Assembly: GCA_947507155.1 (NCBI GenBank)
Contig: CANNOC010000004.1
Coordinates: 1 to 64,000, forward strand
DNA length: 64,000 nt
From: an uncultured Collinsella sp.
Lineage (GTDB): Bacteria; Actinomycetota; Coriobacteriia; Coriobacteriales; Coriobacteriaceae
Direction: 5' to 3'
Part shown: positions 1 through 64,000 of the stretch, one piece after another
Layout: each line of letters begins with the position of its first letter
How positions within the stretch are numbered: the stretch's first letter is position 1
Notes under the pieces: generated by a model
Seen by the model: only the letters and a program-made list of their open reading frames with translations
Database searches by the model: none
Told to the model about the DNA's origin: nothing
Program-made: the position numbers and the translations under genes

Positions 1-53
1 GTGGTGATCTGGGCGCCGAGCTCGGTGAGCTCCTCGACACTCTTCTCGAACAT
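1..53 (-). CDS. Probable SIS-domain sugar-phosphate isomerase, N-terminal fragment
   Basis: Only the first 17 codons are in the window; the gene runs off the left edge. The start is the ATG at 51-53, preceded by an AGAGAGG ribosome-binding site. The visible residues (MFEKSVEELTELGAQIT) resemble the beginning of AgaS-type ketose/aldose isomerases, which have a 'LGA..T' pattern near the N-terminus. It follows the PTS operon and the GntR regulator on the same strand and carries the same operator, so a role in amino-sugar phosphate catabolism is likely. The identification rests on 17 residues plus context. Confidence 0.45.
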   Translation of the reverse strand, partial: MFEKSVEELTELGAQIT

Positions 54-92
54 TTTTAATACCTCTCTCTAGAAGTAATCCTCTGACGTGCA

Positions 93-128
93 ATTATACA
101 CTTCGGTTGGTTATCTGGTAGTAACCAG
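93..128 (-). promoter_or_regulatory. Promoter and GntR operator of the SIS gene
   Basis: Reading leftwards, a perfect -10 box TATAAT lies at 93-98, about 40 bp before the ATG at 53. The palindrome CTGGTAGTAACCAG at 115-128 (CTGGT / ACCAG arms, 4-bp spacer) occupies the -35 region, where a bound regulator would block RNA polymerase. Thirteen of its 14 bases recur at 4408-4421 in front of the PTS operon, which makes it the likely site of the GntR protein encoded between them. Confidence 0.65.
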
Positions 129-167
129 TTAAATGCAAAGAATCACCATATGGAAACGATGCGAGCA

Positions 168-899
168 CTAGTTACTGCGCTGGTGGTAAACCTTGTATTT
201 AAACTGATCGGCACGAGCAACCGAGAGTGTGTACTCCACTACCTCGTTTGACTCGTTATACGTAGTCCTGACCAAATCGAGCACAGGCGAGCCCTCGACA
301 ATTCCCAAAAGGTGGGCATCGGTGGGACGGGCTATGCTCGCATAGAACTCCTCTTCGGCCACGCGAATCTTTTGCTGAAAGTCCTGCTCAATCACATCGT
401 AAAGCGGCTTACGCTCCAGCAGCGGTCGCTCTAGGGACAGAAATTGACGAACCGGTAGATAGCTGCGTTCGACCATCATGGGCATGTTGTCGGCAGAACG
501 AAGGCGCTTGAGCTTAAAAATGCGATCACCGATGCGCAATCCCATATGCTCGGCCAGATTCTTATCGGCCTCCATCTCGCAAAACTCGAGAATCGTGGTC
601 TCGGGTTCTCGACCCATCGCGCGCATCTGCTCGGTAAAGCTGTAGGACTGCATAAGATTGGTTGCTTTTGCCGAACGGTCGGTCACAAAGGTACCGCGAC
701 CGTGCTGCCGAACCACCAGTCCTAAACGCTCCAGTTCCTGCAGAGCCAGGCGTACCGTAGTGCGCGAGAGACCATAGCGCTCCGAAAGTTCGCGCTCGGA
801 AGGAATCATGTCACCGGCGCGATATTCATGGTCAATCTTTTCGGTCAGAATATCGACCAGCTGATCGTACAGCGGTTGCTTACGCGCTCCGATCGCCAT
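168..899 (-). CDS. GntR/HutC-family transcriptional regulator
   Basis: 243 residues. An N-terminal winged helix-turn-helix (about residues 8-72, with SERELSERYGLSRTTVRLAL as recognition region) is followed by a UTRA ligand-binding domain (about 85-235). This HutC/DasR type binds phosphorylated sugars or similar effectors. The ATG at 897-899 has a strong GGGAGGATAGG site. The gene lies between the PTS operon (after its terminator at 985-1018) and the SIS gene. Shared palindromic operators at 115-128 and 4408-4421 suggest that it represses both flanking units; the effector, probably the PTS-imported sugar phosphate, is inferred. Confidence 0.9.
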   Translation of the reverse strand: MAIGARKQPLYDQLVDILTEKIDHEYRAGDMIPSERELSERYGLSRTTVRLALQELERLGLVVRQHGRGTFVTDRSAKATNLMQSYSFTEQMRAMGREPETTILEFCEMEADKNLAEHMGLRIGDRIFKLKRLRSADNMPMMVERSYLPVRQFLSLERPLLERKPLYDVIEQDFQQKIRVAEEEFYASIARPTDAHLLGIVEGSPVLDLVRTTYNESNEVVEYTLSVARADQFKYKVYHQRSN

Positions 900-984
900 C
901 CTATCCTCCCTTTTGCTCGAATTCGGCTAACTACCTAGGGTGTTATGCATTATCTGTCTGCCACACCCGAATCATTAAGAAAAC

Positions 985-1018
985 AAAAGCCGCGCGCTCT
1001 TTCGAGCACGCGGCTTTT
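985..1018 (-). terminator. Rho-independent terminator of the PTS operon
   Basis: A stem of about 12 bp (AAAAGCCGCG.GCTC paired with GAGC.CGCGGCTTTT) is followed on the minus strand by TTTTGTTTTC. It sits between the IID gene and the GntR gene, so the regulator has its own promoter or depends on read-through. Confidence 0.8.
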
Positions 1019-1084
1019 AACATACACATGGCTTAAGGGGTCGGGGTGTGAGCCGCGTAGGGACACACCCCTCAAGCTAGAGCC

Positions 1085-2167
1085 TTACCAGATGCTCGGC
1101 CAGAGACCAAGCGGGCCAGCGCCCAGGATGCCAAGGACGAAGAGCAGGAGAATGCCCTTGGTCGGGGTCCAGCTGTGCTTAGCGAACATGTAGTAAAGCA
1201 GCAGCGTAAGCATAAGCGGGACGAGCTTCGGGACGATGGTGTTGAGGGTGTCGGCAACAGAGAAGTTGACCGGATCCTCGGTAACGGTGCCGTAGGTCAC
1301 GGACTCCATGCCGTTACCCAGATCGGTGACGCCGCACTCGACAGCGTTGCCGTCGGCATCGGAAGCGGTAAGGGCGTTGCCGTCCTTATCGGTCATGGCG
1401 ATGGTACCGGCCTCAGCGGTCTCGGTATCGATGCCCTCCATACCGGTGAAGTTCTCGGCCTCCTTCTCGGAGACGATCACGGTAGTAGCGGAGAGACCAC
1501 GGGTGGTGCCGTTGGGGATCTGGAGGTTGATCTGGGTGCCACCCATGGTGACGACCAGGCAACCGACGACGAAGACGCCCATGATGGAAGCGGCACGCGT
1601 GAAGGCCTGCATGTTGGCGGTCAGAGCGTCAATAGCGCTGGTGCCAAGCTTGTAGGACCAGTTCATGAGCCAGAAGCGCAGAGCGAACTGGACGACGTTG
1701 AAGATCACCAGGAAGATGATCGGTGCAGCGGCGTTGCCGTTGATGGCCATGTTAGAGGTGATGCCGGCCGTGATAGGCACAAGCGTCAGCCAGAACAGGG
1801 CGTCACCGATACCACCGAGCGGGCCCATTGCGGCGACGCGGACGGCGCGGATCGTGGGGATGTCAACCTTGTTCTGCTCGAGCGAAAGCACGATGCCCAT
1901 AACAAAGGTGACAAGGAACGGGTGGGTGTTGAAGAACTCCAGGTTGTGGCTCATGGAAGCCGCGAGGTCGTTCTTGTTGGTGTGGATCTTCTCCAGACCG
2001 GGGATGATGGAGTAGAGCCAGCCAGCGGCCTGCATGCGCTCGTAGTTGAACGATGCCTGCAGGAAGCAGGAGCGCCAAGCCATCTTGTTGAGGGTCTTCT
2101 GATCGAGCTGCGGAGCAGGAGTGAGATCCTCGTAGTGCTCCGGGATCACATACTCATTAGATGCCAT
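1085..2167 (-). CDS. PTS mannose/sorbose-family IID component with enlarged loop
   Basis: 360 residues; membrane subunit that forms the sugar channel with IIC. The N-terminal half (WRSCFLQASFNYERMQ, the GPLGGIGDALFW motif) is typical of IID, and the C-terminal helices (PKLVPLMLTLLLYYMF, GLWPSIW) close the protein. Most IID proteins are about 270-300 residues; the excess is a polar stretch of roughly 70 residues around 215-290 with repeated D.DGNA motifs, between the first hydrophobic segment and the last helices. The ATG at 2165-2167 overlaps the end of the IIC gene by 11 bp and uses its GGAGGTG as ribosome-binding site. Last gene of the operon. Confidence 0.9.
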   Translation of the reverse strand: MASNEYVIPEHYEDLTPAPQLDQKTLNKMAWRSCFLQASFNYERMQAAGWLYSIIPGLEKIHTNKNDLAASMSHNLEFFNTHPFLVTFVMGIVLSLEQNKVDIPTIRAVRVAAMGPLGGIGDALFWLTLVPITAGITSNMAINGNAAAPIIFLVIFNVVQFALRFWLMNWSYKLGTSAIDALTANMQAFTRAASIMGVFVVGCLVVTMGGTQINLQIPNGTTRGLSATTVIVSEKEAENFTGMEGIDTETAEAGTIAMTDKDGNALTASDADGNAVECGVTDLGNGMESVTYGTVTEDPVNFSVADTLNTIVPKLVPLMLTLLLYYMFAKHSWTPTKGILLLFVLGILGAGPLGLWPSIW

Positions 2168-2957
2168 CTTCGAAGTCACCTCCGTCAGAAACAGCTGCAC
2201 CCTTCAGCTCGGTCTGCTGCTGGAAGTCCCAGAAAGCGATGCCGAAGCCGATGAGAGCGAGGATGAGCAGAGCAGGGGTTGCCAGCGAATCGTTGGCAAC
2301 GGTGATGAGCGCGAGGCCAAAGCCCATGAGGAAGAAGCCCCACATATCGCGGTTCATCATAACCTTGAGCAGGACGGCGAAGCCGACGAAGCGCATCATG
2401 CCGCCTGCAGCGGAGAGACCGGTCTGCAGCCAAGTCGGGATGGCAGAAGCGATGGTCTGACCGATGGTAGCGCCAGCGATGAAGAACAGGGTGACGACGA
2501 CAGCGAAGATCAGGCCGAGCAGAGCCATGGCGAAGTAGTTCAGGCGCTCGATGCCCTTGGTGTCCGCGTTGTGAGCCATGTTATCGGCCGTGGACATAAG
2601 CGGGGACATAAGCGTGAAGACCAGGGTAACGCCAAGCTGGCCAAGCAGAGCGAACGGAATGGCGAGGCCGACTGCCGCGTTGGGCTCGAGGCCCGTGGCG
2701 ATAGCGAGAATGGCTGCCATGATGCCGCCGATGACGGCGTTAGGCGGCTGAGCGCCTCCGATCGGCATGTTGCCGATCGTCATGAGCTGATAGGTACCAC
2801 CCACGAGAAGACCGGTGTTGAGGTCGCCAAGGATAAGACCGATGACGGCGCCGGTGACGATGGGCTGATAGAGAGACTCGAGGAAGTCAAACTGGTCGAT
2901 TGCCGCGATGAACGTGACGACGAAGACCAGAGCGATCTGGATGATCGAGTATTCCAT
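2157..2957 (-). CDS. PTS mannose/sorbose-family IIC component
   Basis: 266 residues, almost entirely hydrophobic helices. It carries the family signature GLILGDLNTGLLVGGTYQLM and the NMPIGGAQPPNA segment near residues 45-85. It works with IID as the permease that takes up the sugar while IIB phosphorylates it. A very strong AAAGGAGGAGCAAG site precedes the ATG at 2955-2957. About 90 bp separate it from the IIB gene; a short hairpin (GTCAGG/CCTGAC, near 3011-3030) lies there and may be an mRNA processing or stability element. Confidence 0.93.
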   Translation of the reverse strand: MEYSIIQIALVFVVTFIAAIDQFDFLESLYQPIVTGAVIGLILGDLNTGLLVGGTYQLMTIGNMPIGGAQPPNAVIGGIMAAILAIATGLEPNAAVGLAIPFALLGQLGVTLVFTLMSPLMSTADNMAHNADTKGIERLNYFAMALLGLIFAVVVTLFFIAGATIGQTIASAIPTWLQTGLSAAGGMMRFVGFAVLLKVMMNRDMWGFFLMGFGLALITVANDSLATPALLILALIGFGIAFWDFQQQTELKGAAVSDGGDFEDGI

Positions 2958-3047
2958 CTTGCTCCTCCTTTCAAAATGTATGTACGCACTTTGGATTTCA
3001 CGTACAGAACGTCAGGGTTTCACTCCTGACAACGTGGATCACGAGGA

Positions 3048-3530
3048 TTACGAGAAGAGCTTGCTCGTGTCCTCAACAGGCGTGCTCGGAACGCGCCTGA
3101 TCTCCAACTCCACCCCCAATTCCTGCAGCTCTTTAAACGCAGCGACATCCTCGTCGTTAACTGCGACGGAGGTGGCGACTTGGCGCTTTCCTTCCGACAT
3201 GTGCATGTTGCCGATGTTTACCTTCTTTATAGGCACACCGCCCTTGACGAGCGTAAGCACGTCTTCCGGTGTTTCGGCCACGATGAAGATCTTCTGGCGC
3301 GGGCTCGCCTTGCCAATGACGTCGATGGTCTTCTGCAGAGAGAAGAAACGCGTAGCGACGCCGGCGGGAGCGGCCATCTTCATGAGGTTCTGGCGCATGG
3401 TGTTGGACGCCACGTCGTCGTTGGCGACGAGGATGAGGTTGGAGCCCAGGGTGGAGTTCCACTGGGTGGCAACCTGACCATGAACCAGTCGGTTATCGAT
3501 GCGGGTAAGAAGAATGTTGGGTTCTGCCAT
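3048..3530 (-). CDS. PTS mannose/sorbose-family IIB component
   Basis: 160 residues, cytoplasmic. The N-terminal RIDNRLVHGQV contains the phosphorylated histidine (His17), the hallmark of IIB of this family. It takes phosphate from IIA and passes it to the incoming sugar. It stands between YajC and IIC with short gaps and a fair AAAGGAAGC ribosome-binding site. Sequence alone does not fix the substrate; the YajC neighbour and the nearby AgaS-like start suggest an amino sugar or a glycosaminoglycan-derived disaccharide. Confidence 0.93.
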   Translation of the reverse strand: MAEPNILLTRIDNRLVHGQVATQWNSTLGSNLILVANDDVASNTMRQNLMKMAAPAGVATRFFSLQKTIDVIGKASPRQKIFIVAETPEDVLTLVKGGVPIKKVNIGNMHMSEGKRQVATSVAVNDEDVAAFKELQELGVELEIRRVPSTPVEDTSKLFS

Positions 3531-3566
3531 GTTGATCAGCTTCCTTTCGTTATTTGCTGACGACAG

Positions 3567-3848
3567 TTACTTGATCTCCTGAATCGCGTAACGCGAAACA
3601 TCTACGACGGCTCCGGATCGGACTTTGATCTGGACCTTCTCGCCTTCGATGCCTTTGACGGTTCCGTAGATACCGCCGGCGAAAAGAACCTCTTGACCCG
3701 GCTTGAGCTCGGTGTGCAGCTCCTTGAAGTACTTCTGCTTCTTCTTCATGTTGATTTGCGACCAGATGGTGTAAATCAAGCCCATGATGACAAGCAGGCC
3801 TAAAAGGGCGACCGAGGAGCTCAGGACGTTGGCTCCGAAATCGGCCAT
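3567..3848 (-). CDS. YajC-family membrane protein within the PTS operon
   Basis: 93 residues: an N-terminal transmembrane helix (about residues 10-30), the basic stretch NMKKKQKYF, then a small beta domain with GQEVLFAGGIYGTVKGIEGE, the conserved YajC pattern. Housekeeping YajC belongs to the SecDF complex. This copy lies inside a sugar PTS operon, its ATG overlapping the IIA stop codon (TAATG), so it is translationally coupled to IIA. YajC paralogs in PTS operons are known from streptococcal glycosaminoglycan loci; their function is unclear. It may be a PTS accessory subunit rather than a Sec component. Confidence 0.85.
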   Translation of the reverse strand: MADFGANVLSSSVALLGLLVIMGLIYTIWSQINMKKKQKYFKELHTELKPGQEVLFAGGIYGTVKGIEGEKVQIKVRSGAVVDVSRYAIQEIK

Positions 3849-4291
3849 TAGATGCCGTCCTCGTCGCCGAAGATATCCTCTTCCTCGGAGCCGGCAACGG
3901 ATGCGACCGTCTGGGCGGTGACGCCCGTCTGGCCAACGGTCACGGCCTGCTCGCCAAGCTCGGCGAGCGTGGCATTGCCGCGGAGGAACAGAAGCTCAAT
4001 AACCATGGGAAGGTTGGTGCCAGTCAGAACCTCGACGTTGTCGACATCCTGGGCAATCATCATCGACTGGTTGAACGGGGTGCCGCCAAGCAGGTCGGTA
4101 AAGACGAGCACGCCATCGCACTCCTCGCGCATGGCGGTAATAGCGGCGCGGAGATCCTCACCGTAGGAAGCAGCCTGGTCGCCCTCAAAAGGAACGACGG
4201 TAAAAGCGGGCTGGTCGCCGGCAACCATAGCGATAGCGCTAGCTAGGCCGGGTGCGAACTGTCCATGACCGGTAAGAATAAAGCCAACCAT
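3848..4291 (-). CDS. PTS mannose/fructose-family IIA component
   Basis: 147 residues, cytoplasmic. GFILTGHGQFAPGLASA near the N-terminus contains the phosphorylation site His9; DGVLVFTDLLGGTPFNQ is the second family signature. The C-terminal 20 residues are acidic. It receives phosphate from HPr and passes it to IIB. First gene of the operon, with a GGAAGGG ribosome-binding site. The 100-bp leader carries an operator for the GntR regulator at 4408-4421. Confidence 0.93.
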   Translation of the reverse strand: MVGFILTGHGQFAPGLASAIAMVAGDQPAFTVVPFEGDQAASYGEDLRAAITAMREECDGVLVFTDLLGGTPFNQSMMIAQDVDNVEVLTGTNLPMVIELLFLRGNATLAELGEQAVTVGQTGVTAQTVASVAGSEEEDIFGDEDGI

Positions 4292-4391
4292 TCAAATTTC
4301 CCTTCCGAAGGTGTGTACAATCTGAGTCCGATGATTTTCGGAAGCCAGCGGGCGCTCGCCCTTAAAGCTTCTTAGAAAGCGTTCTTTGAAG

Positions 4392-4443
4392 ACCAGTGGT
4401 TTCTAAACTGGTAGTAACCACGTGACGTGTTGTTGTCACTATA
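4392..4443 (-). promoter_or_regulatory. PTS operon promoter with GntR operator
   Basis: On the minus strand a -10-like TATAGT lies at 4438-4443. Just downstream CTGGTAGTAACCA at 4408-4420 matches the operator at 115-128 over 13 of 14 bases, and a further ACCAGTGGT half-site pair sits at 4392-4400. A regulator bound there would cover the transcription start. I found no convincing -35 box. Confidence 0.55.
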
Positions 4444-4980
4444 TCACCCCAGAAGAGGTCGCTTTCGTTGATTCATACGGTAAAACGTTTTTGCACCGCT
4501 CACGGTGATATTTCGACCGTTTACCGGTCGTTAACACTTCTACCTGCGGTTTTGAAACCGTTTCGAAATGCTTTGGCAAAAGATCGGAACTTTTCCTGTC
4601 CCTAAACAACGCAGGGCGGCTAAAAATAGCGTGTAGAAAAATTGCAGGTCATTGTGAAGATATGTGAATTGGTCTTTTTGACTTAATACCAGTTAGAACC
4701 AGTTTTGAGATTATCGGTGAACGGTAGTTTTCGACCGTTCACCGGTTACTTGCAATCGTTTGCAGTTGTTTTCCCATATGAATCGGGGAAACCCGATGAA
4801 GCACTTGTGCGATCACGGGAAGTTTTGACATTTGTCCTCATCCCCCGCGCGCCAAACTCCGGCACTCAAAATGAGCTAATAGCTCACGCTAATCGTTTTC
4901 AATCATTATTTACTCTGTATTCGTGATTATTTATCGTTTATCATTAAATATGATATAAGATACAAGTATCATCCAAGACA
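4444..4980. repeat. Intergenic region with direct and inverted repeats
   Basis: No gene is credible here. An 18-bp sequence, TTTCGACCGTTTACCGGT, occurs at 4511-4528 and again with one mismatch at 4729-4746. The second copy is half of a perfect 11-bp inverted repeat (4715-4725 with 4734-4744, CGGTGAACGGT arms). ACCAGTTAGAACCAGT at 4688-4703 repeats the GntR half-site. The region is AT-richer than its surroundings and looks like a multi-operator control region, perhaps for a second regulator besides the GntR protein. Confidence 0.5.
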
Positions 4981-4995
4981 TTGGTTGGAGGAGCT

Positions 4996-5634
4996 ATGAT
5001 CCGCTGGAACGTATCCAAATCGAATGAAGCCATCGACCGTGAACAGGCAATAGCCGATCTGAGGAAGCTCACTCGCATCTGCAAATGGGCCACAATCTGC
5101 ACCACCGTGGCGCTCGCTCTGGGACTTCTCGCAGTCATTGCGATTGACCTTCTACTCGTATTGCCTAGCCTCTCCCAAGGGTCGTGTCTCCAATCCGTAG
5201 AACTTCAAGGCGGCGAAGGGCCGTGCCTGGCTATCGTCGGTACCGATGCGCAGACCCCACTTATGCTCGTCGCACACGATGGTCACACTGCCATAGGGAG
5301 CCTCTTGATGACATGCCTCGCGCTTACCATCGCGCTAAGCGTGCGCAGGCTTTTCTTAAACATTGAAAAGGAAGGCAGGCCCTTTGACCTTGAATGTAAC
5401 CAGACACTTCGTCGAGTAGGACATTTATTCCTTATCGGCGGCGTTGCCGTGAGGCTTCTTGGTGCCGTAATCACGGGAATGATACTCTCAGGATTTGGCG
5501 GCAGCTTTACGGATGCGTTCGCCGGCCAGTTATTCGAGCCCTCCATGCTCTTTGCGGGCCTGATTATTTGCCTGATTGCCAGCATCTTCCGCTACGGGTA
5601 TATCCTGCAAAAACAAGATGACGAGTTGCTCTAG
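4996..5634 (+). CDS. DUF2975 family membrane protein
   Basis: 212 residues with four predicted transmembrane helices (about 30-55, 95-115, 140-165, 185-205) and an extracellular loop carrying two cysteines. The C-terminal IFRYGYILQKQDDELL is the typical end of DUF2975 proteins. The ATG at 4996 has a TGGAGGAGCT site. A Cro/CI-type regulator follows after 9 bp, the pairing usually seen for this family. Molecular function is unknown. Base composition is more AT-rich than neighbouring genes. Confidence 0.8.
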   Translation: MIRWNVSKSNEAIDREQAIADLRKLTRICKWATICTTVALALGLLAVIAIDLLLVLPSLSQGSCLQSVELQGGEGPCLAIVGTDAQTPLMLVAHDGHTAIGSLLMTCLALTIALSVRRLFLNIEKEGRPFDLECNQTLRRVGHLFLIGGVAVRLLGAVITGMILSGFGGSFTDAFAGQLFEPSMLFAGLIICLIASIFRYGYILQKQDDELL

Positions 5635-5643
5635 GGGGAATCC

Positions 5644-5880
5644 ATGATTATTCTGCGGCTTGACCGCATGCTCGCCGAACGCAAGATCTCATCCAAAGAG
5701 CTTGCGGGACGCGTGGGCATCTCCCAGGTCAATATGTCACGCATTAAGACGGGCAAGGTTTCTGCCATACGTTTTTCAACTCTTGACGCGATATGCCGGG
5801 CACTCGACTGCCAACCGGGCGATGTACTGGAATATATGCCTGACGATGAAGCCGATAACCTTTTTGGACTTAAAGATTGA
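5644..5880 (+). CDS. XRE-family helix-turn-helix regulator (YozG-like)
   Basis: 78 residues forming one Cro/CI helix-turn-helix: KELAGRVGISQVNMSRIKTG is the DNA-binding unit, and DAICRALDCQPGDVLEYMPD is the typical tail of this small-regulator family. It probably controls its own operon with the upstream DUF2975 gene. A terminator follows at 5914-5953. Confidence 0.88.
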   Translation: MIILRLDRMLAERKISSKELAGRVGISQVNMSRIKTGKVSAIRFSTLDAICRALDCQPGDVLEYMPDDEADNLFGLKD

Positions 5881-5913
5881 TAGGCATAATTTAGCCACCA
5901 GCGCCTAAACGCA

Positions 5914-5953
5914 AATAGCCCGCTAGAACAACATCCGTTCTAGCGGGCTTATT
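5914..5953. terminator. Bidirectional terminator between convergent genes
   Basis: A perfect 12-bp stem (GCCCGCTAGAAC at 5918-5929 with its complement at 5937-5948) is flanked by AATA and TTATT. It can serve the XRE gene on the plus strand and the SurA-like gene on the minus strand. Confidence 0.85.
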
Positions 5954-5993
5954 CAGATATTTCGGTTACGCGCTCGGCGGCTCAGACAGATCT

Positions 5994-7088
5994 TTATGCA
6001 AACAGACCATAGATGCTGATGTTGGCCTTGGCATACAGGCCGTTAGCATACTCGGTCCACTTGGAGCTGGCGCTCGAAGCCTGCGAAGAGTACTGCTGGT
6101 AGGCGGTGTAATAGGCGGTCATGGCCTGCTTGTAGGTAGCGCTATCAGCCGTAAAGGCATCGTCAGCGAAGGCCTTAGCGTAGGTGCTATCGGCGTCCTT
6201 CCAGGTGCCCTTTTCGCTATCCCACTCGTCGCCGGCAAGTTTGATGATGTAATCGGCGTAGTCCTTGCTCGCGGTCTCCTCGTTGCCGTCAGCAGGCTCG
6301 GTCGGGGCGGTCGGCATGCTTGCGGAGCTATCGCCCACCTTCTTCTTGTAGAGCTTCTGCAGCGTCGCGGACTGACGGACGATCTGCTTGGCCTGGTCCT
6401 TGGACACGCCATACTGCGTGGCCATGGTCTTGTAGTCCGAAGTGCCGATGGAATCCTCGGCGTACTTCTTCATCTCCTTAGAAGAGACGGTGATGCCCTC
6501 GTCCTCGGCAGCGTCGAGCAGGATCTTGTTGCGCACGTAGGACAGGATGACGTCGGCAGAGGGAGCGGTGTAGTTGCCATCGCCATCCTTGACGGTGTCG
6601 AGGCTGTACTGGCTCTCAATGGCCTCGCGCGCGGTGATGTCGCTCTTCTTGCCGTTGTAGCTGTAGCTTGCCACGGTCGAATCGAGCTGGTCCTCGGTGA
6701 GGGTCGCCGAGCCGACACCCTTGCCGCCAAAACCACCATTGCCAATAAAGAAGCCAATCACGGCAGCAATCACGACTGCAACCACAAAGGCGGCAATCAT
6801 CGTCTTCTTGTGCTTGGATGCGCGGTCGTCTTCGTCGGAACCCAGGATATCGTCGTCCTCGTCCTGCTCCTCGGGCATGAGGTTCTCGTCGGCGGCGTCC
6901 GCGGCGATCTTTGCCTCCAGGCGAGCGTCCTCCTCCTCGGCCGTCGTACCGGCGGCAATATGTTCGGCAGACGTACCGGCGACCAGATCGATCTTCTCCT
7001 CCTCATCACCATCGGGGCCTTCGCCGCGCTCGATGATCTGGATGCCGTCGATCTCGTCCTTCTCGTCCTTCTTTTGAATCAGACCCAT
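5994..7088 (-). CDS. Single-pass membrane protein with SurA-N/PrsA-like extracellular region
   Basis: 364 residues. A long acidic cytoplasmic N-terminus (about 1-95) precedes a transmembrane helix (about 96-117) and a glycine-rich linker. The external part (residues 140-250) has the pattern of SurA N-terminal or trigger-factor-like chaperone domains (SADVILSYVRNKILLDAAED, then repeated K..A....G). No peptidyl-prolyl isomerase domain follows; the C-terminus is Ser/Ala/Tyr-rich. A role in folding secreted proteins is inferred from the domain only. AAGGAGTAACTGAT precedes the ATG. Confidence 0.6.
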   Translation of the reverse strand: MGLIQKKDEKDEIDGIQIIERGEGPDGDEEEKIDLVAGTSAEHIAAGTTAEEEDARLEAKIAADAADENLMPEEQDEDDDILGSDEDDRASKHKKTMIAAFVVAVVIAAVIGFFIGNGGFGGKGVGSATLTEDQLDSTVASYSYNGKKSDITAREAIESQYSLDTVKDGDGNYTAPSADVILSYVRNKILLDAAEDEGITVSSKEMKKYAEDSIGTSDYKTMATQYGVSKDQAKQIVRQSATLQKLYKKKVGDSSASMPTAPTEPADGNEETASKDYADYIIKLAGDEWDSEKGTWKDADSTYAKAFADDAFTADSATYKQAMTAYYTAYQQYSSQASSASSKWTEYANGLYAKANISIYGLFA

Positions 7089-7126
7089 ATCAGTTACTCC
7101 TTGTTAGGAAACATAGTCCGCAATAG

Positions 7127-7155
7127 AATACGCCCGACAAAGCGCCGGGCGTATT
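7127..7155 (-). terminator. Hairpin terminator after the isocitrate dehydrogenase-like gene
   Basis: A perfect 10-bp stem, AATACGCCCG with CGGGCGTATT, encloses a 9-base loop. The following T-run on the minus strand is weak (CTATT). Confidence 0.65.
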
Positions 7156-7214
7156 GATTCTCAGGTTATACGCAAACACTTAAGTACTATTTAGGCGTTT
7201 GCAGTCTGCATGCC

Positions 7215-8300
7215 TTAGGCCAGGTGCGCGATAACGGCATCGGCAAAGGCCTGCGTGCCCACAGCGCCCTCAACGGAGCCGGTCTGGGCACGACGAACGT
7301 CGCCGGTAACCTGCTCACCCTCGTCGAGCGTGGCAGAAACGGCGGCGCGAATGCGATTGGCCGCGTCGTTCTCGCCCAGGTGATCGAGCATCATAGCCGC
7401 GGACAGAATCTCGGCCGTGGGGTTAGCGATATCCTGGCCAGCGATATCGGGCGCGGAGCCGTGCGTCGCCTCGAAGATGGCGCAGTCGGCACCGATGTTG
7501 GAACCCGGAGCCATACCCAGTCCACCTACCAGACCGGCGCACAGGTCGCTCACAATGTCACCGTACAGGTTGGGCAGCACCAGGACATCGAAGTCGTTGG
7601 GGTTCTGGACCAGGCCCATGCAGGTGGCGTCGACAATTTTGTCGTTGAACTCGATATCGGGATAGTTGGCGGCCACCTCGCGCGCAACGCGCAGGAACAG
7701 GCCATCGGTCGCCTTCATGATGTTGGCCTTATGCACGGCCGTCACCTTTTTGCGGCCGCAGCGGCGGGCGTACTCAAAAGCGTACTCCACAATGCGGCGG
7801 CTCTTGGCGATGGAAATCGGCTTGATTGAGATGGCGGAATCCGCGGCGAAGGTCTTCTGGCCCGAGCGCTCGACGAGCTGCGAGAGCTCCTCGACCTCGG
7901 CAGCGCCCTCATCGAACTCGATGCCGGCATAGAGGTCCTCGGTGTTCTCGCGCACGATAACCAGGTCGACGTCGCGGAAGCGCGAGCCGTCGCCCGGCTG
8001 CGACAGGCAGGGGCGCACGCAGGCGTACAGGTCAAAATGCTTGCGCAGGGCGACGTTAACGCTGCGGAAACCCGTGCCGACCGGCGTGGTGATGGGGCCC
8101 TTGATAGCAACCTTGGTCTCGGCGACCGCATCGAGCACATGTTGGGGCAGCGGCGTGCCAAACTCGTCCATGACGCCGGCACCGGCCTCCTGGACGTTCC
8201 AGTTGATCTGGACACCAGTGGCCTCGACCACGCGGCGCATAGCCTGCGTAATCTCGGGACCGATACCGTCACCAGGAATCAGGACTACATCGTGCGCCAT
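7215..8300 (-). CDS. Isocitrate/isopropylmalate dehydrogenase family, probably NAD-dependent isocitrate dehydrogenase
   Basis: 361 residues. It begins [20 protein letters not shown] and has the substrate loop [23 protein letters not shown], the [13 protein letters not shown] motif and the metal-binding [19 protein letters not shown] segment. Substrate-loop spacing is closer to the short NAD-type isocitrate dehydrogenases than to LeuB, and no leu genes are nearby. It would oxidise isocitrate to 2-oxoglutarate. Homoisocitrate or isopropylmalate cannot be ruled out. Last gene of a four-gene operon, 6 bp after the HEAT-repeat gene. Confidence 0.82.
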
Positions 8301-8306
8301 AATCTG

Positions 8307-9005
8307 TTACTCCTCGTCTTCGGCGTCGTCAGATTTTTTTACGCTAGCACGCTTCTTCTTTTTGGAGAGATCCAGGCCAAAACGTTTAACAAGCATTTCG
8401 CAAATCTCGCTCGAACGGGCCTTGAGATAGCTACCCTTGCCGTTCTCGGCATCGAACTTAAGGCGCAGCGCGAGCTTCTCGGCGACCTCGGCGTCAATCT
8501 CGCCCCGGCCAAACTCGTACAGGCAACCGAGCATGTCGCGATACTCGAGGTCGCCGTGGTAGCACTGGATGGCCTCGTCCAGGATGGGCCAAGCCTCGCG
8601 CGAACGCTCGACGCTCGTGGCGCCCCACACGCACAGCAGGCGGAAGGCGGCATAGCGCAGCGTGGACGAAATCTCATCGAACAGCGCGGTCTCGGCGCCC
8701 TCAAAGGCATCGCCCAGCTGCTCGGGGCAGGTGGTGGCGAGCGCCGCCAGGGCATCGAGAGCCTCCCAGCGGGTCTGAGCCTCGGGGCGGTCGAGCGCCT
8801 CGATCAGCGCGGGCACGCAGGGCACGACGCGCTGCGGATCGCGCTCGGCAAGCAGGTGCAGCACGCGGGCGGCAAACTGACGGATGCGGCGCGTGGGGCA
8901 GCCGAGCTCCTGGACCAGGCGGTCGACGGCGTTCTCGTTCTCCTCTGCCAGCTGGAGCTGTGCCAGCTCCTCGTCGGTGAGCTGTTCGTCTTTGTTTTCT
9001 GCCAT
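8307..9005 (-). CDS. HEAT-repeat-like protein of unknown function
   Basis: 232 residues, no signal peptide. Residues 35-165 form short alpha-helical repeats of HEAT type (RRIRQFAARVLHLLAERDP, then ALIEAL, then TRWEALDALAALA), which usually serve protein binding. The C-terminus is strongly charged (KKKKRASVKKSDDAEDEE). It lies between a membrane-protein gene and the isocitrate dehydrogenase-like gene with gaps of 15 and 6 bp. Nothing in the sequence indicates the partner. Confidence 0.6.
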   Translation of the reverse strand: MAENKDEQLTDEELAQLQLAEENENAVDRLVQELGCPTRRIRQFAARVLHLLAERDPQRVVPCVPALIEALDRPEAQTRWEALDALAALATTCPEQLGDAFEGAETALFDEISSTLRYAAFRLLCVWGATSVERSREAWPILDEAIQCYHGDLEYRDMLGCLYEFGRGEIDAEVAEKLALRLKFDAENGKGSYLKARSSEICEMLVKRFGLDLSKKKKRASVKKSDDAEDEE

Positions 9006-9020
9006 AGTTACCTCTTTTTA

Positions 9021-9449
9021 CTATTTCTTAGCGTGCTTGTCAGCACCCTTGCTGTCATCGGTGACCGAGATGAGCTGTCGGTCGGCCGCGCCATTGCGAC
9101 GCGCACGGCGGCGCTCCTCGGCATCGCCCGCGTCGGCGGCGGCGCGGTGAGCCTTGTTAACGTTAAAGACCTCGTCGTGCTTGCGCCACGGACCGACGGA
9201 CTCGCCAAAGCTCATCTTAAGGCCGGCGATAAAGCCGCCGAGCCAGCCGATCGGCGCAAACTGCACCAGCGGGAACAGCGAGAACACCCAGGTCAGCAGG
9301 ACGACTGCCGCCGCACCCGCAAAGTTGGCAATCCAGTAGTCGCGCTTGGTGATCACGCGCTTTTCGCACGCCCACTGGCCGCACAAAAAGCCGATGTAGA
9401 TCGCAAAGAGAAAGAGCGCCAGCGCAAGCACCACGAACGTCCAGCTCAT
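9021..9449 (-). CDS. Small membrane protein of unknown function
   Basis: 142 residues starting MSWTFVVLALALFLFAIY, with two or three transmembrane helices in the first 80 residues and a charged cytoplasmic tail rich in Arg, Asp and Lys. The ATG at 9447-9449 was chosen because GAGGAGTAAC precedes it; that GAGGAG also encodes the last residues of the upstream dehydrogenase, so the genes are probably translationally coupled. I do not recognise a family. Confidence 0.6.
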   Translation of the reverse strand: MSWTFVVLALALFLFAIYIGFLCGQWACEKRVITKRDYWIANFAGAAAVVLLTWVFSLFPLVQFAPIGWLGGFIAGLKMSFGESVGPWRKHDEVFNVNKAHRAAADAGDAEERRRARRNGAADRQLISVTDDSKGADKHAKK

Positions 9450-9454
9450 GGGCG

Positions 9455-10534
9455 TTACTCCTCGTGATGGTGGCCGCAGCAGCACTCGTGGCCGTCGTCA
9501 TGGCCGTGGCCGCCGCAGCACTCGTGGCCCTCGTCGTGGTGGTGGCCACAACCGCACTCGTGATCGTCGCCACGCTCGCCGCAACCGCAGCCTTCCTCGT
9601 GAGCACCGTGCTCCTCGGGACGATACTGCGACCAGTCCAGACCGGCGGCGATGGCATCGGCCTCCTCCTTATAGAGGACCGTGACGGCCTGGGTGCCCAG
9701 CTTGGCGCCACCGATGGCATCGAGCATGTCGTAAAGCGTAAAGGCCACGTCGGCGCCGGGCAGCGCAAGCTCACGGTCGTCGGCATAGGCGAGCGCCAAG
9801 CGCAGATCCTTAATGAAGTGCTCGACCATAAAGCCGGGCTTGTAGTCGCCGTCGAGCGCCTTGGGCGCCAGGCTCTCCATGGCGCCGGACTTGCCGGTGC
9901 CACCCAGGATCATCTGACGGGTCTTCTCAAGATCAAGGCCGCTCAGCTCGGCAAACGCCAGCGCGTCTGCCATGCCGACCATGCAGGCGCCCAGCGACAC
10001 CTGGTTGGCGAGCTTGGCAGCCTGGCCCTTGCCGGCGCCATCGAAGCAGCAGATGGTTGCCGCAAAGGTGGAAAGGATGTCGCGGACCGGCGCGATGTCG
10101 TTCTCGGTGGCGCCCACGATAGCCGTGAGCGTGCCGGCGATGGCACCCGACTCGCCGCCGGTGACGGGGCAGTCAAACGCCATGCGACCGGAGACCTGAG
10201 CGGCCTCGGCAATATCGCGCGCCAGCTCGGGCGAGCTCGTGGTAAGGTCGATCAGGACCGCACCGGGCTTAGTGCACGCGAGCAGACCGTCACCCGCCAG
10301 GTAGAGCTCCTCGACCTCGGAGGGATAACCCACCATGGTAAAGACGACGTCGGCGTTCGCCGCGGCATCTGCCGGCGTATCGGCCCAGACGGCACCGCGC
10401 TCAACGAGCGCTGCAGCCTTGGACTTGGTGCGGTTGTTGACCGTGACGGGATAGCCAGCGTCCAGAATGTGGCCGGCGATGGGGGCACCCATAATTCCGG
10501 TGCCGATAAATGCGACGGAGAGCTTGTTTGCCAT
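9455..10534 (-). CDS. 3-hydroxyisobutyrate dehydrogenase-family oxidoreductase with His/Cys-rich tail
   Basis: 359 residues. The Rossmann start LSVAFIGTGIMGAPIAGHIL, the catalytic DCPVTGGESGA segment (about 120-130) and the lysine in GKGQAAKLANQ mark a beta-hydroxyacid dehydrogenase (tartronate semialdehyde reductase / 3-hydroxyisobutyrate type). The family usually ends near residue 300. This one continues with 51 residues containing 13 His and 9 Cys, including three tandem 12-residue units (GDDHECGCGHHH, DEGHECCGGHGH, DDGHECCCGHHH). Such a tail would bind metal ions. It is first in the operon, with an AAAAGGAAAGG ribosome-binding site. The substrate is not determinable. Confidence 0.85.
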   Translation of the reverse strand: MANKLSVAFIGTGIMGAPIAGHILDAGYPVTVNNRTKSKAAALVERGAVWADTPADAAANADVVFTMVGYPSEVEELYLAGDGLLACTKPGAVLIDLTTSSPELARDIAEAAQVSGRMAFDCPVTGGESGAIAGTLTAIVGATENDIAPVRDILSTFAATICCFDGAGKGQAAKLANQVSLGACMVGMADALAFAELSGLDLEKTRQMILGGTGKSGAMESLAPKALDGDYKPGFMVEHFIKDLRLALAYADDRELALPGADVAFTLYDMLDAIGGAKLGTQAVTVLYKEEADAIAAGLDWSQYRPEEHGAHEEGCGCGERGDDHECGCGHHHDEGHECCGGHGHDDGHECCCGHHHEE

Positions 10535-10632
10535 GAAACCTTTCCTTTTGGGTTGGGTGTTGTTACCAGGTTGAATACTCGGTGCCAGCGTTTGGGCTGT
10601 GAGTCGAGGGCGATAACGGACGCAGCGCTTGC

Positions 10633-11586
10633 CTACTGACCGCGCACGCGGCGGGCGATACGGTCGGAAAGCGACGCCTTGTCGGCGCGGTTCTTACCCC
10701 AAAACGCGCAGCCCACCATGCCGGGGCCCACGTGCGAGCCGATGGTGGGACCCACGGAGCCGCGAATGATCGTGACGTCGGCGCAACCCTCCTCCTTGCG
10801 GATGGCAGCTTCGAGCCAGTCGCCGTCCTTCTCGGCATCGGCCGTCATGATGGCGATGGGCATGGTGCGATCGGGCACGTAGTTCTCGCGGAACGACTTG
10901 AGAATGGACTTGAGCGCCTTCTTGCGGCCGCGGTTGACGCCAATCAGCGACAGCGAGCCGGCCAGATCGTAGGAGAGCTCGGGCTTGACGTCGAGCTTTG
11001 CCGTGAGCTGCGCCGCCGCGGGAGGAATGCGGCCGCCGGCAGCCAGTGCGTCAAAGCTCTCGAGCGTAAAGTAGCCGTGCACGTAGGTTTTTGCCTCGTT
11101 TGCCCAATCGACCAGCTGCTTGGCGGTCAGTCCCGCCGAACGCTGGCGCACGGCCTCGAGCGCCAAGAGCGCGCCGGTCGCGCAGGGCAGAGCGTTGTCG
11201 ACCACGTAGAGCTCAAAGTTGGGATACTCGGCGCGCACGGCATCTGCCGCCTGGCACGCGGAGTTATAGCTCGACGACAGCGCCGAGGTAAAGCACAGGT
11301 AGACCGTGGGCGTGCCCTCTTTGGCGCACTCGGTAAAAAACTCGATATAGCGACCGAGCGACACAGCCGAGGTGGACACGCGAGCACCGGCGCGCATGCG
11401 GTCGTAGAACTCCTTAGGGCTCATGCTCGACCAGATGTCATCCGTGCGCTCTTCGCCATCGATAATGAAGGGGAAACCCAGGATATCGACATCAAGGTTC
11501 GCGGCGACCTCGGGACTAAAGTCGCAGCAGGTATCGACGACGATGCGGCAACGGTCCGAATGGCCGGTAGATGCAGCCTTGTCCAT
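10633..11586 (-). CDS. DegV family fatty-acid-binding protein
   Basis: 317 residues. The N-terminal RIVVDTCCDFSPEVA, the PKEFYDRMRAGARVSTSAVS lipid-contact region and GSHVGPGMVGCAFWG near the C-terminus are characteristic of DegV/FakB proteins. These bind a fatty acid and, in characterised species, present it to the kinase FakA; no fakA gene is in this window. The ATG at 11584-11586 has an AAGGAG site 8 bp upstream. The gene stands alone between the DegV and HPF control regions. Confidence 0.88.
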   Translation of the reverse strand: MDKAASTGHSDRCRIVVDTCCDFSPEVAANLDVDILGFPFIIDGEERTDDIWSSMSPKEFYDRMRAGARVSTSAVSLGRYIEFFTECAKEGTPTVYLCFTSALSSSYNSACQAADAVRAEYPNFELYVVDNALPCATGALLALEAVRQRSAGLTAKQLVDWANEAKTYVHGYFTLESFDALAAGGRIPPAAAQLTAKLDVKPELSYDLAGSLSLIGVNRGRKKALKSILKSFRENYVPDRTMPIAIMTADAEKDGDWLEAAIRKEEGCADVTIIRGSVGPTIGSHVGPGMVGCAFWGKNRADKASLSDRIARRVRGQ

Positions 11587-11604
11587 CAAAGCGACTCCTT
11601 ACGT

Positions 11605-11638
11605 AAAAAAGGCGGCCACCCGCATGGGATGACCGCCA
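11605..11638 (-). terminator. Terminator of the HPF gene
   Basis: An imperfect stem (GGCGGTCA with TGGCCGCC on the minus strand) is followed by TTTTTT. It lies directly upstream of the DegV start. Confidence 0.7.
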
Positions 11639-11666
11639 ACCGTTAACTCATGCAAGTTAACGTATT

Positions 11667-12251
11667 TTACTCGTCAAGTGTTTCGATGCGGGGCTTGATG
11701 ATGCCATATCCACCATTCTTACGGTGATACACCACATTGATGAGGCCGGTCGTCGCGTTCTCAAACACGTAGAAGTCGTGACCCAGCAGATCGGTCTGCA
11801 CCAGCGCCTGCTCCTCGGTCATCGGGGTGACATCGATGACCTTCTCGCGGACGAGCAGGTCGTCCTCCTCCTCGGGCAGCAGCAGGTCGGCCAGATCCTC
11901 GACACGCTCGACCGGTGCGACATCCGCGGCGCTGGCACCGCCCTGGCGGTTGTCCACGACCTTGGTCTTGAACTTGCGCAGCTGGCGGGTGACCTTATCG
12001 GCGGAGAGGTCGATGGCAGCATACATATCTGCGCCGTGCTCGGCAACGCGAATCACCGAACCGCGGGCACGAGCCGTGACCTCGACGATTGCCGGGTTGG
12101 GGTTCGAGGGGTTCTTCTCATAACGAAGCACGACGTCGACTGTCATGGGCTCGATGTCGAAAACCTTGAGCGCCTCGCCGATTTTCTCATCCACATGCGC
12201 ACGCAGAGCATCGGTTACCGTCGTCTTGCGTCCAGAAACCTTGATATCCAT
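11667..12251 (-). CDS. hpf: Ribosome hibernation promoting factor, long form
   Basis: 194 residues. The N-terminal S30AE domain (about 1-100, starting MDIKVSGRKTTVTDALRAHV) binds the 30S decoding centre. The acidic linker (about 105-135) and the C-terminal domain with ALVQTDLLGHDFYVF and VVYHRKNGGYGIIKP are the dimerisation module of long HPF, which joins two 70S ribosomes into a 100S particle. The start at 12249-12251 was chosen for the TTGGAG site and family alignment; an upstream in-frame extension is open but lacks homology. Confidence 0.93.
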   Translation of the reverse strand: MDIKVSGRKTTVTDALRAHVDEKIGEALKVFDIEPMTVDVVLRYEKNPSNPNPAIVEVTARARGSVIRVAEHGADMYAAIDLSADKVTRQLRKFKTKVVDNRQGGASAADVAPVERVEDLADLLLPEEEDDLLVREKVIDVTPMTEEQALVQTDLLGHDFYVFENATTGLINVVYHRKNGGYGIIKPRIETLDE

Positions 12252-12372
12252 ACGTGGCTCCAATCTGCCTCGGGGACTTACTGTACTGGCTATGTACCCA
12301 TTGCCGTGCATTTAATCACGCGATTTCCCAAAGACCCGAATAACGACTGCTTGATACCGCATACCGAAGTCT

Positions 12373-12396
12373 CGCACTTTTCCGTAGCAAAGTGCG
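12373..12396. other. Intergenic hairpin upstream of hpf
   Basis: The stretch 12252-12568 contains no gene. It holds a perfect 8-bp inverted repeat, CGCACTTT with AAAGTGCG, about 120 bp before the hpf start, and a terminator at 12470-12502. The hairpin could be an operator or part of the hpf leader; I cannot assign it. Confidence 0.4.
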
Positions 12397-12469
12397 CTAT
12401 AGGAAGGCGTCGGCAAAGCTAGTTTTTCTCCTGGAAATCAGCTTTTACCTGCCGTTTTTACCAAAATAG

Positions 12470-12502
12470 AAAAGCCGGGCTCCCCTATTAGGGAGACCCG
12501 GC
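12470..12502 (-). terminator. Terminator of the solute-binding lipoprotein gene
   Basis: GCCGGGTCTCCC pairs with GGGAGCCCGGC around a TAATAG loop, followed on the minus strand by TTTTCTATTTT. Confidence 0.85.
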
Positions 12503-12568
12503 TATGCGTGTTGAAACCGTGAAGAAGTGCCTCGTTCAATGTATGGCAGGCGCCACCCCTACCAATAA

Positions 12569-13561
12569 CTAGCTATTGAGCTTGTTGATGTCATCGTCGG
12601 TGATGGTGCCCTCCTGGCTAGACGACGGGCTGTCGCCGTTGTTATCAGAGGCGTCGTCATCGGAGGACTCGGTCTCGTTGGACGTGGAGTCGGATGCCTG
12701 CACATTGGCCCCCGAAACGGTCTTGGCGGTAAGGTCATAGGGCATCTGTCCGTACCAGACGCAGTGGACTGCCTCGAGCGTGCCATCGACCGTGATGCCA
12801 TCGAGGGCATCGCTCGCGGCACGGCACAGCTCATCGTTAGAGCTTAGGCCTGCGACGCCAAGCGTGGAGGGCGCCTCGAGCGTACCGACATAGGAGATCT
12901 GGCTCATCAGACGCGCGAGGTAGCCACCAGCCGTGGAATCACAGATCACGTAATCGACCTCGCCCGACTCGAGCGCCTCAAAGCACTCATTGATGTTGGA
13001 GAAGGTCTTTTGGTTGGCGGTGATGCTTTGCTTGGCGAGCGCCTCCTGCGAGGCCGAGGAGGTCTGAACGCCCAGGGTAGCGGTGTTAAGCGTTTCGGTG
13101 GAAACGCTCAGCGACTCGCCGTCGCTGCTCTTGCCGAATACGGCGGCGGCATCGTACAGACAGGTGCCAAGCGAGCTGATGTCGCCGCCCGCAGACTTGA
13201 TATCGCCAATGAAGATGTCCGCCTTTTTATCGCTGAGCGCGGAATCGGCCGAGGACGCATCGACAAAGGCGACTTTGAGACCCATGCGGCATGCAAGGGC
13301 ACGAGCGGCATCGACCGCATAGCCCGTGAGGTTTCCGTCGGCATCCTGCATGGCTTGCGGGGCATCGGAAGTATCGAGGGCGACCGTCAGGGTTCCCGGC
13401 GTGACCAGGGCATCGTCCGATACCGTGGGGGTAACGGTCTCGCGCTCAATCTGGTCGATCGTGGGCGTCGTGAACGTGGACAGTGGATTGAACGCACATC
13501 CACTCAGGCCCAAAACGGCAATGACCGCCGCGGTCCCAGCACCTAACCGAGCCGCATGCAT
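12569..13561 (-). CDS. Extracellular solute-binding lipoprotein, family 3 (amino-acid type)
   Basis: 330 residues. MHAARLGAGTAAVIAVLGL then SGC is a lipoprotein signal with lipobox LSGC. The mature part has the family-3 pattern: PGTLTVALDTSDAPQAM, NLTGYAVDAARALACRMGLK, DIFIGDI, LESGEVDYVICDS. The tail is Ser/Asp-rich. It probably binds an amino acid at the cell surface, but no ABC permease or ATPase is adjacent. The ATG at 13559-13561 has GAGGGG 7 bp upstream; an alternative ATG lies at 13577-13579. It is preceded by an unusually long structured leader. Confidence 0.8.
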   Translation of the reverse strand: MHAARLGAGTAAVIAVLGLSGCAFNPLSTFTTPTIDQIERETVTPTVSDDALVTPGTLTVALDTSDAPQAMQDADGNLTGYAVDAARALACRMGLKVAFVDASSADSALSDKKADIFIGDIKSAGGDISSLGTCLYDAAAVFGKSSDGESLSVSTETLNTATLGVQTSSASQEALAKQSITANQKTFSNINECFEALESGEVDYVICDSTAGGYLARLMSQISYVGTLEAPSTLGVAGLSSNDELCRAASDALDGITVDGTLEAVHCVWYGQMPYDLTAKTVSGANVQASDSTSNETESSDDDASDNNGDSPSSSQEGTITDDDINKLNS

Positions 13562-13904
13562 CAAGCTGCCCCTCACCATGTCCACTACCCTGCCTTCTGT
13601 GTCGCATACGATCCGTGCCCTGCACGGAATATCGGGTTGTTCCCACCAGCTGACCTGGTATTTGACCCCACACTTGCGCACCGGGGCGTTTGCTCGGGAG
13701 GCCGCAGCCACCTTCACGACTGGCCCGCTCGCCCGCGAGGCGGTATTGCCCCAAAGAAAGTAGAACGGACGGTGCGGCTTACATCTAGGACGCGCCATGA
13801 TCGCGCCGCGCGCACGCGGTCGCTTACGTGGATCCCTTTGACCGCGTCTGTCTTGGATTAGGATGGGCATTTCGTCCGTCCGCAACCACAGCCTGGCAGG
13901 AACG
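13562..13904 (-). other. Long structured 5' leader of the lipoprotein gene
   Basis: From the predicted start near 13904 to the lipoprotein ATG is about 340 nt with no credible gene. The frame is open, but its codon use (AGG, GTA, ACA) is unlike neighbouring genes. Several perfect stems are visible on the minus strand: ACGCGGTC with GACCGCGT, CTCGC with GCGAG, CCAG with CTGG, and CCGTGC with GCACGG, plus a longer-range CGGACGG with CCGTCCG pairing. I compared it by eye with RNase P, SRP, tmRNA, T-box and common riboswitch motifs and found no match. Confidence 0.35.
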
Positions 13905-13910
13905 TAGCGC

Positions 13911-13939
13911 ATTATAGCTAAGTTCAAGCTATAGTTTAA
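13911..13939 (-). promoter_or_regulatory. Promoter of the lipoprotein transcript
   Basis: On the minus strand TTAAAC (13934-13939), a 17-bp spacer and a perfect TATAAT (13911-13916) form a plausible sigma70-type promoter with a start near 13904. Confidence 0.6.
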
Positions 13940-14060
13940 GGTTAGGGACGTTATTCGCATCGCGAGCACAGATTTCGCAGGTCGGGGCGGACCATTCGTG
14001 CCCCCATGAAGCCCGGAGCTCCCCCACGGGGAGCCCCGGGGCACCCGTCTCAGGGTGCCG

Positions 14061-14277
14061 TGTGCAAAAAACGGCAAATATGAGTACTGCTACCAATTTA
14101 GTAGCAGCGTATTTCCGCCCCACGAGCCCTTTTTGAGTTCCGCACAGCCCGCTTGGCGCCAAGATATTCCACATTCGTTTATTATCTCTTCGCTGAATCC
14201 AGTTTTTCGGCCCAAGTTTCTTTATTTTTGCTGTCACTAATCTAGTAACAGTACTCATATTTGCCGTTTTTTGCACA
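14061..14277. repeat. Paired inverted 47-bp repeats (REPIN-like element)
   Basis: Arms at 14061-14107 and 14231-14277 are inverted copies that match over 41 of 47 bases; the first 29 (including GCAAAAAACGGCAAATATGA) are identical. Each arm ends in its own small hairpin (CTGCTAC/GTAGCAG on the left, CTGTTAC/GTGACAG on the right), and all six differences fall in this hairpin part. The 123-bp centre is AT-rich and noncoding. The remainder of 13940-14312 shows no gene. Confidence 0.75.
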
Positions 14278-14312
14278 TGGCATATAAACAGACCCCCTAT
14301 AAAGCCATAGTT

Positions 14313-15425
14313 TTACGCCGGCTTGAGCCCAAAGCACGCTCGGAGCGTATTCAGCAGAGCATCTTGCCTCTTTCGACGAGCCTCTACACGATTCTGATAT
14401 CGTTTACCCATACGCTGGTGGATGCGCCATGCGAGCGCTTCCATCGCTTCCATGTCGCAGAGCATCTCGTTGTTGACCGTCGCGACCTCGATTCCCATGG
14501 ACGCCAAACCCGTATTGCGTTTTTCATCGTGAATGCGCCCGCCGCGAGACGAATGGCCCTGCTCACCGTTGTATTCCAGGTCAAACCGGGCTGCTTCCTG
14601 ATAGGCATCGCAAACCGCATACGGCATCCCCGAGATCGCCTGCGCACGGTCGTTGAACTCGATCTTGTGGTCGGTCTTAAAGGGACCGCAGGCAAATCCG
14701 CCATAAGAAAACGGAAGCGAAAACATGGCAAGCATGATGCATTCCATGGGTGAGCGCAGGTTTTCCGACAGAAAGGGGCACAGCCGCCGCAGCTGCTTGG
14801 CCGCGCTCCCTTTGCATGCCGCAAGGTAATCTGCCAGGCGATCGGGCGTCAGCACTGGCTCGACCTCAAAGTAGCCCACATCTGACGGCTGGTCCTTATC
14901 CTTTGCAAGCCTGTTCACGGTAGGCGAGCTGTAAGGGGGCAGATACTGCCCGCGATCGCTCAGCGAAATCTTGGAGCACAGCTCCTGGGCCAGGGCAAAT
15001 GCCTGGATACAGCCGACTTCGCGCGCAACGGCGGCACAGAGGGCCTCGGGAGACAAGCTGTACACTCCCGGCTCCACCTCCAAAATCGAGGCGTCCGGCA
15101 GGTCTGTAGAACAAACGGACCAGCTTGCACCAGGCATGCGGCGACGCTGCTTCGCCGACCCCACCAGCAGGCACAAGTCTTCTTGGACCTCGCCACTCAC
15201 GGCCCCGATCCGCACCAAATCGGGAAGATAAATGTCCTCGGCCGAGGGAGACGATGTATGCAGCACACGGCGCTCTTCATCGGGATCGAGGTCTCTCCAG
15301 CTGATGTAACCCATTTGTCGGCGCTCGGCGCGCATCATGCGCAGCGCCGAGGCACCGGTCAGGACTACGGAGGCCGCCAGTTGCTCGCTTGTCGGCTCGA
15401 TGCGCCGCGCTATCTTCACTGCCAC
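14313..15425 (-). CDS. Hypothetical protein with C-terminal Vsr/DUF559-like nuclease pattern
   Basis: 370 residues. The N-terminal two thirds are unrecognised. Residues about 280-345 (ARFDLEYNGEQGHS, then R...D..R...L...GIEVATV) resemble the Vsr/DUF559 restriction-endonuclease-like fold: an acidic residue in a strand, a glutamate shortly after, a basic helix and a valine-rich strand. Catalysis is not proven by sequence. I chose the GTG at 15423-15425 because GGGGG lies 7 bp upstream; a TTG 18 bp further up is the alternative. It starts 11 bp after comF, so the two are cotranscribed. Confidence 0.5.
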   Translation of the reverse strand: MAVKIARRIEPTSEQLAASVVLTGASALRMMRAERRQMGYISWRDLDPDEERRVLHTSSPSAEDIYLPDLVRIGAVSGEVQEDLCLLVGSAKQRRRMPGASWSVCSTDLPDASILEVEPGVYSLSPEALCAAVAREVGCIQAFALAQELCSKISLSDRGQYLPPYSSPTVNRLAKDKDQPSDVGYFEVEPVLTPDRLADYLAACKGSAAKQLRRLCPFLSENLRSPMECIMLAMFSLPFSYGGFACGPFKTDHKIEFNDRAQAISGMPYAVCDAYQEAARFDLEYNGEQGHSSRGGRIHDEKRNTGLASMGIEVATVNNEMLCDMEAMEALAWRIHQRMGKRYQNRVEARRKRQDALLNTLRACFGLKPA

Positions 15426-15436
15426 AAAACCACCCC

Positions 15437-16243
15437 CTACCAAACGCGTGCGATAGCGAGGCCATCGACTGCTGCGGCGCCGGCACGCTTGAGCTCCGCC
15501 GAGGCTGCTGCCATGGTCGCGCCCGTGGTAATGACATCATCGATGAGCAGCAGACGGCGGCCGCGCACATCCTCGACCGTCTCGTACATGCCCCGGGCAT
15601 GCTCCCGGCGCTCATCGCGGCCGAGCTCTCGCTGGTCACCATGACCGTATTTGACCAGGGCGTCCAGCAACGGGACACCCGAAAGATCGCAAAACGAGCG
15701 CGCGATTGCTTCCATATGGTCGAATCCACGCCGCCGAAACGCCGCCGCAGTCGCGGGCACAAACACCACCGCGTCCACACCGGACAACACACCGCCGTAG
15801 CGATCGGATGCTGCCACCTGGGCATGCAAGGCAGTGTCGTAGAGCAACTCCGCCAGATACGGTGCCAGACGGCGCTCGCCCGCATCCTTGTACGCCTTGA
15901 TGATGCGCGGCAGCGGATGTGCATAGACGGCACACGCCAGGCAGCGATCGAGCGCCTCGGCCATTGCCGAAGACGTGCCCTCGACCGAGCACTCGGTACA
16001 CAGCAAATCCCCAAACGGGGCGCCGCATCGGATGCAACTATGACACGGATCGATGAGCGCGAGCGATGCCAGACAATCCTGGCAGATCAGCGCACCGGAA
16101 CGCTCGCAGCCAGCGCATCGCGTGGGCGACAACGCCTCGAGCGCCTCATACGTCGCGCGCTCGGCAAGCGGTAGCAATTCGTCCGCAAACGGTAGGGCGT
16201 CGGCACCCTGCAGACGGCTCAATATGTTCAGATGGCTTTTCAA
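15437..16243 (-). CDS. comF: ComF family phosphoribosyltransferase-like protein
   Basis: 268 residues. A zinc-ribbon region (CAGCERSGALICQDC, then CHSCIRCGAPFGDLLCTEC, about residues 43-85) is followed by a type I phosphoribosyltransferase domain with the PRPP loop RRLLLIDDVITTGATMAAAS (about 233-252). ComF is required for DNA uptake in competent bacteria; its exact reaction is unknown. The start is a TTG at 16241-16243 with GGGAGGG 7 bp upstream, and that site lies inside a hairpin. Confidence 0.85.
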   Translation of the reverse strand: MKSHLNILSRLQGADALPFADELLPLAERATYEALEALSPTRCAGCERSGALICQDCLASLALIDPCHSCIRCGAPFGDLLCTECSVEGTSSAMAEALDRCLACAVYAHPLPRIIKAYKDAGERRLAPYLAELLYDTALHAQVAASDRYGGVLSGVDAVVFVPATAAAFRRRGFDHMEAIARSFCDLSGVPLLDALVKYGHGDQRELGRDERREHARGMYETVEDVRGRRLLLIDDVITTGATMAAASAELKRAGAAAVDGLAIARVW

Positions 16244-16246
16244 GAC

Positions 16247-16282
16247 ACAACCCTCCCTACGTTCGGTCGCAGGGAGGGTTGT
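16247..16282 (-). promoter_or_regulatory. Hairpin covering the comF ribosome-binding site
   Basis: AACCCTCCCT (16249-16258) pairs perfectly with AGGGAGGGTT (16271-16280), and the minus-strand downstream arm carries the GGGAGGG used by comF. No T-run follows, so it is a weak terminator for the upstream ricT gene and more plausibly an RNA structure that limits comF translation. Confidence 0.5.
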
Positions 16283-16345
16283 TGATTCAGCGTTATGATA
16301 CCCCGATGCGCTCGGGGCAAGGCGGGCTAAATCCGCTCGCGGGCG

Positions 16346-18040
16346 TTATTCGCCGGTAGGCGGTTGCGGTGCGGACGAGGTGTGGGTCGAGCCTTCGCCG
16401 CCGTCCTGGCGCGGCTTGCGGGAGCGACGGCGGCGACGGCGCTTTTGACCCTGGTCGGCCGAGCCCTCGCCACCGCGATCCTCGCGCGGCTCGCGCTCGT
16501 CGCGAGCGGCGCCACGCGAAGCCTTGGCAGCCGCTCCCCCGCCATCCCCGGGACGACGGCGCGTGACCTTGACTTCGCCATCCGAAACCTGATCGGCCAC
16601 AGAAGGAACCGAGGGCTTCTGCTGCGTGCCCGAGGAATGGCGACGACGCGGACGTGGCATGCGCTCCTCCTCACCACGCGGCTTGCCGCCCTTGTCGGCA
16701 GGCGCGTCGGAACCCGAGCCACCCTTGGGAGCGGCACCGGCCTCGCGAGCGGCTGCGGCGCGGAAGGCGTCCTCGCGCTCCTCGCTCGACAGGTGACGGC
16801 GGCGACGACGCGTGGGGTTCATGCCACCGCCGCGGTTTTGCTGCTGGGGCTGCTGAGCCTCGCGCTCGCGGGAAGCGTTCTTACCCGCGGCCTCGCCATT
16901 GTCGACGGACGCCGCGCGCTTGCGGCGGCGACGGCCACCAGCTGCCTCCTCGGCCTCGGGTGCCTCGGCCTTGCCGCGGCCCTTTCCACGGCCACGGCCC
17001 TCGCCCTGGCCCTGAGCGGTGCGAGCATCGGATTCGGCATCGCGACGACGGCGCTTGGGCATCGATGTGCCGGCCAGACGATCGGCACTCGACAGGCCAT
17101 CGCCCACGTCAACGCCGTTCTCGCGATCGAGTTCCATGAGCGCCAGGCGCATCTCGGGCGACTCGATGCGCTCGAGCACATCGCGCGTCACACAGTCGGG
17201 GCGGCAGTTGCAGCCCTGTTCGGCGGCCTTCTTTTTGCAGCCCTCCGAGCACGTCATATCGGCCAGGTTGACCTTAAAGACCTTGCCGTTCTCCAGGCGC
17301 AGCACCAGCTGCTCACGCGGCGTGTCATATTCCTGGATACGCGCCTTGCCAAGCGGCGTATCGATGAGCGTCTTCTTTTTGGGCGCACGGCTCTTAAAGT
17401 CCTTGTACGCCTCGAACTCATAGCGCAGGCAGCACATCAGGCGGCCGCAAACGCCACTGATCTTGGACGAGTTGAGCGGCAGGTCCTGCTCTTTTGCCAT
17501 GCGAATCGAGACGGGCTCAAACTGTCCGCCAAAGCGCGTGCAGCAGAGCTCCTGTCCGCATTGGGCATAGCCGCCCACAAGGCGGGTCTCATCGCGCACG
17601 CCGATCTGACGCATGTCGACGCGAATGTGCAGCGTCGAGGACAGGTCCTTGACGAGCTGACGAAAATCGACGCGCTCCTCGGCCGCAAAGTAGAACACGG
17701 CCTTCTCGCCGCCAAACAGGTACTCGACGCCGACCGGCTTCATCTCGAGGTCGAGCTCTTTGACGAGACGGCGGAAATCGACCATCGCCTCGTCGCCCTG
17801 GATGGCCAGGTCGTCGGCAAGCTGCAGGTCGATGTCGCTCGCCACGCGCAGCACGGGCTTGAGCGGCTGGCCGATCTCATCTTGCGGCACCTCGAAGGGA
17901 TCGGCCGTGACCAGGCCGATCTCGGTCCCGCGCTCGGTGGAGCAAATGGCATAATCGGCCTCGAGGATATCCAGATCCTGCGGGTCAAACCACAGGTCGC
18001 GCGAGGCGTAGGTAAACTTAACGGGTACGACTAACGGCAT
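16346..18040 (-). CDS. ricT: PSP1 domain protein (RicT/YaaT-like) with long basic tail
   Basis: 564 residues. Residues 1-290 are the PSP1/YaaT domain, including CAQCGQELCCTRFGG and CGRLMCCLRYE, cysteines that ligate an iron-sulfur cluster in the Bacillus Ric complex. RicT works there with RicA and RicF in RNA processing and development. The family is usually near 280 residues; here some 250 extra residues form a disordered tail very rich in Arg, Lys, Gly, Glu and Gln (GRGRGKGRGK, GGRRRRKRAA, RRRRRRSRKPRQDGG). Its start overlaps the end of holB by 10 bp. Confidence 0.85.
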   Translation of the reverse strand: MPLVVPVKFTYASRDLWFDPQDLDILEADYAICSTERGTEIGLVTADPFEVPQDEIGQPLKPVLRVASDIDLQLADDLAIQGDEAMVDFRRLVKELDLEMKPVGVEYLFGGEKAVFYFAAEERVDFRQLVKDLSSTLHIRVDMRQIGVRDETRLVGGYAQCGQELCCTRFGGQFEPVSIRMAKEQDLPLNSSKISGVCGRLMCCLRYEFEAYKDFKSRAPKKKTLIDTPLGKARIQEYDTPREQLVLRLENGKVFKVNLADMTCSEGCKKKAAEQGCNCRPDCVTRDVLERIESPEMRLALMELDRENGVDVGDGLSSADRLAGTSMPKRRRRDAESDARTAQGQGEGRGRGKGRGKAEAPEAEEAAGGRRRRKRAASVDNGEAAGKNASREREAQQPQQQNRGGGMNPTRRRRRHLSSEEREDAFRAAAAREAGAAPKGGSGSDAPADKGGKPRGEEERMPRPRRRHSSGTQQKPSVPSVADQVSDGEVKVTRRRPGDGGGAAAKASRGAARDEREPREDRGGEGSADQGQKRRRRRRSRKPRQDGGEGSTHTSSAPQPPTGE

Positions 18041-19158
18041 TTCAGTGCCTTCCTGATATCGAACAGCATGACCTCGATGGCCAGCTGGGGAGTAACGTTT
18101 CTGGCGATGTTGCGCTCGGCGGTCGCGACCGCCTCGAGCGCCCGGGTGGCACCCGCAGCATTCGTCGCGGCGGCAAGCCGCCCGATCGTGTCGCGCACGT
18201 CTTCGTTCACGACGTCGGCCGCCTCGTCCTGAAGCGTCAGCAGCACGTCGCGCATGAGCGTCCGCGCGCTCGCCAGCGCTTCCATGATACCCGAACGCTC
18301 GCGCGCGTTGAGTTCGCGCTTGTTGCGGTCCTCAAGCTGCTTCAATGCTCCACGCGACAGATAGTCGGCGTTTTGCTCGAGCACCTTTTCCTGTGTGGAC
18401 TTGACCTCGGCGAGCGGTGCCTTAACGGCGACGATGAGCGACTTGGCGCGGCTGAGCACATCAGCCTCGTCGGCAGCGATGAGCGAATCGATGGCGCGGA
18501 CCATTTGGCGGCGAGCATCCTGGCGCTCGGCACTCTTAAGGAACTCGATGCCGCGTGTGGGGCTTCCCGCCACGGCGACCGCCATGCGGCAACGCGCGAG
18601 GTCCTGACCCGTCGCGCGACTCACGGCCTGCGCGGCCACGGTGGGCGACACCAACCGAAACGGCACGCACTGACAGCGGCTCACGATGGTGGGCAACATC
18701 ACGTCTGCCGAGGTGCCCAACAAGATGAACATAACGCCCTCGGGCGGCTCCTCGAGTGTCTTGAGCAGCGCGTTGGCGGTGTTAGCGCGCAGTTGCTCGG
18801 CACGATCGATGATGTAGACCTTGGCCTTGGCACGGATGGGCGCCAGCGGCACGTCATCGAGCAGCTCGCGGGTCTGGGCAATGAGGTAGCCTGTGGCGCT
18901 CTCGGGCGTGTAATAGTGCACGTCAGGATGCGTATGCCGAGCAACGCGTACGCAGCTGTCGCATGCTCCGCAGCCGTCCTGCTCGCACAGGAAGGCCTGG
19001 GCGAGCGCCCATGCGGCATCGAGCTTGCCGGCACCGGGAGCGCCCAAAAACAGGTAGGCGTGCGATGCGCGGCCGCTGGCGACGGCGTTGGTCAAAAAAT
19101 CGCGAACGCGCTCTTGGGTGTCGAGCTTGGCCAGCAGGCTTGCCTGAGCGGGGGCCAT
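18031..19158 (-). CDS. holB: DNA polymerase III, delta-prime subunit
   Basis: 375 residues. An AAA+ clamp-loader domain with P-loop FLGAPGAGKLDA, the zinc-binding CEQDGCGACDSC...H segment (about 55-75), and the SRCQ sensor motif within IVSRCQCVPF. It helps load the beta clamp during replication. The start at 19156-19158 was chosen because AAGGAGG precedes it inside the end of tmk; the genes nearly touch. The order tmk-holB-ricT matches the conserved Firmicutes cluster tmk...holB-yaaT. Confidence 0.9.
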   Translation of the reverse strand: MAPAQASLLAKLDTQERVRDFLTNAVASGRASHAYLFLGAPGAGKLDAAWALAQAFLCEQDGCGACDSCVRVARHTHPDVHYYTPESATGYLIAQTRELLDDVPLAPIRAKAKVYIIDRAEQLRANTANALLKTLEEPPEGVMFILLGTSADVMLPTIVSRCQCVPFRLVSPTVAAQAVSRATGQDLARCRMAVAVAGSPTRGIEFLKSAERQDARRQMVRAIDSLIAADEADVLSRAKSLIVAVKAPLAEVKSTQEKVLEQNADYLSRGALKQLEDRNKRELNARERSGIMEALASARTLMRDVLLTLQDEAADVVNEDVRDTIGRLAAATNAAGATRALEAVATAERNIARNVTPQLAIEVMLFDIRKALKCR

Positions 19159-19159
19159 G

Positions 19160-19843
19160 TTACTCGGCCTCCTTGGCAAGCGCGGCGGCGACAGCATCTT
19201 GCGAAATGTCGAGACCGTACGCGCGAATCTGCTCGACCGTCTTCTCGAAGACTTCCTCGACGGTCGCAGTGGCGTCGATGAGCTTTACGCGGTTTGGCTC
19301 CTCGGCAGCAATAGCGCAGAATCCCTGGTAGACACGCTCCTGGAATGCCATGCCTTTTGCCTCCATGCGATCTGCCGCGCCACGGGCTGCCATGCGTAGC
19401 GCCGCCTGCTCGGGCGTGATGTGGTAGACGAGCGTGAGCGCCGGATGCGTACCGGCGACAGCCAGGTTGTTGGCATCGCGTACCATCTGACGGTCGAGGC
19501 CATCGGCAAACGCCTGGTAGCAGGTCGTGGAGTCGTAGAAGCGATCGCACAGGACTACCTTGCCGGCCGCGAGGGCGGGAGCTATGACCTCGTGCACCAA
19601 CTGGGCACGCGCCGCCTCGTAGAGCAGCAACTCGCAGGTGTCTCCCATCGCCGTATTGGCGGGGTCGAGCAGCAGAGCACGGATCTTTTCGCTGATGGCG
19701 GTGCCGCCCGGCTCGCGCAGGCTCACAACCTGGTAGCCAGCGAGTTCGAGCGCGCGGGCAAGCAGACGCGCCTGCGTGGACTTGCCGGCACCATCGACGC
19801 CCTCGAGCGTGATAAAGCTATGTTGAGCGGGCTCAAAAGCCAT
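19160..19843 (-). CDS. tmk: Thymidylate kinase
   Basis: 227 residues. P-loop ITLEGVDGAGKSTQARLLA, the DR(F/Y) motif in VVLCDRFYDSTTCYQAFADG and the lid region MAARGAADRMEAKG are diagnostic. It phosphorylates dTMP to dTDP for DNA synthesis. AGGAAGGGGC precedes the ATG. First gene of the tmk-holB-ricT operon; an inverted-repeat element lies about 110 bp upstream. Confidence 0.96.
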   Translation of the reverse strand: MAFEPAQHSFITLEGVDGAGKSTQARLLARALELAGYQVVSLREPGGTAISEKIRALLLDPANTAMGDTCELLLYEAARAQLVHEVIAPALAAGKVVLCDRFYDSTTCYQAFADGLDRQMVRDANNLAVAGTHPALTLVYHITPEQAALRMAARGAADRMEAKGMAFQERVYQGFCAIAAEEPNRVKLIDATATVEEVFEKTVEQIRAYGLDISQDAVAAALAKEAE

Positions 19844-19950
19844 GGGCGCAGCCCCTTCCTATAAGGCGCGTAAATGCAGATATATCAACCAAGCCATGAT
19901 ACCCCAGGGGCAGGCGCGCCCCCAATGGCTAAAGGTGTCTTTCCAAAGTC

Positions 19951-20009
19951 GCGGTGAAATAGGGACTGATTGAAGCTCTGAGACCGCCAAACAGTCCCTA
20001 TTTCACCGC
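19951..20009. repeat. Perfect 18-bp inverted repeat element
   Basis: Arms at 19951-19968 (GCGGTGAAATAGGGACTG) and 19992-20009 are exact complements around a 23-base centre. The element sits between the divergent tmk and zinc-ribbon genes. The AGGGACTG end resembles the GGGAC cores of other intergenic repeats in this window. Confidence 0.75.
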
Positions 20010-20082
20010 AACTTATGATGGAGAATTTTGGACGCTGGGTATAATCGTCGTATTGCATTGAAATGTGGCGAAAGGAGTGGCA

Positions 20083-21066
20083 ATGTCTCGGTATTGCGCC
20101 TCGTGCGGCAAGCTTCTTGCAGATAATGCCAAGTTCTGCACCTCGTGCGGTGCACCCGTTGAGCAAACAGCCGCGAGCGATAGCCAGCCCGCTTTCGAGC
20201 AGACCGGTTCCCTCGATACGCCGCAAGCCAAGGCGGACGACCCCCTCGCCTATCGCCCCGACCCCGCCGCAGGCCCCGCGGCCGTCGAGACCACGCAGCG
20301 CATACCCGTCGCGAGCGGCTCGTCCCAACAGGAGCCGGCTCCCGCATACGCGCCCGCTTCGCCACAGACCCCCGCCCCCAAAAAGAGCGGCACCGGGCCG
20401 CTTATCGCCGTTATCGTTGTGCTGGTGGCAATCATCATCGCCCTGGTCGTTTTCTTTGTGATCAAGCCTTTCGACAACGCCGCCACGCAGACGACTACCG
20501 AGGTAGCTAAGCTGCACCATGACGTCGACGACGATGACCTAAAGCCTCTCGGCGATCCCAACAGCCTGTACGACGATGATGACGATGACGACGAGGATGG
20601 CGGCGAAGCAACGCTCTCCGAGCAGAACCTCTACCGCCGACTGAGCGAATACTACGACTTGCTCGAAGACCTCGACAACTACGTCCGTGGCTGCGCGCAG
20701 AACTTCAACGGCAGCTATCTGGAAGAAGATCGCACCACCCGTCAAAATCTCGCCGACGTCGCCGAGCGCACAGAGGACACCATCGAGCAGTATTACGACA
20801 TCGTCGAGGACCTGGACGTCCCGACGAGCTCTAAGAACTACAGTTCCTGGAAAGACATCGTTGCCCTGTATGACGACCTGGATCACCGCATTGACGCAAT
20901 CTGTGATGCCTGGGAGATCAGCCTGAAATACACCAAGCCTGCGGATCACAAGAATGAGATCGTGGCGCCGCTGTCGCGCGACAACGTGGCGGGCACCAAT
21001 GACAATAAGTACCGCCTAGACTTTGAGGAGCGCTACCCCGGCGCCAAACCCGTCGAAGTGAACTAG
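20083..21066 (+). CDS. Zinc-ribbon membrane protein of unknown function
   Basis: 327 residues. The N-terminal CASCGKLLADNAKFCTSCGA is a zinc ribbon (residues 4-23). A Pro/Ala/Thr-rich linker leads to a transmembrane helix (about 107-130), then an Asp-rich stretch and an external alpha-helical domain rich in Asp, Tyr and Leu. This architecture (zinc ribbon, one helix, extracytoplasmic domain) is common in Gram-positive membrane proteins without assigned function. The start has AAAGGAGTGGCA upstream; TATAAT at about 20040 is a likely -10 box. Confidence 0.7.
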   Translation: MSRYCASCGKLLADNAKFCTSCGAPVEQTAASDSQPAFEQTGSLDTPQAKADDPLAYRPDPAAGPAAVETTQRIPVASGSSQQEPAPAYAPASPQTPAPKKSGTGPLIAVIVVLVAIIIALVVFFVIKPFDNAATQTTTEVAKLHHDVDDDDLKPLGDPNSLYDDDDDDDEDGGEATLSEQNLYRRLSEYYDLLEDLDNYVRGCAQNFNGSYLEEDRTTRQNLADVAERTEDTIEQYYDIVEDLDVPTSSKNYSSWKDIVALYDDLDHRIDAICDAWEISLKYTKPADHKNEIVAPLSRDNVAGTNDNKYRLDFEERYPGAKPVEVN

Positions 21067-21086
21067 CGCTTTGTCGTTCCCGAGCC

Positions 21087-21140
21087 GGCAGTTAGGGACG
21101 TTCCTAAACTGCCGGCAGAAAAGGAACGTCCCTAACTGCC
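21087..21140. repeat. Perfect 19-bp inverted repeat with GGGACGTTCC core
   Basis: GGCAGTTAGGGACGTTCCT at 21087-21105 and its exact complement at 21122-21140 flank a 16-base centre that itself contains the palindrome CTGCCGGCAG. It is immediately followed by the terminator at 21145-21185. Confidence 0.8.
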
Positions 21141-21144
21141 AGAT

Positions 21145-21185
21145 AAAAAAACGAGCGAGGATTTTGAGGTCCTCGCTCGTTTTTG
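21145..21185. terminator. Bidirectional terminator between convergent genes
   Basis: A 10-bp perfect stem, ACGAGCGAGG with CCTCGCTCGT, has a run of A before it and a run of T after it, so it can stop both the zinc-ribbon gene and the topoisomerase gene. Confidence 0.9.
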
Positions 21186-21211
21186 TTTTAGGTGATGTCT
21201 CGACCGTGCGG

Positions 21212-23818
21212 CTACTTGTCGGCAGCGGTCTTTTTGGTAGTCGACTTCTTGGCCGTCGTCTTTTTGGCCGTCGTCTTTTTGGCGGTCGTCTTCTTGGCAG
21301 CAGTCTTCTTTGCCGCCGTCGTCTTCTTGGCCGTGCTCGCCTTAGTCGTGGTCTTGCGGCCGCGGGCGGGCTTCTTCTCCTTGGTCGGGCAGTCCATGTT
21401 GACGCAGATACGCCACGGGCCGCGCGCCGTGTTGACCACCACGATGGGGGCGCCGCACTCGGGACAGGTCTCGCCCGTCGCCTCGAGCTTGCCGCGCGCC
21501 GGCAGCGGATAGCTCACGCCGCAGTCATCGTAGTTGGTGCAGCGGATAAAGCGCTTGCCGCTCTTCTCGCTCTTGTGCGCAATCAGATCGCCATGGCGTC
21601 CGGCCTCGGCACACACCTTGCACTCGCCCACCTTAAGGTCGGGCTCGTAGTTGGTGGGGCATGTGGGGTTCACGCAAATCTCGAAAGCCTTTTGGCGGAA
21701 CGGCTGACACTTAATGCGCGGCGCACCGCACTCGGGGCACACGGCGGCCTCGCCCTCTAGCGGGCTCACCTTGACGCCACTCGGCACCGGATAGGTCACG
21801 TCGCAGTCGGGCCATCCCATGCAGCCGATAAAGCTGCCGCGGGTCTTGGCACTCGTCTTCATAACCAAGTCCTTGCCGCACTTGGGGCAGGCGCCCACGC
21901 GCGCATCGGCCGTGACGGCGTCGCTGATGGCGTCGCCCAGCTCCTGCGTATGCTTGAGCAGCTCGTCGAGCACGCCGGCCAGCAGCGCGCGCGAGTGCGT
22001 CACGACATGCTCTTCGGTGTCCTCGCCGCGCTCCACACGGGTCATATCGCCATCGAGCTCGCTGGTCATATCGGGGCTCGTGATGCGCGGGGCAAACTGC
22101 GACAGCGCATCGATGATGGCGATGCCCAGCTGACTCGGCTCCACGGGATCATTTTTGAGATAGCGCACGGCATACAGGCGCTCGATGATGCTCGCGCGCG
22201 TTGACTTGGTACCCAGGCCGCGCTTTTCCATCTCCTGCACGAGCTTGCCCTGGCTGTAGCGCGCGGGCGGCTCGGTCTGCTTGGCCTCGAGCTTAATGTC
22301 GAACACGTCGACCGTATCGCCCTGCTCAAGCGGCGGCATCTGCTCGTCGCGCTTGAGTCCATACGGGTACGCCTCACGGAAGCCGGGGGTCACGAGCACG
22401 TCGCCCGAGGCCACGAACGGCTCGCCGTTCACGTCGAGCTCGAGCTTGGTGTTCTCGATGGTCGCGGGACCCATGAGCGTTGCCAGGAAGCGACGGGCGA
22501 TGAGGTCGTAGAGCTTGCGCTGGCCGCCATCGAGCGTGGACGGATCGCCCTCGCCCGTGGGATAGATAGGCGGGTGGTCGGTGGTCTCGACTTTGCCCCG
22601 CGTGGGCTTCATGGGGCCGGCGAGCACCTTTTTGCATACAGGTGCCAGCGCCGGATTGATCTTTGCCAGGTCGCTCACCACGGCGCCCAGGTCGAGCGTC
22701 GCGGGGTACACGGTGTTGTCGACACGCGGGTAGCTGATGAGGCCCGCCATGTAGAGGGACTCGGCGATGCGCATGGTACGCGCAGGCGAGATGCCCTCGG
22801 CTGCGGCGGCAGCCTGCAGCGAAGTGGTCGCAAACGGCGTGGGCGGCTGCTGCTTGCGCGAACGCTTGGTCACCGCGGCGACGGTTGCCGTCGCAACGCC
22901 GTCAACATGGCCGTACGCCGTCTCGGCAGCATCCTTGTCGGTAAAGCGCGCCGTCTTGTGCGCAATCTTAAAGCGGTCGTCCTCGGCAGCACCCTGCGCG
23001 GCGCCCATGCCGCGGATCTGCCAATAATCCTCGGGCACAAACGCCATGCGCTCGCGCTCGCGCTCAACCACCAGGGCGAGCGTCGGCGTCTGCACGCGGC
23101 CGGCGGAACGCACGTTGCCAAAGCCGCCAAACTTGGCGAGCGTCAGGTAGCGCGTGAGCACCGCGCCCCAAATGAGGTCGATGTGCTGACGGCTCTCGCC
23201 GGCGTCGGCCAAGTTCTGGTCGAGCGAGACGAGATTATCGAAGGCCTGCGTGATCTCGGCCTTGGTAAACGAAGAATACTGGGCGCGGGCGACCGGCAAG
23301 TCGGGCGCAACCTCGCGCACCTTGTTAAGGGCGTCCGAACCGATCAGCTCGCCCTCGCGATCGAAATCCGTGGCGATAATGACGCTATCAGACTTTTTAG
23401 CGAGGTTCTTGAGCGAACGAATGAGTTCCTTCTCGGCCGGTAGCTTAATGACGGGCGCCCAGGTGAGGTAAGGCAGGCTCTCGAGTTTCCAGCCCTTGAT
23501 TGAGATGCCATCGGCAAGAAACGGCTTGCGCTTGGTGTCGTAGGGCGGACGCGCCAGGCCATCGGGTATGTCGGCCGGCAGCATCTCGCCGTCCTCGGTG
23601 ACCGAATACCAGCCCAGCTTTTTATCGAACAGCACGCTGTCGCAAAAATCGGGCGCTAGGATGTGACCGGCAAGGCCGATGGTCACGCACTCCTCGCCCT
23701 TCCACTCAAAACGGTAGATGGCGGTGTTGTACACCTTGTCCTTTTTGGGCTTGCCCGTGGACAGACGCTCGGCGATCTGACGCGCGGCGTCGTTTTTCTC
23801 GGCGATGATGAGCTTCAA
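21212..23818 (-). CDS. Type IA DNA topoisomerase with three zinc ribbons and a Lys-rich tail
   Basis: 868 residues. The Toprim domain (MKLIIAEKNDAARQIAERLS; IIATDFDREGELIGSDAL), the active-site tyrosine in AGLISYPRVDNTVYP, and the gate domains are clear. Zinc ribbons follow: CPKCGKDLVMK...CMGWPDC, CPECGAPRIK...CVNPTC with CKVC...C, and CPECGAPIVV...C. The last 50 residues repeat TAKKT/AAKKT. It relaxes negative supercoils. The tyrosine motif and TOPRIM style are nearer to TopB/archaeal TopA than to classical TopA, so I leave the symbol blank. The start is TTG at 23816-23818 with AGGAG 7 bp upstream. Confidence 0.9.
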   Translation of the reverse strand: MKLIIAEKNDAARQIAERLSTGKPKKDKVYNTAIYRFEWKGEECVTIGLAGHILAPDFCDSVLFDKKLGWYSVTEDGEMLPADIPDGLARPPYDTKRKPFLADGISIKGWKLESLPYLTWAPVIKLPAEKELIRSLKNLAKKSDSVIIATDFDREGELIGSDALNKVREVAPDLPVARAQYSSFTKAEITQAFDNLVSLDQNLADAGESRQHIDLIWGAVLTRYLTLAKFGGFGNVRSAGRVQTPTLALVVERERERMAFVPEDYWQIRGMGAAQGAAEDDRFKIAHKTARFTDKDAAETAYGHVDGVATATVAAVTKRSRKQQPPTPFATTSLQAAAAAEGISPARTMRIAESLYMAGLISYPRVDNTVYPATLDLGAVVSDLAKINPALAPVCKKVLAGPMKPTRGKVETTDHPPIYPTGEGDPSTLDGGQRKLYDLIARRFLATLMGPATIENTKLELDVNGEPFVASGDVLVTPGFREAYPYGLKRDEQMPPLEQGDTVDVFDIKLEAKQTEPPARYSQGKLVQEMEKRGLGTKSTRASIIERLYAVRYLKNDPVEPSQLGIAIIDALSQFAPRITSPDMTSELDGDMTRVERGEDTEEHVVTHSRALLAGVLDELLKHTQELGDAISDAVTADARVGACPKCGKDLVMKTSAKTRGSFIGCMGWPDCDVTYPVPSGVKVSPLEGEAAVCPECGAPRIKCQPFRQKAFEICVNPTCPTNYEPDLKVGECKVCAEAGRHGDLIAHKSEKSGKRFIRCTNYDDCGVSYPLPARGKLEATGETCPECGAPIVVVNTARGPWRICVNMDCPTKEKKPARGRKTTTKASTAKKTTAAKKTAAKKTTAKKTTAKKTTAKKSTTKKTAADK

Positions 23819-23872
23819 AAGAGGCTCCTATCTCGTATCTCTGCGGCTACGCCCGCCCGTATGGCGGCCGAC

Positions 23873-24556
23873 TTACGCCCTTGCTTGCTCAATCTGCCCG
23901 ATGAGCCAATCGCACCAGGCATCCATGCCCTCGCCCTTGCGCGCGCTCACGGCAAACCGCGGCGCCTGCGGATTGAGGTCATCGAGTGTCTTAGTATACC
24001 TATCCATGTCAAAATCGAAAGCCGGGGCCACGTCGACCTTGTTGAGCAGCTGTGCGCCGGCGTGTTGGAAGATGCCCGGGTACTTGACGGGCTTGTCGTC
24101 GCCCTCGGGCACCGAGAGGATCATGATAGACAGGTTCTCGCCCAGGTCAAAGTCGACTGGGCAGACCAGGTTGCCCACGTTTTCGATAAAGATGACGTCG
24201 ATGTTTTCCAGGCCCACAGCCTGGTCGAAGGCGTCAACGGCCTCCATGATCATGTTGCCCTCGAGGTGGCACAGGCCGCCCGTGTTGATTTGGATGGCGG
24301 GCATGCCGGCTTCCTTCATGGTGATGGCGTCGACGTCCGAGGCGATATCGCCCTCGATGACGGCGCAGCGCAAGCCGGCCTTGTCGCGCAGGCGCTCGTT
24401 GGTGCCCAGAATCGTAGTGGTCTTGCCCGAGCCAGGGCTCGACAGCACATTGATCACATAGGTGCCTGTCTCATTAAATCGCTGACGCAGCTGATCTGCC
24501 AGGCGCTCGTTGCGCGACAGGATCGGCGACGCGATATCAATCGTTTTCTCGGCCAT
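23873..24556 (-). CDS. hypB: Hydrogenase nickel-insertion GTPase HypB
   Basis: 227 residues. P-loop NVLSSPGSGKTTTIL, the GDIASDVDA switch, GGLCHLEGNMI with the metal-binding Cys-His pair, and the LLNKVD guanine motif identify HypB. It supplies nickel to [NiFe]-hydrogenase with HypA. It has no N-terminal His-rich nickel-storage stretch. hypA is 55 bp upstream; no hydrogenase structural gene is in the window. AAGGAG precedes the ATG. Confidence 0.94.
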   Translation of the reverse strand: MAEKTIDIASPILSRNERLADQLRQRFNETGTYVINVLSSPGSGKTTTILGTNERLRDKAGLRCAVIEGDIASDVDAITMKEAGMPAIQINTGGLCHLEGNMIMEAVDAFDQAVGLENIDVIFIENVGNLVCPVDFDLGENLSIMILSVPEGDDKPVKYPGIFQHAGAQLLNKVDVAPAFDFDMDRYTKTLDDLNPQAPRFAVSARKGEGMDAWCDWLIGQIEQARA

Positions 24557-24580
24557 ACTTAGCGCTCCTTACTTTAGCCC

Positions 24581-24603
24581 CTTTGTACCCTGTCCCCAGG
24601 TGG
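24581..24603. repeat. GGGGACAGGG-type repeat fragment between hypA and hypB
   Basis: The minus strand of the hypA-hypB gap contains CACCTGGGGACAGGGTACAA, related to the GGGACAG cores of the other intergenic repeats. No second arm is present, so it may be a single REP unit. Confidence 0.4.
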
Positions 24604-24611
24604 CTGGCGGG

Positions 24612-24968
24612 TTAATCGTCGGGGGTTTCGATTTCGATACTGGCGATGTCGAGCTCGCGGCCGTGCAGCAGACGCACGTTGGCGCCGCCACACTGGGGAC
24701 AGCGGCAATGGAAGCGGTCGTGCTCAAAGACCTCGCCGCAGTCCAGGCACTCGCTTTGTGGATGGACTTCCTCCACAGCAAGCTCGCAGCCGCGCGTGAG
24801 CGGGTCCTCGTCGCGAAACGTCTCCCAGGCAAAGTCGAGCGCCTCGCGCACGACCTCGGTCATATCCCCGATACGCAGCGTCACCAAAACGGCGCGCGAG
24901 GCCCCCGCCCCACGCGCCGCGCGAATCACTGTATCGAGTATGCCGTTGACAATGCCAACTTCGTGCAT
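24612..24968 (-). CDS. hypA: Hydrogenase maturation nickel chaperone HypA
   Basis: 118 residues. The invariant start MHE (nickel-binding His2), and a zinc site CLDCGEVFE...CRCPQCG (about 75-95) define HypA. It hands nickel to HypB. It begins 6 bp after tatC and so is probably in one transcript with tatA-tatC. Confidence 0.94.
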   Translation of the reverse strand: MHEVGIVNGILDTVIRAARGAGASRAVLVTLRIGDMTEVVREALDFAWETFRDEDPLTRGCELAVEEVHPQSECLDCGEVFEHDRFHCRCPQCGGANVRLLHGRELDIASIEIETPDD

Positions 24969-24974
24969 ACCGTT

Positions 24975-25766
24975 TTACTCCTCGTCGTCCTCGTCGTCCG
25001 AGAACAGGTCCAGACGGCTCACAAACAAGCCCTCCTTGCCCTCGCGCGCGGTAATGACCACACGGGCGATGGCGAGCGAAATCTCGTAGAGCGAGAGCAG
25101 GGCGCCATACATGAGACCCAGCGTAACGGGCGAGCCGTCGGGCGTGATCACAGCCGAACCCACGAGCAGGCCAACGTATACATAACGCCAGGCACCGCGG
25201 AAAGCAGCGTAGGACACGATGTGGAAGACGGACAGATAGAAGATGATGAGCGGCAGCTCAAACGCCACGCCAAAGCCGATCATAAAGAGCAGCTCCATGT
25301 TGACGTAGTTCTCCAGATCGGGCAGTGCCGTAGCGACGGCCGAGGTCTCGCCGATGAGCCACTCAAAGCCCGCAGGAATGATGATGAAGTAGCAGAAGAT
25401 GGCACCCAGGAAGAACAGCACCGTCGAGGCGAGCACCGTGGGCACGACCCACTTGCGCTCGTTGGGGCGAAGCGCCGGCAGGAAAAACGCCAGAATCTGC
25501 CAGATGATCATGGGCGTGCACATGACAACGGCCATCTTGATGGCCAGCGAAAAGCGCAAACCAAAGCCGCCGAGCGTGGTGGTGATGTAGAACTTACCGT
25601 CCGGCACAAAAGAGCGGATGGGGTCTTCCAGGATGTCGAGCACCACAGGCGTGGCGAAATACAGCACGATAGCGGCGGCAAACACCGACACGACCACGAT
25701 GGTCAGGCGGCGACGGAGCTCTCCCAGGTGATCGAAGAGCGGCATTCGCGCAGGTCCGATAGGCAT
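24975..25766 (-). CDS. tatC: Sec-independent translocase subunit TatC
   Basis: 263 residues with six transmembrane helices. RMPLFDHLGELRRRL at the N-terminus and the AVITPDGSPVTLGLMYGALLSLYE end are TatC signatures. It is the receptor for twin-arginine signal peptides of folded proteins. Its ATG overlaps the tatA stop codon (TAATG). The adjacent hypAB genes fit, since uptake [NiFe]-hydrogenases are Tat substrates. The C-terminal tail is acidic. Confidence 0.95.
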   Translation of the reverse strand: MPIGPARMPLFDHLGELRRRLTIVVVSVFAAAIVLYFATPVVLDILEDPIRSFVPDGKFYITTTLGGFGLRFSLAIKMAVVMCTPMIIWQILAFFLPALRPNERKWVVPTVLASTVLFFLGAIFCYFIIIPAGFEWLIGETSAVATALPDLENYVNMELLFMIGFGVAFELPLIIFYLSVFHIVSYAAFRGAWRYVYVGLLVGSAVITPDGSPVTLGLMYGALLSLYEISLAIARVVITAREGKEGLFVSRLDLFSDDEDDEE

Positions 25767-26353
25767 TACTCATCGCCTCCCTTCGGGGCGTCGGCGTCAG
25801 CAGCGTCGTCCTCGGCCTCGAGCTCGCGAGCGAGCTGGTCGACGACGGCCTTGCGCTTACGGGGACGACGGGCGTAGAGGTCAGCCGTCGTGGGCTCTGC
25901 CGGCTCGGGCTCGGGCTCCGGCTCTGCAGCTGGCTCGGGTTCGACGGCGGCAGCAGCAGGCTCGGCCTTGGCGGGCTCGGCGCTCTCGGCCTCATCAGCA
26001 GCGCCTTCGCCCTCGGTGGCACCCTCGCTCGCAGCCTTCTCGGCGGCAAGGCGGGCACGGCGCTCGGCAAAGGTCTCCTTCTTTGCGGGTGCAGCCGTCC
26101 CGGCGGCATCCTCGTCCGCATCGGAATCGTCATCGACGGCAGCCTTCTTGGGCTTGACCGGGGCCGACGCGGCTTCGCTTACCGGATCGATGATCTCGGA
26201 CTGAACAACGGCCGTCATCTTTTCCTGCGTCTCGCGGAACTGACGGATGGCACGGCCGATCGTGCGGCCCATCTGCGGGAGCTTATCCGGGCCAAACAGC
26301 AAAAAGCCGAAGACCACGATGATCGCGAGCTCACCCTCTCCAATACCAAACAC
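25766..26353 (-). CDS. TatA/TatB family translocase protein
   Basis: 195 residues. The N-terminal helix FGIGEGELAIIVVFGFLLFGPDKLPQMGRTIGRAIRQFRE is the TatA/B membrane anchor plus amphipathic helix. A long Ala/Glu/Pro-rich tail follows. With only one such gene beside tatC, it may play both the TatA and the TatB role. I chose the GTG at 26351-26353 because GGAGG lies 5 bp upstream; the upstream ATG would add 15 residues unlike the family. Confidence 0.88.
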   Translation of the reverse strand: MFGIGEGELAIIVVFGFLLFGPDKLPQMGRTIGRAIRQFRETQEKMTAVVQSEIIDPVSEAASAPVKPKKAAVDDDSDADEDAAGTAAPAKKETFAERRARLAAEKAASEGATEGEGAADEAESAEPAKAEPAAAAVEPEPAAEPEPEPEPAEPTTADLYARRPRKRKAVVDQLARELEAEDDAADADAPKGGDE

Positions 26354-26428
26354 ACATACCTCCAAGGCTCGATGTGAGTCGAGCCCGCACCGCGCCATTC
26401 GGCCGGAACTCGTCTATTCATTCGGTCA

Positions 26429-26460
26429 AGTATAGCGCCCGGACGCCAAAACGTCCGAGC
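26429..26460 (-). promoter_or_regulatory. tatA promoter -10 and adjacent hairpin
   Basis: TATACT at 26429-26434 on the minus strand is a good -10 box about 75 bp before the tatA start. Directly upstream a GC-rich hairpin (CGGACG at 26440-26445 with CGTCCG at 26452-26457) may end the STAS transcript, although no T-run follows. Confidence 0.4.
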
Positions 26461-26506
26461 GCATCACAAACATATGCCAAACGGCACGCCCTTTTGGGGG
26501 CAAAGA

Positions 26507-26821
26507 TTATGCCGCCGTGATCGAAATCTCCTGGTCGACGCCCAGCAGCTGAACCACGCGCATCACCTGGGGCTGCACATTAGTGCAGCTAAAGCGCTTA
26601 CCGTGGTCGACCGCGTGGTGCGCGGCGCCCACGAGCACGCCAATGCCCGTCGAATCGATGTAGCTCACCTGGGCAAAATCGAGCTCAACGGCCTCAGTGG
26701 GCTGCTCGAGCGCCAGGTCGATAGCATTGCGCAGGCTATCAGCGTTAGAGATATCGATCTCGCCGGTTACCTTAATGGTGTAGATCTCCGGCGTGGGGTT
26801 GGTGGAAATACCCAAATCCAT
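26507..26821 (-). CDS. STAS domain protein (anti-sigma factor antagonist type)
   Basis: 104 residues, a single STAS domain. ELDFAQVSYIDSTGIGVLVG contains the DSTG motif whose serine is phosphorylated by a partner kinase in SpoIIAA/RsbV proteins. Such proteins release a sigma factor by binding its anti-sigma factor when dephosphorylated. No anti-sigma kinase or sigma gene is adjacent, so the partner lies elsewhere. Confidence 0.88.
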   Translation of the reverse strand: MDLGISTNPTPEIYTIKVTGEIDISNADSLRNAIDLALEQPTEAVELDFAQVSYIDSTGIGVLVGAAHHAVDHGKRFSCTNVQPQVMRVVQLLGVDQEISITAA

Positions 26822-26887
26822 GTATACGCTCCTTTACGTATCGAAAGTGCGGATAGTACTGGGCGCGGACTTGCGGGGCCCTAGGCG

Positions 26888-28192
26888 TTAGGCGCGCTCG
26901 GCACGAGCAAGCTCGGCAGCGACAAGCTTAACGGCCAGCACCAGCACGTCGAGCGCGGCCTCCAGGTCATCGACCGTGGGATAGCTCGGCGCAATACGGA
27001 TGTTGGTATCGCGCGGATCCTTGCCATAGGGCCAGGTGGCACCGGCCGGCGTGAGCTTGACGCCCAGGTCGGCGCAAAGCGCGGCGACCTTCTGGGCCGA
27101 GCCCTCGGGACCATCGAAGCTTACAAAGTAGCCGCCGCGGGGGTGCGTCCAGGTGGCACAGCCCGTATCGCCCAGGCCCTCGGTGAGCTTGCGCTCAACG
27201 GCCTCAAAGCGCGGACGCAGGAACTCGGCATGCTTTTTCATGTGCTCCTTGACCGCCTCGATGGTGGGAAGGAAGCGCACGTGGCGCAGCTGGTTGAGCT
27301 TGTCGGCGCTGATGAGGCCGGCCTTCAGGCGCTTGGAGAACTCGGCGATGACCGCGGGGCTCGCACCGATGAAGCCGATGCCGGCGCCCGGGAAGGTAAT
27401 CTTGGACGTCGAGGCAAAAGCCACCACGCGGTCCTCGGTGCCCGCCGCGCGAGCGAGGTCGAAGATATTGGCGAGCTCGTCGGTCTCGTCGTACAGGTCG
27501 TGCACGCAGTAGGCGTTGTCCCAGAAGATGCGGAAATCGGGCGCGGCCGTGGGCATCTCGACCAGGCGACGCACGGTGTCCTCGCTAAAGGTGATGCCCG
27601 TGGGGTTGGAATACTTGGGCACGCACCAGATGCCCTTGATGGAGTCGTCGGCGGCAACCAGACGCTCGACCTCGTCCATGTCGGGGCCGTTGTCGGTCAT
27701 CGCGACGGGGACATTCTCGATACCCAGGTCGGCGGTGATGCCAAAGTGACGGTCGTAGCCGGGAACAGGGCACAGGAACTTGACTTTCTTGCCGTCGTGC
27801 GCGGCCTCGTAAGCCTCCCAAGGCTCGCTGCCGCACGAACCGCAGCGCCAAAACATGCCGGCGATATCGTGCTCGATCAGAAGGCTCGACGAACCCAGTA
27901 CGAGCGTCTGCTCGGCAGGGCAACCCAGGAACTCCCCCGCCAGCTTGCGTGCCGAGGGAATGCCCTCAAAGCAACCGTAGTTTGAGCAGTCGACGTTGCC
28001 GTCGTGCAGATCGGCATCGGCATTGAGGATATCGAGCATGGGTCGAGAGATGTCCACCTGGGAGGGCGACGGCTTGCCGCGGGCCATGTCGAGCGCCAGG
28101 CCCTTGGCCTTGACCTCGGCGACCTCGGCTTTGAGCGCCTCGATGGCGGCATCGAGTTCGGTGGTTTCCATCTTCTGGTAGATCGTCTGCAT
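26888..28192 (-). CDS. PLP-dependent aspartate aminotransferase, subgroup Ic type
   Basis: 434 residues. LDMARGKPSPSQVDISRPML near the start, PKYSNPTGITFSEDTVRRL, the DNAYCVHDL cofactor-binding segment and FASTSKITFPGAGIGF with the PLP lysine identify a fold-type I aminotransferase of the corynebacterial AspT group. It would interconvert aspartate and oxaloacetate; other amino-acid substrates are possible. GAAAGGTCGCACCC precedes the ATG. No linked biosynthetic genes. Confidence 0.87.
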   Translation of the reverse strand: MQTIYQKMETTELDAAIEALKAEVAEVKAKGLALDMARGKPSPSQVDISRPMLDILNADADLHDGNVDCSNYGCFEGIPSARKLAGEFLGCPAEQTLVLGSSSLLIEHDIAGMFWRCGSCGSEPWEAYEAAHDGKKVKFLCPVPGYDRHFGITADLGIENVPVAMTDNGPDMDEVERLVAADDSIKGIWCVPKYSNPTGITFSEDTVRRLVEMPTAAPDFRIFWDNAYCVHDLYDETDELANIFDLARAAGTEDRVVAFASTSKITFPGAGIGFIGASPAVIAEFSKRLKAGLISADKLNQLRHVRFLPTIEAVKEHMKKHAEFLRPRFEAVERKLTEGLGDTGCATWTHPRGGYFVSFDGPEGSAQKVAALCADLGVKLTPAGATWPYGKDPRDTNIRIAPSYPTVDDLEAALDVLVLAVKLVAAELARAERA

Positions 28193-28341
28193 GGGTGCGA
28201 CCTTTCGCGAAGCGGGACGTTGCAGTTCGTCTAAGTATAGACCGCCACCGCCGCAACGGCATGAAGCCGTGATAGATTAAGTTCATCGCAATGAATTATG
28301 AATCGCCGCGCATGCCGGCGTGGGGCGCCCAAGGAGGCACT

Positions 28342-28596
28342 ATGGAATACGGATCGTTCCAGGCCGAGGAATTCGGCGACCTGCAGCGCCTGGTCGACGG
28401 GCTGTTTTACGACCGCCGCGCCATCGACCGCCTGGATCTCATCGTACAGGCCGAGATCTTGGACCTGGCGCCCGACCTCATGGAAATCGTCAACCTGCTA
28501 CCGCCCGGCTACTACGACCGCCAATCACTTTGCGACCAGCTCAACTCCGCCTTGGCCGCCCACGGCTGGGGCGCCGTCTACGGCACCGTGGAATAA
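28342..28596 (+). CDS. Small conserved-looking protein of unknown function
   Basis: 84 residues starting MEYGSFQAEEFGDLQRL, acidic, predicted helical, no signal or membrane segment. The ATG at 28342 has an excellent AAGGAGGCACT site, which argues for a real gene. A repeat core and a strong terminator follow directly. I recognise no family. Confidence 0.6.
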   Translation: MEYGSFQAEEFGDLQRLVDGLFYDRRAIDRLDLIVQAEILDLAPDLMEIVNLLPPGYYDRQSLCDQLNSALAAHGWGAVYGTVE

Positions 28597-28599
28597 ACC

Positions 28600-28629
28600 T
28601 AGTCATTTAAGAACGTCCCCATTGACTAA
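28600..28629. repeat. CTAGTCATT / GGGACGTTC family repeat
   Basis: CTAGTCATTTAAGAACGTCC begins the element, which ends CCATTGACTA. It is the same family, in the same orientation, as the copy at 50853 and the reversed-core copy at 53041. Confidence 0.6.
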
Positions 28630-28665
28630 AACGCCGCTTGTGATGGTGTCCACAGGCGGCGTTTT
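28628..28665. terminator. Bidirectional terminator
   Basis: AAAACGCCGC.TGTG pairs with CACA.GCGGCGTTTT between the 84-residue gene and the convergent nhaA gene. Confidence 0.85.
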
Positions 28666-28682
28666 CAAACTTGTATATGCTT

Positions 28683-30041
28683 TTACTTGTCTTTGGGCGC
28701 GAGGTGTTTGCAGACCACACTCATGTAGATCATACCGAGCACGGCAGCGGTGACCGAACCGGCAAGGATGGCGGCCTTGGCGGCCAGGACCTCAAACTGG
28801 GCCGTCGGGAAGGCAAGGCCGCTGATGAGGATCGACATGGTGAAGCCGATGCCGCCCAGAATGCCCACACCGGCAATCATGTGCCAGTTAACGTTATGCG
28901 GCAGCTCGCAGACCCTAAACTTAACCAGGGCAAACGTCATGCCAAAGATACCAATCGGCTTGCCCAGCAGCATGCCAAAGTACACGCCGAGCGTCACCGG
29001 ATCGGTGAGCAGCGTGCTCATGTCCACGCCCACTAGGCGAACCTGTGCGTTCACGAACGCAAAGATCGGCAGAATCACAAAGTTGACCGGCGTGGAGATC
29101 AGACGCTCCATGCGGATGAGCGGCGGGGTCACGCGGTGCATGACGCGCTCGACCCTGGTGGTCGAGACGGTAAAGTCATGCTGGCCCAGGATGTGTGCCT
29201 CGTCGTCGTAGCGGTCATCAAGCAGCGGCAGGCACTCGCCCAACCAATCGGTGAGGCTATCGAGCTTGACGCCGCACTTGGCCGGGATGGTAAAGGCCAA
29301 GATGACGCCGGCGAGCGTGGCATGTACGCCGCTCTTGAACATGCAGAACCACAACAGCAGACCCAGTACCGAATACGGGGCAAGGCGGTAATGCTGCGTC
29401 TTGTTGAGCCACACGAGCGCGCAGGTCACAAGCGCAGCGGCGCCCAACCAAAACGGATTGGGGCTCTGACCGTAGAAGATGGCGATGGCGGCGATGGAGA
29501 TAAGGTCGTCGGCGATGGCGAGCGTCGAGAAGAACACGCGCACGCCGTTGGGCACGCGGTTGCCCAAAAGCGACAGCACGCCCAGCGCAAAGGCAATATC
29601 GGTTGCCATGGGGATGGCCCAACCGTTGCGGGCGCCGGCATGGTTAAAGATCAGGTAGATGCAGGCGGGAACGACGACGCCGCCCACGGCCGCCAGCATG
29701 GGAAGCATGGCCTGACGCGGATTCTTGAGCTCGCCGACCGTCATCTCGTACTTAAGCTCAATGCCCACCAACAAAAAGAAAATCGCCATGAGGAAGTCGT
29801 TGACGAAAAGTTCAACGGTAAGACCGGCCGTAAGGTTGCCCAGACCCACATACAGCGGGGTCTCCAAAAAGTGATGGATGGCCTCGTAGGCATCGGTATT
29901 GGCGCAAATGACGGCGGCGATGGCGGCGATGACCATAACCGCGGCGGAAATCGTGCCGTTCTCGGCGATGCGCTCCCAAATGTCGTGGCGTTCAAAGCGC
30001 TTGCGCTCACGGACGTTGAACAGCTGCTCGGTTGCTGCCAT
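28683..30041 (-). CDS. nhaA: Na+/H+ antiporter NhaA
   Basis: 452 residues, about 12 transmembrane helices. The ion-binding region ATDIAFALGVLSLLGNRVPN and LAIADDLISIAAIAIFYG with the paired aspartates is typical, as is FLLVGIELKYEMTVGEL. It exports sodium in exchange for protons. The N-terminus carries about 30 extra hydrophilic residues. Two hairpins (30074-30111 and 30249-30290) precede it. Confidence 0.95.
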   Translation of the reverse strand: MAATEQLFNVRERKRFERHDIWERIAENGTISAAVMVIAAIAAVICANTDAYEAIHHFLETPLYVGLGNLTAGLTVELFVNDFLMAIFFLLVGIELKYEMTVGELKNPRQAMLPMLAAVGGVVVPACIYLIFNHAGARNGWAIPMATDIAFALGVLSLLGNRVPNGVRVFFSTLAIADDLISIAAIAIFYGQSPNPFWLGAAALVTCALVWLNKTQHYRLAPYSVLGLLLWFCMFKSGVHATLAGVILAFTIPAKCGVKLDSLTDWLGECLPLLDDRYDDEAHILGQHDFTVSTTRVERVMHRVTPPLIRMERLISTPVNFVILPIFAFVNAQVRLVGVDMSTLLTDPVTLGVYFGMLLGKPIGIFGMTFALVKFRVCELPHNVNWHMIAGVGILGGIGFTMSILISGLAFPTAQFEVLAAKAAILAGSVTAAVLGMIYMSVVCKHLAPKDK

Positions 30042-30073
30042 GGGCGGCTCCTTTCACGGGAAAGCTCCCGTCT

Positions 30074-30111
30074 TAAAAAAGCACGGCCCGCCCAAGTGGC
30101 GGCGCCGCGCT
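30074..30111 (-). terminator. Hairpin with T-run in the nhaA leader
   Basis: On the minus strand GCGCGGCGCCGCC pairs imperfectly with GGCGGGCCGTGC and is followed by TTTTTT, only 33 bp before the nhaA start. As the ppaC terminator lies further upstream, this one could act as an attenuator for nhaA. Confidence 0.55.
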
Positions 30112-30248
30112 CTAACGTATTACGCTTGCATCTAGCCTACCCTGCACGACAAGCACGCAGGCGTGACCGAAAAGCGGAACCACAGGTTGAACATTATTTG
30201 CTCAACGGCACGGGCACGCCTGTCCAGGAGACGACGCGGCGACGTGCA

Positions 30249-30290
30249 CAAAAAACGACCGGAGCGCGGGGCGTCCGCGATCCGGTCGTG
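30249..30290 (-). terminator. Terminator of ppaC
   Basis: ACGACCGGA at 30281-30289 (minus sense) pairs with TCCGGTCGT, with a GC-rich loop, followed by TTTTTTG. Confidence 0.85.
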
Positions 30291-30308
30291 GCGTTTGGTC
30301 AACTAAAC

Positions 30309-31232
30309 CTAGCAGGCGGCCATGATAGGGGCTGCGACCTGCTTCTTACGGGAGAGGACGCCCGGCATCCAGACGCCGTCGTGCTCGTCGGCAATGCCCA
30401 GGCCCTTCTGAGCGGCCTCGGTCTCGCCCTCGAGCAGAACCTGCGAGCCCTCCTCCATGATGTCGGTGATGCACAGGACGATGCCGTCGGCACCCTTCTC
30501 GGCGGCGTAGGCGCGCATGGCCTCGCGAATCTCGTCGATCATGCCGAGTGCGCGGGTCTTGTCGACAGTCTCGTACTGGCCGATGAGCAGCTTCTTGCCG
30601 GCAGGCTCGAACATCTTGATGTCGTTGCCGACCATCTCGGCTGCGGTGAAGGAGCCGGACGGACGGGTGAGGAAGACCTCCATGCCAAACTTGACCGGGT
30701 CGACGCCCACCTGCTCGCCGAGCTTGGCGGCGACGGCGCGGTCGACATCGGTGGTGGTGGGGCTCTTGAGCATGAGCGTGTCGGTCATCATGGCCGAGAG
30801 CAGCAGCTTGGCCTGGACGTCGGAAAGCTCAACGCCGAGCACGCCGGCGAGCTTGGTGACGATGGTGCAGCTGGAGCCCCAGGGCAGGCAGATGTAGTGC
30901 AGCGGGCCGGCGGTCTCGAAGTCGCCGATGCGGTGATGATCGACAACGCCAAAGACCGTGGCGTCCTTAAGGCCGGTGACGGACTGGGCAGACTCGTTGT
31001 GGTCGGTGAGGACGACGAGCTGACCGGCCTCGACGGACTCGATCACGCGGGGCTCGGCGATGCCGGCGTCGGCGAGCAGCTTGGCGGACTCGGCCGGAAG
31101 CTGACCAAGGGCGCAGGCCTCGTAGGTGTTGCCGGCATACTCAACCTGGTTGAGCAGCTGGGACAGGACGACGGCGCTCATGATGGCGTCGTTATCGGGG
31201 TTCTGGTGACCAAAGACAAGAACGTTTGCCAT
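30309..31232 (-). CDS. ppaC: Manganese-dependent inorganic pyrophosphatase
   Basis: 307 residues, family II. GHQNPDNDAIMSA supplies metal ligands His9, Asp13 and Asp15; VVDHHRIGDFETAGPLHY is the DHH motif; SRKKQVAAPI is the C-terminal substrate-binding SRKKQ. It hydrolyses pyrophosphate to phosphate and drives biosynthetic reactions. GGAGGATATCC precedes the ATG. Single gene with its own terminator. Confidence 0.96.
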   Translation of the reverse strand: MANVLVFGHQNPDNDAIMSAVVLSQLLNQVEYAGNTYEACALGQLPAESAKLLADAGIAEPRVIESVEAGQLVVLTDHNESAQSVTGLKDATVFGVVDHHRIGDFETAGPLHYICLPWGSSCTIVTKLAGVLGVELSDVQAKLLLSAMMTDTLMLKSPTTTDVDRAVAAKLGEQVGVDPVKFGMEVFLTRPSGSFTAAEMVGNDIKMFEPAGKKLLIGQYETVDKTRALGMIDEIREAMRAYAAEKGADGIVLCITDIMEEGSQVLLEGETEAAQKGLGIADEHDGVWMPGVLSRKKQVAAPIMAAC

Positions 31233-31342
31233 GGATATCCTCCACTTGATATGTGTACTTGGACGTAGCTATGGTAGCACGCCGATGCCGAGCCTTCGCA
31301 GACGGAAGGGTCACGGCATATTTTGGGGCAGGCATGGGGGCC

Positions 31343-31394
31343 AAGACTGTCCCTTTTGCACCGTGTTGGTGCAAAGTAACCTGACCCCCTTGCA
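31343..31394. repeat. Intergenic repeat with TTTGCACC palindrome and GGGGTCAGGTT core
   Basis: TTTGCACC (31355-31362) and GGTGCAAA (31368-31375) form an 8-bp inverted repeat. Next to it the minus strand reads GGGGGTCAGGTTACTTTGCA, which resembles 41626-41646. It also contains a GGGACAG core. Confidence 0.55.
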
Positions 31395-31398
31395 CCAG

Positions 31399-32352
31399 CT
31401 ATTTACCGGCGGCGCGCAGGGCTACGTAGGCGGCGCCGATGATGCCGGCGTCGTTGCCGAGCGAAGCGACCTTGATGGGCGTCTCGCGCGAGGCGGAAAG
31501 CGCGTAGCGCTGGAAGTGCTCGCGGACCTTGTCGAGGTAGACATCGGCCGAAGCGGACGCGCCGCCACCGATCAGGAACATCTCGGGGTCAACCACGTTA
31601 GCAATAAGCGCCAGGGCACGGCCGAGATAGTCGGCCATGGTATCGGCAGCTGCCAGCGCGAGCTTGTCACCCTCGCGGCAGGCCTGGAACACGTCCTTGG
31701 AATCAGAAGGCCCGGTGAGCTCGATGGGCTCGACGCCCGCCTTCTTGCACTCAGCAAGGTAGTTGCTCACCACGCCAGTGGCGCTGGAATACTGCTCCAG
31801 ATGGCCATGGCCGCCACAGCCGCAGGTGCGCTCCTCAGCCGGGTTCAGGCACATGTGGCCAATCTCACCGCCAGCACCCACAACGCCCGATACCACGTTG
31901 CCGTTGACGATTACGCCGCCGCCCACGCCGGTACCGATGGTGACCATCACGACGTTCTGCACGCCCTTGGCAGAACCGAGCCAGGCCTCGCCCATGGCAG
32001 CGGCGTTGGCATCGTTCTCGTACTTAACGACCGCGTCGGGGCAGTGCTTTTGAATGGCGATCCTCAGCTCGGGCAGGTTAATGGCAATGTTGGCCTTGAC
32101 CTTGGCATCGCCCGATGCCGGGATGGGGCACGGAACGGCCAGGCCAATGCCCGCCACAAAGGCACGCGGAATCTGCGCCTTGGCGACCACCTGGTCGATA
32201 GCCTCGGTCACCGCGGCAAAGCCCGCAGCGTCAACGATGGGAGGCGTGGGCACGCTGGCCTTGGCAAGCAGGTTGCCGTCCTCGTCGAACAGGCCCTCCT
32301 TAACCGAGGTGCCGCCGACGTCGATGCCGATGTAGTACTGCTTAGGTTCCAT
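31399..32352 (-). CDS. ROK family sugar kinase (glucokinase-like)
   Basis: 317 residues. YYIGIDVGGTSVKEGLFDE is the ATP-binding phosphate-1 motif, GTGVGGGVIVNG and EIGHMC form the sugar-binding site, and CGCGGHGHLEQYSS is the ROK zinc motif. It most likely phosphorylates glucose, for example that released by the adjacent beta-glucoside system. The start at 32350-32352 follows AAAGGTGGGC. Separated from the PTS genes by a terminator. Confidence 0.88.
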   Translation of the reverse strand: MEPKQYYIGIDVGGTSVKEGLFDEDGNLLAKASVPTPPIVDAAGFAAVTEAIDQVVAKAQIPRAFVAGIGLAVPCPIPASGDAKVKANIAINLPELRIAIQKHCPDAVVKYENDANAAAMGEAWLGSAKGVQNVVMVTIGTGVGGGVIVNGNVVSGVVGAGGEIGHMCLNPAEERTCGCGGHGHLEQYSSATGVVSNYLAECKKAGVEPIELTGPSDSKDVFQACREGDKLALAAADTMADYLGRALALIANVVDPEMFLIGGGASASADVYLDKVREHFQRYALSASRETPIKVASLGNDAGIIGAAYVALRAAGK

Positions 32353-32402
32353 GGGAGCCCACCTTTCTCGTTTAAACATTGCCTGTATGGTACCGCTCCC
32401 AA

Positions 32403-32445
32403 GGCAAAAACCTACCAAAAAGGGACAGGTTTGTTTTGGCAGGCT
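32403..32445. repeat. TTTGTTTTGGC-type repeat
   Basis: AGGGACAGGTTTGTTTTGGC (32421-32440) lies next to CCTACCAAAA, giving an imperfect inverted repeat. The same core is found twice, inverted, at 36304-36383. Confidence 0.55.
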
Positions 32446-32499
32446 TTATCTGGGGAAACGCGAATGGTCGCTTAATAGGTCGCGCAAGACCTTCCCCAA

Positions 32500-32535
32500 A
32501 TATAAAGGCGCCGGGAGGCGGAGACTCCCGGCGCC
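32500..32535 (-). terminator. Terminator of the beta-glucoside PTS operon
   Basis: A perfect 11-bp stem, GGCGCCGGGAG with CTCCCGGCGCC, is followed on the minus strand by TTTATATTT. Confidence 0.85.
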
Positions 32536-32593
32536 CGTCAAAGGGACTGTGTTGTCTGTTGGACCGCACGGCCCATCGCGGCGATAACGCCGA

Positions 32594-32926
32594 CTAGGCC
32601 TGAAGTACCTGCAGCTGCTTGTGAATCTCGATGAGCTCCGTCGCCATGACGCGCATGGTCTCGGTACCGGCCATCTGGTCCTCGGCATGCAGCAGAATCA
32701 ACGGGGCCTCGCCGTTACGCTCGCCGTTGGCCTCCTTCTTCAGAAGCCCCATGTGAACATCGTGGCCACCGTTATAGGCCTCGTCGCCCTGCTTGATAAG
32801 CTCCTCGGCGGCGTCAAAATCGCCCTCCTTGGCCTTTTGCACGGCATTGATGTACATGCTCTTGGCGGTACCGACGTAGCTGATGATCTCGAAGCAGGTC
32901 ATCTGCAGTTCGTTCATATCCTCCAT
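32594..32926 (-). CDS. PTS lactose/cellobiose-family IIA component
   Basis: 110 residues, all-helical. TCFEIISYVGTAKSMYINA and the phosphorylated histidine in ILLHAEDQMAGTE are typical. It transfers phosphate from HPr to IIB. I prefer the ATG at 32926 (MEDMNELQM), which aligns with the family and has AGGTG upstream; the in-frame GTG at 32935 lies directly on the IIB stop codon. Last gene of the operon. Confidence 0.92.
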   Translation of the reverse strand: MEDMNELQMTCFEIISYVGTAKSMYINAVQKAKEGDFDAAEELIKQGDEAYNGGHDVHMGLLKKEANGERNGEAPLILLHAEDQMAGTETMRVMATELIEIHKQLQVLQA

Positions 32927-32935
32927 GCGGAGCAC

Positions 32936-33238
32936 CTAGCCCATCACGCTGACGCAGTGGTCGATGATGCCGGCAGCGTTCATGCGGCCGTAGTCGACCA
33001 TGTTGATGACCTCGACCGGAAAACGACCGGCGGCCTCCTTCTCAAAATCGCCCTTGGTGTAGCCGATCTGCGGACCAAGCAGCAACATGTCGCACTCGTC
33101 CAGGTGATCGTGGGCCTCGTTCATGGGACGAGCCTCGACCTCAATATCCAGACCACGGTTTGCAACCTCGGCCTGCATCTTCTGGACCAGCAGGCTCGTG
33201 GACATGCCGGCATTGCAGCAGAGCATGATCTTCTTCAT
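32936..33238 (-). CDS. PTS lactose/cellobiose-family IIB component
   Basis: 100 residues. MKKIMLCCNAGMSTSLLVQK contains the phosphorylated cysteine (Cys8) in the family pattern C.AGMSTS. It passes phosphate to the sugar bound by IIC. It follows IIC after about 160 bp that contain a hairpin, and precedes IIA by 9 bp. Confidence 0.94.
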   Translation of the reverse strand: MKKIMLCCNAGMSTSLLVQKMQAEVANRGLDIEVEARPMNEAHDHLDECDMLLLGPQIGYTKGDFEKEAAGRFPVEVINMVDYGRMNAAGIIDHCVSVMG

Positions 33239-33339
33239 GGTTTCCTCCTTATAACTGCGCGGCGCGCAGACGACAACTGGTTGTATTCCTTGCGGCTATT
33301 GTGCCCGCTCCCCTGTATCTTTACGCAAGGGAGAGAGCC

Positions 33340-33370
33340 GCGGGCACCGGCACCGCGTACCGGCGCCCGC
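33340..33370 (-). other. Intercistronic hairpin between IIC and IIB
   Basis: GCGGGC.CCGG pairs with CCGG.GCCCGC in the otherwise empty 160-bp gap. There is no T-run. It may protect or process the mRNA so that IIC and IIB/IIA are made in different amounts. Confidence 0.45.
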
Positions 33371-33399
33371 AAAGGTGAAAGGGACGAACGTTAGGCGTT

Positions 33400-34743
33400 C
33401 TACTCGGCGAGAGCCTCCTGCTTGGCGATTGCCTTCTCGGAAATCTTCATAAAGGGCAGGTAGACGGCCATGCCAATGACAATCTCGAGAGCCTGCCACA
33501 CGCCGGCGCGCCAGTCAAAGCCCGTAGCGAGCAGGGCATTGATGACGGGAGGCATGGTCCAGGGCACCTGGGCGATGCAGGGGCTGATGATGCCTGCGCA
33601 GGTAAGGCCATAGGTGATGCCGATGAACAGATCGGGAAGAAGGACGAACGGGATCATGAGCGGCAGGTTGTACACGATGGGGTAACCGTAGATAACCGGC
33701 TCGTTGATGTTGAACAGACCAGGCAGGATAGCCATCTTGGAAACGGTCTCGGAAGCCTTGTTCTTGGAGAACAGGAGCGTGTCGAGCAGAAGCATGAGGG
33801 TGCAGCCCGAGCCGCCGATGAGGGCGAAGCTGTTAACGATCTGCATGTTCATGTAGTGATCGGGCTGGATGGTGCCACCGGCGGCAAAGGTAGCCATGTT
33901 GTCGACGATGAGCATGGTCAGGATCGGCTCGACGGTAGCGCCAGAGATGGTGGACTGGTGAATACCGACGCAGAACAGCAGGTTAGCAAGGGTGTAGATG
34001 AGGATAACAGCCCACGGACCGGCGTTCATGATGCTCTTGAGCGGGTTGGAGATGCACGTGGAGATGATGGTGCACAGATCGGTGCCGGCGCACACGGCGA
34101 GCAGGGCTGCGGCAAGAGCGAAGATCGCGAGGTTGAGCAGCATCGGGATCATGACGTTGAAGGAGTTGGAGACCGCGGGAGGCACGCCCTCGCCCAGCTT
34201 AACCTTGAGCTTCTCGACGCCAGAAATCTTGATGAAGAGCGAGACGGAAAGCAGGGCGATGATAATAGCCGAGAACAGACCGTTGGTGCCGGTGTTGGCA
34301 GTCGAAAGGGCGCCCGTGACCTCGGCGGAGGTGATCTTGTCGGTGAGCAGCGGGCTCGTGGCGGCAAGCGAGGCGGTGATCTGCTGCGGCATCATGATGA
34401 CGAAAGCAGAGATAGCGACGACCACGCAAGCGAGCGGGTTATCGAAACGCTTGTTCTTAGCGAGGCTGTAGCCAATCAATCCGGCCAAGATAATGGCAGA
34501 GACGTTGAGGGTGCCCAGCGTAATTGCCGAACCCCACGTCTGAAGGTTGGCAAGGCCCGCCGCATCGAGCGGGAACAGAGGGAACACGACGTTGTTAATA
34601 AGAACCGCGATACCCGCAAGGATATAGAGCGGCGTGATGGTCGCGAAGGCGTCACGCAGGGAACGCAGGTGAACCTGGTTTCCCACCTTCGCAGAGACCT
34701 CGGCAAACTTGTCGAGGAAGCTCTTTCCGTTGTCACTGGCCAT
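33400..34743 (-). CDS. PTS lactose/cellobiose-family IIC component
   Basis: 447 residues, about ten transmembrane helices. LRDAFATITPLYILAGIAVLI at the start, the central GIHQSTISGATVEPI and FNINEPVIYGYPIVYN with the conserved NEP..(F/Y)G motif identify the permease. It imports a beta-glucoside or cellobiose-like sugar. It follows the 6-phospho-beta-glucosidase gene by 120 bp. GTTAGGAGCAATC precedes the ATG. Confidence 0.93.
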   Translation of the reverse strand: MASDNGKSFLDKFAEVSAKVGNQVHLRSLRDAFATITPLYILAGIAVLINNVVFPLFPLDAAGLANLQTWGSAITLGTLNVSAIILAGLIGYSLAKNKRFDNPLACVVVAISAFVIMMPQQITASLAATSPLLTDKITSAEVTGALSTANTGTNGLFSAIIIALLSVSLFIKISGVEKLKVKLGEGVPPAVSNSFNVMIPMLLNLAIFALAAALLAVCAGTDLCTIISTCISNPLKSIMNAGPWAVILIYTLANLLFCVGIHQSTISGATVEPILTMLIVDNMATFAAGGTIQPDHYMNMQIVNSFALIGGSGCTLMLLLDTLLFSKNKASETVSKMAILPGLFNINEPVIYGYPIVYNLPLMIPFVLLPDLFIGITYGLTCAGIISPCIAQVPWTMPPVINALLATGFDWRAGVWQALEIVIGMAVYLPFMKISEKAIAKQEALAE

Positions 34744-34863
34744 GATTGCTCCTAACTTTCAAATCCGGCCTTTTCCTATGCGCACGGTGGTCTGTCGCCC
34801 TCTGCCACCAGATGTGCCATGTGTTGCGCGCAGCGGCGCGCGCTCTGGGCGTTCGCCCGTTCG

Positions 34864-36264
34864 CTAATCAACCACGTGAGTCGTGGCGACCTGCTTGAGC
34901 CAAGCTGCCGACTTCTTAAGGCGGCGCTTGTAGCCGTCCATAAGGTCGACCTCGACAAAACCGTAACGGTTCTTAAAGGCATTCGCCCAAGACCAGTTAT
35001 CGATGACGGCCCAATAATGGTATCCACGGCACTTGGCGCCCTCGGCAATTGCCTTGGCAACCCACTCCAGGTGCTGGCGTACAAAGTCGACGCGGTAGTC
35101 ATCCTGGATGGTTCCTTCGGCGTCTCGGTTCTTGTATTCGTCCATGATGCCGATGCCGTTCTCGGAAACGAACCACTCAAGATCGGGGTAGTTCTTAGCG
35201 CAGTCCATGCCAAAGTCGTAGAGGCCCTGCGGGTAGATCTCCCAGCCGCGGCTCTCGTTCATAACGGCGTCGGGCCACACGTACTCGTCGGCAAAGTGCG
35301 GCAGACCGTACTGGTCGATCTTGCTCGCCGGCGCCTGAACGCGCGTGGGGTGGTAGTAGTTGCAACCGAGCCAGTCGACAACACCCTGCTTAAGAATCTC
35401 TTGGTCGCCGGCACGGAACGGAAGCTTAACGCCGCCCTCGGCCAGGCTGTCGAGCACGTCGGCGGGAAGCTCGCCCTTGGTAATGAGGTCGAGCCACCAG
35501 CGGTTGTTGATGCCGCTGGTCATACGCACGGCCTCGAGGTCCGCCTCGCTGGGGTTCTCCTTGGTGTAGACCGGGGTAAAGCAGTTGATCATGCCGATCT
35601 TGGCATCGCTGCGAACGGCGCCCTCGTCATAGGCGCGACGGTAGTTGGCCACGGCCAGCGCATGTGCCAGCGAGATGTGATACTGCACGGTGCGAGCGCG
35701 GCTAAAGTCGTGGAGCTGCGGGAACCACACGCCCTCCTGATAGCGCTGCTCGGGCTCGACGATGGGCTCGTTAAAGGTGAACCAGTACTTGATCTCCTGG
35801 CCAAACTCGTGGAAGGCGACGTCGGCGTAATGTGCGTAAGCCTCGACAACCTCACGGCTCTCCCAGCCGCCACGGTTAAAAAGGTAGGTGGGCATGTCAA
35901 AGTGGTACAAGTTGACAAACGGCTCCAGGCCGGCTTCGCGAGAGGCGCGGAACAACTCGTGATACCACGCGGCGCCTTCCTCGTTGAGGTTGCCGTCGGC
36001 ATCGAGCAGACGGCTCCACTGGATGGAAGTGCGATAGGTATCCAGGCCCAAGTCCTTCAAAATGCGAAGGTCTTCCTGGTACTTGGCCATAAAGTCATTG
36101 CCGGCGTAAGAGCCAACGCAGTTGTAGAACGAGCCCAGATCCTGGATGGACCAGGTGTCCCACAGGTTCTCGAGCTTGCCGCCCTGGTTCCACTGACCCT
36201 CAGTCTGCGGGCCGGACATAGCAGCGCCAAAGAAGAAGTCGTTGGGCAGCTGATACTGTGCCAT
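34864..36264 (-). CDS. bglA: 6-phospho-beta-glucosidase, glycoside hydrolase family 1
   Basis: 466 residues. QLPNDFFFGAAMSGPQTEG at the N-terminus, the acid/base glutamate in WFTFNEPIVEP, and the nucleophile in WFVSENGIGIMDE are GH1 signatures. It hydrolyses the phosphorylated disaccharide delivered by the adjacent PTS to glucose 6-phosphate and an aglycone or glucose. First gene of the operon, divergent from the GntR regulator. The ATG at 36262-36264 has GCGAGGAC upstream. Confidence 0.92.
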   Translation of the reverse strand: MAQYQLPNDFFFGAAMSGPQTEGQWNQGGKLENLWDTWSIQDLGSFYNCVGSYAGNDFMAKYQEDLRILKDLGLDTYRTSIQWSRLLDADGNLNEEGAAWYHELFRASREAGLEPFVNLYHFDMPTYLFNRGGWESREVVEAYAHYADVAFHEFGQEIKYWFTFNEPIVEPEQRYQEGVWFPQLHDFSRARTVQYHISLAHALAVANYRRAYDEGAVRSDAKIGMINCFTPVYTKENPSEADLEAVRMTSGINNRWWLDLITKGELPADVLDSLAEGGVKLPFRAGDQEILKQGVVDWLGCNYYHPTRVQAPASKIDQYGLPHFADEYVWPDAVMNESRGWEIYPQGLYDFGMDCAKNYPDLEWFVSENGIGIMDEYKNRDAEGTIQDDYRVDFVRQHLEWVAKAIAEGAKCRGYHYWAVIDNWSWANAFKNRYGFVEVDLMDGYKRRLKKSAAWLKQVATTHVVD

Positions 36265-36303
36265 CAAAGTCCTCGCTTTCGTGTTCTAGAGCTTCCGGTT
36301 GGA

Positions 36304-36383
36304 GACGGGTTTGCTTTGGCAGGTTATCCGGCGCGGGCGCGCACCGGTCATACCGATATCCAACCCGCCAAAACAAAACCGTC
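36304..36383. repeat. Paired inverted TTTGTTTTGGC-type repeats
   Basis: The 22-bp arms at 36304-36325 and 36362-36383 are inverted copies with 19 of 22 matches; the core is TTTGCTTTGGC on the left and TTTGTTTTGGC on the minus strand of the right arm. The element lies in the bglA leader and shares its core with 32421-32440. Confidence 0.7.
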
Positions 36384-36431
36384 CCCAAACGGTCGATCCT
36401 GTTCTGCGGAAAGATTCCGTTCGTTGCTTAA

Positions 36432-36537
36432 ACTATAGTGCTCTAATTCTAAAAGTAAAGCGTCTTTTTCTTTTTTCTTTCTCGAGCTTCTTAGATAAAG
36501 GTTATATGGGTGCCTTGTTAAGGGTTATACTTACTTG
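36432..36537. promoter_or_regulatory. Divergent promoter region of bglA operon and GntR gene
   Basis: Minus-strand TATAGT at 36432-36437 is a likely bglA -10 box, and plus-strand TATACT at 36526-36531 a likely -10 for the GntR gene. The sequence GGTTATA occurs twice between 36499 and 36530 around AAGGCA/TGCCTT-like bases and may be the regulator site. The -35 boxes are weak. Confidence 0.4.
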
Positions 36538-36567
36538 CGTATTGATATATGTCGGAAAGGAGGTTCA

Positions 36568-37287
36568 ATGATTCCCAAATACGAGGCGATAGCTGCAGAT
36601 ATTCGTCGAAGCATCGAGGATGGCACTCTTAAACCGGGCGACAAGCTTCCCACCGTCGTTGAGTTCTGCGAGCTCTATAGCGTTTCCAAAATCACCGTCA
36701 AACGAGCTATCGAGCAAATCACCGAGGAAGGTCTTATTACCAGCCGACGCGGATCGGGTACCTACGTTAAGGACACGGCGGGACTTCCCGGTCAGGCGTT
36801 TTTCCAGGGCAAAAACGACCGTGCCCAGGGCTTTTCGTATGAGCACCGCGGGGAGAAGGTGACCTCGGTGGTCTACGATTTCTCGATTGTTAATCCACCA
36901 GCGGACATCGCAGCCCAGCTGGGAATTGCCGAGGATGACTTTGCCTATCACATCGTGCGCGTGCGTCAGGCCGATGAGAAGCCCATCGTTATCGAGTACA
37001 CCTACATGCCCCTCGAGCTGATTCCAGGCCTTAAAAAGAAGGACCTGTACGGATCGGTCTACCACTTCATCCGCGAGCAATGTGGGCTGAAGATTTCGAG
37101 CTTCCACCGTACCATTCGCGCCGTGGCAGCAACCGAGGAAGAAGCCGAGCGCTTGGACACCAAGCCTGGCTCTCCCCTGCTCGAACTCACCCAGATTGGC
37201 TTTTTGGACAGCGGCGCCGCCTTTGAGTATTCGGTCTCGCGCAACGTTGGCGACCGCTTTGAGTTGCACAACGTAACGTTGGCATAG
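36568..37287 (+). CDS. GntR/HutC-family regulator of the beta-glucoside operon
   Basis: 239 residues. Winged helix at residues 4-70 (EFCELYSVSKITVKRAIEQI as recognition unit), UTRA domain at about 90-235. Divergent from bglA, so it probably controls that operon in response to a phosphorylated sugar. The ATG at 36568 has a perfect GAAAGGAGGTTCA. manA follows after about 75 bp on the same strand. Confidence 0.9.
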   Translation: MIPKYEAIAADIRRSIEDGTLKPGDKLPTVVEFCELYSVSKITVKRAIEQITEEGLITSRRGSGTYVKDTAGLPGQAFFQGKNDRAQGFSYEHRGEKVTSVVYDFSIVNPPADIAAQLGIAEDDFAYHIVRVRQADEKPIVIEYTYMPLELIPGLKKKDLYGSVYHFIREQCGLKISSFHRTIRAVAATEEEAERLDTKPGSPLLELTQIGFLDSGAAFEYSVSRNVGDRFELHNVTLA

Positions 37288-37361
37288 GTTTTTGTAGTCA
37301 TCCGGGCGCTCGCTTTGAGCTGTTTTGTGCAGCGCCCGCGCAACACAATGGGGGTATGAAC

Positions 37362-38294
37362 ATGTCCGATTTGATTAAGCTGACGCCGATCTTCCACGAG
37401 AAGATCTGGGGCGGTCGCCACCTCGAAACCGTATTTGGCTACGACATTCCCGATGGCCCCATCGGTGAGTGCTGGGCCATCTCGGCCCACCCCAACGGCG
37501 ACTGCCAGATTGCGGAGGGCCCGTATGCCGGCCACACGCTGTCGTGGCTGTGGGCCGAGCATCGCGAGCTCTTTGGCAACTGCGAGGGCAAGGAGTTCCC
37601 GCTGCTCATTAAGATTCTGGACGCCAAGGACGACCTTTCGATCCAGATTCATCCCAACGACGAGTACGCTGCCGAGCACGAGAACGGTAGCCTGGGCAAA
37701 ACCGAGTGTTGGTATGTGCTGGACTGCGAGCCCGACGCCACGATCATCGTCGGCCAGCGTGCCAAGGACCGCGCCGAGGCCGCACAAATGATCGAGGAAG
37801 GACGTTGGGACGACATGCTCAACGTGTTGCCGATTCACAAGGGCGACTTTTTCCAGATTGATTCCGGTACCGTGCACGCCATCAAGACCGGCACGCTCAT
37901 TTTGGAGACGCAGCAGTCGAGCGACGTGACGTATCGTCTGTACGACTACGACCGTCCCGGCACCGACGGCAACCTGCGCCCGCTGCACATTGAGCAGAGC
38001 CTCGACTGCATCGACTTTGATGCTCAGGCTCCGACCGACGGCACGGTGACCGCGCCCGAGGTGGACGGCGTAACCGAGCTCGAGTCCAACCCCTGCTACA
38101 CCGTCGACCGCGTGCGCGTCGACGGCAGCAAAACCATCGACCAGCGCTGGCCCTTCATGTGCCTGTCGGTCATCGACGGCGAAGGCACCGTCTGCGGCGA
38201 CCCCGTCCACAAGGGAAGCCACCTGTTGGCCCCGAGCACCGTCAGCTCCATCGACCTCGAAGGCAAGATGGAACTGATCATCAGCCACCTGTAG
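37362..38294 (+). CDS. manA: Mannose-6-phosphate isomerase, class I
   Basis: 310 residues. KIWGGRHLETVFGYDIP near the start, zinc ligands in IQIHPNDEYAAEHENGSLGK and EGRWDDMLNVLPIHKGDFFQ..SGTVHAI define the cupin isomerase. It converts mannose 6-phosphate to fructose 6-phosphate and links the sugar PTS systems to glycolysis. The second ATG (37362) has better spacing from GGGGG than the one at 37356. Terminator at 38319-38356. Confidence 0.93.
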   Translation: MSDLIKLTPIFHEKIWGGRHLETVFGYDIPDGPIGECWAISAHPNGDCQIAEGPYAGHTLSWLWAEHRELFGNCEGKEFPLLIKILDAKDDLSIQIHPNDEYAAEHENGSLGKTECWYVLDCEPDATIIVGQRAKDRAEAAQMIEEGRWDDMLNVLPIHKGDFFQIDSGTVHAIKTGTLILETQQSSDVTYRLYDYDRPGTDGNLRPLHIEQSLDCIDFDAQAPTDGTVTAPEVDGVTELESNPCYTVDRVRVDGSKTIDQRWPFMCLSVIDGEGTVCGDPVHKGSHLLAPSTVSSIDLEGKMELIISHL

Positions 38295-38318
38295 GTCGCA
38301 CCAACAACCCAAACGCAA

Positions 38319-38356
38319 CAAGGGGCTCTCCCGTCCATGTGCGGGAGAGCCCCTTG
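38319..38356. terminator. Hairpin after manA
   Basis: A perfect 15-bp stem, CAAGGGGCTCTCCCG with its complement. It lacks a long T-run, but the position after manA suits a terminator. Confidence 0.7.
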
Positions 38357-38438
38357 CCATATCTATTTATCAGCCCACCCGGCTCTCCAGATCAAAAAGC
38401 GAACGAGCAGAGCGACGTTCGCAAGCACCGTTACCCTA

Positions 38439-38568
38439 GGACCTGGGCGGGCGTATAGGGCAACATCGATCGCGAGTTCCGCACGCAAAGGAGAGCACTT
38501 AATGTGCTCTCCGTCTTGCGCAGGACTGCCCGAGCAGGCGATGTTGCCCTATACGCCCGCCCAGGTCC
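38439..38568. repeat. 130-bp element with perfect 30-bp inverted arms
   Basis: Arms at 38439-38468 and 38539-38568 are exact complements over 30 bp (inner part GGGCGGGCGTATAGGGCAAC). The 70-bp centre carries a second hairpin, GGAGAGCAC with GTGCTCTCC, flanked by CGCAA/TTGCG. The right arm ends 8 bp from the pcrA stop codon. The structure is far longer than a usual terminator and has no T-run. Confidence 0.8.
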
Positions 38569-38575
38569 GCCAGGA

Positions 38576-41476
38576 TCACGACAGCTTGACGATCGGCGCA
38601 AAGCCCTTCATCAGCTTTTTGGTCTGGCCGGTCTTTTCGAACTGGACCTCGATCATGTCTCCGGCGACCGAGATCACGGTACCCGTGCCAAAGGTCTTGT
38701 GGCTCACGGTATCGCCCGCGGCAAAGTCCTGCGATGCGCTGGCGCGATCGACCTTGCGCTCCACCGTCGGAGACACCTTGGACGACGGCTTTTTGGCTCG
38801 CGGCGCACCCGAACCAAAGGTCGAGGCAACACGGCCGGCGTCGGGCGAGACCCCACGATGGCGCTCGGTCCCGTAGCTGCTGCCGCCAAAGAAATCGTCA
38901 AAGCTCGATCCGCCGCGCGAACCGGAACCGCCGGTCGAGCGCGTATGCGAACCGAACACCTTGCCGCCATACATATCCGAACCCATGCCCGAGCCAAAGG
39001 TGCCGTGACGGTCGCCGCGCTTCTCCCAGCCCGTGCCCTCAAAACCGGCAGAACCGATACCGCTAAACTCGATATCCTCAAACGGAATCTCATTGAGGAA
39101 GCGCGAGCGCGGGTTGGCAGAGGTCGAGCCGTAGGTGCGACGCGTGGCCGCATAGGTCAGGAATAGGCGCTTACGGGCACGCGTGATGGCGACGTAGGCC
39201 AGGCGACGCTCTTCCTCGAGCTTGCCCGGGTCATCGCTGCCGCCAGAGTCGTGCACGTGCGGGAAGATGCCCTCCTCCATGCCGGCTACGAACACCGCCG
39301 GGAACTCCAGGCCCTTGGCGGAGTGGATGGTCATCATGGTAATGGCATGCGTCTCGCCGGCCAGGGAATCCAAGTCGGAGCGCAGGGCCAGCCACTCCAT
39401 GAGTGCCGGCAGCGCCTTACAGGTGAGCGGACCGTAGGTGCGCTCAATCTCGTCGGCATGCACGGCACCCGCCGGCATCTCCGTCGGCGCGGCATACGCG
39501 TTGCCCGCGATGGCGGCGGCCAGGGCGTCCTGCGGCGAGAGCGCCGGGGCGGCTAGGCTATCGAGCGGATTGGAACCTGCGGCATCGCGCGCGCCGACGA
39601 GCGCCTCAAACGAGGATGCCGGGGCAGATGGCCCCGGTTCGGGCGCAGGCGCGCTCACCACAACGGGCTCGGACTCAGGCTCGGCAGGCACGTCGGCAAC
39701 GCCGGCTGCGCGCAGCTCTTCCAAGCTCTCGAGCGTACCCTCGATATCCTCGTGCGTCTCCTCAAATTCGGCGGCGACGCCCAGGAATTCCTGAATGTTC
39801 TCGGCGCGGCTCTCGGACTCCATGGTGCCCTCGGCGCGAAACGCCTGCAGCAAGCCCGTCTTATCGACGATCATCTCGACAACGTCCTTGAGCTCGCCGT
39901 CCATGCGGCGGCCCTCGCGCACCAGCGACACAAAGCTCGACAGGCCGTTGCGCACCTTGGCACTAAACATGCCCGTCTCGGCGCACGCGATCTCGCAAGC
40001 CTGGAAGAACGAGCAACGGTTGTCGCGCGCCAGCTGCTCGATCTTTTGGATCGAGGTGGAGCCGATGCCGCGGCGCGGCGTGTTGATGACGCGCTTGACG
40101 CTCATCTCGTCGGCCGGGTTCACGATCATCTTAAGGTAGGCCATGACGTCGCGGATCTCGGCACGGTCGAAGAATCGCGTGCCGCCCACGATCTTGTAGG
40201 GCACGCCCGCGCGCAGAAACATATCTTCGAGAATACGCGACTGGGCGTTGGTGCGGTAGAACACGGCGATGTCGTCGTAACTCGTGCCCTTGGCATGCAG
40301 CTTTTCGACCTCGCCGGCAATCCAGCGACCCTCGTCGCGCTCATCGCTTGCCTGGAAGGCCTGGATCTTCTCGCCGTCGCCCTCGGCCGTAAACAGGCGC
40401 TTGTCCTTGCGCTGCGAGTTGTGACGTACCACGGCGTTGGCGGCGTTCAGGATATGACCCGTAGAGCGGTAGTTCTGCTCCAGCTTGACGGTCTTGCAGT
40501 CTTTAAAGTCCTTCTCAAAGTCCAGGATATTGGTGATGTCGGCGCCACGCCAGCTATAAATGGACTGATCGTCGTCGCCCACGACCATGAGGTTTTGGTA
40601 CTTGGCGGCCAGCAGGTTGGCGATCTCGTACTGGACGTGGTTGGTGTCCTGATACTCGTCGACGCTAATGTAGCGGAAGCGCTCCTGATACTTGTCGAGC
40701 ACCTCGGGGCGGGTGCGCAGCAGCTCGAGCGTGCGCACGAGCAGGTCGTCGAAGTCCATCGCGTTGGCGGCGCGCAGGCGGCGCTCCAGCTCCAGGTAGA
40801 CTTGCGCGGCCTTTTTGTCATTGGGGCTGTCGGCGGATTTGAGCATGTCCTCGGGGCCGATCATGGCGTTTTTGGCCGAGCTAATCTTGCTGCGGATCAT
40901 GTTGATGGGGAACTGCTTTTGCTCGATGCCGAGCGCCTGCATAATGTCGCGCACCATGCGCTTTGAGTCATCGTCATCGTAGATGGTGAACTGACCGGTG
41001 TAGCCCAACAGGTCGGCGTCCTCGCGCAGCATGCGCACGCACATGGCATGGAAGGTGCACACCCACATGCCACGGGTGCCGCTGGGAATGAGTGCCGCCA
41101 GACGCTCGCGCATCTCTGCCGCGGCCTTGTTGGTAAACGTGATGGCAAGAACCTGCCAAGGTTTAACACCCAGGTCGCCGAGCATATGTGCGATGCGGAA
41201 GGTCAAGACGCGGGTCTTGCCCGAGCCGGCGCCGGCGAGCACCAGCAACGGGCCCTCGGTGGACAGGACAGCCTCGCGCTGGGCGGGATTAAGGCTGTCA
41301 ATGTCGACGAGCGGCTTGGCGGGCTTGGGCGCCGGCGCGGGAGCGTCGTAAATGTCGAGCGGGACGAGCTCGGGCTCCGGCGCAGCAGGAGCGGTGTATG
41401 CATCGAGCGGCACGGGTTCCGGCGCGGGCGGCACGGATACCGCGGCGTTCTTTTCCCAGGGCAAGGGCTGGGTCAT
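38576..41476 (-). CDS. pcrA: UvrD/PcrA-type ATP-dependent DNA helicase
   Basis: 966 residues. A superfamily 1A helicase: LVLAGAGSGKTRVL (Walker A), DEYQDTNHVQYEIANLL (Walker B), QNYRSTGHILNAAN, and TIHSAKGLEFPAVFVAGMEEG. The C-terminal 50 residues form the Tudor-like module (GDTVSHKTFGTGTVISVAGD) that contacts RNA polymerase in PcrA. It is longer than usual because of a Pro-rich N-terminal extension (about 55 residues) and a Pro/Ala-rich insertion of about 110 residues in the 2B/1B part (around 590-700). TGAGGAGTCGCCC precedes the ATG at 41474-41476. Confidence 0.93.
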   Translation of the reverse strand: MTQPLPWEKNAAVSVPPAPEPVPLDAYTAPAAPEPELVPLDIYDAPAPAPKPAKPLVDIDSLNPAQREAVLSTEGPLLVLAGAGSGKTRVLTFRIAHMLGDLGVKPWQVLAITFTNKAAAEMRERLAALIPSGTRGMWVCTFHAMCVRMLREDADLLGYTGQFTIYDDDDSKRMVRDIMQALGIEQKQFPINMIRSKISSAKNAMIGPEDMLKSADSPNDKKAAQVYLELERRLRAANAMDFDDLLVRTLELLRTRPEVLDKYQERFRYISVDEYQDTNHVQYEIANLLAAKYQNLMVVGDDDQSIYSWRGADITNILDFEKDFKDCKTVKLEQNYRSTGHILNAANAVVRHNSQRKDKRLFTAEGDGEKIQAFQASDERDEGRWIAGEVEKLHAKGTSYDDIAVFYRTNAQSRILEDMFLRAGVPYKIVGGTRFFDRAEIRDVMAYLKMIVNPADEMSVKRVINTPRRGIGSTSIQKIEQLARDNRCSFFQACEIACAETGMFSAKVRNGLSSFVSLVREGRRMDGELKDVVEMIVDKTGLLQAFRAEGTMESESRAENIQEFLGVAAEFEETHEDIEGTLESLEELRAAGVADVPAEPESEPVVVSAPAPEPGPSAPASSFEALVGARDAAGSNPLDSLAAPALSPQDALAAAIAGNAYAAPTEMPAGAVHADEIERTYGPLTCKALPALMEWLALRSDLDSLAGETHAITMMTIHSAKGLEFPAVFVAGMEEGIFPHVHDSGGSDDPGKLEEERRLAYVAITRARKRLFLTYAATRRTYGSTSANPRSRFLNEIPFEDIEFSGIGSAGFEGTGWEKRGDRHGTFGSGMGSDMYGGKVFGSHTRSTGGSGSRGGSSFDDFFGGSSYGTERHRGVSPDAGRVASTFGSGAPRAKKPSSKVSPTVERKVDRASASQDFAAGDTVSHKTFGTGTVISVAGDMIEVQFEKTGQTKKLMKGFAPIVKLS

Positions 41477-41621
41477 GGGCGACTCCTCATCTGACGGACG
41501 GCGCGCCTGCGGGCGGCGCCATAGTTTGAGCCGTACCAGTATACCGAGCCGCGCGGACACCGACGCAAATCACACCACGACTCCGTGCGTCACCGTCAGG
41601 CCGCCCCAGCGAATTTGGCGC

Positions 41622-41650
41622 AATGGGGTCAGGTTGGTCTGCACCAATCA
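41622..41650. repeat. GGGGTCAGGTT repeat fragment
   Basis: AATGGGGTCAGGTTGGTCTG matches the minus strand of 31376-31390 in its core and is followed by GCACCAA, as there. It lies in the gene-free stretch 41477-41807 between pcrA and uppP, which otherwise holds only the terminator at 41723-41763. Confidence 0.5.
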
Positions 41651-41722
41651 ATTGACAATCACGAAACCGCCGATGTCATGGCAGCAGCAGCGAGCGGTGG
41701 CCAGGGCGAACAAATTGGCATG

Positions 41723-41763
41723 AAAAGGGGCGGCATAGACCTTCTGGTCATGCCGCCCCCTTT
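41723..41763 (-). terminator. Terminator of uppP
   Basis: GGGGCGGCAT.ACC pairs with GGT.ATGCCGCCCC on the minus strand, followed by TTTT. Confidence 0.85.
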
Positions 41764-41807
41764 GAATGACAAGTTGTCGCCCCGGCCGCCGCGCAGCGTC
41801 GACCAAG

Positions 41808-42782
41808 TTACAGGCCGAGCATAGGCTCCAGGACAAAGAAGTACGCGAGCACCACGATGCCCAGGATGATGCGGTAGACGCCGAAGCACTTAAAGTCGTG
41901 ACGGCGCACGAAGCCCATAAGCCACTTGATGGCAATGAGCGACACCACAAAGGCGACGACGCAGCCCACGCCCAGGATGGCGATTTCGTTGGTGCCGAAC
42001 GTGCCGCCCTTAATAAAGTACTTGACCAGCTTGAGCGCGCTCGCGCCAAACATAACGGGAATAGCCAGGAAGAACGTGAACTTAGACGCCACCGAGCGCG
42101 TGCAGCCCAGCAGCAGGCCGCCGATGATCGTGGAGCCGGAGCGCGATGTGCCCGGAATCAGCGAAAGCACCTGGAAGCAACCGATACCCAGCGCGGTCTT
42201 CCAGCTCAGATCCTCGAGCGTAGTGATGGAGCCAAAGTCCAGGTTATCGTCATCGTCTGAAGCGGCAGCCGCAGCGGGAGTGGCAAAATGCGCACCAGCG
42301 GGGCGTCCGCCCGCCACCACGGCACGCGAACCAAACGAACCGGCAAGAGCGGCCTGGTCGCGCTTGTTCGCGCGCCAGTTCTCGATCACGATAAACAGCA
42401 CGCCGTACACAATGAGCGCCAGCGCCACGACGGGAGCATTGTAGAAATGCTCCTCCATCCAGTCGTTAAGCGGCAGACCGATCGCCGCGGCGGGAATGCA
42501 GCCGAGCACAATCTTGCCCCACAGCACCCAGGTGTCGCGACGACCCTCCTTGCCTTTGCTGGGAGAAAACGGGTTGAGGTCGTAAAAGAACAGGACGCAG
42601 ACGGCCAAAATGGCGCCAAGCTGAATCACGACCAGGAACATATTCCAGAACGTCTCGCTCACGTTCATCTTGACGAACTCGTCCACCAAGATCATGTGAC
42701 CGGTCGACGAAACAGGCAGCCATTCGGTGATGCCCTCGACCAGGCCCATGAAGGCAGATTTTAGAAGCTCAATGATATCCAA
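41808..42782 (-). CDS. uppP: Undecaprenyl-diphosphate phosphatase with inserted loop
   Basis: 324 residues. AFMGLVEGITEWLPVSSTGH (motif 1) and LSLIPGTSRSGSTIIGGLLL (motif 2) are the UppP/BacA catalytic signatures. It recycles the lipid carrier of cell-wall synthesis and confers bacitracin resistance when overproduced. The family is mostly 260-290 residues; here a hydrophilic Ala/Asp-rich segment of about 50 residues (around 133-185, with AAAAASDDDDN) is inserted before motif 2. The start is TTG at 42780-42782 with GAGGGGG 5 bp upstream. Confidence 0.9.
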   Translation of the reverse strand: MDIIELLKSAFMGLVEGITEWLPVSSTGHMILVDEFVKMNVSETFWNMFLVVIQLGAILAVCVLFFYDLNPFSPSKGKEGRRDTWVLWGKIVLGCIPAAAIGLPLNDWMEEHFYNAPVVALALIVYGVLFIVIENWRANKRDQAALAGSFGSRAVVAGGRPAGAHFATPAAAAASDDDDNLDFGSITTLEDLSWKTALGIGCFQVLSLIPGTSRSGSTIIGGLLLGCTRSVASKFTFFLAIPVMFGASALKLVKYFIKGGTFGTNEIAILGVGCVVAFVVSLIAIKWLMGFVRRHDFKCFGVYRIILGIVVLAYFFVLEPMLGL

Positions 42783-43029
42783 AGGGACCCCCTCGTTAGA
42801 CACCCGCCGATATTGTTCTGCGGACGGTTGCGGGCGATGTCCCATTATCAACCGTTCGGCCGCGACCGCGCCCACCCTTACCAAAAAACTCGCCCGTTCA
42901 CAGAATTGCGAGCGGTCAAACCCAAATCCTTGGGTATAACTGCAACAAGATAAAGTGTCCAGCGGCCACGCATCCGCGCCCGCCCGATGCACGAGCCCCA
43001 CGCCCGTGCGATAGACCAAGGAGGAAACC

Positions 43030-43467
43030 ATGAACGAGGGCTACACCAAGGTATTTGTTTCACTCGACGGTACTGAGCAGCAGGATTTTGTGCTCGCACG
43101 CGCCATCAAGGTCGCCGCGAACAACGGCGCCAAGCTGATTATCGGCCACGTTATCGATTCCACGGCACTCGAGAGCGCCGGTTCCTATCCGGTCGATCTG
43201 GTCAACGGCCTAGAGGAGGCATTTAAGAACTCCATCGCCAAGCAGCTCGAAGAGGCCAAGGCCAATCCCGACATTCCCGAGGTCGAGGTCATGATTCGCG
43301 CCGGCCGCATTCGCGAGACGCTCAAAGACGAGATGCTCGACGTGGTCAAGCCCGACCTGGTGCTCTGCGGCGCTCGTGGCCTGTCCTCGATCAAGTATGC
43401 ACTCCTGGGTTCAATTTCGACGTTCCTGCTGCGCAACACCGACTGCGACATCTTGGTCGTGAAATAG
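43030..43467 (+). CDS. Universal stress protein, UspA family
   Basis: 145 residues. KVFVSLDGTEQQDFVLARAI and the C-terminal nucleotide-binding pattern CGARGLSSIKYALLGSISTFLL (G.G..(S/A)) place it in the ATP-binding Usp group. It probably helps survival under stress. CAAGGAGGAAACC precedes the ATG. Divergent from uppP. Confidence 0.9.
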   Translation: MNEGYTKVFVSLDGTEQQDFVLARAIKVAANNGAKLIIGHVIDSTALESAGSYPVDLVNGLEEAFKNSIAKQLEEAKANPDIPEVEVMIRAGRIRETLKDEMLDVVKPDLVLCGARGLSSIKYALLGSISTFLLRNTDCDILVVK

Positions 43468-43480
43468 GTTCCTTCCCGCC

Positions 43481-43571
43481 GGCGCAAGGCCTGCGGGGTT
43501 ATCACGCCGACGTCCTCGCCGCTTCGCGGCTGCGGGATGTCGGCTTAGATAACCCCTCCCGGCCTTGCGCC
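43481..43571. repeat. Large imperfect inverted repeat after the Usp gene
   Basis: GGCGCAAGGCC (43481-43491) pairs with 43561-43571; further in, GGGGTTATC pairs with GATAACCCC and CCGAC with GTCGG; the apex is the hairpin GCCGC-TTC-GCGGC. The 91-bp element forms a nearly continuous long hairpin. Confidence 0.7.
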
Positions 43572-43612
43572 TTCGTCACCGTACTTCAGCGAGTTATCTG
43601 ATAGAAAAATGG

Positions 43613-43643
43613 CGTGCCGCCCCGTTTGGGGCGGCACGTTTTG
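43613..43643. terminator. Bidirectional terminator between Usp and hipA genes
   Basis: A perfect 11-bp stem, CGTGCCGCCCC with GGGGCGGCACG and a GTTT loop, followed by TTTTG. A second partial copy of the right arm (GGGCGGCACGTTTTTG) lies at 43647-43662. Confidence 0.85.
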
Positions 43644-43662
43644 TTTGGGCGGCACGTTTTTG

Positions 43663-44955
43663 TTATAAGGCGATCCTGCTTAAACGAGCTTGCACTTCTG
43701 GAATGATCTTCTCGAACATTACCTCCGCCTCGGGAAAACCCTCTTCTTTGAGACCGCGCGCCGCGTCTCTTAGCGCGTCTGGAACCTCATTGCAGGTATC
43801 AGCAATCATTCCGGCGACAATTCCCCCGGGCAAACCCGCCTCAATCATTTGGCTCATCACCGACCCACGCGTTACGTCGTCAATCTTGCGGCTCCCACCA
43901 AACGAGACGCCCATCTCACGAACGAGACTGGGGTAAACCGTTGTGGACAGCACGTCATAGAGCGGCGCCAACCTCACCTGCTTCCAACTTTCGTCCCATA
44001 CGAGCGACCAGTTCTTTAGATGGTTATCACAGTTACCTACGGCATAGTCGAACAGCTGGTTATAGCCGACAAGGAACCTGTCCTCCATTTGATTCGTCGA
44101 CGCCCTTCGCACCGCATCGACGATAAGCCCCAGGTAATTGACGCCCGTCGGCTCATATTTAAGCTCACGCGAGATGCCCTTGGCCTGACAAACATCTTCC
44201 TGGTGCAAACGGTATGGAATTGGCAATCCGTCAACCGAGCGTCCGGTATCAGGCGTTACTCGGTCAAATCGTTTCACGGCGATAATTGGCTCGGCATCCT
44301 CAACTCGGATAAGAAAGCACTCTTCGGCCGATAGGTCCATCAGAGAGGCGGCTCTCACGCACATCGCTTCGCACACTGTCTCGCCCGGGAACGTTTTCGA
44401 CCCCGCCTTGAGAATGTGTGTGGATGGGGCCGCTCCATGAGGCAGGTACCATCCACCACATGGGTCATCACCCGTATGGTAGAGACCGACCTTCGCCTGA
44501 GCACCTGCAAGGGAGATTCGACTCTCTAGCGTTAAATCAAAAGCAATCTCCGCCGGTGCGTATGCCAGTCCGCTTAGCTGTTCCGTATCTATCTCTTCAT
44601 AGCCCATTTCGAGACCGTCGGCCGAAGGCTCTCGCGTCAAAACCAGAGCGCCGACAGGTTCGTCGCGGACCAAATCGAGCACCTTAAAGTAATCTCCGCG
44701 TTCCGCTCGCGCCCTTTTCTCAAGGTCCCTGTTGAGCTGCCCCTCCGGAATGATGCCGGAGAAAAAGGAACCCGTTGCGTCCGGACTAAATGTCTCGGCC
44801 GACAACGGCAGCGAGATCGAAATCGGCGCCGCATCACCGCTCTCGAGATATTTGGGGCTATAGGTGAATATCGGAAACCCCGCATTTTCCTCCAATATGC
44901 CAACCGGCTGGTAAGACCCATTAAACTCACGGTGAACGAACAGCGTGCCATCCAT
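43663..44955 (-). CDS. hipA: HipA-family serine/threonine kinase toxin
   Basis: 430 residues. The N-terminal couple domain (about 1-100) is followed by the HipA kinase core: SLAGAQAKVGL (activation/P-loop-like), GNCDNHLKNWSLVW with the catalytic Asp, and APLYDVLSTT. HipA toxins phosphorylate a translation target (glutamyl-tRNA synthetase in E. coli) and are neutralised by HipB. The gene starts with ATG inside the hipB stop (TAATG). The locus is AT-richer than its surroundings, which suggests recent acquisition. Confidence 0.88.
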   Translation of the reverse strand: MDGTLFVHREFNGSYQPVGILEENAGFPIFTYSPKYLESGDAAPISISLPLSAETFSPDATGSFFSGIIPEGQLNRDLEKRARAERGDYFKVLDLVRDEPVGALVLTREPSADGLEMGYEEIDTEQLSGLAYAPAEIAFDLTLESRISLAGAQAKVGLYHTGDDPCGGWYLPHGAAPSTHILKAGSKTFPGETVCEAMCVRAASLMDLSAEECFLIRVEDAEPIIAVKRFDRVTPDTGRSVDGLPIPYRLHQEDVCQAKGISRELKYEPTGVNYLGLIVDAVRRASTNQMEDRFLVGYNQLFDYAVGNCDNHLKNWSLVWDESWKQVRLAPLYDVLSTTVYPSLVREMGVSFGGSRKIDDVTRGSVMSQMIEAGLPGGIVAGMIADTCNEVPDALRDAARGLKEEGFPEAEVMFEKIIPEVQARLSRIAL

Positions 44956-45245
44956 TACTTCCCCCTCACCTTCAGAATAAAATCAACATCCACGATGGAG
45001 GCGTAATCGAAAATGACACCAATTTCGACCGTTGTCCGCCCCCGTTCGATATCACCAATCACACGAAGGCTGCGACCCGTCATAGTCGCGACGTCACGTT
45101 GAGTCAAGCCGAGTTCACGCCTTCTGAGCCTAAGGGCCTTCCCCATCTCGGCGGGATCGAAAACCGTGCGCTCCGAGAAAGCGACTTCCGACGGTTTGAG
45201 CTTGATGCGCCCATCCAGCTTTTTAATCGTTGTCACCGTTCTCAT
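44955..45245 (-). CDS. hipB: HipB-like antitoxin and autorepressor
   Basis: 96 residues. The helix-turn-helix GKALRLRRRELGLTQRDVATMTGRSLRVIGDIERG (about 33-67) is of the HipB/XRE type. The N-terminal 30 residues are a basic extension not found in E. coli HipB. It would bind HipA and repress the operon through the three sites at 45257-45358. The ATG at 45243-45245 follows CTGGAGGCGTC. Confidence 0.87.
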   Translation of the reverse strand: MRTVTTIKKLDGRIKLKPSEVAFSERTVFDPAEMGKALRLRRRELGLTQRDVATMTGRSLRVIGDIERGRTTVEIGVIFDYASIVDVDFILKVRGK

Positions 45246-45256
45246 GACGCCTCCAG

Positions 45257-45358
45257 CTATATTCCTGTCCGTGAACTTAGTATAAAACTGTAGCACTATG
45301 TTCATGTACGGGAATATAGTGTTGACTACATTAGCAATGTTCCCGTTCAGGAATATAG
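45257..45358 (-). promoter_or_regulatory. hipBA promoter with three operator copies
   Basis: Three 20-bp sites share one pattern: CTATATTCCTGTCCGTGAAC at 45257-45276, and on the opposite strand CTATATTCCCGTACATGAAC at 45300-45319 and CTATATTCCTGAACGGGAAC at 45339-45358. Centres are 43 and 39 bp apart, close to four helical turns, so dimers could bind cooperatively. A minus-strand -10 box TATACT lies at 45279-45284, between sites one and two. Confidence 0.75.
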
Positions 45359-45422
45359 CTGCTGAAAAGCCTGATTTCTTCTTACATGGGAAGATCCTGA
45401 ACGGCTACGCCATACGGGCTGA

Positions 45423-46466
45423 CTACTCAAAGTATTGGAACTTGTTGGTTGAGAAGGCAAACGTGACGACGAAGCCTTCGCCGGGCTCGGATGCCGCGGT
45501 GACGTCAATGCCCATCTTGGAGCACAGGCGCGCCACCAGGTAGAGGCCGATGCCCGTTGCGCGCTTGGTGGTGCGGCCGTTGTCGCCGGTAAAGCCCTTC
45601 TCGAACACGCGCGGCAGGTCGGCCGCGCTCACGCCGCAGCCGTTATCGGCAACAGTGAGCTCAATGCGCTCACTTGCCAGGCCCTCGTCCAGCAACGCGC
45701 CCGAAAACACGATCTTCGCGCCGTCCTCGCGCGCGTATTTAATGCTGTTCTGGATGAGCTGGCCCAGAATAAACTCAAGCCACTTCTCGTCGGTAAAGAC
45801 CTCGAAGTCGAGGTTCTCGCACACTGGGGCCACGTGCGCCGCGATGAGCTCGCGCGCGTTGGCCTTAATCGCGCCCGTCACCAAGGTCTTGAGATTCCAG
45901 CGGCGAATCAGGTAGTCACGCTCCACGACTTCCGAGCGCGCGTAGTACAGCGCCTGGTCGATATAGCGTTCCACGCGAGCCAGCTCACGGCCCAGGTCAT
46001 CCACACGTGACAGGTCGTCTTCGCTGCCATCCAGATTTTCCAAAATTAGATGGGCCGCCGCCAAGGGCAGCTTGGCCTCGTGAACCCAGCTCTCGATATA
46101 GTCGCGATAGTCATCGGTCTGGCGCCGGCCTTCGGCAACCTCGTCGCAGGCAGCTTTGCCCACCCGGCGCAAGACCTCGTACTCGAGCTCGCCCTCGGCA
46201 TAGGTCGGGCATTGCACCATCTCCTGCACCCATGCGGGACTCTCGAGCTCCTCAGCCGCGCGCTCCAGCTGGCGCAGAAAACGGCGACGGCGAGCGTACT
46301 CGATCACGATGCCGAGCATACCGAAGATAAAGGACACGCCGACCGCCACGACCACGATAGAAACGGGTGCGCCGGCGACCGTCAGCACAAAGCAGCTCAG
46401 CAGCACGCCGCACGTCCACACGGCGACGGGAAGCAGCGCGTCTTTAAAGAACTTGGCAAACGACAT
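45423..46466 (-). CDS. Sensor histidine kinase, intramembrane-sensing type
   Basis: 347 residues. Two transmembrane helices (about 10-30 and 35-58) are joined by only a few residues, so there is no extracellular sensor domain; this is the BceS/GraS layout. The H-box histidine is in YIESWVHEAKLPLAA, the N-box in ILGQLIQNSIKYA, and the ATP lid in DNGCGVSAADLPRVFEKG. Such kinases usually sense peptide antibiotics through a partner ABC transporter; none is visible here. It follows the response regulator by 9 bp. Confidence 0.88.
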   Translation of the reverse strand: MSFAKFFKDALLPVAVWTCGVLLSCFVLTVAGAPVSIVVVAVGVSFIFGMLGIVIEYARRRRFLRQLERAAEELESPAWVQEMVQCPTYAEGELEYEVLRRVGKAACDEVAEGRRQTDDYRDYIESWVHEAKLPLAAAHLILENLDGSEDDLSRVDDLGRELARVERYIDQALYYARSEVVERDYLIRRWNLKTLVTGAIKANARELIAAHVAPVCENLDFEVFTDEKWLEFILGQLIQNSIKYAREDGAKIVFSGALLDEGLASERIELTVADNGCGVSAADLPRVFEKGFTGDNGRTTKRATGIGLYLVARLCSKMGIDVTAASEPGEGFVVTFAFSTNKFQYFE

Positions 46467-46475
46467 AGCCGGCCC

Positions 46476-47147
46476 CTAGACCGAATAACCTTGGCCGCGG
46501 TGCGTCGTCAAATACCCCTTGATGCCGATTTTTTCGAGCGTGGTGCGCAGGCGGTTGATGTTAACGGTAAGCGTGTTGTCGTCCACGAAGGCGTCGGAGT
46601 CCCACAGGTCCTGCATGATGGCCGGACGCGAAACGATCTTGCCCGCGCGGCTCAGAAGCAGCGAGAGGATACGCAGCTCGTTTTTGGTGAGCTCGGTACT
46701 GTCGCCGGTTGCCGTATTGGTGACCATGGAGCGGGCGAGGTCGAGCTCCAGCCCCTTGTGGACGAGCGTACTGCGCTCACCTGACGCCGCGGTGCGACGC
46801 AGCAAGGCATTGATGCGCGCCACGAGCACACGGGCGCTGTAGGGCTTGGGAACAAAGTCGTCCGCGCCGAGCGTCATGGCCATGACCTCGTCGATCTCGG
46901 TCGTGCGCGACGTGAGGACGATGATGGGAACCTCGGATTCGCGGCGAACCTCGTGGCAGATATGCTGGCCGTCCTTGACGGGAAGCGTGAGGTCGAGCAG
47001 CACTAGGTCGGGCGCGGCGGCGAGAATATCGCGCGAGACATGCTCAAACGATTCGCATGTCTCAACCTCAAAACCGGCGCGGGCAAGGATGTCGACAAGC
47101 TCACGACGAATGGGCTCGTCGTCCTCAACGATATAGATCAGCGCCAT
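46476..47147 (-). CDS. OmpR-family response regulator
   Basis: 223 residues. Receiver domain (1-120) with phosphorylated Asp in LVLLDLTLPVKDG and the Lys in DDFVPKPYSA; C-terminal winged helix (about 130-223) ending LTTHRGQGYSV. Pairs with the kinase downstream. The ATG at 47145-47147 was chosen because the receiver domain starts there (MALIYIVEDDEP); an open upstream extension has no homology. Confidence 0.92.
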   Translation of the reverse strand: MALIYIVEDDEPIRRELVDILARAGFEVETCESFEHVSRDILAAAPDLVLLDLTLPVKDGQHICHEVRRESEVPIIVLTSRTTEIDEVMAMTLGADDFVPKPYSARVLVARINALLRRTAASGERSTLVHKGLELDLARSMVTNTATGDSTELTKNELRILSLLLSRAGKIVSRPAIMQDLWDSDAFVDDNTLTVNINRLRTTLEKIGIKGYLTTHRGQGYSV

Positions 47148-47327
47148 GGATTCCGCTCCCCTCTCGGTTGTCTTGCCACCATTATGGCTGCGAAACTGCA
47201 GGTGTGCACCGCGCGCGGTGCCAAGGTGACAGAACTGTTCGCGAACGGGGGGCGTTTGGCTCGCCTCGCACTCGCAGCGGTGACGGGGACCAAAATGATT
47301 ATTAAATCCCCGTCCCAGAATAATCAT

Positions 47328-48035
47328 TTAGCGGCGGGCGCGAAGCTTTTCGTAGCCGTCGGCGAAGAAGGCGACCGTGGCGGCATCGGCCTCGGCGGCA
47401 TCCGCCTCGGTTGCGGGAACCACGCCGTGTTCGTCGCTCACCAGGAACAGCGCGCCCTTGAGCTGAGCGGGGATGTCTACGCGCGTGACCGGGATGCCCT
47501 TGGTCTGGGCCAGCTGTTCGATGAGCGTCGCCGTGCCGCACAGGCACTCGTCCGCCGGCGCCACAAAGGTCAGCTCGCCGTTATCGACAGCAGCGAGCAA
47601 CTCGGGCGCCACGCCGGTTTCGTCGGCCTCGGAGCGAGCCTCAGCGGAGCGGGCACGCAGCGCCTTGGCCGACGTATCGGCGAGCGGCTCGTACTCCCCC
47701 ACCGTCATGGCGGCGTTGCCGTTAACGTCGATCACCAGCATGAGCACACCGTCGCGGGCGGTGTAGTCGCCCTCGGCAAGCGACCACTCAACGTGCTGTT
47801 TGGCCCAGCTGAGCATGTTATGGGTAAGCGGCTCGCCCTGCACCAGGCGCTCGGACAGCGCGCGGATGTGACGGTTGAGCATGGGCACCTTTTTGTTGGA
47901 CATGCGCCAACGGCAGATGAGCGCGGGCTTGTCGAGCGTGAACTTCTCGACCGCCTCCTGATTGGCGCAAAATTCCTCGTACGCACGCTGATCCTCGGCA
48001 TTGCCAAACAGCTCGGCATCATCAATCTGGGGCAT
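47328..48035 (-). CDS. Hypothetical protein
   Basis: 235 residues, acidic, no signal or membrane segment. The segment LTFVAPADECLCGTATLIEQ and the earlier MLNRHIRALSERL faintly recall class IV aminotransferases (DE..L.GTA pattern), but the PLP lysine is not recognisable, so I assign no function. The ATG at 48033-48035 has AAAGGTACAACC upstream; an ATG 24 bp earlier lies too near a likely -10 box (TATAAG). Confidence 0.55.
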   Translation of the reverse strand: MPQIDDAELFGNAEDQRAYEEFCANQEAVEKFTLDKPALICRWRMSNKKVPMLNRHIRALSERLVQGEPLTHNMLSWAKQHVEWSLAEGDYTARDGVLMLVIDVNGNAAMTVGEYEPLADTSAKALRARSAEARSEADETGVAPELLAAVDNGELTFVAPADECLCGTATLIEQLAQTKGIPVTRVDIPAQLKGALFLVSDEHGVVPATEADAAEADAATVAFFADGYEKLRARR

Positions 48036-48075
48036 GGTTGTACCTTTCGTGTTAGTCATTCCGTCCTCTTATACC

Positions 48076-48111
48076 AAAAAGACGGCCCTCCAAACGGAGC
48101 GACCGTCTTTT
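48076..48111. terminator. Bidirectional terminator downstream of purH
   Basis: AAAGACGG with CCGTCTTT, extended by CTCC/GGAG, has A and T runs on both sides. It directly abuts the promoter of the 235-residue gene. Confidence 0.8.
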
Positions 48112-48196
48112 GCGGAGATTATTTTAGAAGCGAGGCTAGTCCAAGGGACGAGATAACATCCCATCCTCCCCAGTCAACCTAACAGGTCGGCGAGGG

Positions 48197-48289
48197 TTGC
48201 CCAGGTGCCGCAGATTGCCGTGAAAGAGGAGCGACGCGTACTTGGGTACGCGAGCGACGAATGAGCGGCAAGGTGCGGTGGCTGGGCAA
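48197..48289. repeat. Structured repeat after purH
   Basis: Imperfect 24-bp arms (48197-48220 and 48266-48289; outer TTGCCCAG and inner TTGCCG match exactly) enclose a central perfect hairpin CGCGTAC-TTGG-GTACGCG. It lies wholly in the 200-bp gap between the purH stop and its terminator. Confidence 0.65.
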
Positions 48290-48310
48290 GCCGCAGCGCC
48301 ACCTCCCTAC

Positions 48311-49918
48311 TTAGTGGCGGAAGTGGCGGGCCCCCGTGAAGACCATCGCAATACCATGCTCATTGCAGGCCTGGATGCTCTCGTCGTCGCGCTTGGAGCC
48401 GCCGGGCTGGATGATGCAGGTCACGCCATGTGCAGCAAGCACGTCGACGTTGTCGCGGAACGGGAAGAATGCGTCGCTTGCGCAGGCAAAGCCGCCCTTC
48501 TCCACGCCCTCGCGCTCGCAGAAGTCCTCGGCACGCTCGCAGGCCAGCAGCGCAGAATCCACGCGGTTGGGCTGACCGGGGCCCATGCCAATGCCGGCCT
48601 TGCCCTTGGAGACCAGAATGGCGTTGGACTTAACGCCCTTGCAGACCTTCCAGGCAAACTCGAGCTCGGCCATCTCGGCGTCGGTGGGCTTGCGGTCGGT
48701 GGGGAACGTAAAGGTCGCGGGATCCTCGGTCACGTGGTCGACTTCCTGCACCAGCATGCCGCCGTCGACGGAGCGCAGCTCCACCTGGGCGCCGTGGTCC
48801 ACGCCGCCAGTAGCCAGCACACGCAGGTTGGGGCGCTTAGACATGCGCTCGAGCGCCTCGGCAGTGTAGCTCGGGGCGATGATAACCTCGACGAACTGCT
48901 TGTTCTGATCGGCAAAGTGCTCAACCAGCTCATAGGGAACCTCGCGGTTGCAGGCGATGATGCCGCCGAAGGCGCTCTTGGGATCGCAGGCGAAGGCGCG
49001 GTCGTAGGCGGCCGTGATGTCCTCGGCCACGGCGGAGCCGCAGGGGTTCTGATGCTTGAGGATCACGCAGGCCGGCTCGTCGAACTCGCGGACCAGGTTC
49101 CAAGCGGCGTCGGCATCCAGATAGTTGTTGTAGCTGAGCGGCTTGCCCTGGATCTGCTCGGAGCCCACGAGCGGGAACTGCGAGCTCGCGGTATTCTCGC
49201 AGCCCTCGGCAAAGCGATAGACCGTAGCCTTCTGCTGCGGGTTCTCGCCATAGCGCAGGTCGTCGACCTTCTCCAGCGAGATCTCGAGCTTGGCAGAGGT
49301 GTCCGCCACATCGCTTGCCTGGGCGGCAAGCCAACGGGAGATAGCCGTGTCGTAGGCGGCGGTGGTCTGGTAGACCTTCACCTGCAGGCGACGACGGGTG
49401 GAAAGCGTGGTGCAGCCACCGGTCTCGTGCATCTCGGCCAGGACGGCATCATAGTCGGCCGGGTCGGAGATGACGGTAACGCTCGCGGCGTTCTTAGCGG
49501 CAGAGCGCAGCATGGAGGGGCCACCGATATCGATGTGCTCGATGGCATCCGCGAAGGTGACCTCGGGGTTGGCGACGGTCTTCTCGAACTCGTACAGGTT
49601 GACGACGACCAGGTCGATCAGTTTAATGCCGTGCTGAGCGGCCTCCTGCATGTGCTGCTCGGAATCGCGGCGGGCCAGCAGCGCTCCGTGAACCTTGGGG
49701 TGCAGGGTCTTAACGCGGCCGTCCATCATCTCGGGATAGCCCGTGAACTCCTCGATGGGGGTTACGGGGACGCCCGCGTCCTCGATGGCACGAGCCGTGC
49801 CGCCCGTAGAGATGATCTCGACGCCAAAGTCATCGACCAGCGTCCGTGCGAAATCGACGACGCCCGTCTTATCGGTAACCGAGATCAACGCGCGTGCGAT
49901 CTTCACATCAGATCCCAT
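48311..49918 (-). CDS. purH: Bifunctional AICAR transformylase / IMP cyclohydrolase
   Basis: 535 residues. The N-terminal MGS-like cyclohydrolase domain ([39 protein letters not shown]) and the C-terminal transformylase ([35 protein letters not shown]) are complete. It carries out the last two steps of IMP synthesis. CAGGAGGACTGC precedes the ATG. No other pur genes are adjacent. The 277 bp upstream of it hold no gene. Confidence 0.97.
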
Positions 49919-50195
49919 GCAGTCCTCCTGTCTGGTACGCCGCCGTGCTCTGTGAGCCGGTGATACGTCGATCTGCAGCGCTCGCGCAGCGGCATTGAAA
50001 ATACTGATTCAATGTAGCGCATCGAGCGCATCGATGCACCCCGCAACGGGCGCATATGCAGAAAAAGTTTGCGAGCGGAGGGGATGGGCACGGCACCGGG
50101 CACGGTGAGTTCATGGAACACAGGGGCACCATAATTAGATGCCAATAGCGTGGTAGAACTGTGCTCGATATGCATCCGCAAAAGAAAGAGGCACC

Positions 50196-50837
50196 ATGGT
50201 CTCGCGGGTTCTCTACCGACCGTTTGATACCGAAGACTTCGACGCCATCGCGCTGATTCTGCAGCAGCTTTGGCATAACAATTCGGATAACGATGAGTAC
50301 AACCGCCTTGAGGCCGCGTGCGACCTCGCCTATTGCCTTTCGTCATCGACGTTTTCGCAGGTTGCCGTAATCGACGGTCAGGCGCGTGGCATTTCGCTCG
50401 CACGTGCAGGACAGAGCTCCGGCGCCACCGTCAAGGACCATTGGATGGATACCGAACGCGCGCTGCTATCGCAGATGCGTGAGCTGGAGCCCGATGCCTG
50501 CGCCGAGTATCTCTCGTTTGTGCGCGCAACCATCCGAACCAACAACCGCCTGCTCGAAAGCAGCCCGTTGCCACACGACAACGAGATTACGCTGCTTGCC
50601 GTTGATCGCGATGTCCACGGACTGGGCGTTGGCTCGGTTTTGCTCGATGCCGCGGTCTCGTACCTGTCCTCGCGCGGGGCGACGAGAGCGCACCTGTACA
50701 CCGACTCCGACTGCTCTTGGAAGTTCTACGAGTTGCACGGCTTTAAGCGCACGGCCACGCACCGCGCCAACCGCGAAGAGCGCCGCCACGACATGCCGCG
50801 CGAAAGCTTCCTCTACGAACTCGACCTAACAGCCTAG
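50196..50837 (+). CDS. GNAT-family N-acetyltransferase
   Basis: 213 residues. The acetyl-CoA site is in LLAVDRDVHGLGVGSVLLDA (about 128-147), and WKFYELHGFKRTATH is the usual C-terminal motif B region. The substrate is unknown. AAAGAGGCACC precedes the ATG. Divergent from purH. Confidence 0.88.
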   Translation: MVSRVLYRPFDTEDFDAIALILQQLWHNNSDNDEYNRLEAACDLAYCLSSSTFSQVAVIDGQARGISLARAGQSSGATVKDHWMDTERALLSQMRELEPDACAEYLSFVRATIRTNNRLLESSPLPHDNEITLLAVDRDVHGLGVGSVLLDAAVSYLSSRGATRAHLYTDSDCSWKFYELHGFKRTATHRANREERRHDMPRESFLYELDLTA

Positions 50838-50852
50838 GCCCAGCAGCCATAC

Positions 50853-50899
50853 CTAGTCATTTAGGAACGTCCCCGGTGACTAGTCGTTGGGGACAGTCT
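50853..50899. repeat. CTAGTCATT / GGGACGTTC family repeat, copy A
   Basis: CTAGTCA (50853-50859) and TGACTAG (50877-50883) are inverted arms around TTTAGGAACGTCCCCGG; then comes TCGTTGGGGACAGTCTTCG. Compare copy B at 53041-53090, with the same arms and tail but the centre reversed. Confidence 0.7.
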
Positions 50900-50913
50900 T
50901 CGTAGGTAGCGCA

Positions 50914-50963
50914 TAAAAAAGGGAATGGGCTTCCCCCGACGGCTGTCGAGAAAAGCCCATCCC
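50914..50963 (-). terminator. Terminator of the DUF2207 gene
   Basis: GGGATGGGCTT pairs with AAGCCCATTCCC on the minus strand, followed by TTTTTT. Confidence 0.85.
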
Positions 50964-50977
50964 ATAGCTTACGACCG

Positions 50978-52921
50978 TTAGAACGTTCCGCCGCCGCCTC
51001 CGCCGACGCCGCCGCCTCCGCCGCCCGAGAAGCCGCCACCACCACCGCCGCTCGAGCTATCGGAACTCGAAGCCAGCTCACGGATGCTCTCGTGATACAC
51101 ATCGTTAAACGAATCGAGCGGCGACTCGGTACCGTAATGATGGTAGTACCACCAGTAGCAGGGGTAATTGTCGTAGAAACCGTCGGCCTCGCGCACCTCG
51201 GGAGGAACAGCCTCGGCAAGCTGACGCAGGACTTCCTTCGAAACGCCCAGCGCCGCACCCATCACCAGAAGTTTATTCCACAGGACCAGATCGCCGGGAA
51301 CGGCTTCCTTTAGGCGCGTGAAGTCCTCGAGCCAATGCTTGAGCGCCTTGCAGCGGGCCGCCACCTCGGCACCCTCCGGCGTAAAGCGGCGGAACGTAAG
51401 GCCCACGCCAATACCCACCAGCACAATCGGCACCGAGATAACCGCGGCGACAATGTTCGCCTGCGCGCCGTCGGTAAAGAAGATGGATCCCGCGGGAACA
51501 CAGGCGATCAGAATACCGAGAACCAGGCAAAACACCATTGCGACAATGCCGTCCGAGGCAACGTACTCGCTATCGGCTAGCTTGCCCTTAACGGTGTTCT
51601 GATAGTCCTCGAGCTTGTCGCCCACGGGTGTAGCGTGCTGCTTGACGTAGTGCTGCAGCTCGTCGAACGTGCGCGAACGGTCACCGTTCTCGTCGGGCTT
51701 AGCACCGGCAAAGAAGACCTTGAGCACCATGCGGTCAATGCCCTTGGCCGACTTCCAGCCCGCATCACTCACCGTCACGCGGTAGGTCTGCTCCTCTTTC
51801 TCGCGCCCCAGCAGGCCCTTCTTAGCCTTAGTCACGGTCGCCTGCTCCAGCTTGATCACACGGTCGTCAGTGAGCTTCATGAGCGTGGCGATATATGCCT
51901 GATCGGGCACCTCGTTCCAGCTCATGAGGGCCGAAAGCACGGCGGGATGGTCGGCCGAAGGCACATCGCGGAAATATTCGTCCTGGAAAAGCGGCTTGGG
52001 CTTGCGGCGACGCAGCTTGAGCACAACGATTGTGCCGGTAAAGGCCACCGCCGCGACAACACTTAGCACGGCAAGTGCATTGGCAATCATGCGAGCGTGA
52101 GCGCGGCGGGCGTTAGCCTCGTCGGCCCATTCTTTCTCTTCGCTCAGGATCGTTGACATGCGCTCCTCACTTGAAGCGGAAAGCCATGGCACCCAGTCGC
52201 TGGGGAAGGCGATGCGCGCCTCGGCGAATTCGCCCTGATGCACGCAGGGAATGGTATAGGTGACCATGGGCTCGTCCTCATCGAGTGACACATCGCCCGT
52301 CAGCGGACCGTGGCCCCATGCGCGAAAGTTATCGCCCTTGACGGCCGCCGTCCCGGCAGCAGCATTTGCGAAGTACACTTCCATCTCGACGTCATCGGAA
52401 TCCGCGGACCAGCCGTCACCCACGAACTTCCAGTAGAGCTCGGCGGTATCGGCCCAGTTCATGACCGCACCGGTCATGGTGTAGCTCACGTAATAGATTG
52501 CGCTGTCGCCGCTCTCGTGGGGGCTGAATACCTTGATCTTTACGCCGTCACCGGTCTGCTCGACCGTGTAGACGCCAGAGTCACCCTTGTTCGCGCTATC
52601 GACTTTGTTAAACGCGGTGTCCTCTTCCTCGACACTCAGCACGTCGACGCCCGCCGCGCCGCCCTGCTGGTTGGTGCCCGTATTGATCTCCCAAAACACG
52701 CCGTTGATGTCGTCGTCGAAATCGAACTGGCGTCCCTCGACAACGGTCAGCGATCCATCGGCCTCAACCGTGGCGCCGATGTAGGTTTGGCTCATGGAGT
52801 AGCCGTCGGCGTGTGCGGCGGCAGGCAGCAGCAACAACGCAAGCGCGACGAGTGCGCAGACGGAAGCGAATCGCGCGAATAGGCGGCGCTGCCGACAGGT
52901 CTTGGCAACGGGGGCGTTCAT
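50978..52921 (-). CDS. DUF2207 family membrane protein with glycine-rich tail
   Basis: 647 residues. A signal peptide (CALVALALLLLPAAAHADG) is followed by an extracellular DUF2207 domain (about 35-235: WEINTG, YYVSYTMTGAV, YWKFVGDGW), a transmembrane helix (about 275-297), a cytoplasmic part, two more helices (about 465-510) and a C-terminus of Ser and Gly runs (GGGGGGFSGGGGGGVGGGGG). Function of the family is unknown. The ATG at 52919-52921 has AAAGGATG. Repeat copies A and B flank the gene. Confidence 0.85.
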   Translation of the reverse strand: MNAPVAKTCRQRRLFARFASVCALVALALLLLPAAAHADGYSMSQTYIGATVEADGSLTVVEGRQFDFDDDINGVFWEINTGTNQQGGAAGVDVLSVEEEDTAFNKVDSANKGDSGVYTVEQTGDGVKIKVFSPHESGDSAIYYVSYTMTGAVMNWADTAELYWKFVGDGWSADSDDVEMEVYFANAAAGTAAVKGDNFRAWGHGPLTGDVSLDEDEPMVTYTIPCVHQGEFAEARIAFPSDWVPWLSASSEERMSTILSEEKEWADEANARRAHARMIANALAVLSVVAAVAFTGTIVVLKLRRRKPKPLFQDEYFRDVPSADHPAVLSALMSWNEVPDQAYIATLMKLTDDRVIKLEQATVTKAKKGLLGREKEEQTYRVTVSDAGWKSAKGIDRMVLKVFFAGAKPDENGDRSRTFDELQHYVKQHATPVGDKLEDYQNTVKGKLADSEYVASDGIVAMVFCLVLGILIACVPAGSIFFTDGAQANIVAAVISVPIVLVGIGVGLTFRRFTPEGAEVAARCKALKHWLEDFTRLKEAVPGDLVLWNKLLVMGAALGVSKEVLRQLAEAVPPEVREADGFYDNYPCYWWYYHHYGTESPLDSFNDVYHESIRELASSSDSSSGGGGGGFSGGGGGGVGGGGGGTF

Positions 52922-53040
52922 AGGCACATCCTTTGTCTGTGATACCAACAGCGCCATTGTCCCACGTTTACGGACACACATGACGAATATCTAGGCGACC
53001 GGAGCGCCAAACGGGATGAAAGTCACGCCCGCCGCCAGCA

Positions 53041-53090
53041 GCTAGTCATTGGGGACGTTCTTAAATGACTAGCCGTTAGGGACACTCTTT
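53041..53090. repeat. CTAGTCATT / GGGACGTTC family repeat, copy B
   Basis: GCTAGTCATT (53041-53050) and AATGACTAGC (53064-53073) are perfect inverted arms; the centre GGGGACGTTCTTA is reversed relative to copy A, and the tail CGTTAGGGACACTCTTTG is in the same orientation. Confidence 0.7.
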
Positions 53091-53099
53091 GAAACGGCC

Positions 53100-53305
53100 T
53101 GCACCAACGATAGATACCACTTCACAGCTCCGTCACAGGTGTAGCGGCTTTGTGTTGCCGTGACGCGCGCTGATTGAGTCCGCGAGCAAGGGGCATAAAG
53201 GAGTTGAGCGAAAACGGTTGCCCCTTTCCCGTTCGCTCGAGGATCATGTCCCCCTTTTCCGCGGAAACCCCGGCAGTTGCGAAGAGCTGCCGGGGTTTCT
53301 GTCGT
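53100..53305 (+). ncRNA. Candidate small RNA ending in a strong hairpin
   Basis: No gene fits between the DUF2207 and gluQ starts. The plus strand has a stem GAGCGAA..CGG with CCG..TTCGCTC (about 53207-53248) and then a perfect 13-bp hairpin, GAAACCCCGGCAG (53264-53276) with 53287-53299. A terminator-like hairpin with no gene to its left on the plus strand suggests a short transcript of its own. The promoter is not identified; the hairpin could instead be a roadblock ahead of gluQ. Confidence 0.3.
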
Positions 53306-53422
53306 CTAAGGTGCCGAGTTAATGGACAGGAATCACGGCACCGAGTCTGCGGCCCGCCATACGCAATGCGGGGCCTCGACAACTTGCGAGCCACGGCAAC
53401 GCCTTCCCATCGCGCCCCGCGC

Positions 53423-53436
53423 TATACTCGTCCGCA
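53423..53436 (+). promoter_or_regulatory. gluQ promoter suggesting a leaderless mRNA
   Basis: TATACT at 53423-53428 ends 7 bp before the ATG at 53436, the usual distance from -10 box to transcription start. No Shine-Dalgarno sequence is present. The -35 region is poor. Confidence 0.45.
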
Positions 53437-54446
53437 TGGATATCAACGCACGCAACATAGCAACGCCCGCCGCGAACGCGCCAACGACGACCCCCTCTCC
53501 CGCGCCCGCGCCCGTCGTGGGCCGTTTTGCCCCGTCGCCCTCGGGCCGCATGCACCTGGGCAACGTGTTCAGTTGCCTGTGCGCGTGGCTTTCGGCCCGC
53601 AGCCAGGGCGGCCGCATCGTACTGCGCATCGAGGACCTGGACGATCGCTGCAAGCGTCCGGAACTTGCCGCTCAACTGATTGACGACCTGGCCTGGCTGG
53701 GGCTTGAGTGGGACGAAGGCCCCTACTACCAGCACGATCGCCTGGACTTGTACGAGGACGCCCTGCACCAGCTGCAAGACGCCGGCCTCACCTACCCCTG
53801 CTTTTGCACGCGCGCCGAGCTCCACGCCGCGAGCGCACCGCACGCCAGCGACGGCACGCCCATCTATCGCGGCGCCTGCCGAGGCCTTTCTGCCGAGGAG
53901 GTTGCCCGCCGCAGCATCCTGCGCGCTCCGGCCACGCGCCTGCGCGTGCCCGCCGTCGACGACCTCGCAGACGATGTGGTCGAATTTGTGGACCGCACGT
54001 ATGGTGCCCAATGCGAGGCGCTCGCCACCGAATGCGGCGACTTTTTGGTGCGTCGCAGCGACGGCGTGTTTGCCTACCAGTTAGCCGTGGTGGTCGATGA
54101 CGCTGCCATGGGCGTCTCCGAGGTCGTGCGCGGATGCGATCTGCTGGGCTCCACGCCCCGCCAAATCTATCTGCAGCATCTGCTGGGACTTCCCACGCCG
54201 CACTACGCGCACATTCCGCTGCTCATGTCGCCGGACGGCCGCCGCCTTTCCAAGCGCGACCGCGATCTGGACCTGGGCGAGCTCCGCGCCCGCTTTGGCA
54301 CACCCGAGGCATTGCTGGGCTGGCTCGCCGGGCAAACGGGCATCGCACCGGACACCACACCGCGCTCTGCCAAGCAGCTGGTCGAATACTTTAGCTGGGA
54401 CGTCATCCGTGCGCATCGCGAGAACATCACTGTAACTGCCGAGTAG
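53436..54446 (+). CDS. gluQ: Glutamyl-Q tRNA(Asp) synthetase-like protein
   Basis: 336 residues. The class I synthetase core: GRFAPSPSGRMHLGNVFSCL (HIGH-like), LRIEDLDDRCKRPE, YQLAVVVDDAAMGVSEVVRG, and LSKRD (KMSKS equivalent). It lacks the anticodon-binding domain of full GluRS, as expected for YadB/GluQ, which attaches glutamate to queuosine in tRNA(Asp). A Cys cluster like that of YadB is partly visible (CFCTRAELH). About 30 Pro/Thr-rich residues precede the catalytic domain. The start has a -10 box but no ribosome-binding site. Confidence 0.85.
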   Translation: MDINARNIATPAANAPTTTPSPAPAPVVGRFAPSPSGRMHLGNVFSCLCAWLSARSQGGRIVLRIEDLDDRCKRPELAAQLIDDLAWLGLEWDEGPYYQHDRLDLYEDALHQLQDAGLTYPCFCTRAELHAASAPHASDGTPIYRGACRGLSAEEVARRSILRAPATRLRVPAVDDLADDVVEFVDRTYGAQCEALATECGDFLVRRSDGVFAYQLAVVVDDAAMGVSEVVRGCDLLGSTPRQIYLQHLLGLPTPHYAHIPLLMSPDGRRLSKRDRDLDLGELRARFGTPEALLGWLAGQTGIAPDTTPRSAKQLVEYFSWDVIRAHRENITVTAE

Positions 54447-54461
54447 CCAAACGCCTCGCCC

Positions 54462-55187
54462 CTACGCAACATCCCAGGGCTGGAGTTCGTCGCCCAGGCG
54501 AACGATGCAGTCGTAGAGCACGGTGTGGCGCTCGGCCGGGTTGGCATCCCGATGGAAATGCCCGTAGTACCAGCGTTTGTAATCCAAGTGGTCTTCCAGC
54601 TCATCGAAAAATGCCGTAAGCCGATCAACGGCGGGGTAATTCCAGCCGGGTGCCGGATAAAGCGTGGGCGAAAGCATGCGCGTAGAGCAGGTGTGGGTGA
54701 TCACGTAGTCGACCTTCCAGCCCACGCTGTCGAGCTTTGCCCGCGCCTCCTCAAAGTTGCGCTCGTCCGGCAGCTCCTGTGGCCACCAGCTGGAATACGG
54801 TATGCGGTATTCCTTGTCCACGCTCGTGGCACCGCCCATAGTAAAGATCGTTGAGTCATCGAGCTCAAAAACCTCGCCGCGCGTCAGGCGTCGGATGGGA
54901 GAGGTATCCGATAGGCGCTGCGTCAGCCCACCGTGCCACAACTCCATGGGGCGCTCCGCCCAATGATCGAAACGCTCGTGGTTGCCGTCGACGAACAGCG
55001 CGGTATAGGGACGCGATTCCAGCCAGGCGATGTCGGCGCACTCCTCGGCAGAGAAATCCCACGGAAAGCCAAAGTCGCCCGCGACGATGAGATAGTCGTC
55101 GCTCGTCAGGCTATCCCCAAGGTCCCAATCGCGCAGCTTTTGCATGTCGAGGCCGCCGTGAATATCGCCCGTCACATAGACCGTCAT
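54462..55187 (-). CDS. Metallophosphoesterase, calcineurin-like
   Basis: 241 residues. VYVTGDIHGGLD, IVAGDFGF and FVDGNHERFD are metal-binding motifs I-III; VITHTCSTRM and WYYGHFHRD give the last ligands. It hydrolyses a phosphoester of unknown identity. Its ATG overlaps the stop of the upstream phosphoesterase by 4 bp (ATGA), so the two are coupled. Confidence 0.9.
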   Translation of the reverse strand: MTVYVTGDIHGGLDMQKLRDWDLGDSLTSDDYLIVAGDFGFPWDFSAEECADIAWLESRPYTALFVDGNHERFDHWAERPMELWHGGLTQRLSDTSPIRRLTRGEVFELDDSTIFTMGGATSVDKEYRIPYSSWWPQELPDERNFEEARAKLDSVGWKVDYVITHTCSTRMLSPTLYPAPGWNYPAVDRLTAFFDELEDHLDYKRWYYGHFHRDANPAERHTVLYDCIVRLGDELQPWDVA

Positions 55188-55852
55188 CGGATCACCACTT
55201 CCCTCTTATAACTTTCGAGATCGTGCTCGACCTGCTCGTCGCCCGTGGCATTGACCCACCACGGCCATTTAACGCAACACATCGGCTCGTCTACCTGCGC
55301 AAACCAAGCTTTGAGCTCCTCCAAGCTCACCGGGGCGTAGCTGTTGGCGTCCACGCCCACGTCATAGCGCAGCAGTCCCTGCCTGCGGTTGAACTCGTTG
55401 TATGCGCCGCCGCAACTGTGGATATGCCCGTGCAAATGCCAGCTGCCGTGCGACATGCCCTGCCAGTCGACCATGGGATAGTGGCTCAGCACGATTTTTT
55501 GGCAGTTGATCTTGAGCGCGCAAATGGGCGGCTCGACGATAAAAGCATCCGCTACCGCAGGCTGCGTCCAGTCTTTGTCGTGGTTGCCGGGCAGCAGATG
55601 GACGCGCTTGCAGGCAATGCTTTTGCGCAGCTCGTAGGCGTCTTGGACCGTCATCTTAAAGCTAAAGTCACCCAAGATGTAGAGCTCGTCATCCGCAGCA
55701 ACCTTGCTGTTAATGTTGGCGACCATGGCATCGTTCATCTGCGCAACAGTCGACCAAGGCCTATCGCTAAGCCGTAGCATGTTCTCGTGTCCAAAGTGAG
55801 TATCGCCGGTAAACCAGATCACGGGGACCTCCGGTTGCTGCGGGGTATCCAT
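55184..55852 (-). CDS. Metallophosphoesterase
   Basis: 222 residues. WFTGDTHFGHENML, ILGDFSFKM, LLPGNHDKDW, IVLSHYPMVDW and LHGHIHSCGGAYNEFN form the five metal-binding motifs; the pattern is that of phage-like and YfcE-related phosphoesterases. It forms a pair with the following gene; the different motif details suggest different substrates. Confidence 0.9.
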   Translation of the reverse strand: MDTPQQPEVPVIWFTGDTHFGHENMLRLSDRPWSTVAQMNDAMVANINSKVAADDELYILGDFSFKMTVQDAYELRKSIACKRVHLLPGNHDKDWTQPAVADAFIVEPPICALKINCQKIVLSHYPMVDWQGMSHGSWHLHGHIHSCGGAYNEFNRRQGLLRYDVGVDANSYAPVSLEELKAWFAQVDEPMCCVKWPWWVNATGDEQVEHDLESYKREVVIR

Positions 55853-55862
55853 CCCTTAGGGC

Positions 55863-56102
55863 TTACCCCTCGTTCTTCCATCCAAACGGGTCGAGCACCC
55901 AAAAAATCAGATCGAGTACGCCGCCGGTCATCATGGCGCCGGCAAGGGCCATGCAAACGTGCAGAGAACTGGCACTTCGGAGCACGTCGAATGGCCCCAG
56001 AACAGCCAGCAGCGCGACCGCTGCGCCGGCAAGGCACAACGCGAGGCACGGCCCCGCGTCCTTGACGCACTTCTTTGCGAGATGCTTGGTGTTATCGCTC
56101 AT
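55863..56102 (-). CDS. Small membrane protein
   Basis: 79 residues, starting MSDNTKHLAKKCVKDAGPC, with two transmembrane helices (about 14-33 and 43-68) and the polar end DPFGWKNEG. AAGGAG lies 10 bp before the ATG at 56100-56102. It is 10 bp upstream of the phosphoesterase pair and may be cotranscribed. No family recognised. Confidence 0.5.
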   Translation of the reverse strand: MSDNTKHLAKKCVKDAGPCLALCLAGAAVALLAVLGPFDVLRSASSLHVCMALAGAMMTGGVLDLIFWVLDPFGWKNEG

Positions 56103-56255
56103 TGGTATCGAACTCCTTAGAGGATCGTTGTTTGGGTACATGCCGCCGCGGCAGAGCAGGGCGGCAGGGTAAGTGTCCCATGCCGTGCGGACACGTTTTT
56201 AAACCCATGTATCCGCAGGGACCCATGTCCTTGCAGAACACCCCCGAAGAATCGT

Positions 56256-56612
56256 CTAAGCCGCTGGCGGGCAACATACTGAACAGGGGGTCTTTCCTCG
56301 TTTGAGCGCGGTCGCCAGTGGCACGCTTGTTCTAATGGCATTTTGAGGAAGGTTTTTGCATCCCCCAGAACGGTGATAAATCTTGCCGTTCTTGATGACG
56401 ATCACCTTGGTTTTTGAAGCAGCCACGCTGCGGGACTTGATGGGCGCATCCGCCTTTTGACGAGCCGGTGCCGTTTTCCGAGGCCAGCCTCTCGGAAAAT
56501 CAGAATCGCAGAATCGATTGATGTAGCTGTCGAAACATCCATCGAACAGCAGCCCCGTTGCCAAGCCCGCCATGAACCCACAGGCAATCGCGGCCTCTCC
56601 TCTAATTTGCAT
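56256..56612 (-). CDS. Small secreted or membrane protein with Cys-rich C-terminal motif
   Basis: 118 residues. A short hydrophobic N-terminus (AIACGFMAGLATGLLFDG) could be an anchor. The C-terminal KIYHRSGGCKNLP, then ALKRGKTPCSVCCPP, matches a zinc- or haem-binding-like module (YHR..C..L, then A..RG..PC..C) found at the end of many small Gram-positive surface proteins. TTAAGGAGGGACAT is a very strong ribosome-binding site. Function unknown. Confidence 0.6.
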   Translation of the reverse strand: MQIRGEAAIACGFMAGLATGLLFDGCFDSYINRFCDSDFPRGWPRKTAPARQKADAPIKSRSVAASKTKVIVIKNGKIYHRSGGCKNLPQNAIRTSVPLATALKRGKTPCSVCCPPAA

Positions 56613-56640
56613 ATGTCCCTCCTTAATTAATCTTGAAGAT

Positions 56641-56690
56641 AAAAGCGGCGCGCGCCGCAGGACCCATGCCCTTGCGGCGCGCGCCGAAAA
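56641..56690 (-). terminator. Terminator of the surface-protein gene
   Basis: A perfect 14-bp stem, CGGCGCGCGCCGCA with its complement (56646-56659, 56673-56686), followed on the minus strand by TTTTATC. Confidence 0.9.
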
Positions 56691-56710
56691 TGATCCGCTT
56701 TCCTCCGTCC

Positions 56711-59700
56711 CTAACGGATCAGCTGGCGGCGCTTGTCGGACAGGAAGACGCCGGCGGCAACCAGGACCGTGCCTCCAATTACGAACGTCTCGCCCAGCAG
56801 GTTGGACACGTCGCCCGTGGCGGGCATCGTCGTCTGCTGCGTGGTGGCCTCGGACGCCGAGGTCATGTGCTTGGCCTGGTACGCCACCTGCGTCGCAGGC
56901 TGAGTCTGCTCGCCATTCCCGCGCTCGGCGGCCTCTTGGCGAGCGATCTCGGCGTTGAGCTCGACAATAGCCTGGTCGAGCTCGGCCTTGGCGGCGGTAT
57001 AGTTGGCAAGCGCCTCCAAGTAGGCAGGTGCCACAGCATCCGTCGCAGCAACGGCAGCGTCGAGCTCAATCTTGGCAGCTGCGGCGCGCTCGACGGCATC
57101 GTGGGCTGCAGCGATCTTAGCGTTGAGCGCCTCATCCGCATCGTTGGCACGGCCGCTAGCGATGGCGTCGGCAAGGTTGATCCTGCGCAGGCGGGCAACC
57201 GCGGCGGCAGAAGCATCGCGATCAGCGGTCGCATCCGTTACGGCGTCGTCCGCCGCAGTCACGCCAGACTCGGCATCGGTCTTCGCCGAAGCCGCTGCCT
57301 CAACAGCAGCATCGGCAGCGGCCTTGTCCTCCGTCGCCTGAGCAAGCGCCGCGGCGGCATCATGTAGCTGAGCCGCACGAGCAGCAGCCGCGACGGATGC
57401 GGCCTGAGCCGCGGTCACAGCCGTGCCGGCACCGCTCGCAGCAGCCTGGGCGGCAACAAGCTCGGCCTGGGCAGCAGCGACGTCGGCATCTGCCTGGCCT
57501 GCCGCACCCTGCGCGGCATTCACTGCAGCCTGCGCGTCAGCCTGAACGGCACGCGCCCCCTCGAGCACCGCCGAGGCCGCATCAAATGCACGCTGAGCAG
57601 CGGCAACGTCGGCAGAGTACGCAGCCAGCTCGTCCTGGGCGGCAGCAAGCGCGCTCTCCTTGTCGCCAACGCCGGCGCGAGCGGCATCCAGCGCACGCCG
57701 GGCAGCGGCAGCCTTGCCCTTGGCGACATCGAGTTCATCAGACTTGGCAGTCACGACACTCTGCGCCGCGGTAACCGCAGCGCTGGCAGCGTCCACGTCG
57801 GCGCGGGCATCAGCCACGGCACGCGCAGCGGCCTCAGCCGCGGCCTGCTTCTCCCCCACGGCAGCCTGGGCATCCGAGGCCCCAGCGGCAGCAGCGTCAA
57901 CATCGGCGGCAGCAGCATCGACTTGAGCCTGCCTTGCAGCGGCGGCCTGCGACGCGGCGCTCACCTTGCCGCCAGCCTGCGCAGCCGCGCCCTGAGCGGC
58001 AGAAAGCTCCTGACGAGCCGCGTCCACGCCCTGCCCAGGATTTGCCAACGAGTCACACCACGCATTAAGCGCAGCCTCGTATTCGGCAACCGTCATCGGA
58101 TTGGCGGCATTCGTGTACCATCCTCCAGACATAGAGAACGTCTGCGCCTGCGTAAGCCAACGGTTCATCGTCCCGCGCGTGCAAACCCCCATACCCGTTA
58201 CGGTGTAATCGGGATCGATCACATTCATGTAGTGACCGACTGTATGCACGCTCCCGCCATGCGCAGCCACGTAGCGATCGATTTCGTCGCCATGCTGCTC
58301 GTAGAAATCAAAAGCAGCCTTTCCCGTAAGGCCCGTCGCTCCCAGCGTAGCCGCAGCGCGGTCAAAGACGGCCTTCTCCTGATCGACCCACTGGATGAAC
58401 GGGTCGCTTCCGTAGTTCCACGCCACGTTTTCGCCCACGTTGAACTGCATGGCGTGCGCAGTCTTGGTATCGGAGAAATTCGCATCGGCAATCGCGGTCG
58501 CCATCATGGCATACGTCACCTTGAGCTCACCCAGGCCAACGCTCGCACGATACTTGTTGCACGCCTTGAGCCACACAATCGCTTGCTTCATGTTGGTCAG
58601 ACTCGTCGCGTCAACCTCCTCGCCCACCTTGGTGAGGCTGGCATATTTGCAGTTGAGAATCAGGTCCGCCGCATCGTCGGCACCCACGCTCTTAAAGAAC
58701 GCAATGGCGCCCTGGCGGTAGTTTTCCGCCGAGGCGTTCGCCGTAGCCTGAGCGGCGTCGAGCTTGGCCTGCGCTTGAGCTACAGCCTGATCGGCCTGCT
58801 GCTTTTGAGCCTTTGCCTGGTCGAGCGCCTTGTCGGCAGCGTTCTTCTCGTCCTTAGCGGCCGAGAGCTTGGCCTGAGCGTCGGCCAGCGCCGCAAGCGC
58901 ATTGGCATGCTCGGCCTTAGCCTGATCGACGGCGGCGTCTGCCGCGGTCGCAGCAGCCGTGGCAGCGTCCAACTTGGACTGCGCGTCAGCCGCAGCCTGC
59001 TGCTGGACGGCGAGCGCCTGCTGAGCAGCCTGCACCTCACCCTCGGCAGTGGTCACTTCCTGCGAGGCAACAGCGAGTTCGCCCTCGCGCTGCGCCTGGA
59101 CCGACTTGGCGGCGTCCAGCGCGGCAGCGGCGGCGTCCACCTTGGCCTTGGCAGCCTCGTACTCCGGGCCCGCGGCACCCTGCTCGGCACGGTCGAGATC
59201 GGCCTTGGCGGCGTCATAGCTCGCCTGAGCGGCATTCACATCCTTATCGGCCGCATCCTTTGCCTGCTGAGCTGCCGAAAGCTTGCCTTGCGCGTCCTGC
59301 TGTTTGGCCGCGGCGGCATCAACGCCAGCCTGGGCATTCGAAAGCCTGACCTGCGCGTCGGCGGCCTGCTGCTTTGCCTGCTCCAGCTCGCTCGCGGCCT
59401 GCTCGGCAGCGGCCTGAGCCGCGGCAACAGCCTCGGGCGTGGCATCGGCAGCAGCGGCCTGCGCGGACTTGAGCGCAGCCTGGGCATCGTCGGCGGTCTT
59501 CTGGGCAGCGGTCAGGGCTTCACCCTTGTCCGTCAGATCCCTCTTTGCGGCATCGAGTGCAGCTTGAGCGTCCTCGAGCGCCTTCACGTCCGCATCGGCC
59601 TTGTCCTGCGCGGCACCCATCTGCTGCTCCAGCTCGGCCGAAGCTGCAGAAGCGGCAGCGTCGCTTGTGCCACGGGCCGCATCGTAGGCGCTCTGAGCCT

Positions 59701-60061
59701 GCTGCTGGTTGGCAGCGGCGGCGTCGTAAGGAGCGGCGGCCGCATCCAAATCGGCCTTGGCAGCAGCGGCCTTAGCGCGAGCCGCATCGACCGCAGCCTG
59801 CAGGTTGGCGACCTTCTGCACCGCTGACACCGTGCCCGCGCCAGCGCTAGCAGCAGCCGCGCTCGTCAACGGAGACAGCACCGCAGCCGGCTTCGCAGTA
59901 GCGTCGGCACCGTTCGCACCCTGCGCCACCGCAGTCAGCGGAGACAGCAGCGACCCGCCCGTCATGGCGATCGTTGCCGCAGCAACTGTCGCCATACGCC
60001 CGGCGGCCTTCGCCTTACCCGCAGCGCCGCCATTGATGTTCTTGTTCACGTTCTTGCTCAT
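56711..60061 (-). CDS. Large coiled-coil surface protein with CAP domain and sortase-like MPATG signal
   Basis: 1116 residues. An N-terminal signal (TVAAATIAMTGGSLLSPLTA) ends near residue 48. Residues 60-470 and 690-1050 are Ala/Asp/Gln/Lys-rich coiled coils. Between them (about 485-670) is a CAP/SCP-like domain: NKYRASVGLGELKV, AHAMQFNVGENVAWNYG, VGHYMNVIDPDYTVTG. The end has MPATGD (about 1078), a hydrophobic helix and KRRQLIR, the layout of a cell-wall sorting signal. It is probably wall-anchored and may act in adhesion. GGAAGGAATCGGCA precedes the ATG at 60059-60061. Confidence 0.85.
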   Translation of the reverse strand: MSKNVNKNINGGAAGKAKAAGRMATVAAATIAMTGGSLLSPLTAVAQGANGADATAKPAAVLSPLTSAAAASAGAGTVSAVQKVANLQAAVDAARAKAAAAKADLDAAAAPYDAAAANQQQAQSAYDAARGTSDAAASAASAELEQQMGAAQDKADADVKALEDAQAALDAAKRDLTDKGEALTAAQKTADDAQAALKSAQAAAADATPEAVAAAQAAAEQAASELEQAKQQAADAQVRLSNAQAGVDAAAAKQQDAQGKLSAAQQAKDAADKDVNAAQASYDAAKADLDRAEQGAAGPEYEAAKAKVDAAAAALDAAKSVQAQREGELAVASQEVTTAEGEVQAAQQALAVQQQAAADAQSKLDAATAAATAADAAVDQAKAEHANALAALADAQAKLSAAKDEKNAADKALDQAKAQKQQADQAVAQAQAKLDAAQATANASAENYRQGAIAFFKSVGADDAADLILNCKYASLTKVGEEVDATSLTNMKQAIVWLKACNKYRASVGLGELKVTYAMMATAIADANFSDTKTAHAMQFNVGENVAWNYGSDPFIQWVDQEKAVFDRAAATLGATGLTGKAAFDFYEQHGDEIDRYVAAHGGSVHTVGHYMNVIDPDYTVTGMGVCTRGTMNRWLTQAQTFSMSGGWYTNAANPMTVAEYEAALNAWCDSLANPGQGVDAARQELSAAQGAAAQAGGKVSAASQAAAARQAQVDAAAADVDAAAAGASDAQAAVGEKQAAAEAAARAVADARADVDAASAAVTAAQSVVTAKSDELDVAKGKAAAARRALDAARAGVGDKESALAAAQDELAAYSADVAAAQRAFDAASAVLEGARAVQADAQAAVNAAQGAAGQADADVAAAQAELVAAQAAASGAGTAVTAAQAASVAAAARAAQLHDAAAALAQATEDKAAADAAVEAAASAKTDAESGVTAADDAVTDATADRDASAAAVARLRRINLADAIASGRANDADEALNAKIAAAHDAVERAAAAKIELDAAVAATDAVAPAYLEALANYTAAKAELDQAIVELNAEIARQEAAERGNGEQTQPATQVAYQAKHMTSASEATTQQTTMPATGDVSNLLGETFVIGGTVLVAAGVFLSDKRRQLIR

Positions 60062-60180
60062 TGCCGATTCCTTCCCACGATGAGCTGATGTTTGACACAT
60101 AATCGATCCAATATGCCCCGCTAAAAAGAGGTGATAACGGGGTAATTAAATCGGAGGAGTTGGAGACAAGCCCACATCCA

Positions 60181-60375
60181 TCAGCGGATGCCGAGCTCAT
60201 ACTCCCGCTCGCGCTCAATATCATTCAGGTACTCATAATCTTCGGAGCTAAGCTCTAGATCATCTTGAGCGAACATGTAGTTCTCGGCCTTAGAACCAAT
60301 ACTGCAACCGTAGATGGTATTGAGATCGATATGGTCGGTATTGTCGTTGTAAAGGGGGAAAATTCTGCTGGTCAT
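60181..60375 (-). CDS. Small acidic protein of unknown function
   Basis: 64 residues, MTSRIFPLYNDNTDHIDLNT at the start and a very acidic, Tyr/Glu-rich helical C-terminus. It has its own good promoter (60456-60484) and AGAGG 9 bp before the ATG. It lies between the Argonaute-like gene and the surface protein gene on the same strand. I recognise no family; an antitoxin or regulator of the upstream defence unit is speculation. Confidence 0.5.
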   Translation of the reverse strand: MTSRIFPLYNDNTDHIDLNTIYGCSIGSKAENYMFAQDDLELSSEDYEYLNDIEREREYELGIR

Positions 60376-60416
60376 GCTCAAGTACCTCTCAACATAAACT
60401 GAAAACTCGTTTGCTT

Positions 60417-60484
60417 GGTCTCTTTTTGAGACCCCATCTGATGTGCTATGGCTGCAGTATATGTTCTCCCCTTTTACAATGCAA
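60417..60484 (-). promoter_or_regulatory. Promoter and operator-like palindrome of the 64-residue gene
   Basis: On the minus strand TTGCAT (60479-60484), a 17-bp spacer and TATACT (60456-60461) form a good sigma70-type promoter. Downstream, GGTCTC-TTTTT-GAGACC at 60417-60433 is a perfect 6-bp inverted repeat in the 5' leader, an operator or small hairpin. Confidence 0.65.
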
Positions 60485-60528
60485 GCGTAATTTCAAAAAG
60501 TTCTAGGAGCGATAATTGCGCAACACCA

Positions 60529-62424
60529 TCACTTGTCGCCACCGCCATCCTCTACCGCGCCCTCACGCGCAGCGCACTCGTTGAGATACTTGACCGGAAT
60601 CGGCCACACGGACGGAGCCTTATAGCGCGAAAGGCCTATGTTGGCCAGCTGAACCAACAACTCAGACAAATCATCGCCGTCGAGTACCTCAATCGAACGC
60701 ACGTGAATCGCAGTCGCCATATCCTCCTGGGTGCCGTTGTTGACGCCCACAAAATAGCAAGTCTTGCCCGCACGCTCGAACGTTCCAATGCCGTAATAAG
60801 GCGAGTTGTAGCTCTCGAAAATCTCTTTCTTACGCCCTGCTTTGCCTGTGAGCTGATGCTCACCCACCAGGGCCATAAAGTTATTGGAAAACGTCGTCAG
60901 TCCCGTATCCCGCACGCGCGCAAGCATAGACTGCCCGTCCGCATGCACGTCAAAGACATAGGCGCCCTTATCGAGTTTGCCGTCCGCGGTCAGCAGATCG
61001 AGCTCCATCTCGTCCTCGGGACCATCCTCTGCCGAATGTGAGGCATAGCGCATGCCCCCATCCGCGCCAATCGCCAACGTAGCGATACGCGAATCCAGCT
61101 CAATCTTGTCCTTTGTTTTATGCGGCACATCGACCAAGCCACACACCGTCACCGACTCAATATCCAAAGCATCAAGATCAAACGCCGTCACCCGCTCGTC
61201 GACAACATCCTGCTTTACCAGCAGTTCTTTGAGCATGGCGCCCAGGATCGCCTCTTGCGCATTGCGATCCTTTTGCTTTGGCGCCACCTTAAACAGTGGC
61301 TCGCACACATCCGGTGTCACGTGCTGTTCCACCACGCCAGCATGTAAGGCATAGCCGTCGTCCTCAGCAACCTCATTGGGCACAACGACAAGGTTCAGCG
61401 CCCGCGAATCCACGGCCCTTCCGCCATACGTTGCGCGAACGCCCCACGAGGAATCGTTAAGTCGATCGGCCAGCTGGCGCGCCACTTCGGCAAGCCCATT
61501 GCGCGCAAACGACACCACGATTCGCTGCCCCGCCATGCGCTCCGCAACCACGCGCGCGTACTCATCACCCTTGAGCACCTCGTAGAAACTCTTACGCGGG
61601 TATTCCATGAGCGTCACCCGGGCGAAGTCGCTGTAACGGCGTTCGAGAATCTGCAGCTCTCGATACAAAATGCCCTTCTTGGTATAGGCGACCTTGTCCG
61701 CCTGGGCCGAGAACGTCAGATCACGGCGCTTGGACGGCTTGTCGCCCTTGGCTCGGCGCAGGATGTACTCGTCTTTTTGTTCGTGGGCAAGCACCATCGT
61801 CGCCACGGGCGATAGCCTGTAGCCCACTTGGCTCTTAATCTTTTCGAGCTCTTTCTCGTCACCTTGTGCCCTGCCAATAAGCACACGGCGCTTGGTAAAC
61901 GTCCGAATCTTAAGATCAAAGGTGCAATCCTCATCGATAACGATTTCAACCGTTTCGATCTTGGCAGGTCCCCTTCCGTCGCTTTCGACAGCATCGCGGC
62001 GGGCACCCTTGGCGCTAATGACATACAGGTGCCCGGTGTCATTGGGAACTTCGTCCTCAATCCCCTCAAACTGAGAGCAGGAGTTGAACAGCAAGCGGAG
62101 CGCAACGTAATCGTCCAACTCGTTCCAATTAGTTTTAATCGGAACTATCTGCTCCTGATAAAGCGAGGCATTAAGGTCGCCCGTCTGCACGCCCGCTTTG
62201 ACCATCAGAAAGACGCGGTTGTCTGCAAGCTGCGTGAGCGCGACGACCTTGCCCGTCTGGCACACATCGGCCATAAAGTTCGCCACGGCATGCTTGCCCG
62301 CATCGCCGACGTTGCACCAAAAGACCGAGTAGCGCTCCTCGGCAGCAGCGGCATCGAGCTGCAACACGAGCTCTGATACGGCGATGTCTCCCAAACCGCA
62401 CGGCTGGTTATGCTTCGATTGCAC
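60529..62424 (-). CDS. Divergent Argonaute/PIWI-like protein, DdmE candidate
   Basis: 631 residues. Residues 295-410 look like a MID domain: RIVVSFARNGLAEVARQLAD, ALNLVVVPNEVAE, HAGVVEQHVT, then KELLVKQDVV. Residues 425-620 look like PIWI: GLVDVPHKTK, SRIATLAIGADGGMRYA, and the end YKAPSVWPIPVKYLNECA, where PIWI domains carry a conserved proline-rich close. I cannot trace a complete DEDX catalytic tetrad, so it is probably a guide-binding, non-cleaving protein, as DdmE is. The start is GTG at 62422-62424 with GGAGG 9 bp upstream, overlapping the helicase gene by 17 bp. Alternative: a PIWI-RE family member. Confidence 0.6.
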   Translation of the reverse strand: MQSKHNQPCGLGDIAVSELVLQLDAAAAEERYSVFWCNVGDAGKHAVANFMADVCQTGKVVALTQLADNRVFLMVKAGVQTGDLNASLYQEQIVPIKTNWNELDDYVALRLLFNSCSQFEGIEDEVPNDTGHLYVISAKGARRDAVESDGRGPAKIETVEIVIDEDCTFDLKIRTFTKRRVLIGRAQGDEKELEKIKSQVGYRLSPVATMVLAHEQKDEYILRRAKGDKPSKRRDLTFSAQADKVAYTKKGILYRELQILERRYSDFARVTLMEYPRKSFYEVLKGDEYARVVAERMAGQRIVVSFARNGLAEVARQLADRLNDSSWGVRATYGGRAVDSRALNLVVVPNEVAEDDGYALHAGVVEQHVTPDVCEPLFKVAPKQKDRNAQEAILGAMLKELLVKQDVVDERVTAFDLDALDIESVTVCGLVDVPHKTKDKIELDSRIATLAIGADGGMRYASHSAEDGPEDEMELDLLTADGKLDKGAYVFDVHADGQSMLARVRDTGLTTFSNNFMALVGEHQLTGKAGRKKEIFESYNSPYYGIGTFERAGKTCYFVGVNNGTQEDMATAIHVRSIEVLDGDDLSELLVQLANIGLSRYKAPSVWPIPVKYLNECAAREGAVEDGGGDK

Positions 62425-64000
62425 GGCCGATCGCCTCCATCATCTCCAAATTGATTGCACCGTCGGCGGCCATATAAGGAACGGAGAACACAGTCCCCTC
62501 AGCATCGAGTGCCTTGGGCACGCACTCAAGCGCTGCCTCATCAGCCAAAACGTTGACGATTAGCAGGCGTTTCGCCCCAACCTTTTGAGCCTTCGCCCTA
62601 AAGCGCTCGGCATCCGACGCCTCGCGACCGTCGCGAACATAAGCGATATAGGCACCGATGCGATAGTGCTTAAAATCGATCCATACCCCGGTCGTGTTGC
62701 CAGCAGCATCGAGCACCTCAAAGTCGCCACCTGTCTCGGCGTGTGCCGCATCGCCACGCGTAAGCGAATAGCGGCCGTCGTAATATGCCTCAAAGATTGC
62801 CCTTCCGGCAGATTCTCCCAGCTCACCCAGGTAGACCGCCTGGAACATATAGGGCGTCATGTGCGCCGTCGCCGCCGGCTGCAGCGTTGTGGGCACCCCG
62901 TCGCTCGACCAACGCTCACGCACTTCGCGAATTGACAGCAGCTCGGGTACGCGCGCCGCCGCCTGGCTCACCTGGCGAACCGTCGCGCCCTTTAAGCCCT
63001 CCTTGCAGTGGCAACGATCCTCCAGACGAGCAGCAATCTGCTCGACGGGCTCACCATCGTAGCTAGGGAATTCAAAGTGCGGCACCTTGCATGCCCCGCC
63101 TTCTGCATAGGCATAGCCATTTGCAGCATGCGACATGCGCAGCGCGGTACTCCGGCGCTCTGGGTATTGCGCGAGATCTTCCCACGGCAGGCAAAAATGA
63201 TGCAGGTAAAAGTCGCGCTCGCCATCAAAAGCAGTGAGATCTTCGTCCCCGGCGTTTAGCGAGGTAACTTTCCACGCCAGCTTTTCGTGCTTTTGCTTGG
63301 CAAGGTTGTTCCTAAAGGCGGCAAGGTTCTGCTGCTTAACGGCAGCGTGTTCCTTGTTGTCCGTCATATGGTTGTTGGCAGCGGCGCAGGCACCAACCAC
63401 CTGCTCAAGCTCGTAGCCCATCGGCAAATCATGCAAGAACGAAAAGTTGCAATCGTTCGCAATCTCGCGGTCGAGCAGCACCTGCACGCAAGGCATCTTT
63501 ACACTCGTGCGCATCAGGCGACCCACAGCCTGTGCCACAATGCGAGCGCCTTCGACCTGATAAGAGAGGGTGTCGCGCACCGGCAGGCTCTTATTAACGC
63601 CAGATAGAAGCATCCGTACGTTCCGGCGCTTTTGAGTAAACGGAACCTCGCCGCGCGCTACCAGTTCCTCCTGCTCCACCACGCCAAGTAGCGCCTGCTG
63701 GACAAACTTATTTGAGTTGATCTCCACTCCCCAGGTCAAACGACTTGTGGGCGACTCGATATATAAGAAATCAAGATCCATCTTGGGGCGACGGTCGGCA
63801 TTTTCAAAGCCGCAATCGACCTGATGAACCATGTCGCACAGATTCTCCGGCACCTTGTATTTGAGATTCTTGGAAAAGCCACCGGCCGAAAGATTGATAA
63901 ACATCAGGGTCGGCTGGCCCAGCTCGAGACGTTTTTGAGCGCCACGCCAACCTGCATCCCATTCCGCAGCGTTAAAGCACGGCACCATGTCCTTGGCGGC
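62408..64000 (-). CDS. Helicase with C-terminal PD-(D/E)XK-like nuclease, DdmD candidate, partial
   Basis: About 530 C-terminal residues are visible; the frame continues past the right edge. QAVGRLMRTS (about 63532-63503) is superfamily 2 helicase motif VI. Toward the end ETGGDFEVLDAAGNTTGVWIDFK (split: GGDFEV at about 62731-62714; WIDFKHY at about 62683-62663) gives Asp and Asp-x-Lys spaced as in PD-(D/E)XK nucleases, followed by AKRLLIVNVL. An ATPase-driven DNA translocase joined to a nuclease is the DdmD architecture. The next gene overlaps it. The N-terminal helicase motifs are outside the window. Confidence 0.6.
   Translation of the reverse strand, partial: AAKDMVPCFNAAEWDAGWRGAQKRLELGQPTLMFINLSAGGFSKNLKYKVPENLCDMVHQVDCGFENADRRPKMDLDFLYIESPTSRLTWGVEINSNKFVQQALLGVVEQEELVARGEVPFTQKRRNVRMLLSGVNKSLPVRDTLSYQVEGARIVAQAVGRLMRTSVKMPCVQVLLDREIANDCNFSFLHDLPMGYELEQVVGACAAANNHMTDNKEHAAVKQQNLAAFRNNLAKQKHEKLAWKVTSLNAGDEDLTAFDGERDFYLHHFCLPWEDLAQYPERRSTALRMSHAANGYAYAEGGACKVPHFEFPSYDGEPVEQIAARLEDRCHCKEGLKGATVRQVSQAAARVPELLSIREVRERWSSDGVPTTLQPAATAHMTPYMFQAVYLGELGESAGRAIFEAYYDGRYSLTRGDAAHAETGGDFEVLDAAGNTTGVWIDFKHYRIGAYIAYVRDGREASDAERFRAKAQKVGAKRLLIVNVLADEAALECVPKALDAEGTVFSVPYMAADGAINLEMMEAIGRAIEA

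Follow-up and report, generated by a model that had tools for sequence, protein, structure and literature searches.

DdmDE became known in 2022, and structures have been solved for the systems of Vibrio cholerae and of the Gram-positive Lactobacillus casei. In these solved relatives, a single-stranded DNA guide lets DdmE locate plasmid DNA and bring in DdmD; DdmD then loads on the non-target strand, moves 5' to 3' and cuts (PMC12409362, PMC12904381); one sentence of PMC12904381 has the names DdmD and DdmE swapped, and its own table agrees with PMC12409362. Both DdmDE and the wider ApsA/DdmD family have been published (PMC11096173). Because DdmDE is thus already known, also in a Gram-positive, what is new here is a divergent branch, a DdmDE of Coriobacteriia in which neighbour genes retained by its relatives have been lost. 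Among the ten best matches of a literature search, largely outside subscription papers, none links DdmDE to Collinsella or Coriobacteriia.

The window that we analysed comprises 64,000 nucleotides of an uncultured Collinsella sp. (contig CANNOC010000004.1 positions 1-64000, or C4:1-64000), and the contig extends beyond its right edge. Two overlapping genes at that edge very probably constitute a DdmDE anti-plasmid system that is chromosomal and whose sequence has diverged strongly. This reading rests on the homology of both proteins, their order and overlap, the predicted fold, the motifs, the absence of a catalytic tetrad and purifying selection, and it extends DdmDE to gut Coriobacteriia. 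A preliminary description had proposed a distant DdmDE relative in a gut actinobacterium; the profile searches, the order and overlap of the genes, the helicase and nuclease motifs and the fold predicted for DdmE all agree with this.

Gene layout and distribution

The open reading frame listing gives two minus-strand frames with an overlap at the right end of the window, 60529-62424 and 62408-63988, as had been described. The first (60529..62424, minus strand) is a ddmE-like gene for a DdmE-type inactive Argonaute of 631 aa; the second is a ddmD-like gene (62408..64000, minus strand) whose C-terminal 530 aa, with motif VI and the PD-(D/E)XK nuclease, lie in the window. The helicase gene was expected to continue on a neighbouring contig; the complete gene was indeed recovered, but on the same contig, at C4:62408-66346 (L002:8409-12347:-), with 1312 codons counted from a TTG and an ATG at codon 3 that is preceded by a GGAGG site. 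The end of ddmD and the start of ddmE share 17 bp (62408..62424, minus strand), ddmE starting with a GTG 17 bp within ddmD and having a GGAGG 9 nt upstream. ddmD therefore lies immediately upstream of ddmE on one strand, the order seen in V. cholerae, and the overlap recurs in the nearest relatives, at 17 bp in a Collinsella (G040) and 11 bp in a member of the Eggerthellaceae (G361).

Identity to the window pair is 81% for G040 and 24-26% for G361, and the loci that are near-identical and 81% identical to it are found in uncultured Collinsella MAGs (L025, L026). A second genome has both frames complete and in nearly identical form. In comparison with G040, dN/dS is about 0.15 for ddmD and ddmE alike, and both genes are under purifying selection. 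The pair is uncommon: a full DdmD is present in 5 of 398 genomes of the class, a search that includes the distant relatives G361 and G267, each with a DdmE gene behind ddmD; the DdmE gene is present in 3 of 67 genomes of the family. The window genome alone has a full DdmD in a draw of 396 genomes from the phylum, and phylum-wide matches outside Coriobacteriia cover only short segments of the profile, at its P-loop end. We rejected a weak DdmD match in G104 (L016), as this region encodes an unrelated extracellular protein. The ddmD-ddmE order is also present in Carnobacterium, Aquimarina, Draconibacterium and a Firmicute. The deep forks of the DdmD and DdmE trees are poorly supported; the Coriobacteriia copies may share a common origin, with support of 87/96 in the DdmE tree and no resolution in the DdmD tree.

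Viral contigs gave no match, and neither did a plasmid collection searched with the window DdmE; the same collection searched with a relative's DdmD yielded four plasmids. A gene of DdmE size stands behind ddmD on Nostoc pn2 (292 kb), Cetobacterium p6 (48 kb) and Persicobacter pPP11 (46 kb); these ddmD-ddmE-like pairs (L072, L073, L074) are themselves plasmid-borne. A DdmD homologue at L027:5015-8371 has no DdmE behind it and is accompanied instead by OLD-like and UvrD-like genes.

Homology and motifs of DdmD and DdmE

As a single query, the window DdmD matches the solved L. casei DdmD at 3e-7, the PADLOC DdmD model at 1.3e-6 and DdmD homologues of unrelated phyla at 1e-19 to 1e-31, and the likeness is therefore not due to chance. 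A four-row profile, built with the window protein and relatives including G361 and G267, finds the solved DdmDs in the PDB at 5e-84 and 4.5e-70. Larger profiles add loci of Carnobacterium, Aquimarina, Draconibacterium and Bacillota (and of Nonlabens for DdmE only), and with nine rows the DdmD profile matches L. casei at 1.5e-137 and V. cholerae at 8e-110. L. casei, the best DdmD profile match for Collinsella, is the source of PDB entries 9ix4, 9iw3 and 9ixm according to a reference in PMC12409362 (Huang et al. 2024) and also according to the fold-search titles. Its DdmDE shares both subunits, the helicase and nuclease motifs and the fold with the Collinsella pair, but identity is very low, the Collinsella P-loop reads GKN, and DdmD has 1312 codons compared to 1192 residues in L. 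casei.

The preliminary description had recognised a superfamily 2 helicase with a C-terminal PD-(D/E)XK-like nuclease from the C-terminal 530 residues only. The full protein, homologous to solved DdmD, bears this out, with motifs I (GATTGSGKN), II (DEID), III (SAT) and VI (QAVGRLMRT) and the nuclease motif E...D...DFK. All nine DdmD rows share, without variation, the Walker lysine, DE, SAT, QxxGRxxR and the D...DFKH of the nuclease. The one deviation is in motif I, where the Collinsella copies have GSGKN rather than GSGK(S/T); G267 has GERKT. Asparagine in place of serine or threonine could reduce ATP hydrolysis by DdmD, and this change is our main doubt about whether DdmDE works in Collinsella.

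The window DdmE as a single query matches the Eggerthellaceae (G361) DdmE at 1.4e-28 and the solved DdmE at 0.21, which is below significance. The PADLOC DdmE model matches at 0.031, and with the corresponding DdmD match near 1e-6 the standard models nearly miss this branch, so that censuses of anti-plasmid defence in the gut probably undercount it. The four-row DdmE profile finds solved DdmE in the PDB at 2.5e-21 and 1.3e-18, and the enlarged profile at 1.9e-35. We predicted the structure using AlphaFold2 on eight DdmEs, giving a model of moderate confidence (pLDDT 65.7, pTM 0.63). The top six Foldseek matches of this model are DdmE chains (5e-19 to 3e-12), followed by a Thermus Argonaute at 1e-8. 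VIA-align gives Z scores of 13.7-19.0 for DdmE and at most 13.1 for other Argonautes, the lowest DdmE row being approximately tied with the best other Argonaute and the remaining DdmE rows 3 to 6 higher. The predicted fold is that of a MID-PIWI Argonaute nearest to solved DdmE. The V. cholerae system (PDB 8u0w, 8u3k, 9bf1, 9ezy and others) has the same pair, order and domains, with the DdmE fold matching at Z up to 19, but the structurally aligned DdmE sequences are only about 17% identical.

The only invariant acidic residues in the PIWI part of the eight DdmEs are D416 and E616, and the catalytic (DEDX) tetrad is therefore not conserved; both the fold and this alignment agree with the earlier account of a 631-residue MID-PIWI-like protein without an obvious tetrad. 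Residues Q367, T370, K399, E400, K404 and D406 (Q..T and KE...K.D) are invariant in the MID part, and we infer that they serve guide binding. By analogy with the solved relatives, from which DNA guides, recruitment, 5'-3' translocation and a plasmid target are all carried over, DdmE, having no nuclease residues of its own, would use its MID domain to hold a short guide of DNA, pair with matching plasmid DNA, and then recruit DdmD. The DdmD helicase would load on the displaced strand and unwind the DNA, and its C-terminal PD-(D/E)XK nuclease would cut, with loss of the plasmid.

Neighbouring genes and alternative readings

The gene order in G040 (L017) is ddmE, ddmD, a gene for a 589-aa ClpX-like AAA+ protein, a membrane protein gene, and a divergent gene for a 534-aa protein, the C-terminal part of which resembles type I specificity subunits (methylase-specificity, M-S-like). 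The order recurs in G361 (L014), with a divergent M-S-like gene, AAA+, ddmD and ddmE and without the membrane protein gene. The AAA+ proteins of G361 and G040 are 30% identical across 575 aa (2e-57), and the M-S-like proteins are linked by profile at 9e-5, compared to 3.3 for the best of 2000 shuffles; an NPPF-type motif is absent from both M-S-like proteins. Both AAA+ proteins carry a pore loop of the form GWxG as well as a [VL]GF loop, the latter of which we take to resemble the ClpP-docking loop of ClpX. They group weakly in the AAA+ tree (73/67), and GWxG ClpX paralogues also exist without ddmDE. No AAA+ gene was found adjoining ddmDE in G267 or in the loci of other phyla.

The AAA+ and M-S genes are gone from the window genome and from G038, leaving the 3' end of the AAA+ gene as a stub of 45 in-frame codons, 88.9% identical, which adjoins ddmD (L002:12475-12609; C4:66474-66608). 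Past the stub, homology of the window genome to G040 breaks off at L017:12596 and resumes at L017:17114, corresponding to a deletion of some 4.5 kb, and no M-S gene was found elsewhere in the window genome. Collinsella G018 has the same site without ddmE, ddmD or AAA+ (L086, about 9294-9727); an M-S 3' piece remains, joined to the CAP-domain surface protein gene. Members of two families keep these neighbours while the window genome has lost them, which hints at a possible layer of control over DdmDE; the neighbours may be part of its mechanism. A tentative scheme, which we consider possible but doubtful, is that DdmDE of Coriobacteriia is a four-gene system in which a ClpX-like unfoldase and a probably inactive M-S fusion control or direct DdmDE, for instance through recognition of foreign DNA or through removal of DdmD or DdmE by ClpP proteolysis, the window genome carrying a derived form freed of control. 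As the association is seen at two loci only, these could also be chance neighbours.

With its relatives' neighbour genes gone, the window unit could represent a system in reduction or decay. On an alternative explanation, its ancestor was DdmDE but it has ceased to act against plasmids, the GKN P-loop and the AAA+ and M-S losses marking a system on its way out. The in-frame stub next to ddmD fits this account, as does the site in the sister species G018, where ddmDE is lost and only the M-S piece retained. We nonetheless regard it as unlikely, given two complete frames nearly identical in a second genome and the low dN/dS relative to G040. An AAA+ gene is absent from most DdmDE loci, and GKN is shared with G040, which keeps all of the genes, so that GKN is not tied to the deletion.

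The DdmDE reading is also favoured over assignment to other families. In PIWI-RE systems, too, a PIWI protein has a helicase as its partner, of DinG type and accompanied by a restriction endonuclease, and such a system had been offered as an alternative in the preliminary description; a DinG-like motif VI match (0.0034) for the G361 DdmD leans in this direction. However, neither Pfam, NCBIfam nor PADLOC gives a PIWI-RE family match (family models only), and the DdmD and DdmE profiles match instead, leaving PIWI-RE barely credible. Membership of the ApsAB branch, with an ApsB-type partner, is hardly more probable. ApsA and DdmD do belong to one broad helicase-nuclease family, and ApsAB of Escherichia coli ST38 has an Argonaute-like partner (PMC11096173), but the Collinsella partner is DdmE-like, not ApsB-like, by both profile and fold. 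ApsB is reported to have no sequence similarity to DdmE (PMC11096173), and its MID motif Y-x3-K-xn-QG-xn-K is absent from the window DdmE and seven relatives. We rejected both readings, PIWI-RE on the family models and the DdmD and DdmE profile matches, and ApsAB on the DdmE profile, the DdmE fold and the missing ApsB motif.

Surrounding island and related clusters

Directly downstream of ddmE is a gene for a repetitive CAP-domain surface-type protein of 1129 aa with a C-terminal membrane anchor (56711-60100, minus strand). ClpX paralogues of about 500-640 aa with a GWxG-type pore loop occur in several Coriobacteriia (L049, L052, L053, L054, L076), and L076 additionally carries a CRISPR-like repeat array. 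In related genera, an M-S fusion protein lacking NPPF lies within a conserved gene cluster that includes a number of unknown partners (L087, L088, L089, L090). The surroundings of ddmDE are a defence island, a setting that fits the DdmDE reading: nearby is a McrBC-like pair, consisting of a McrB-like AAA protein (PADLOC candidate PDC-M26A, 3e-54) and a DUF2357/PDDEXK_7 protein (L002:16293-19886), with a C5-methyltransferase beyond this pair in G038.
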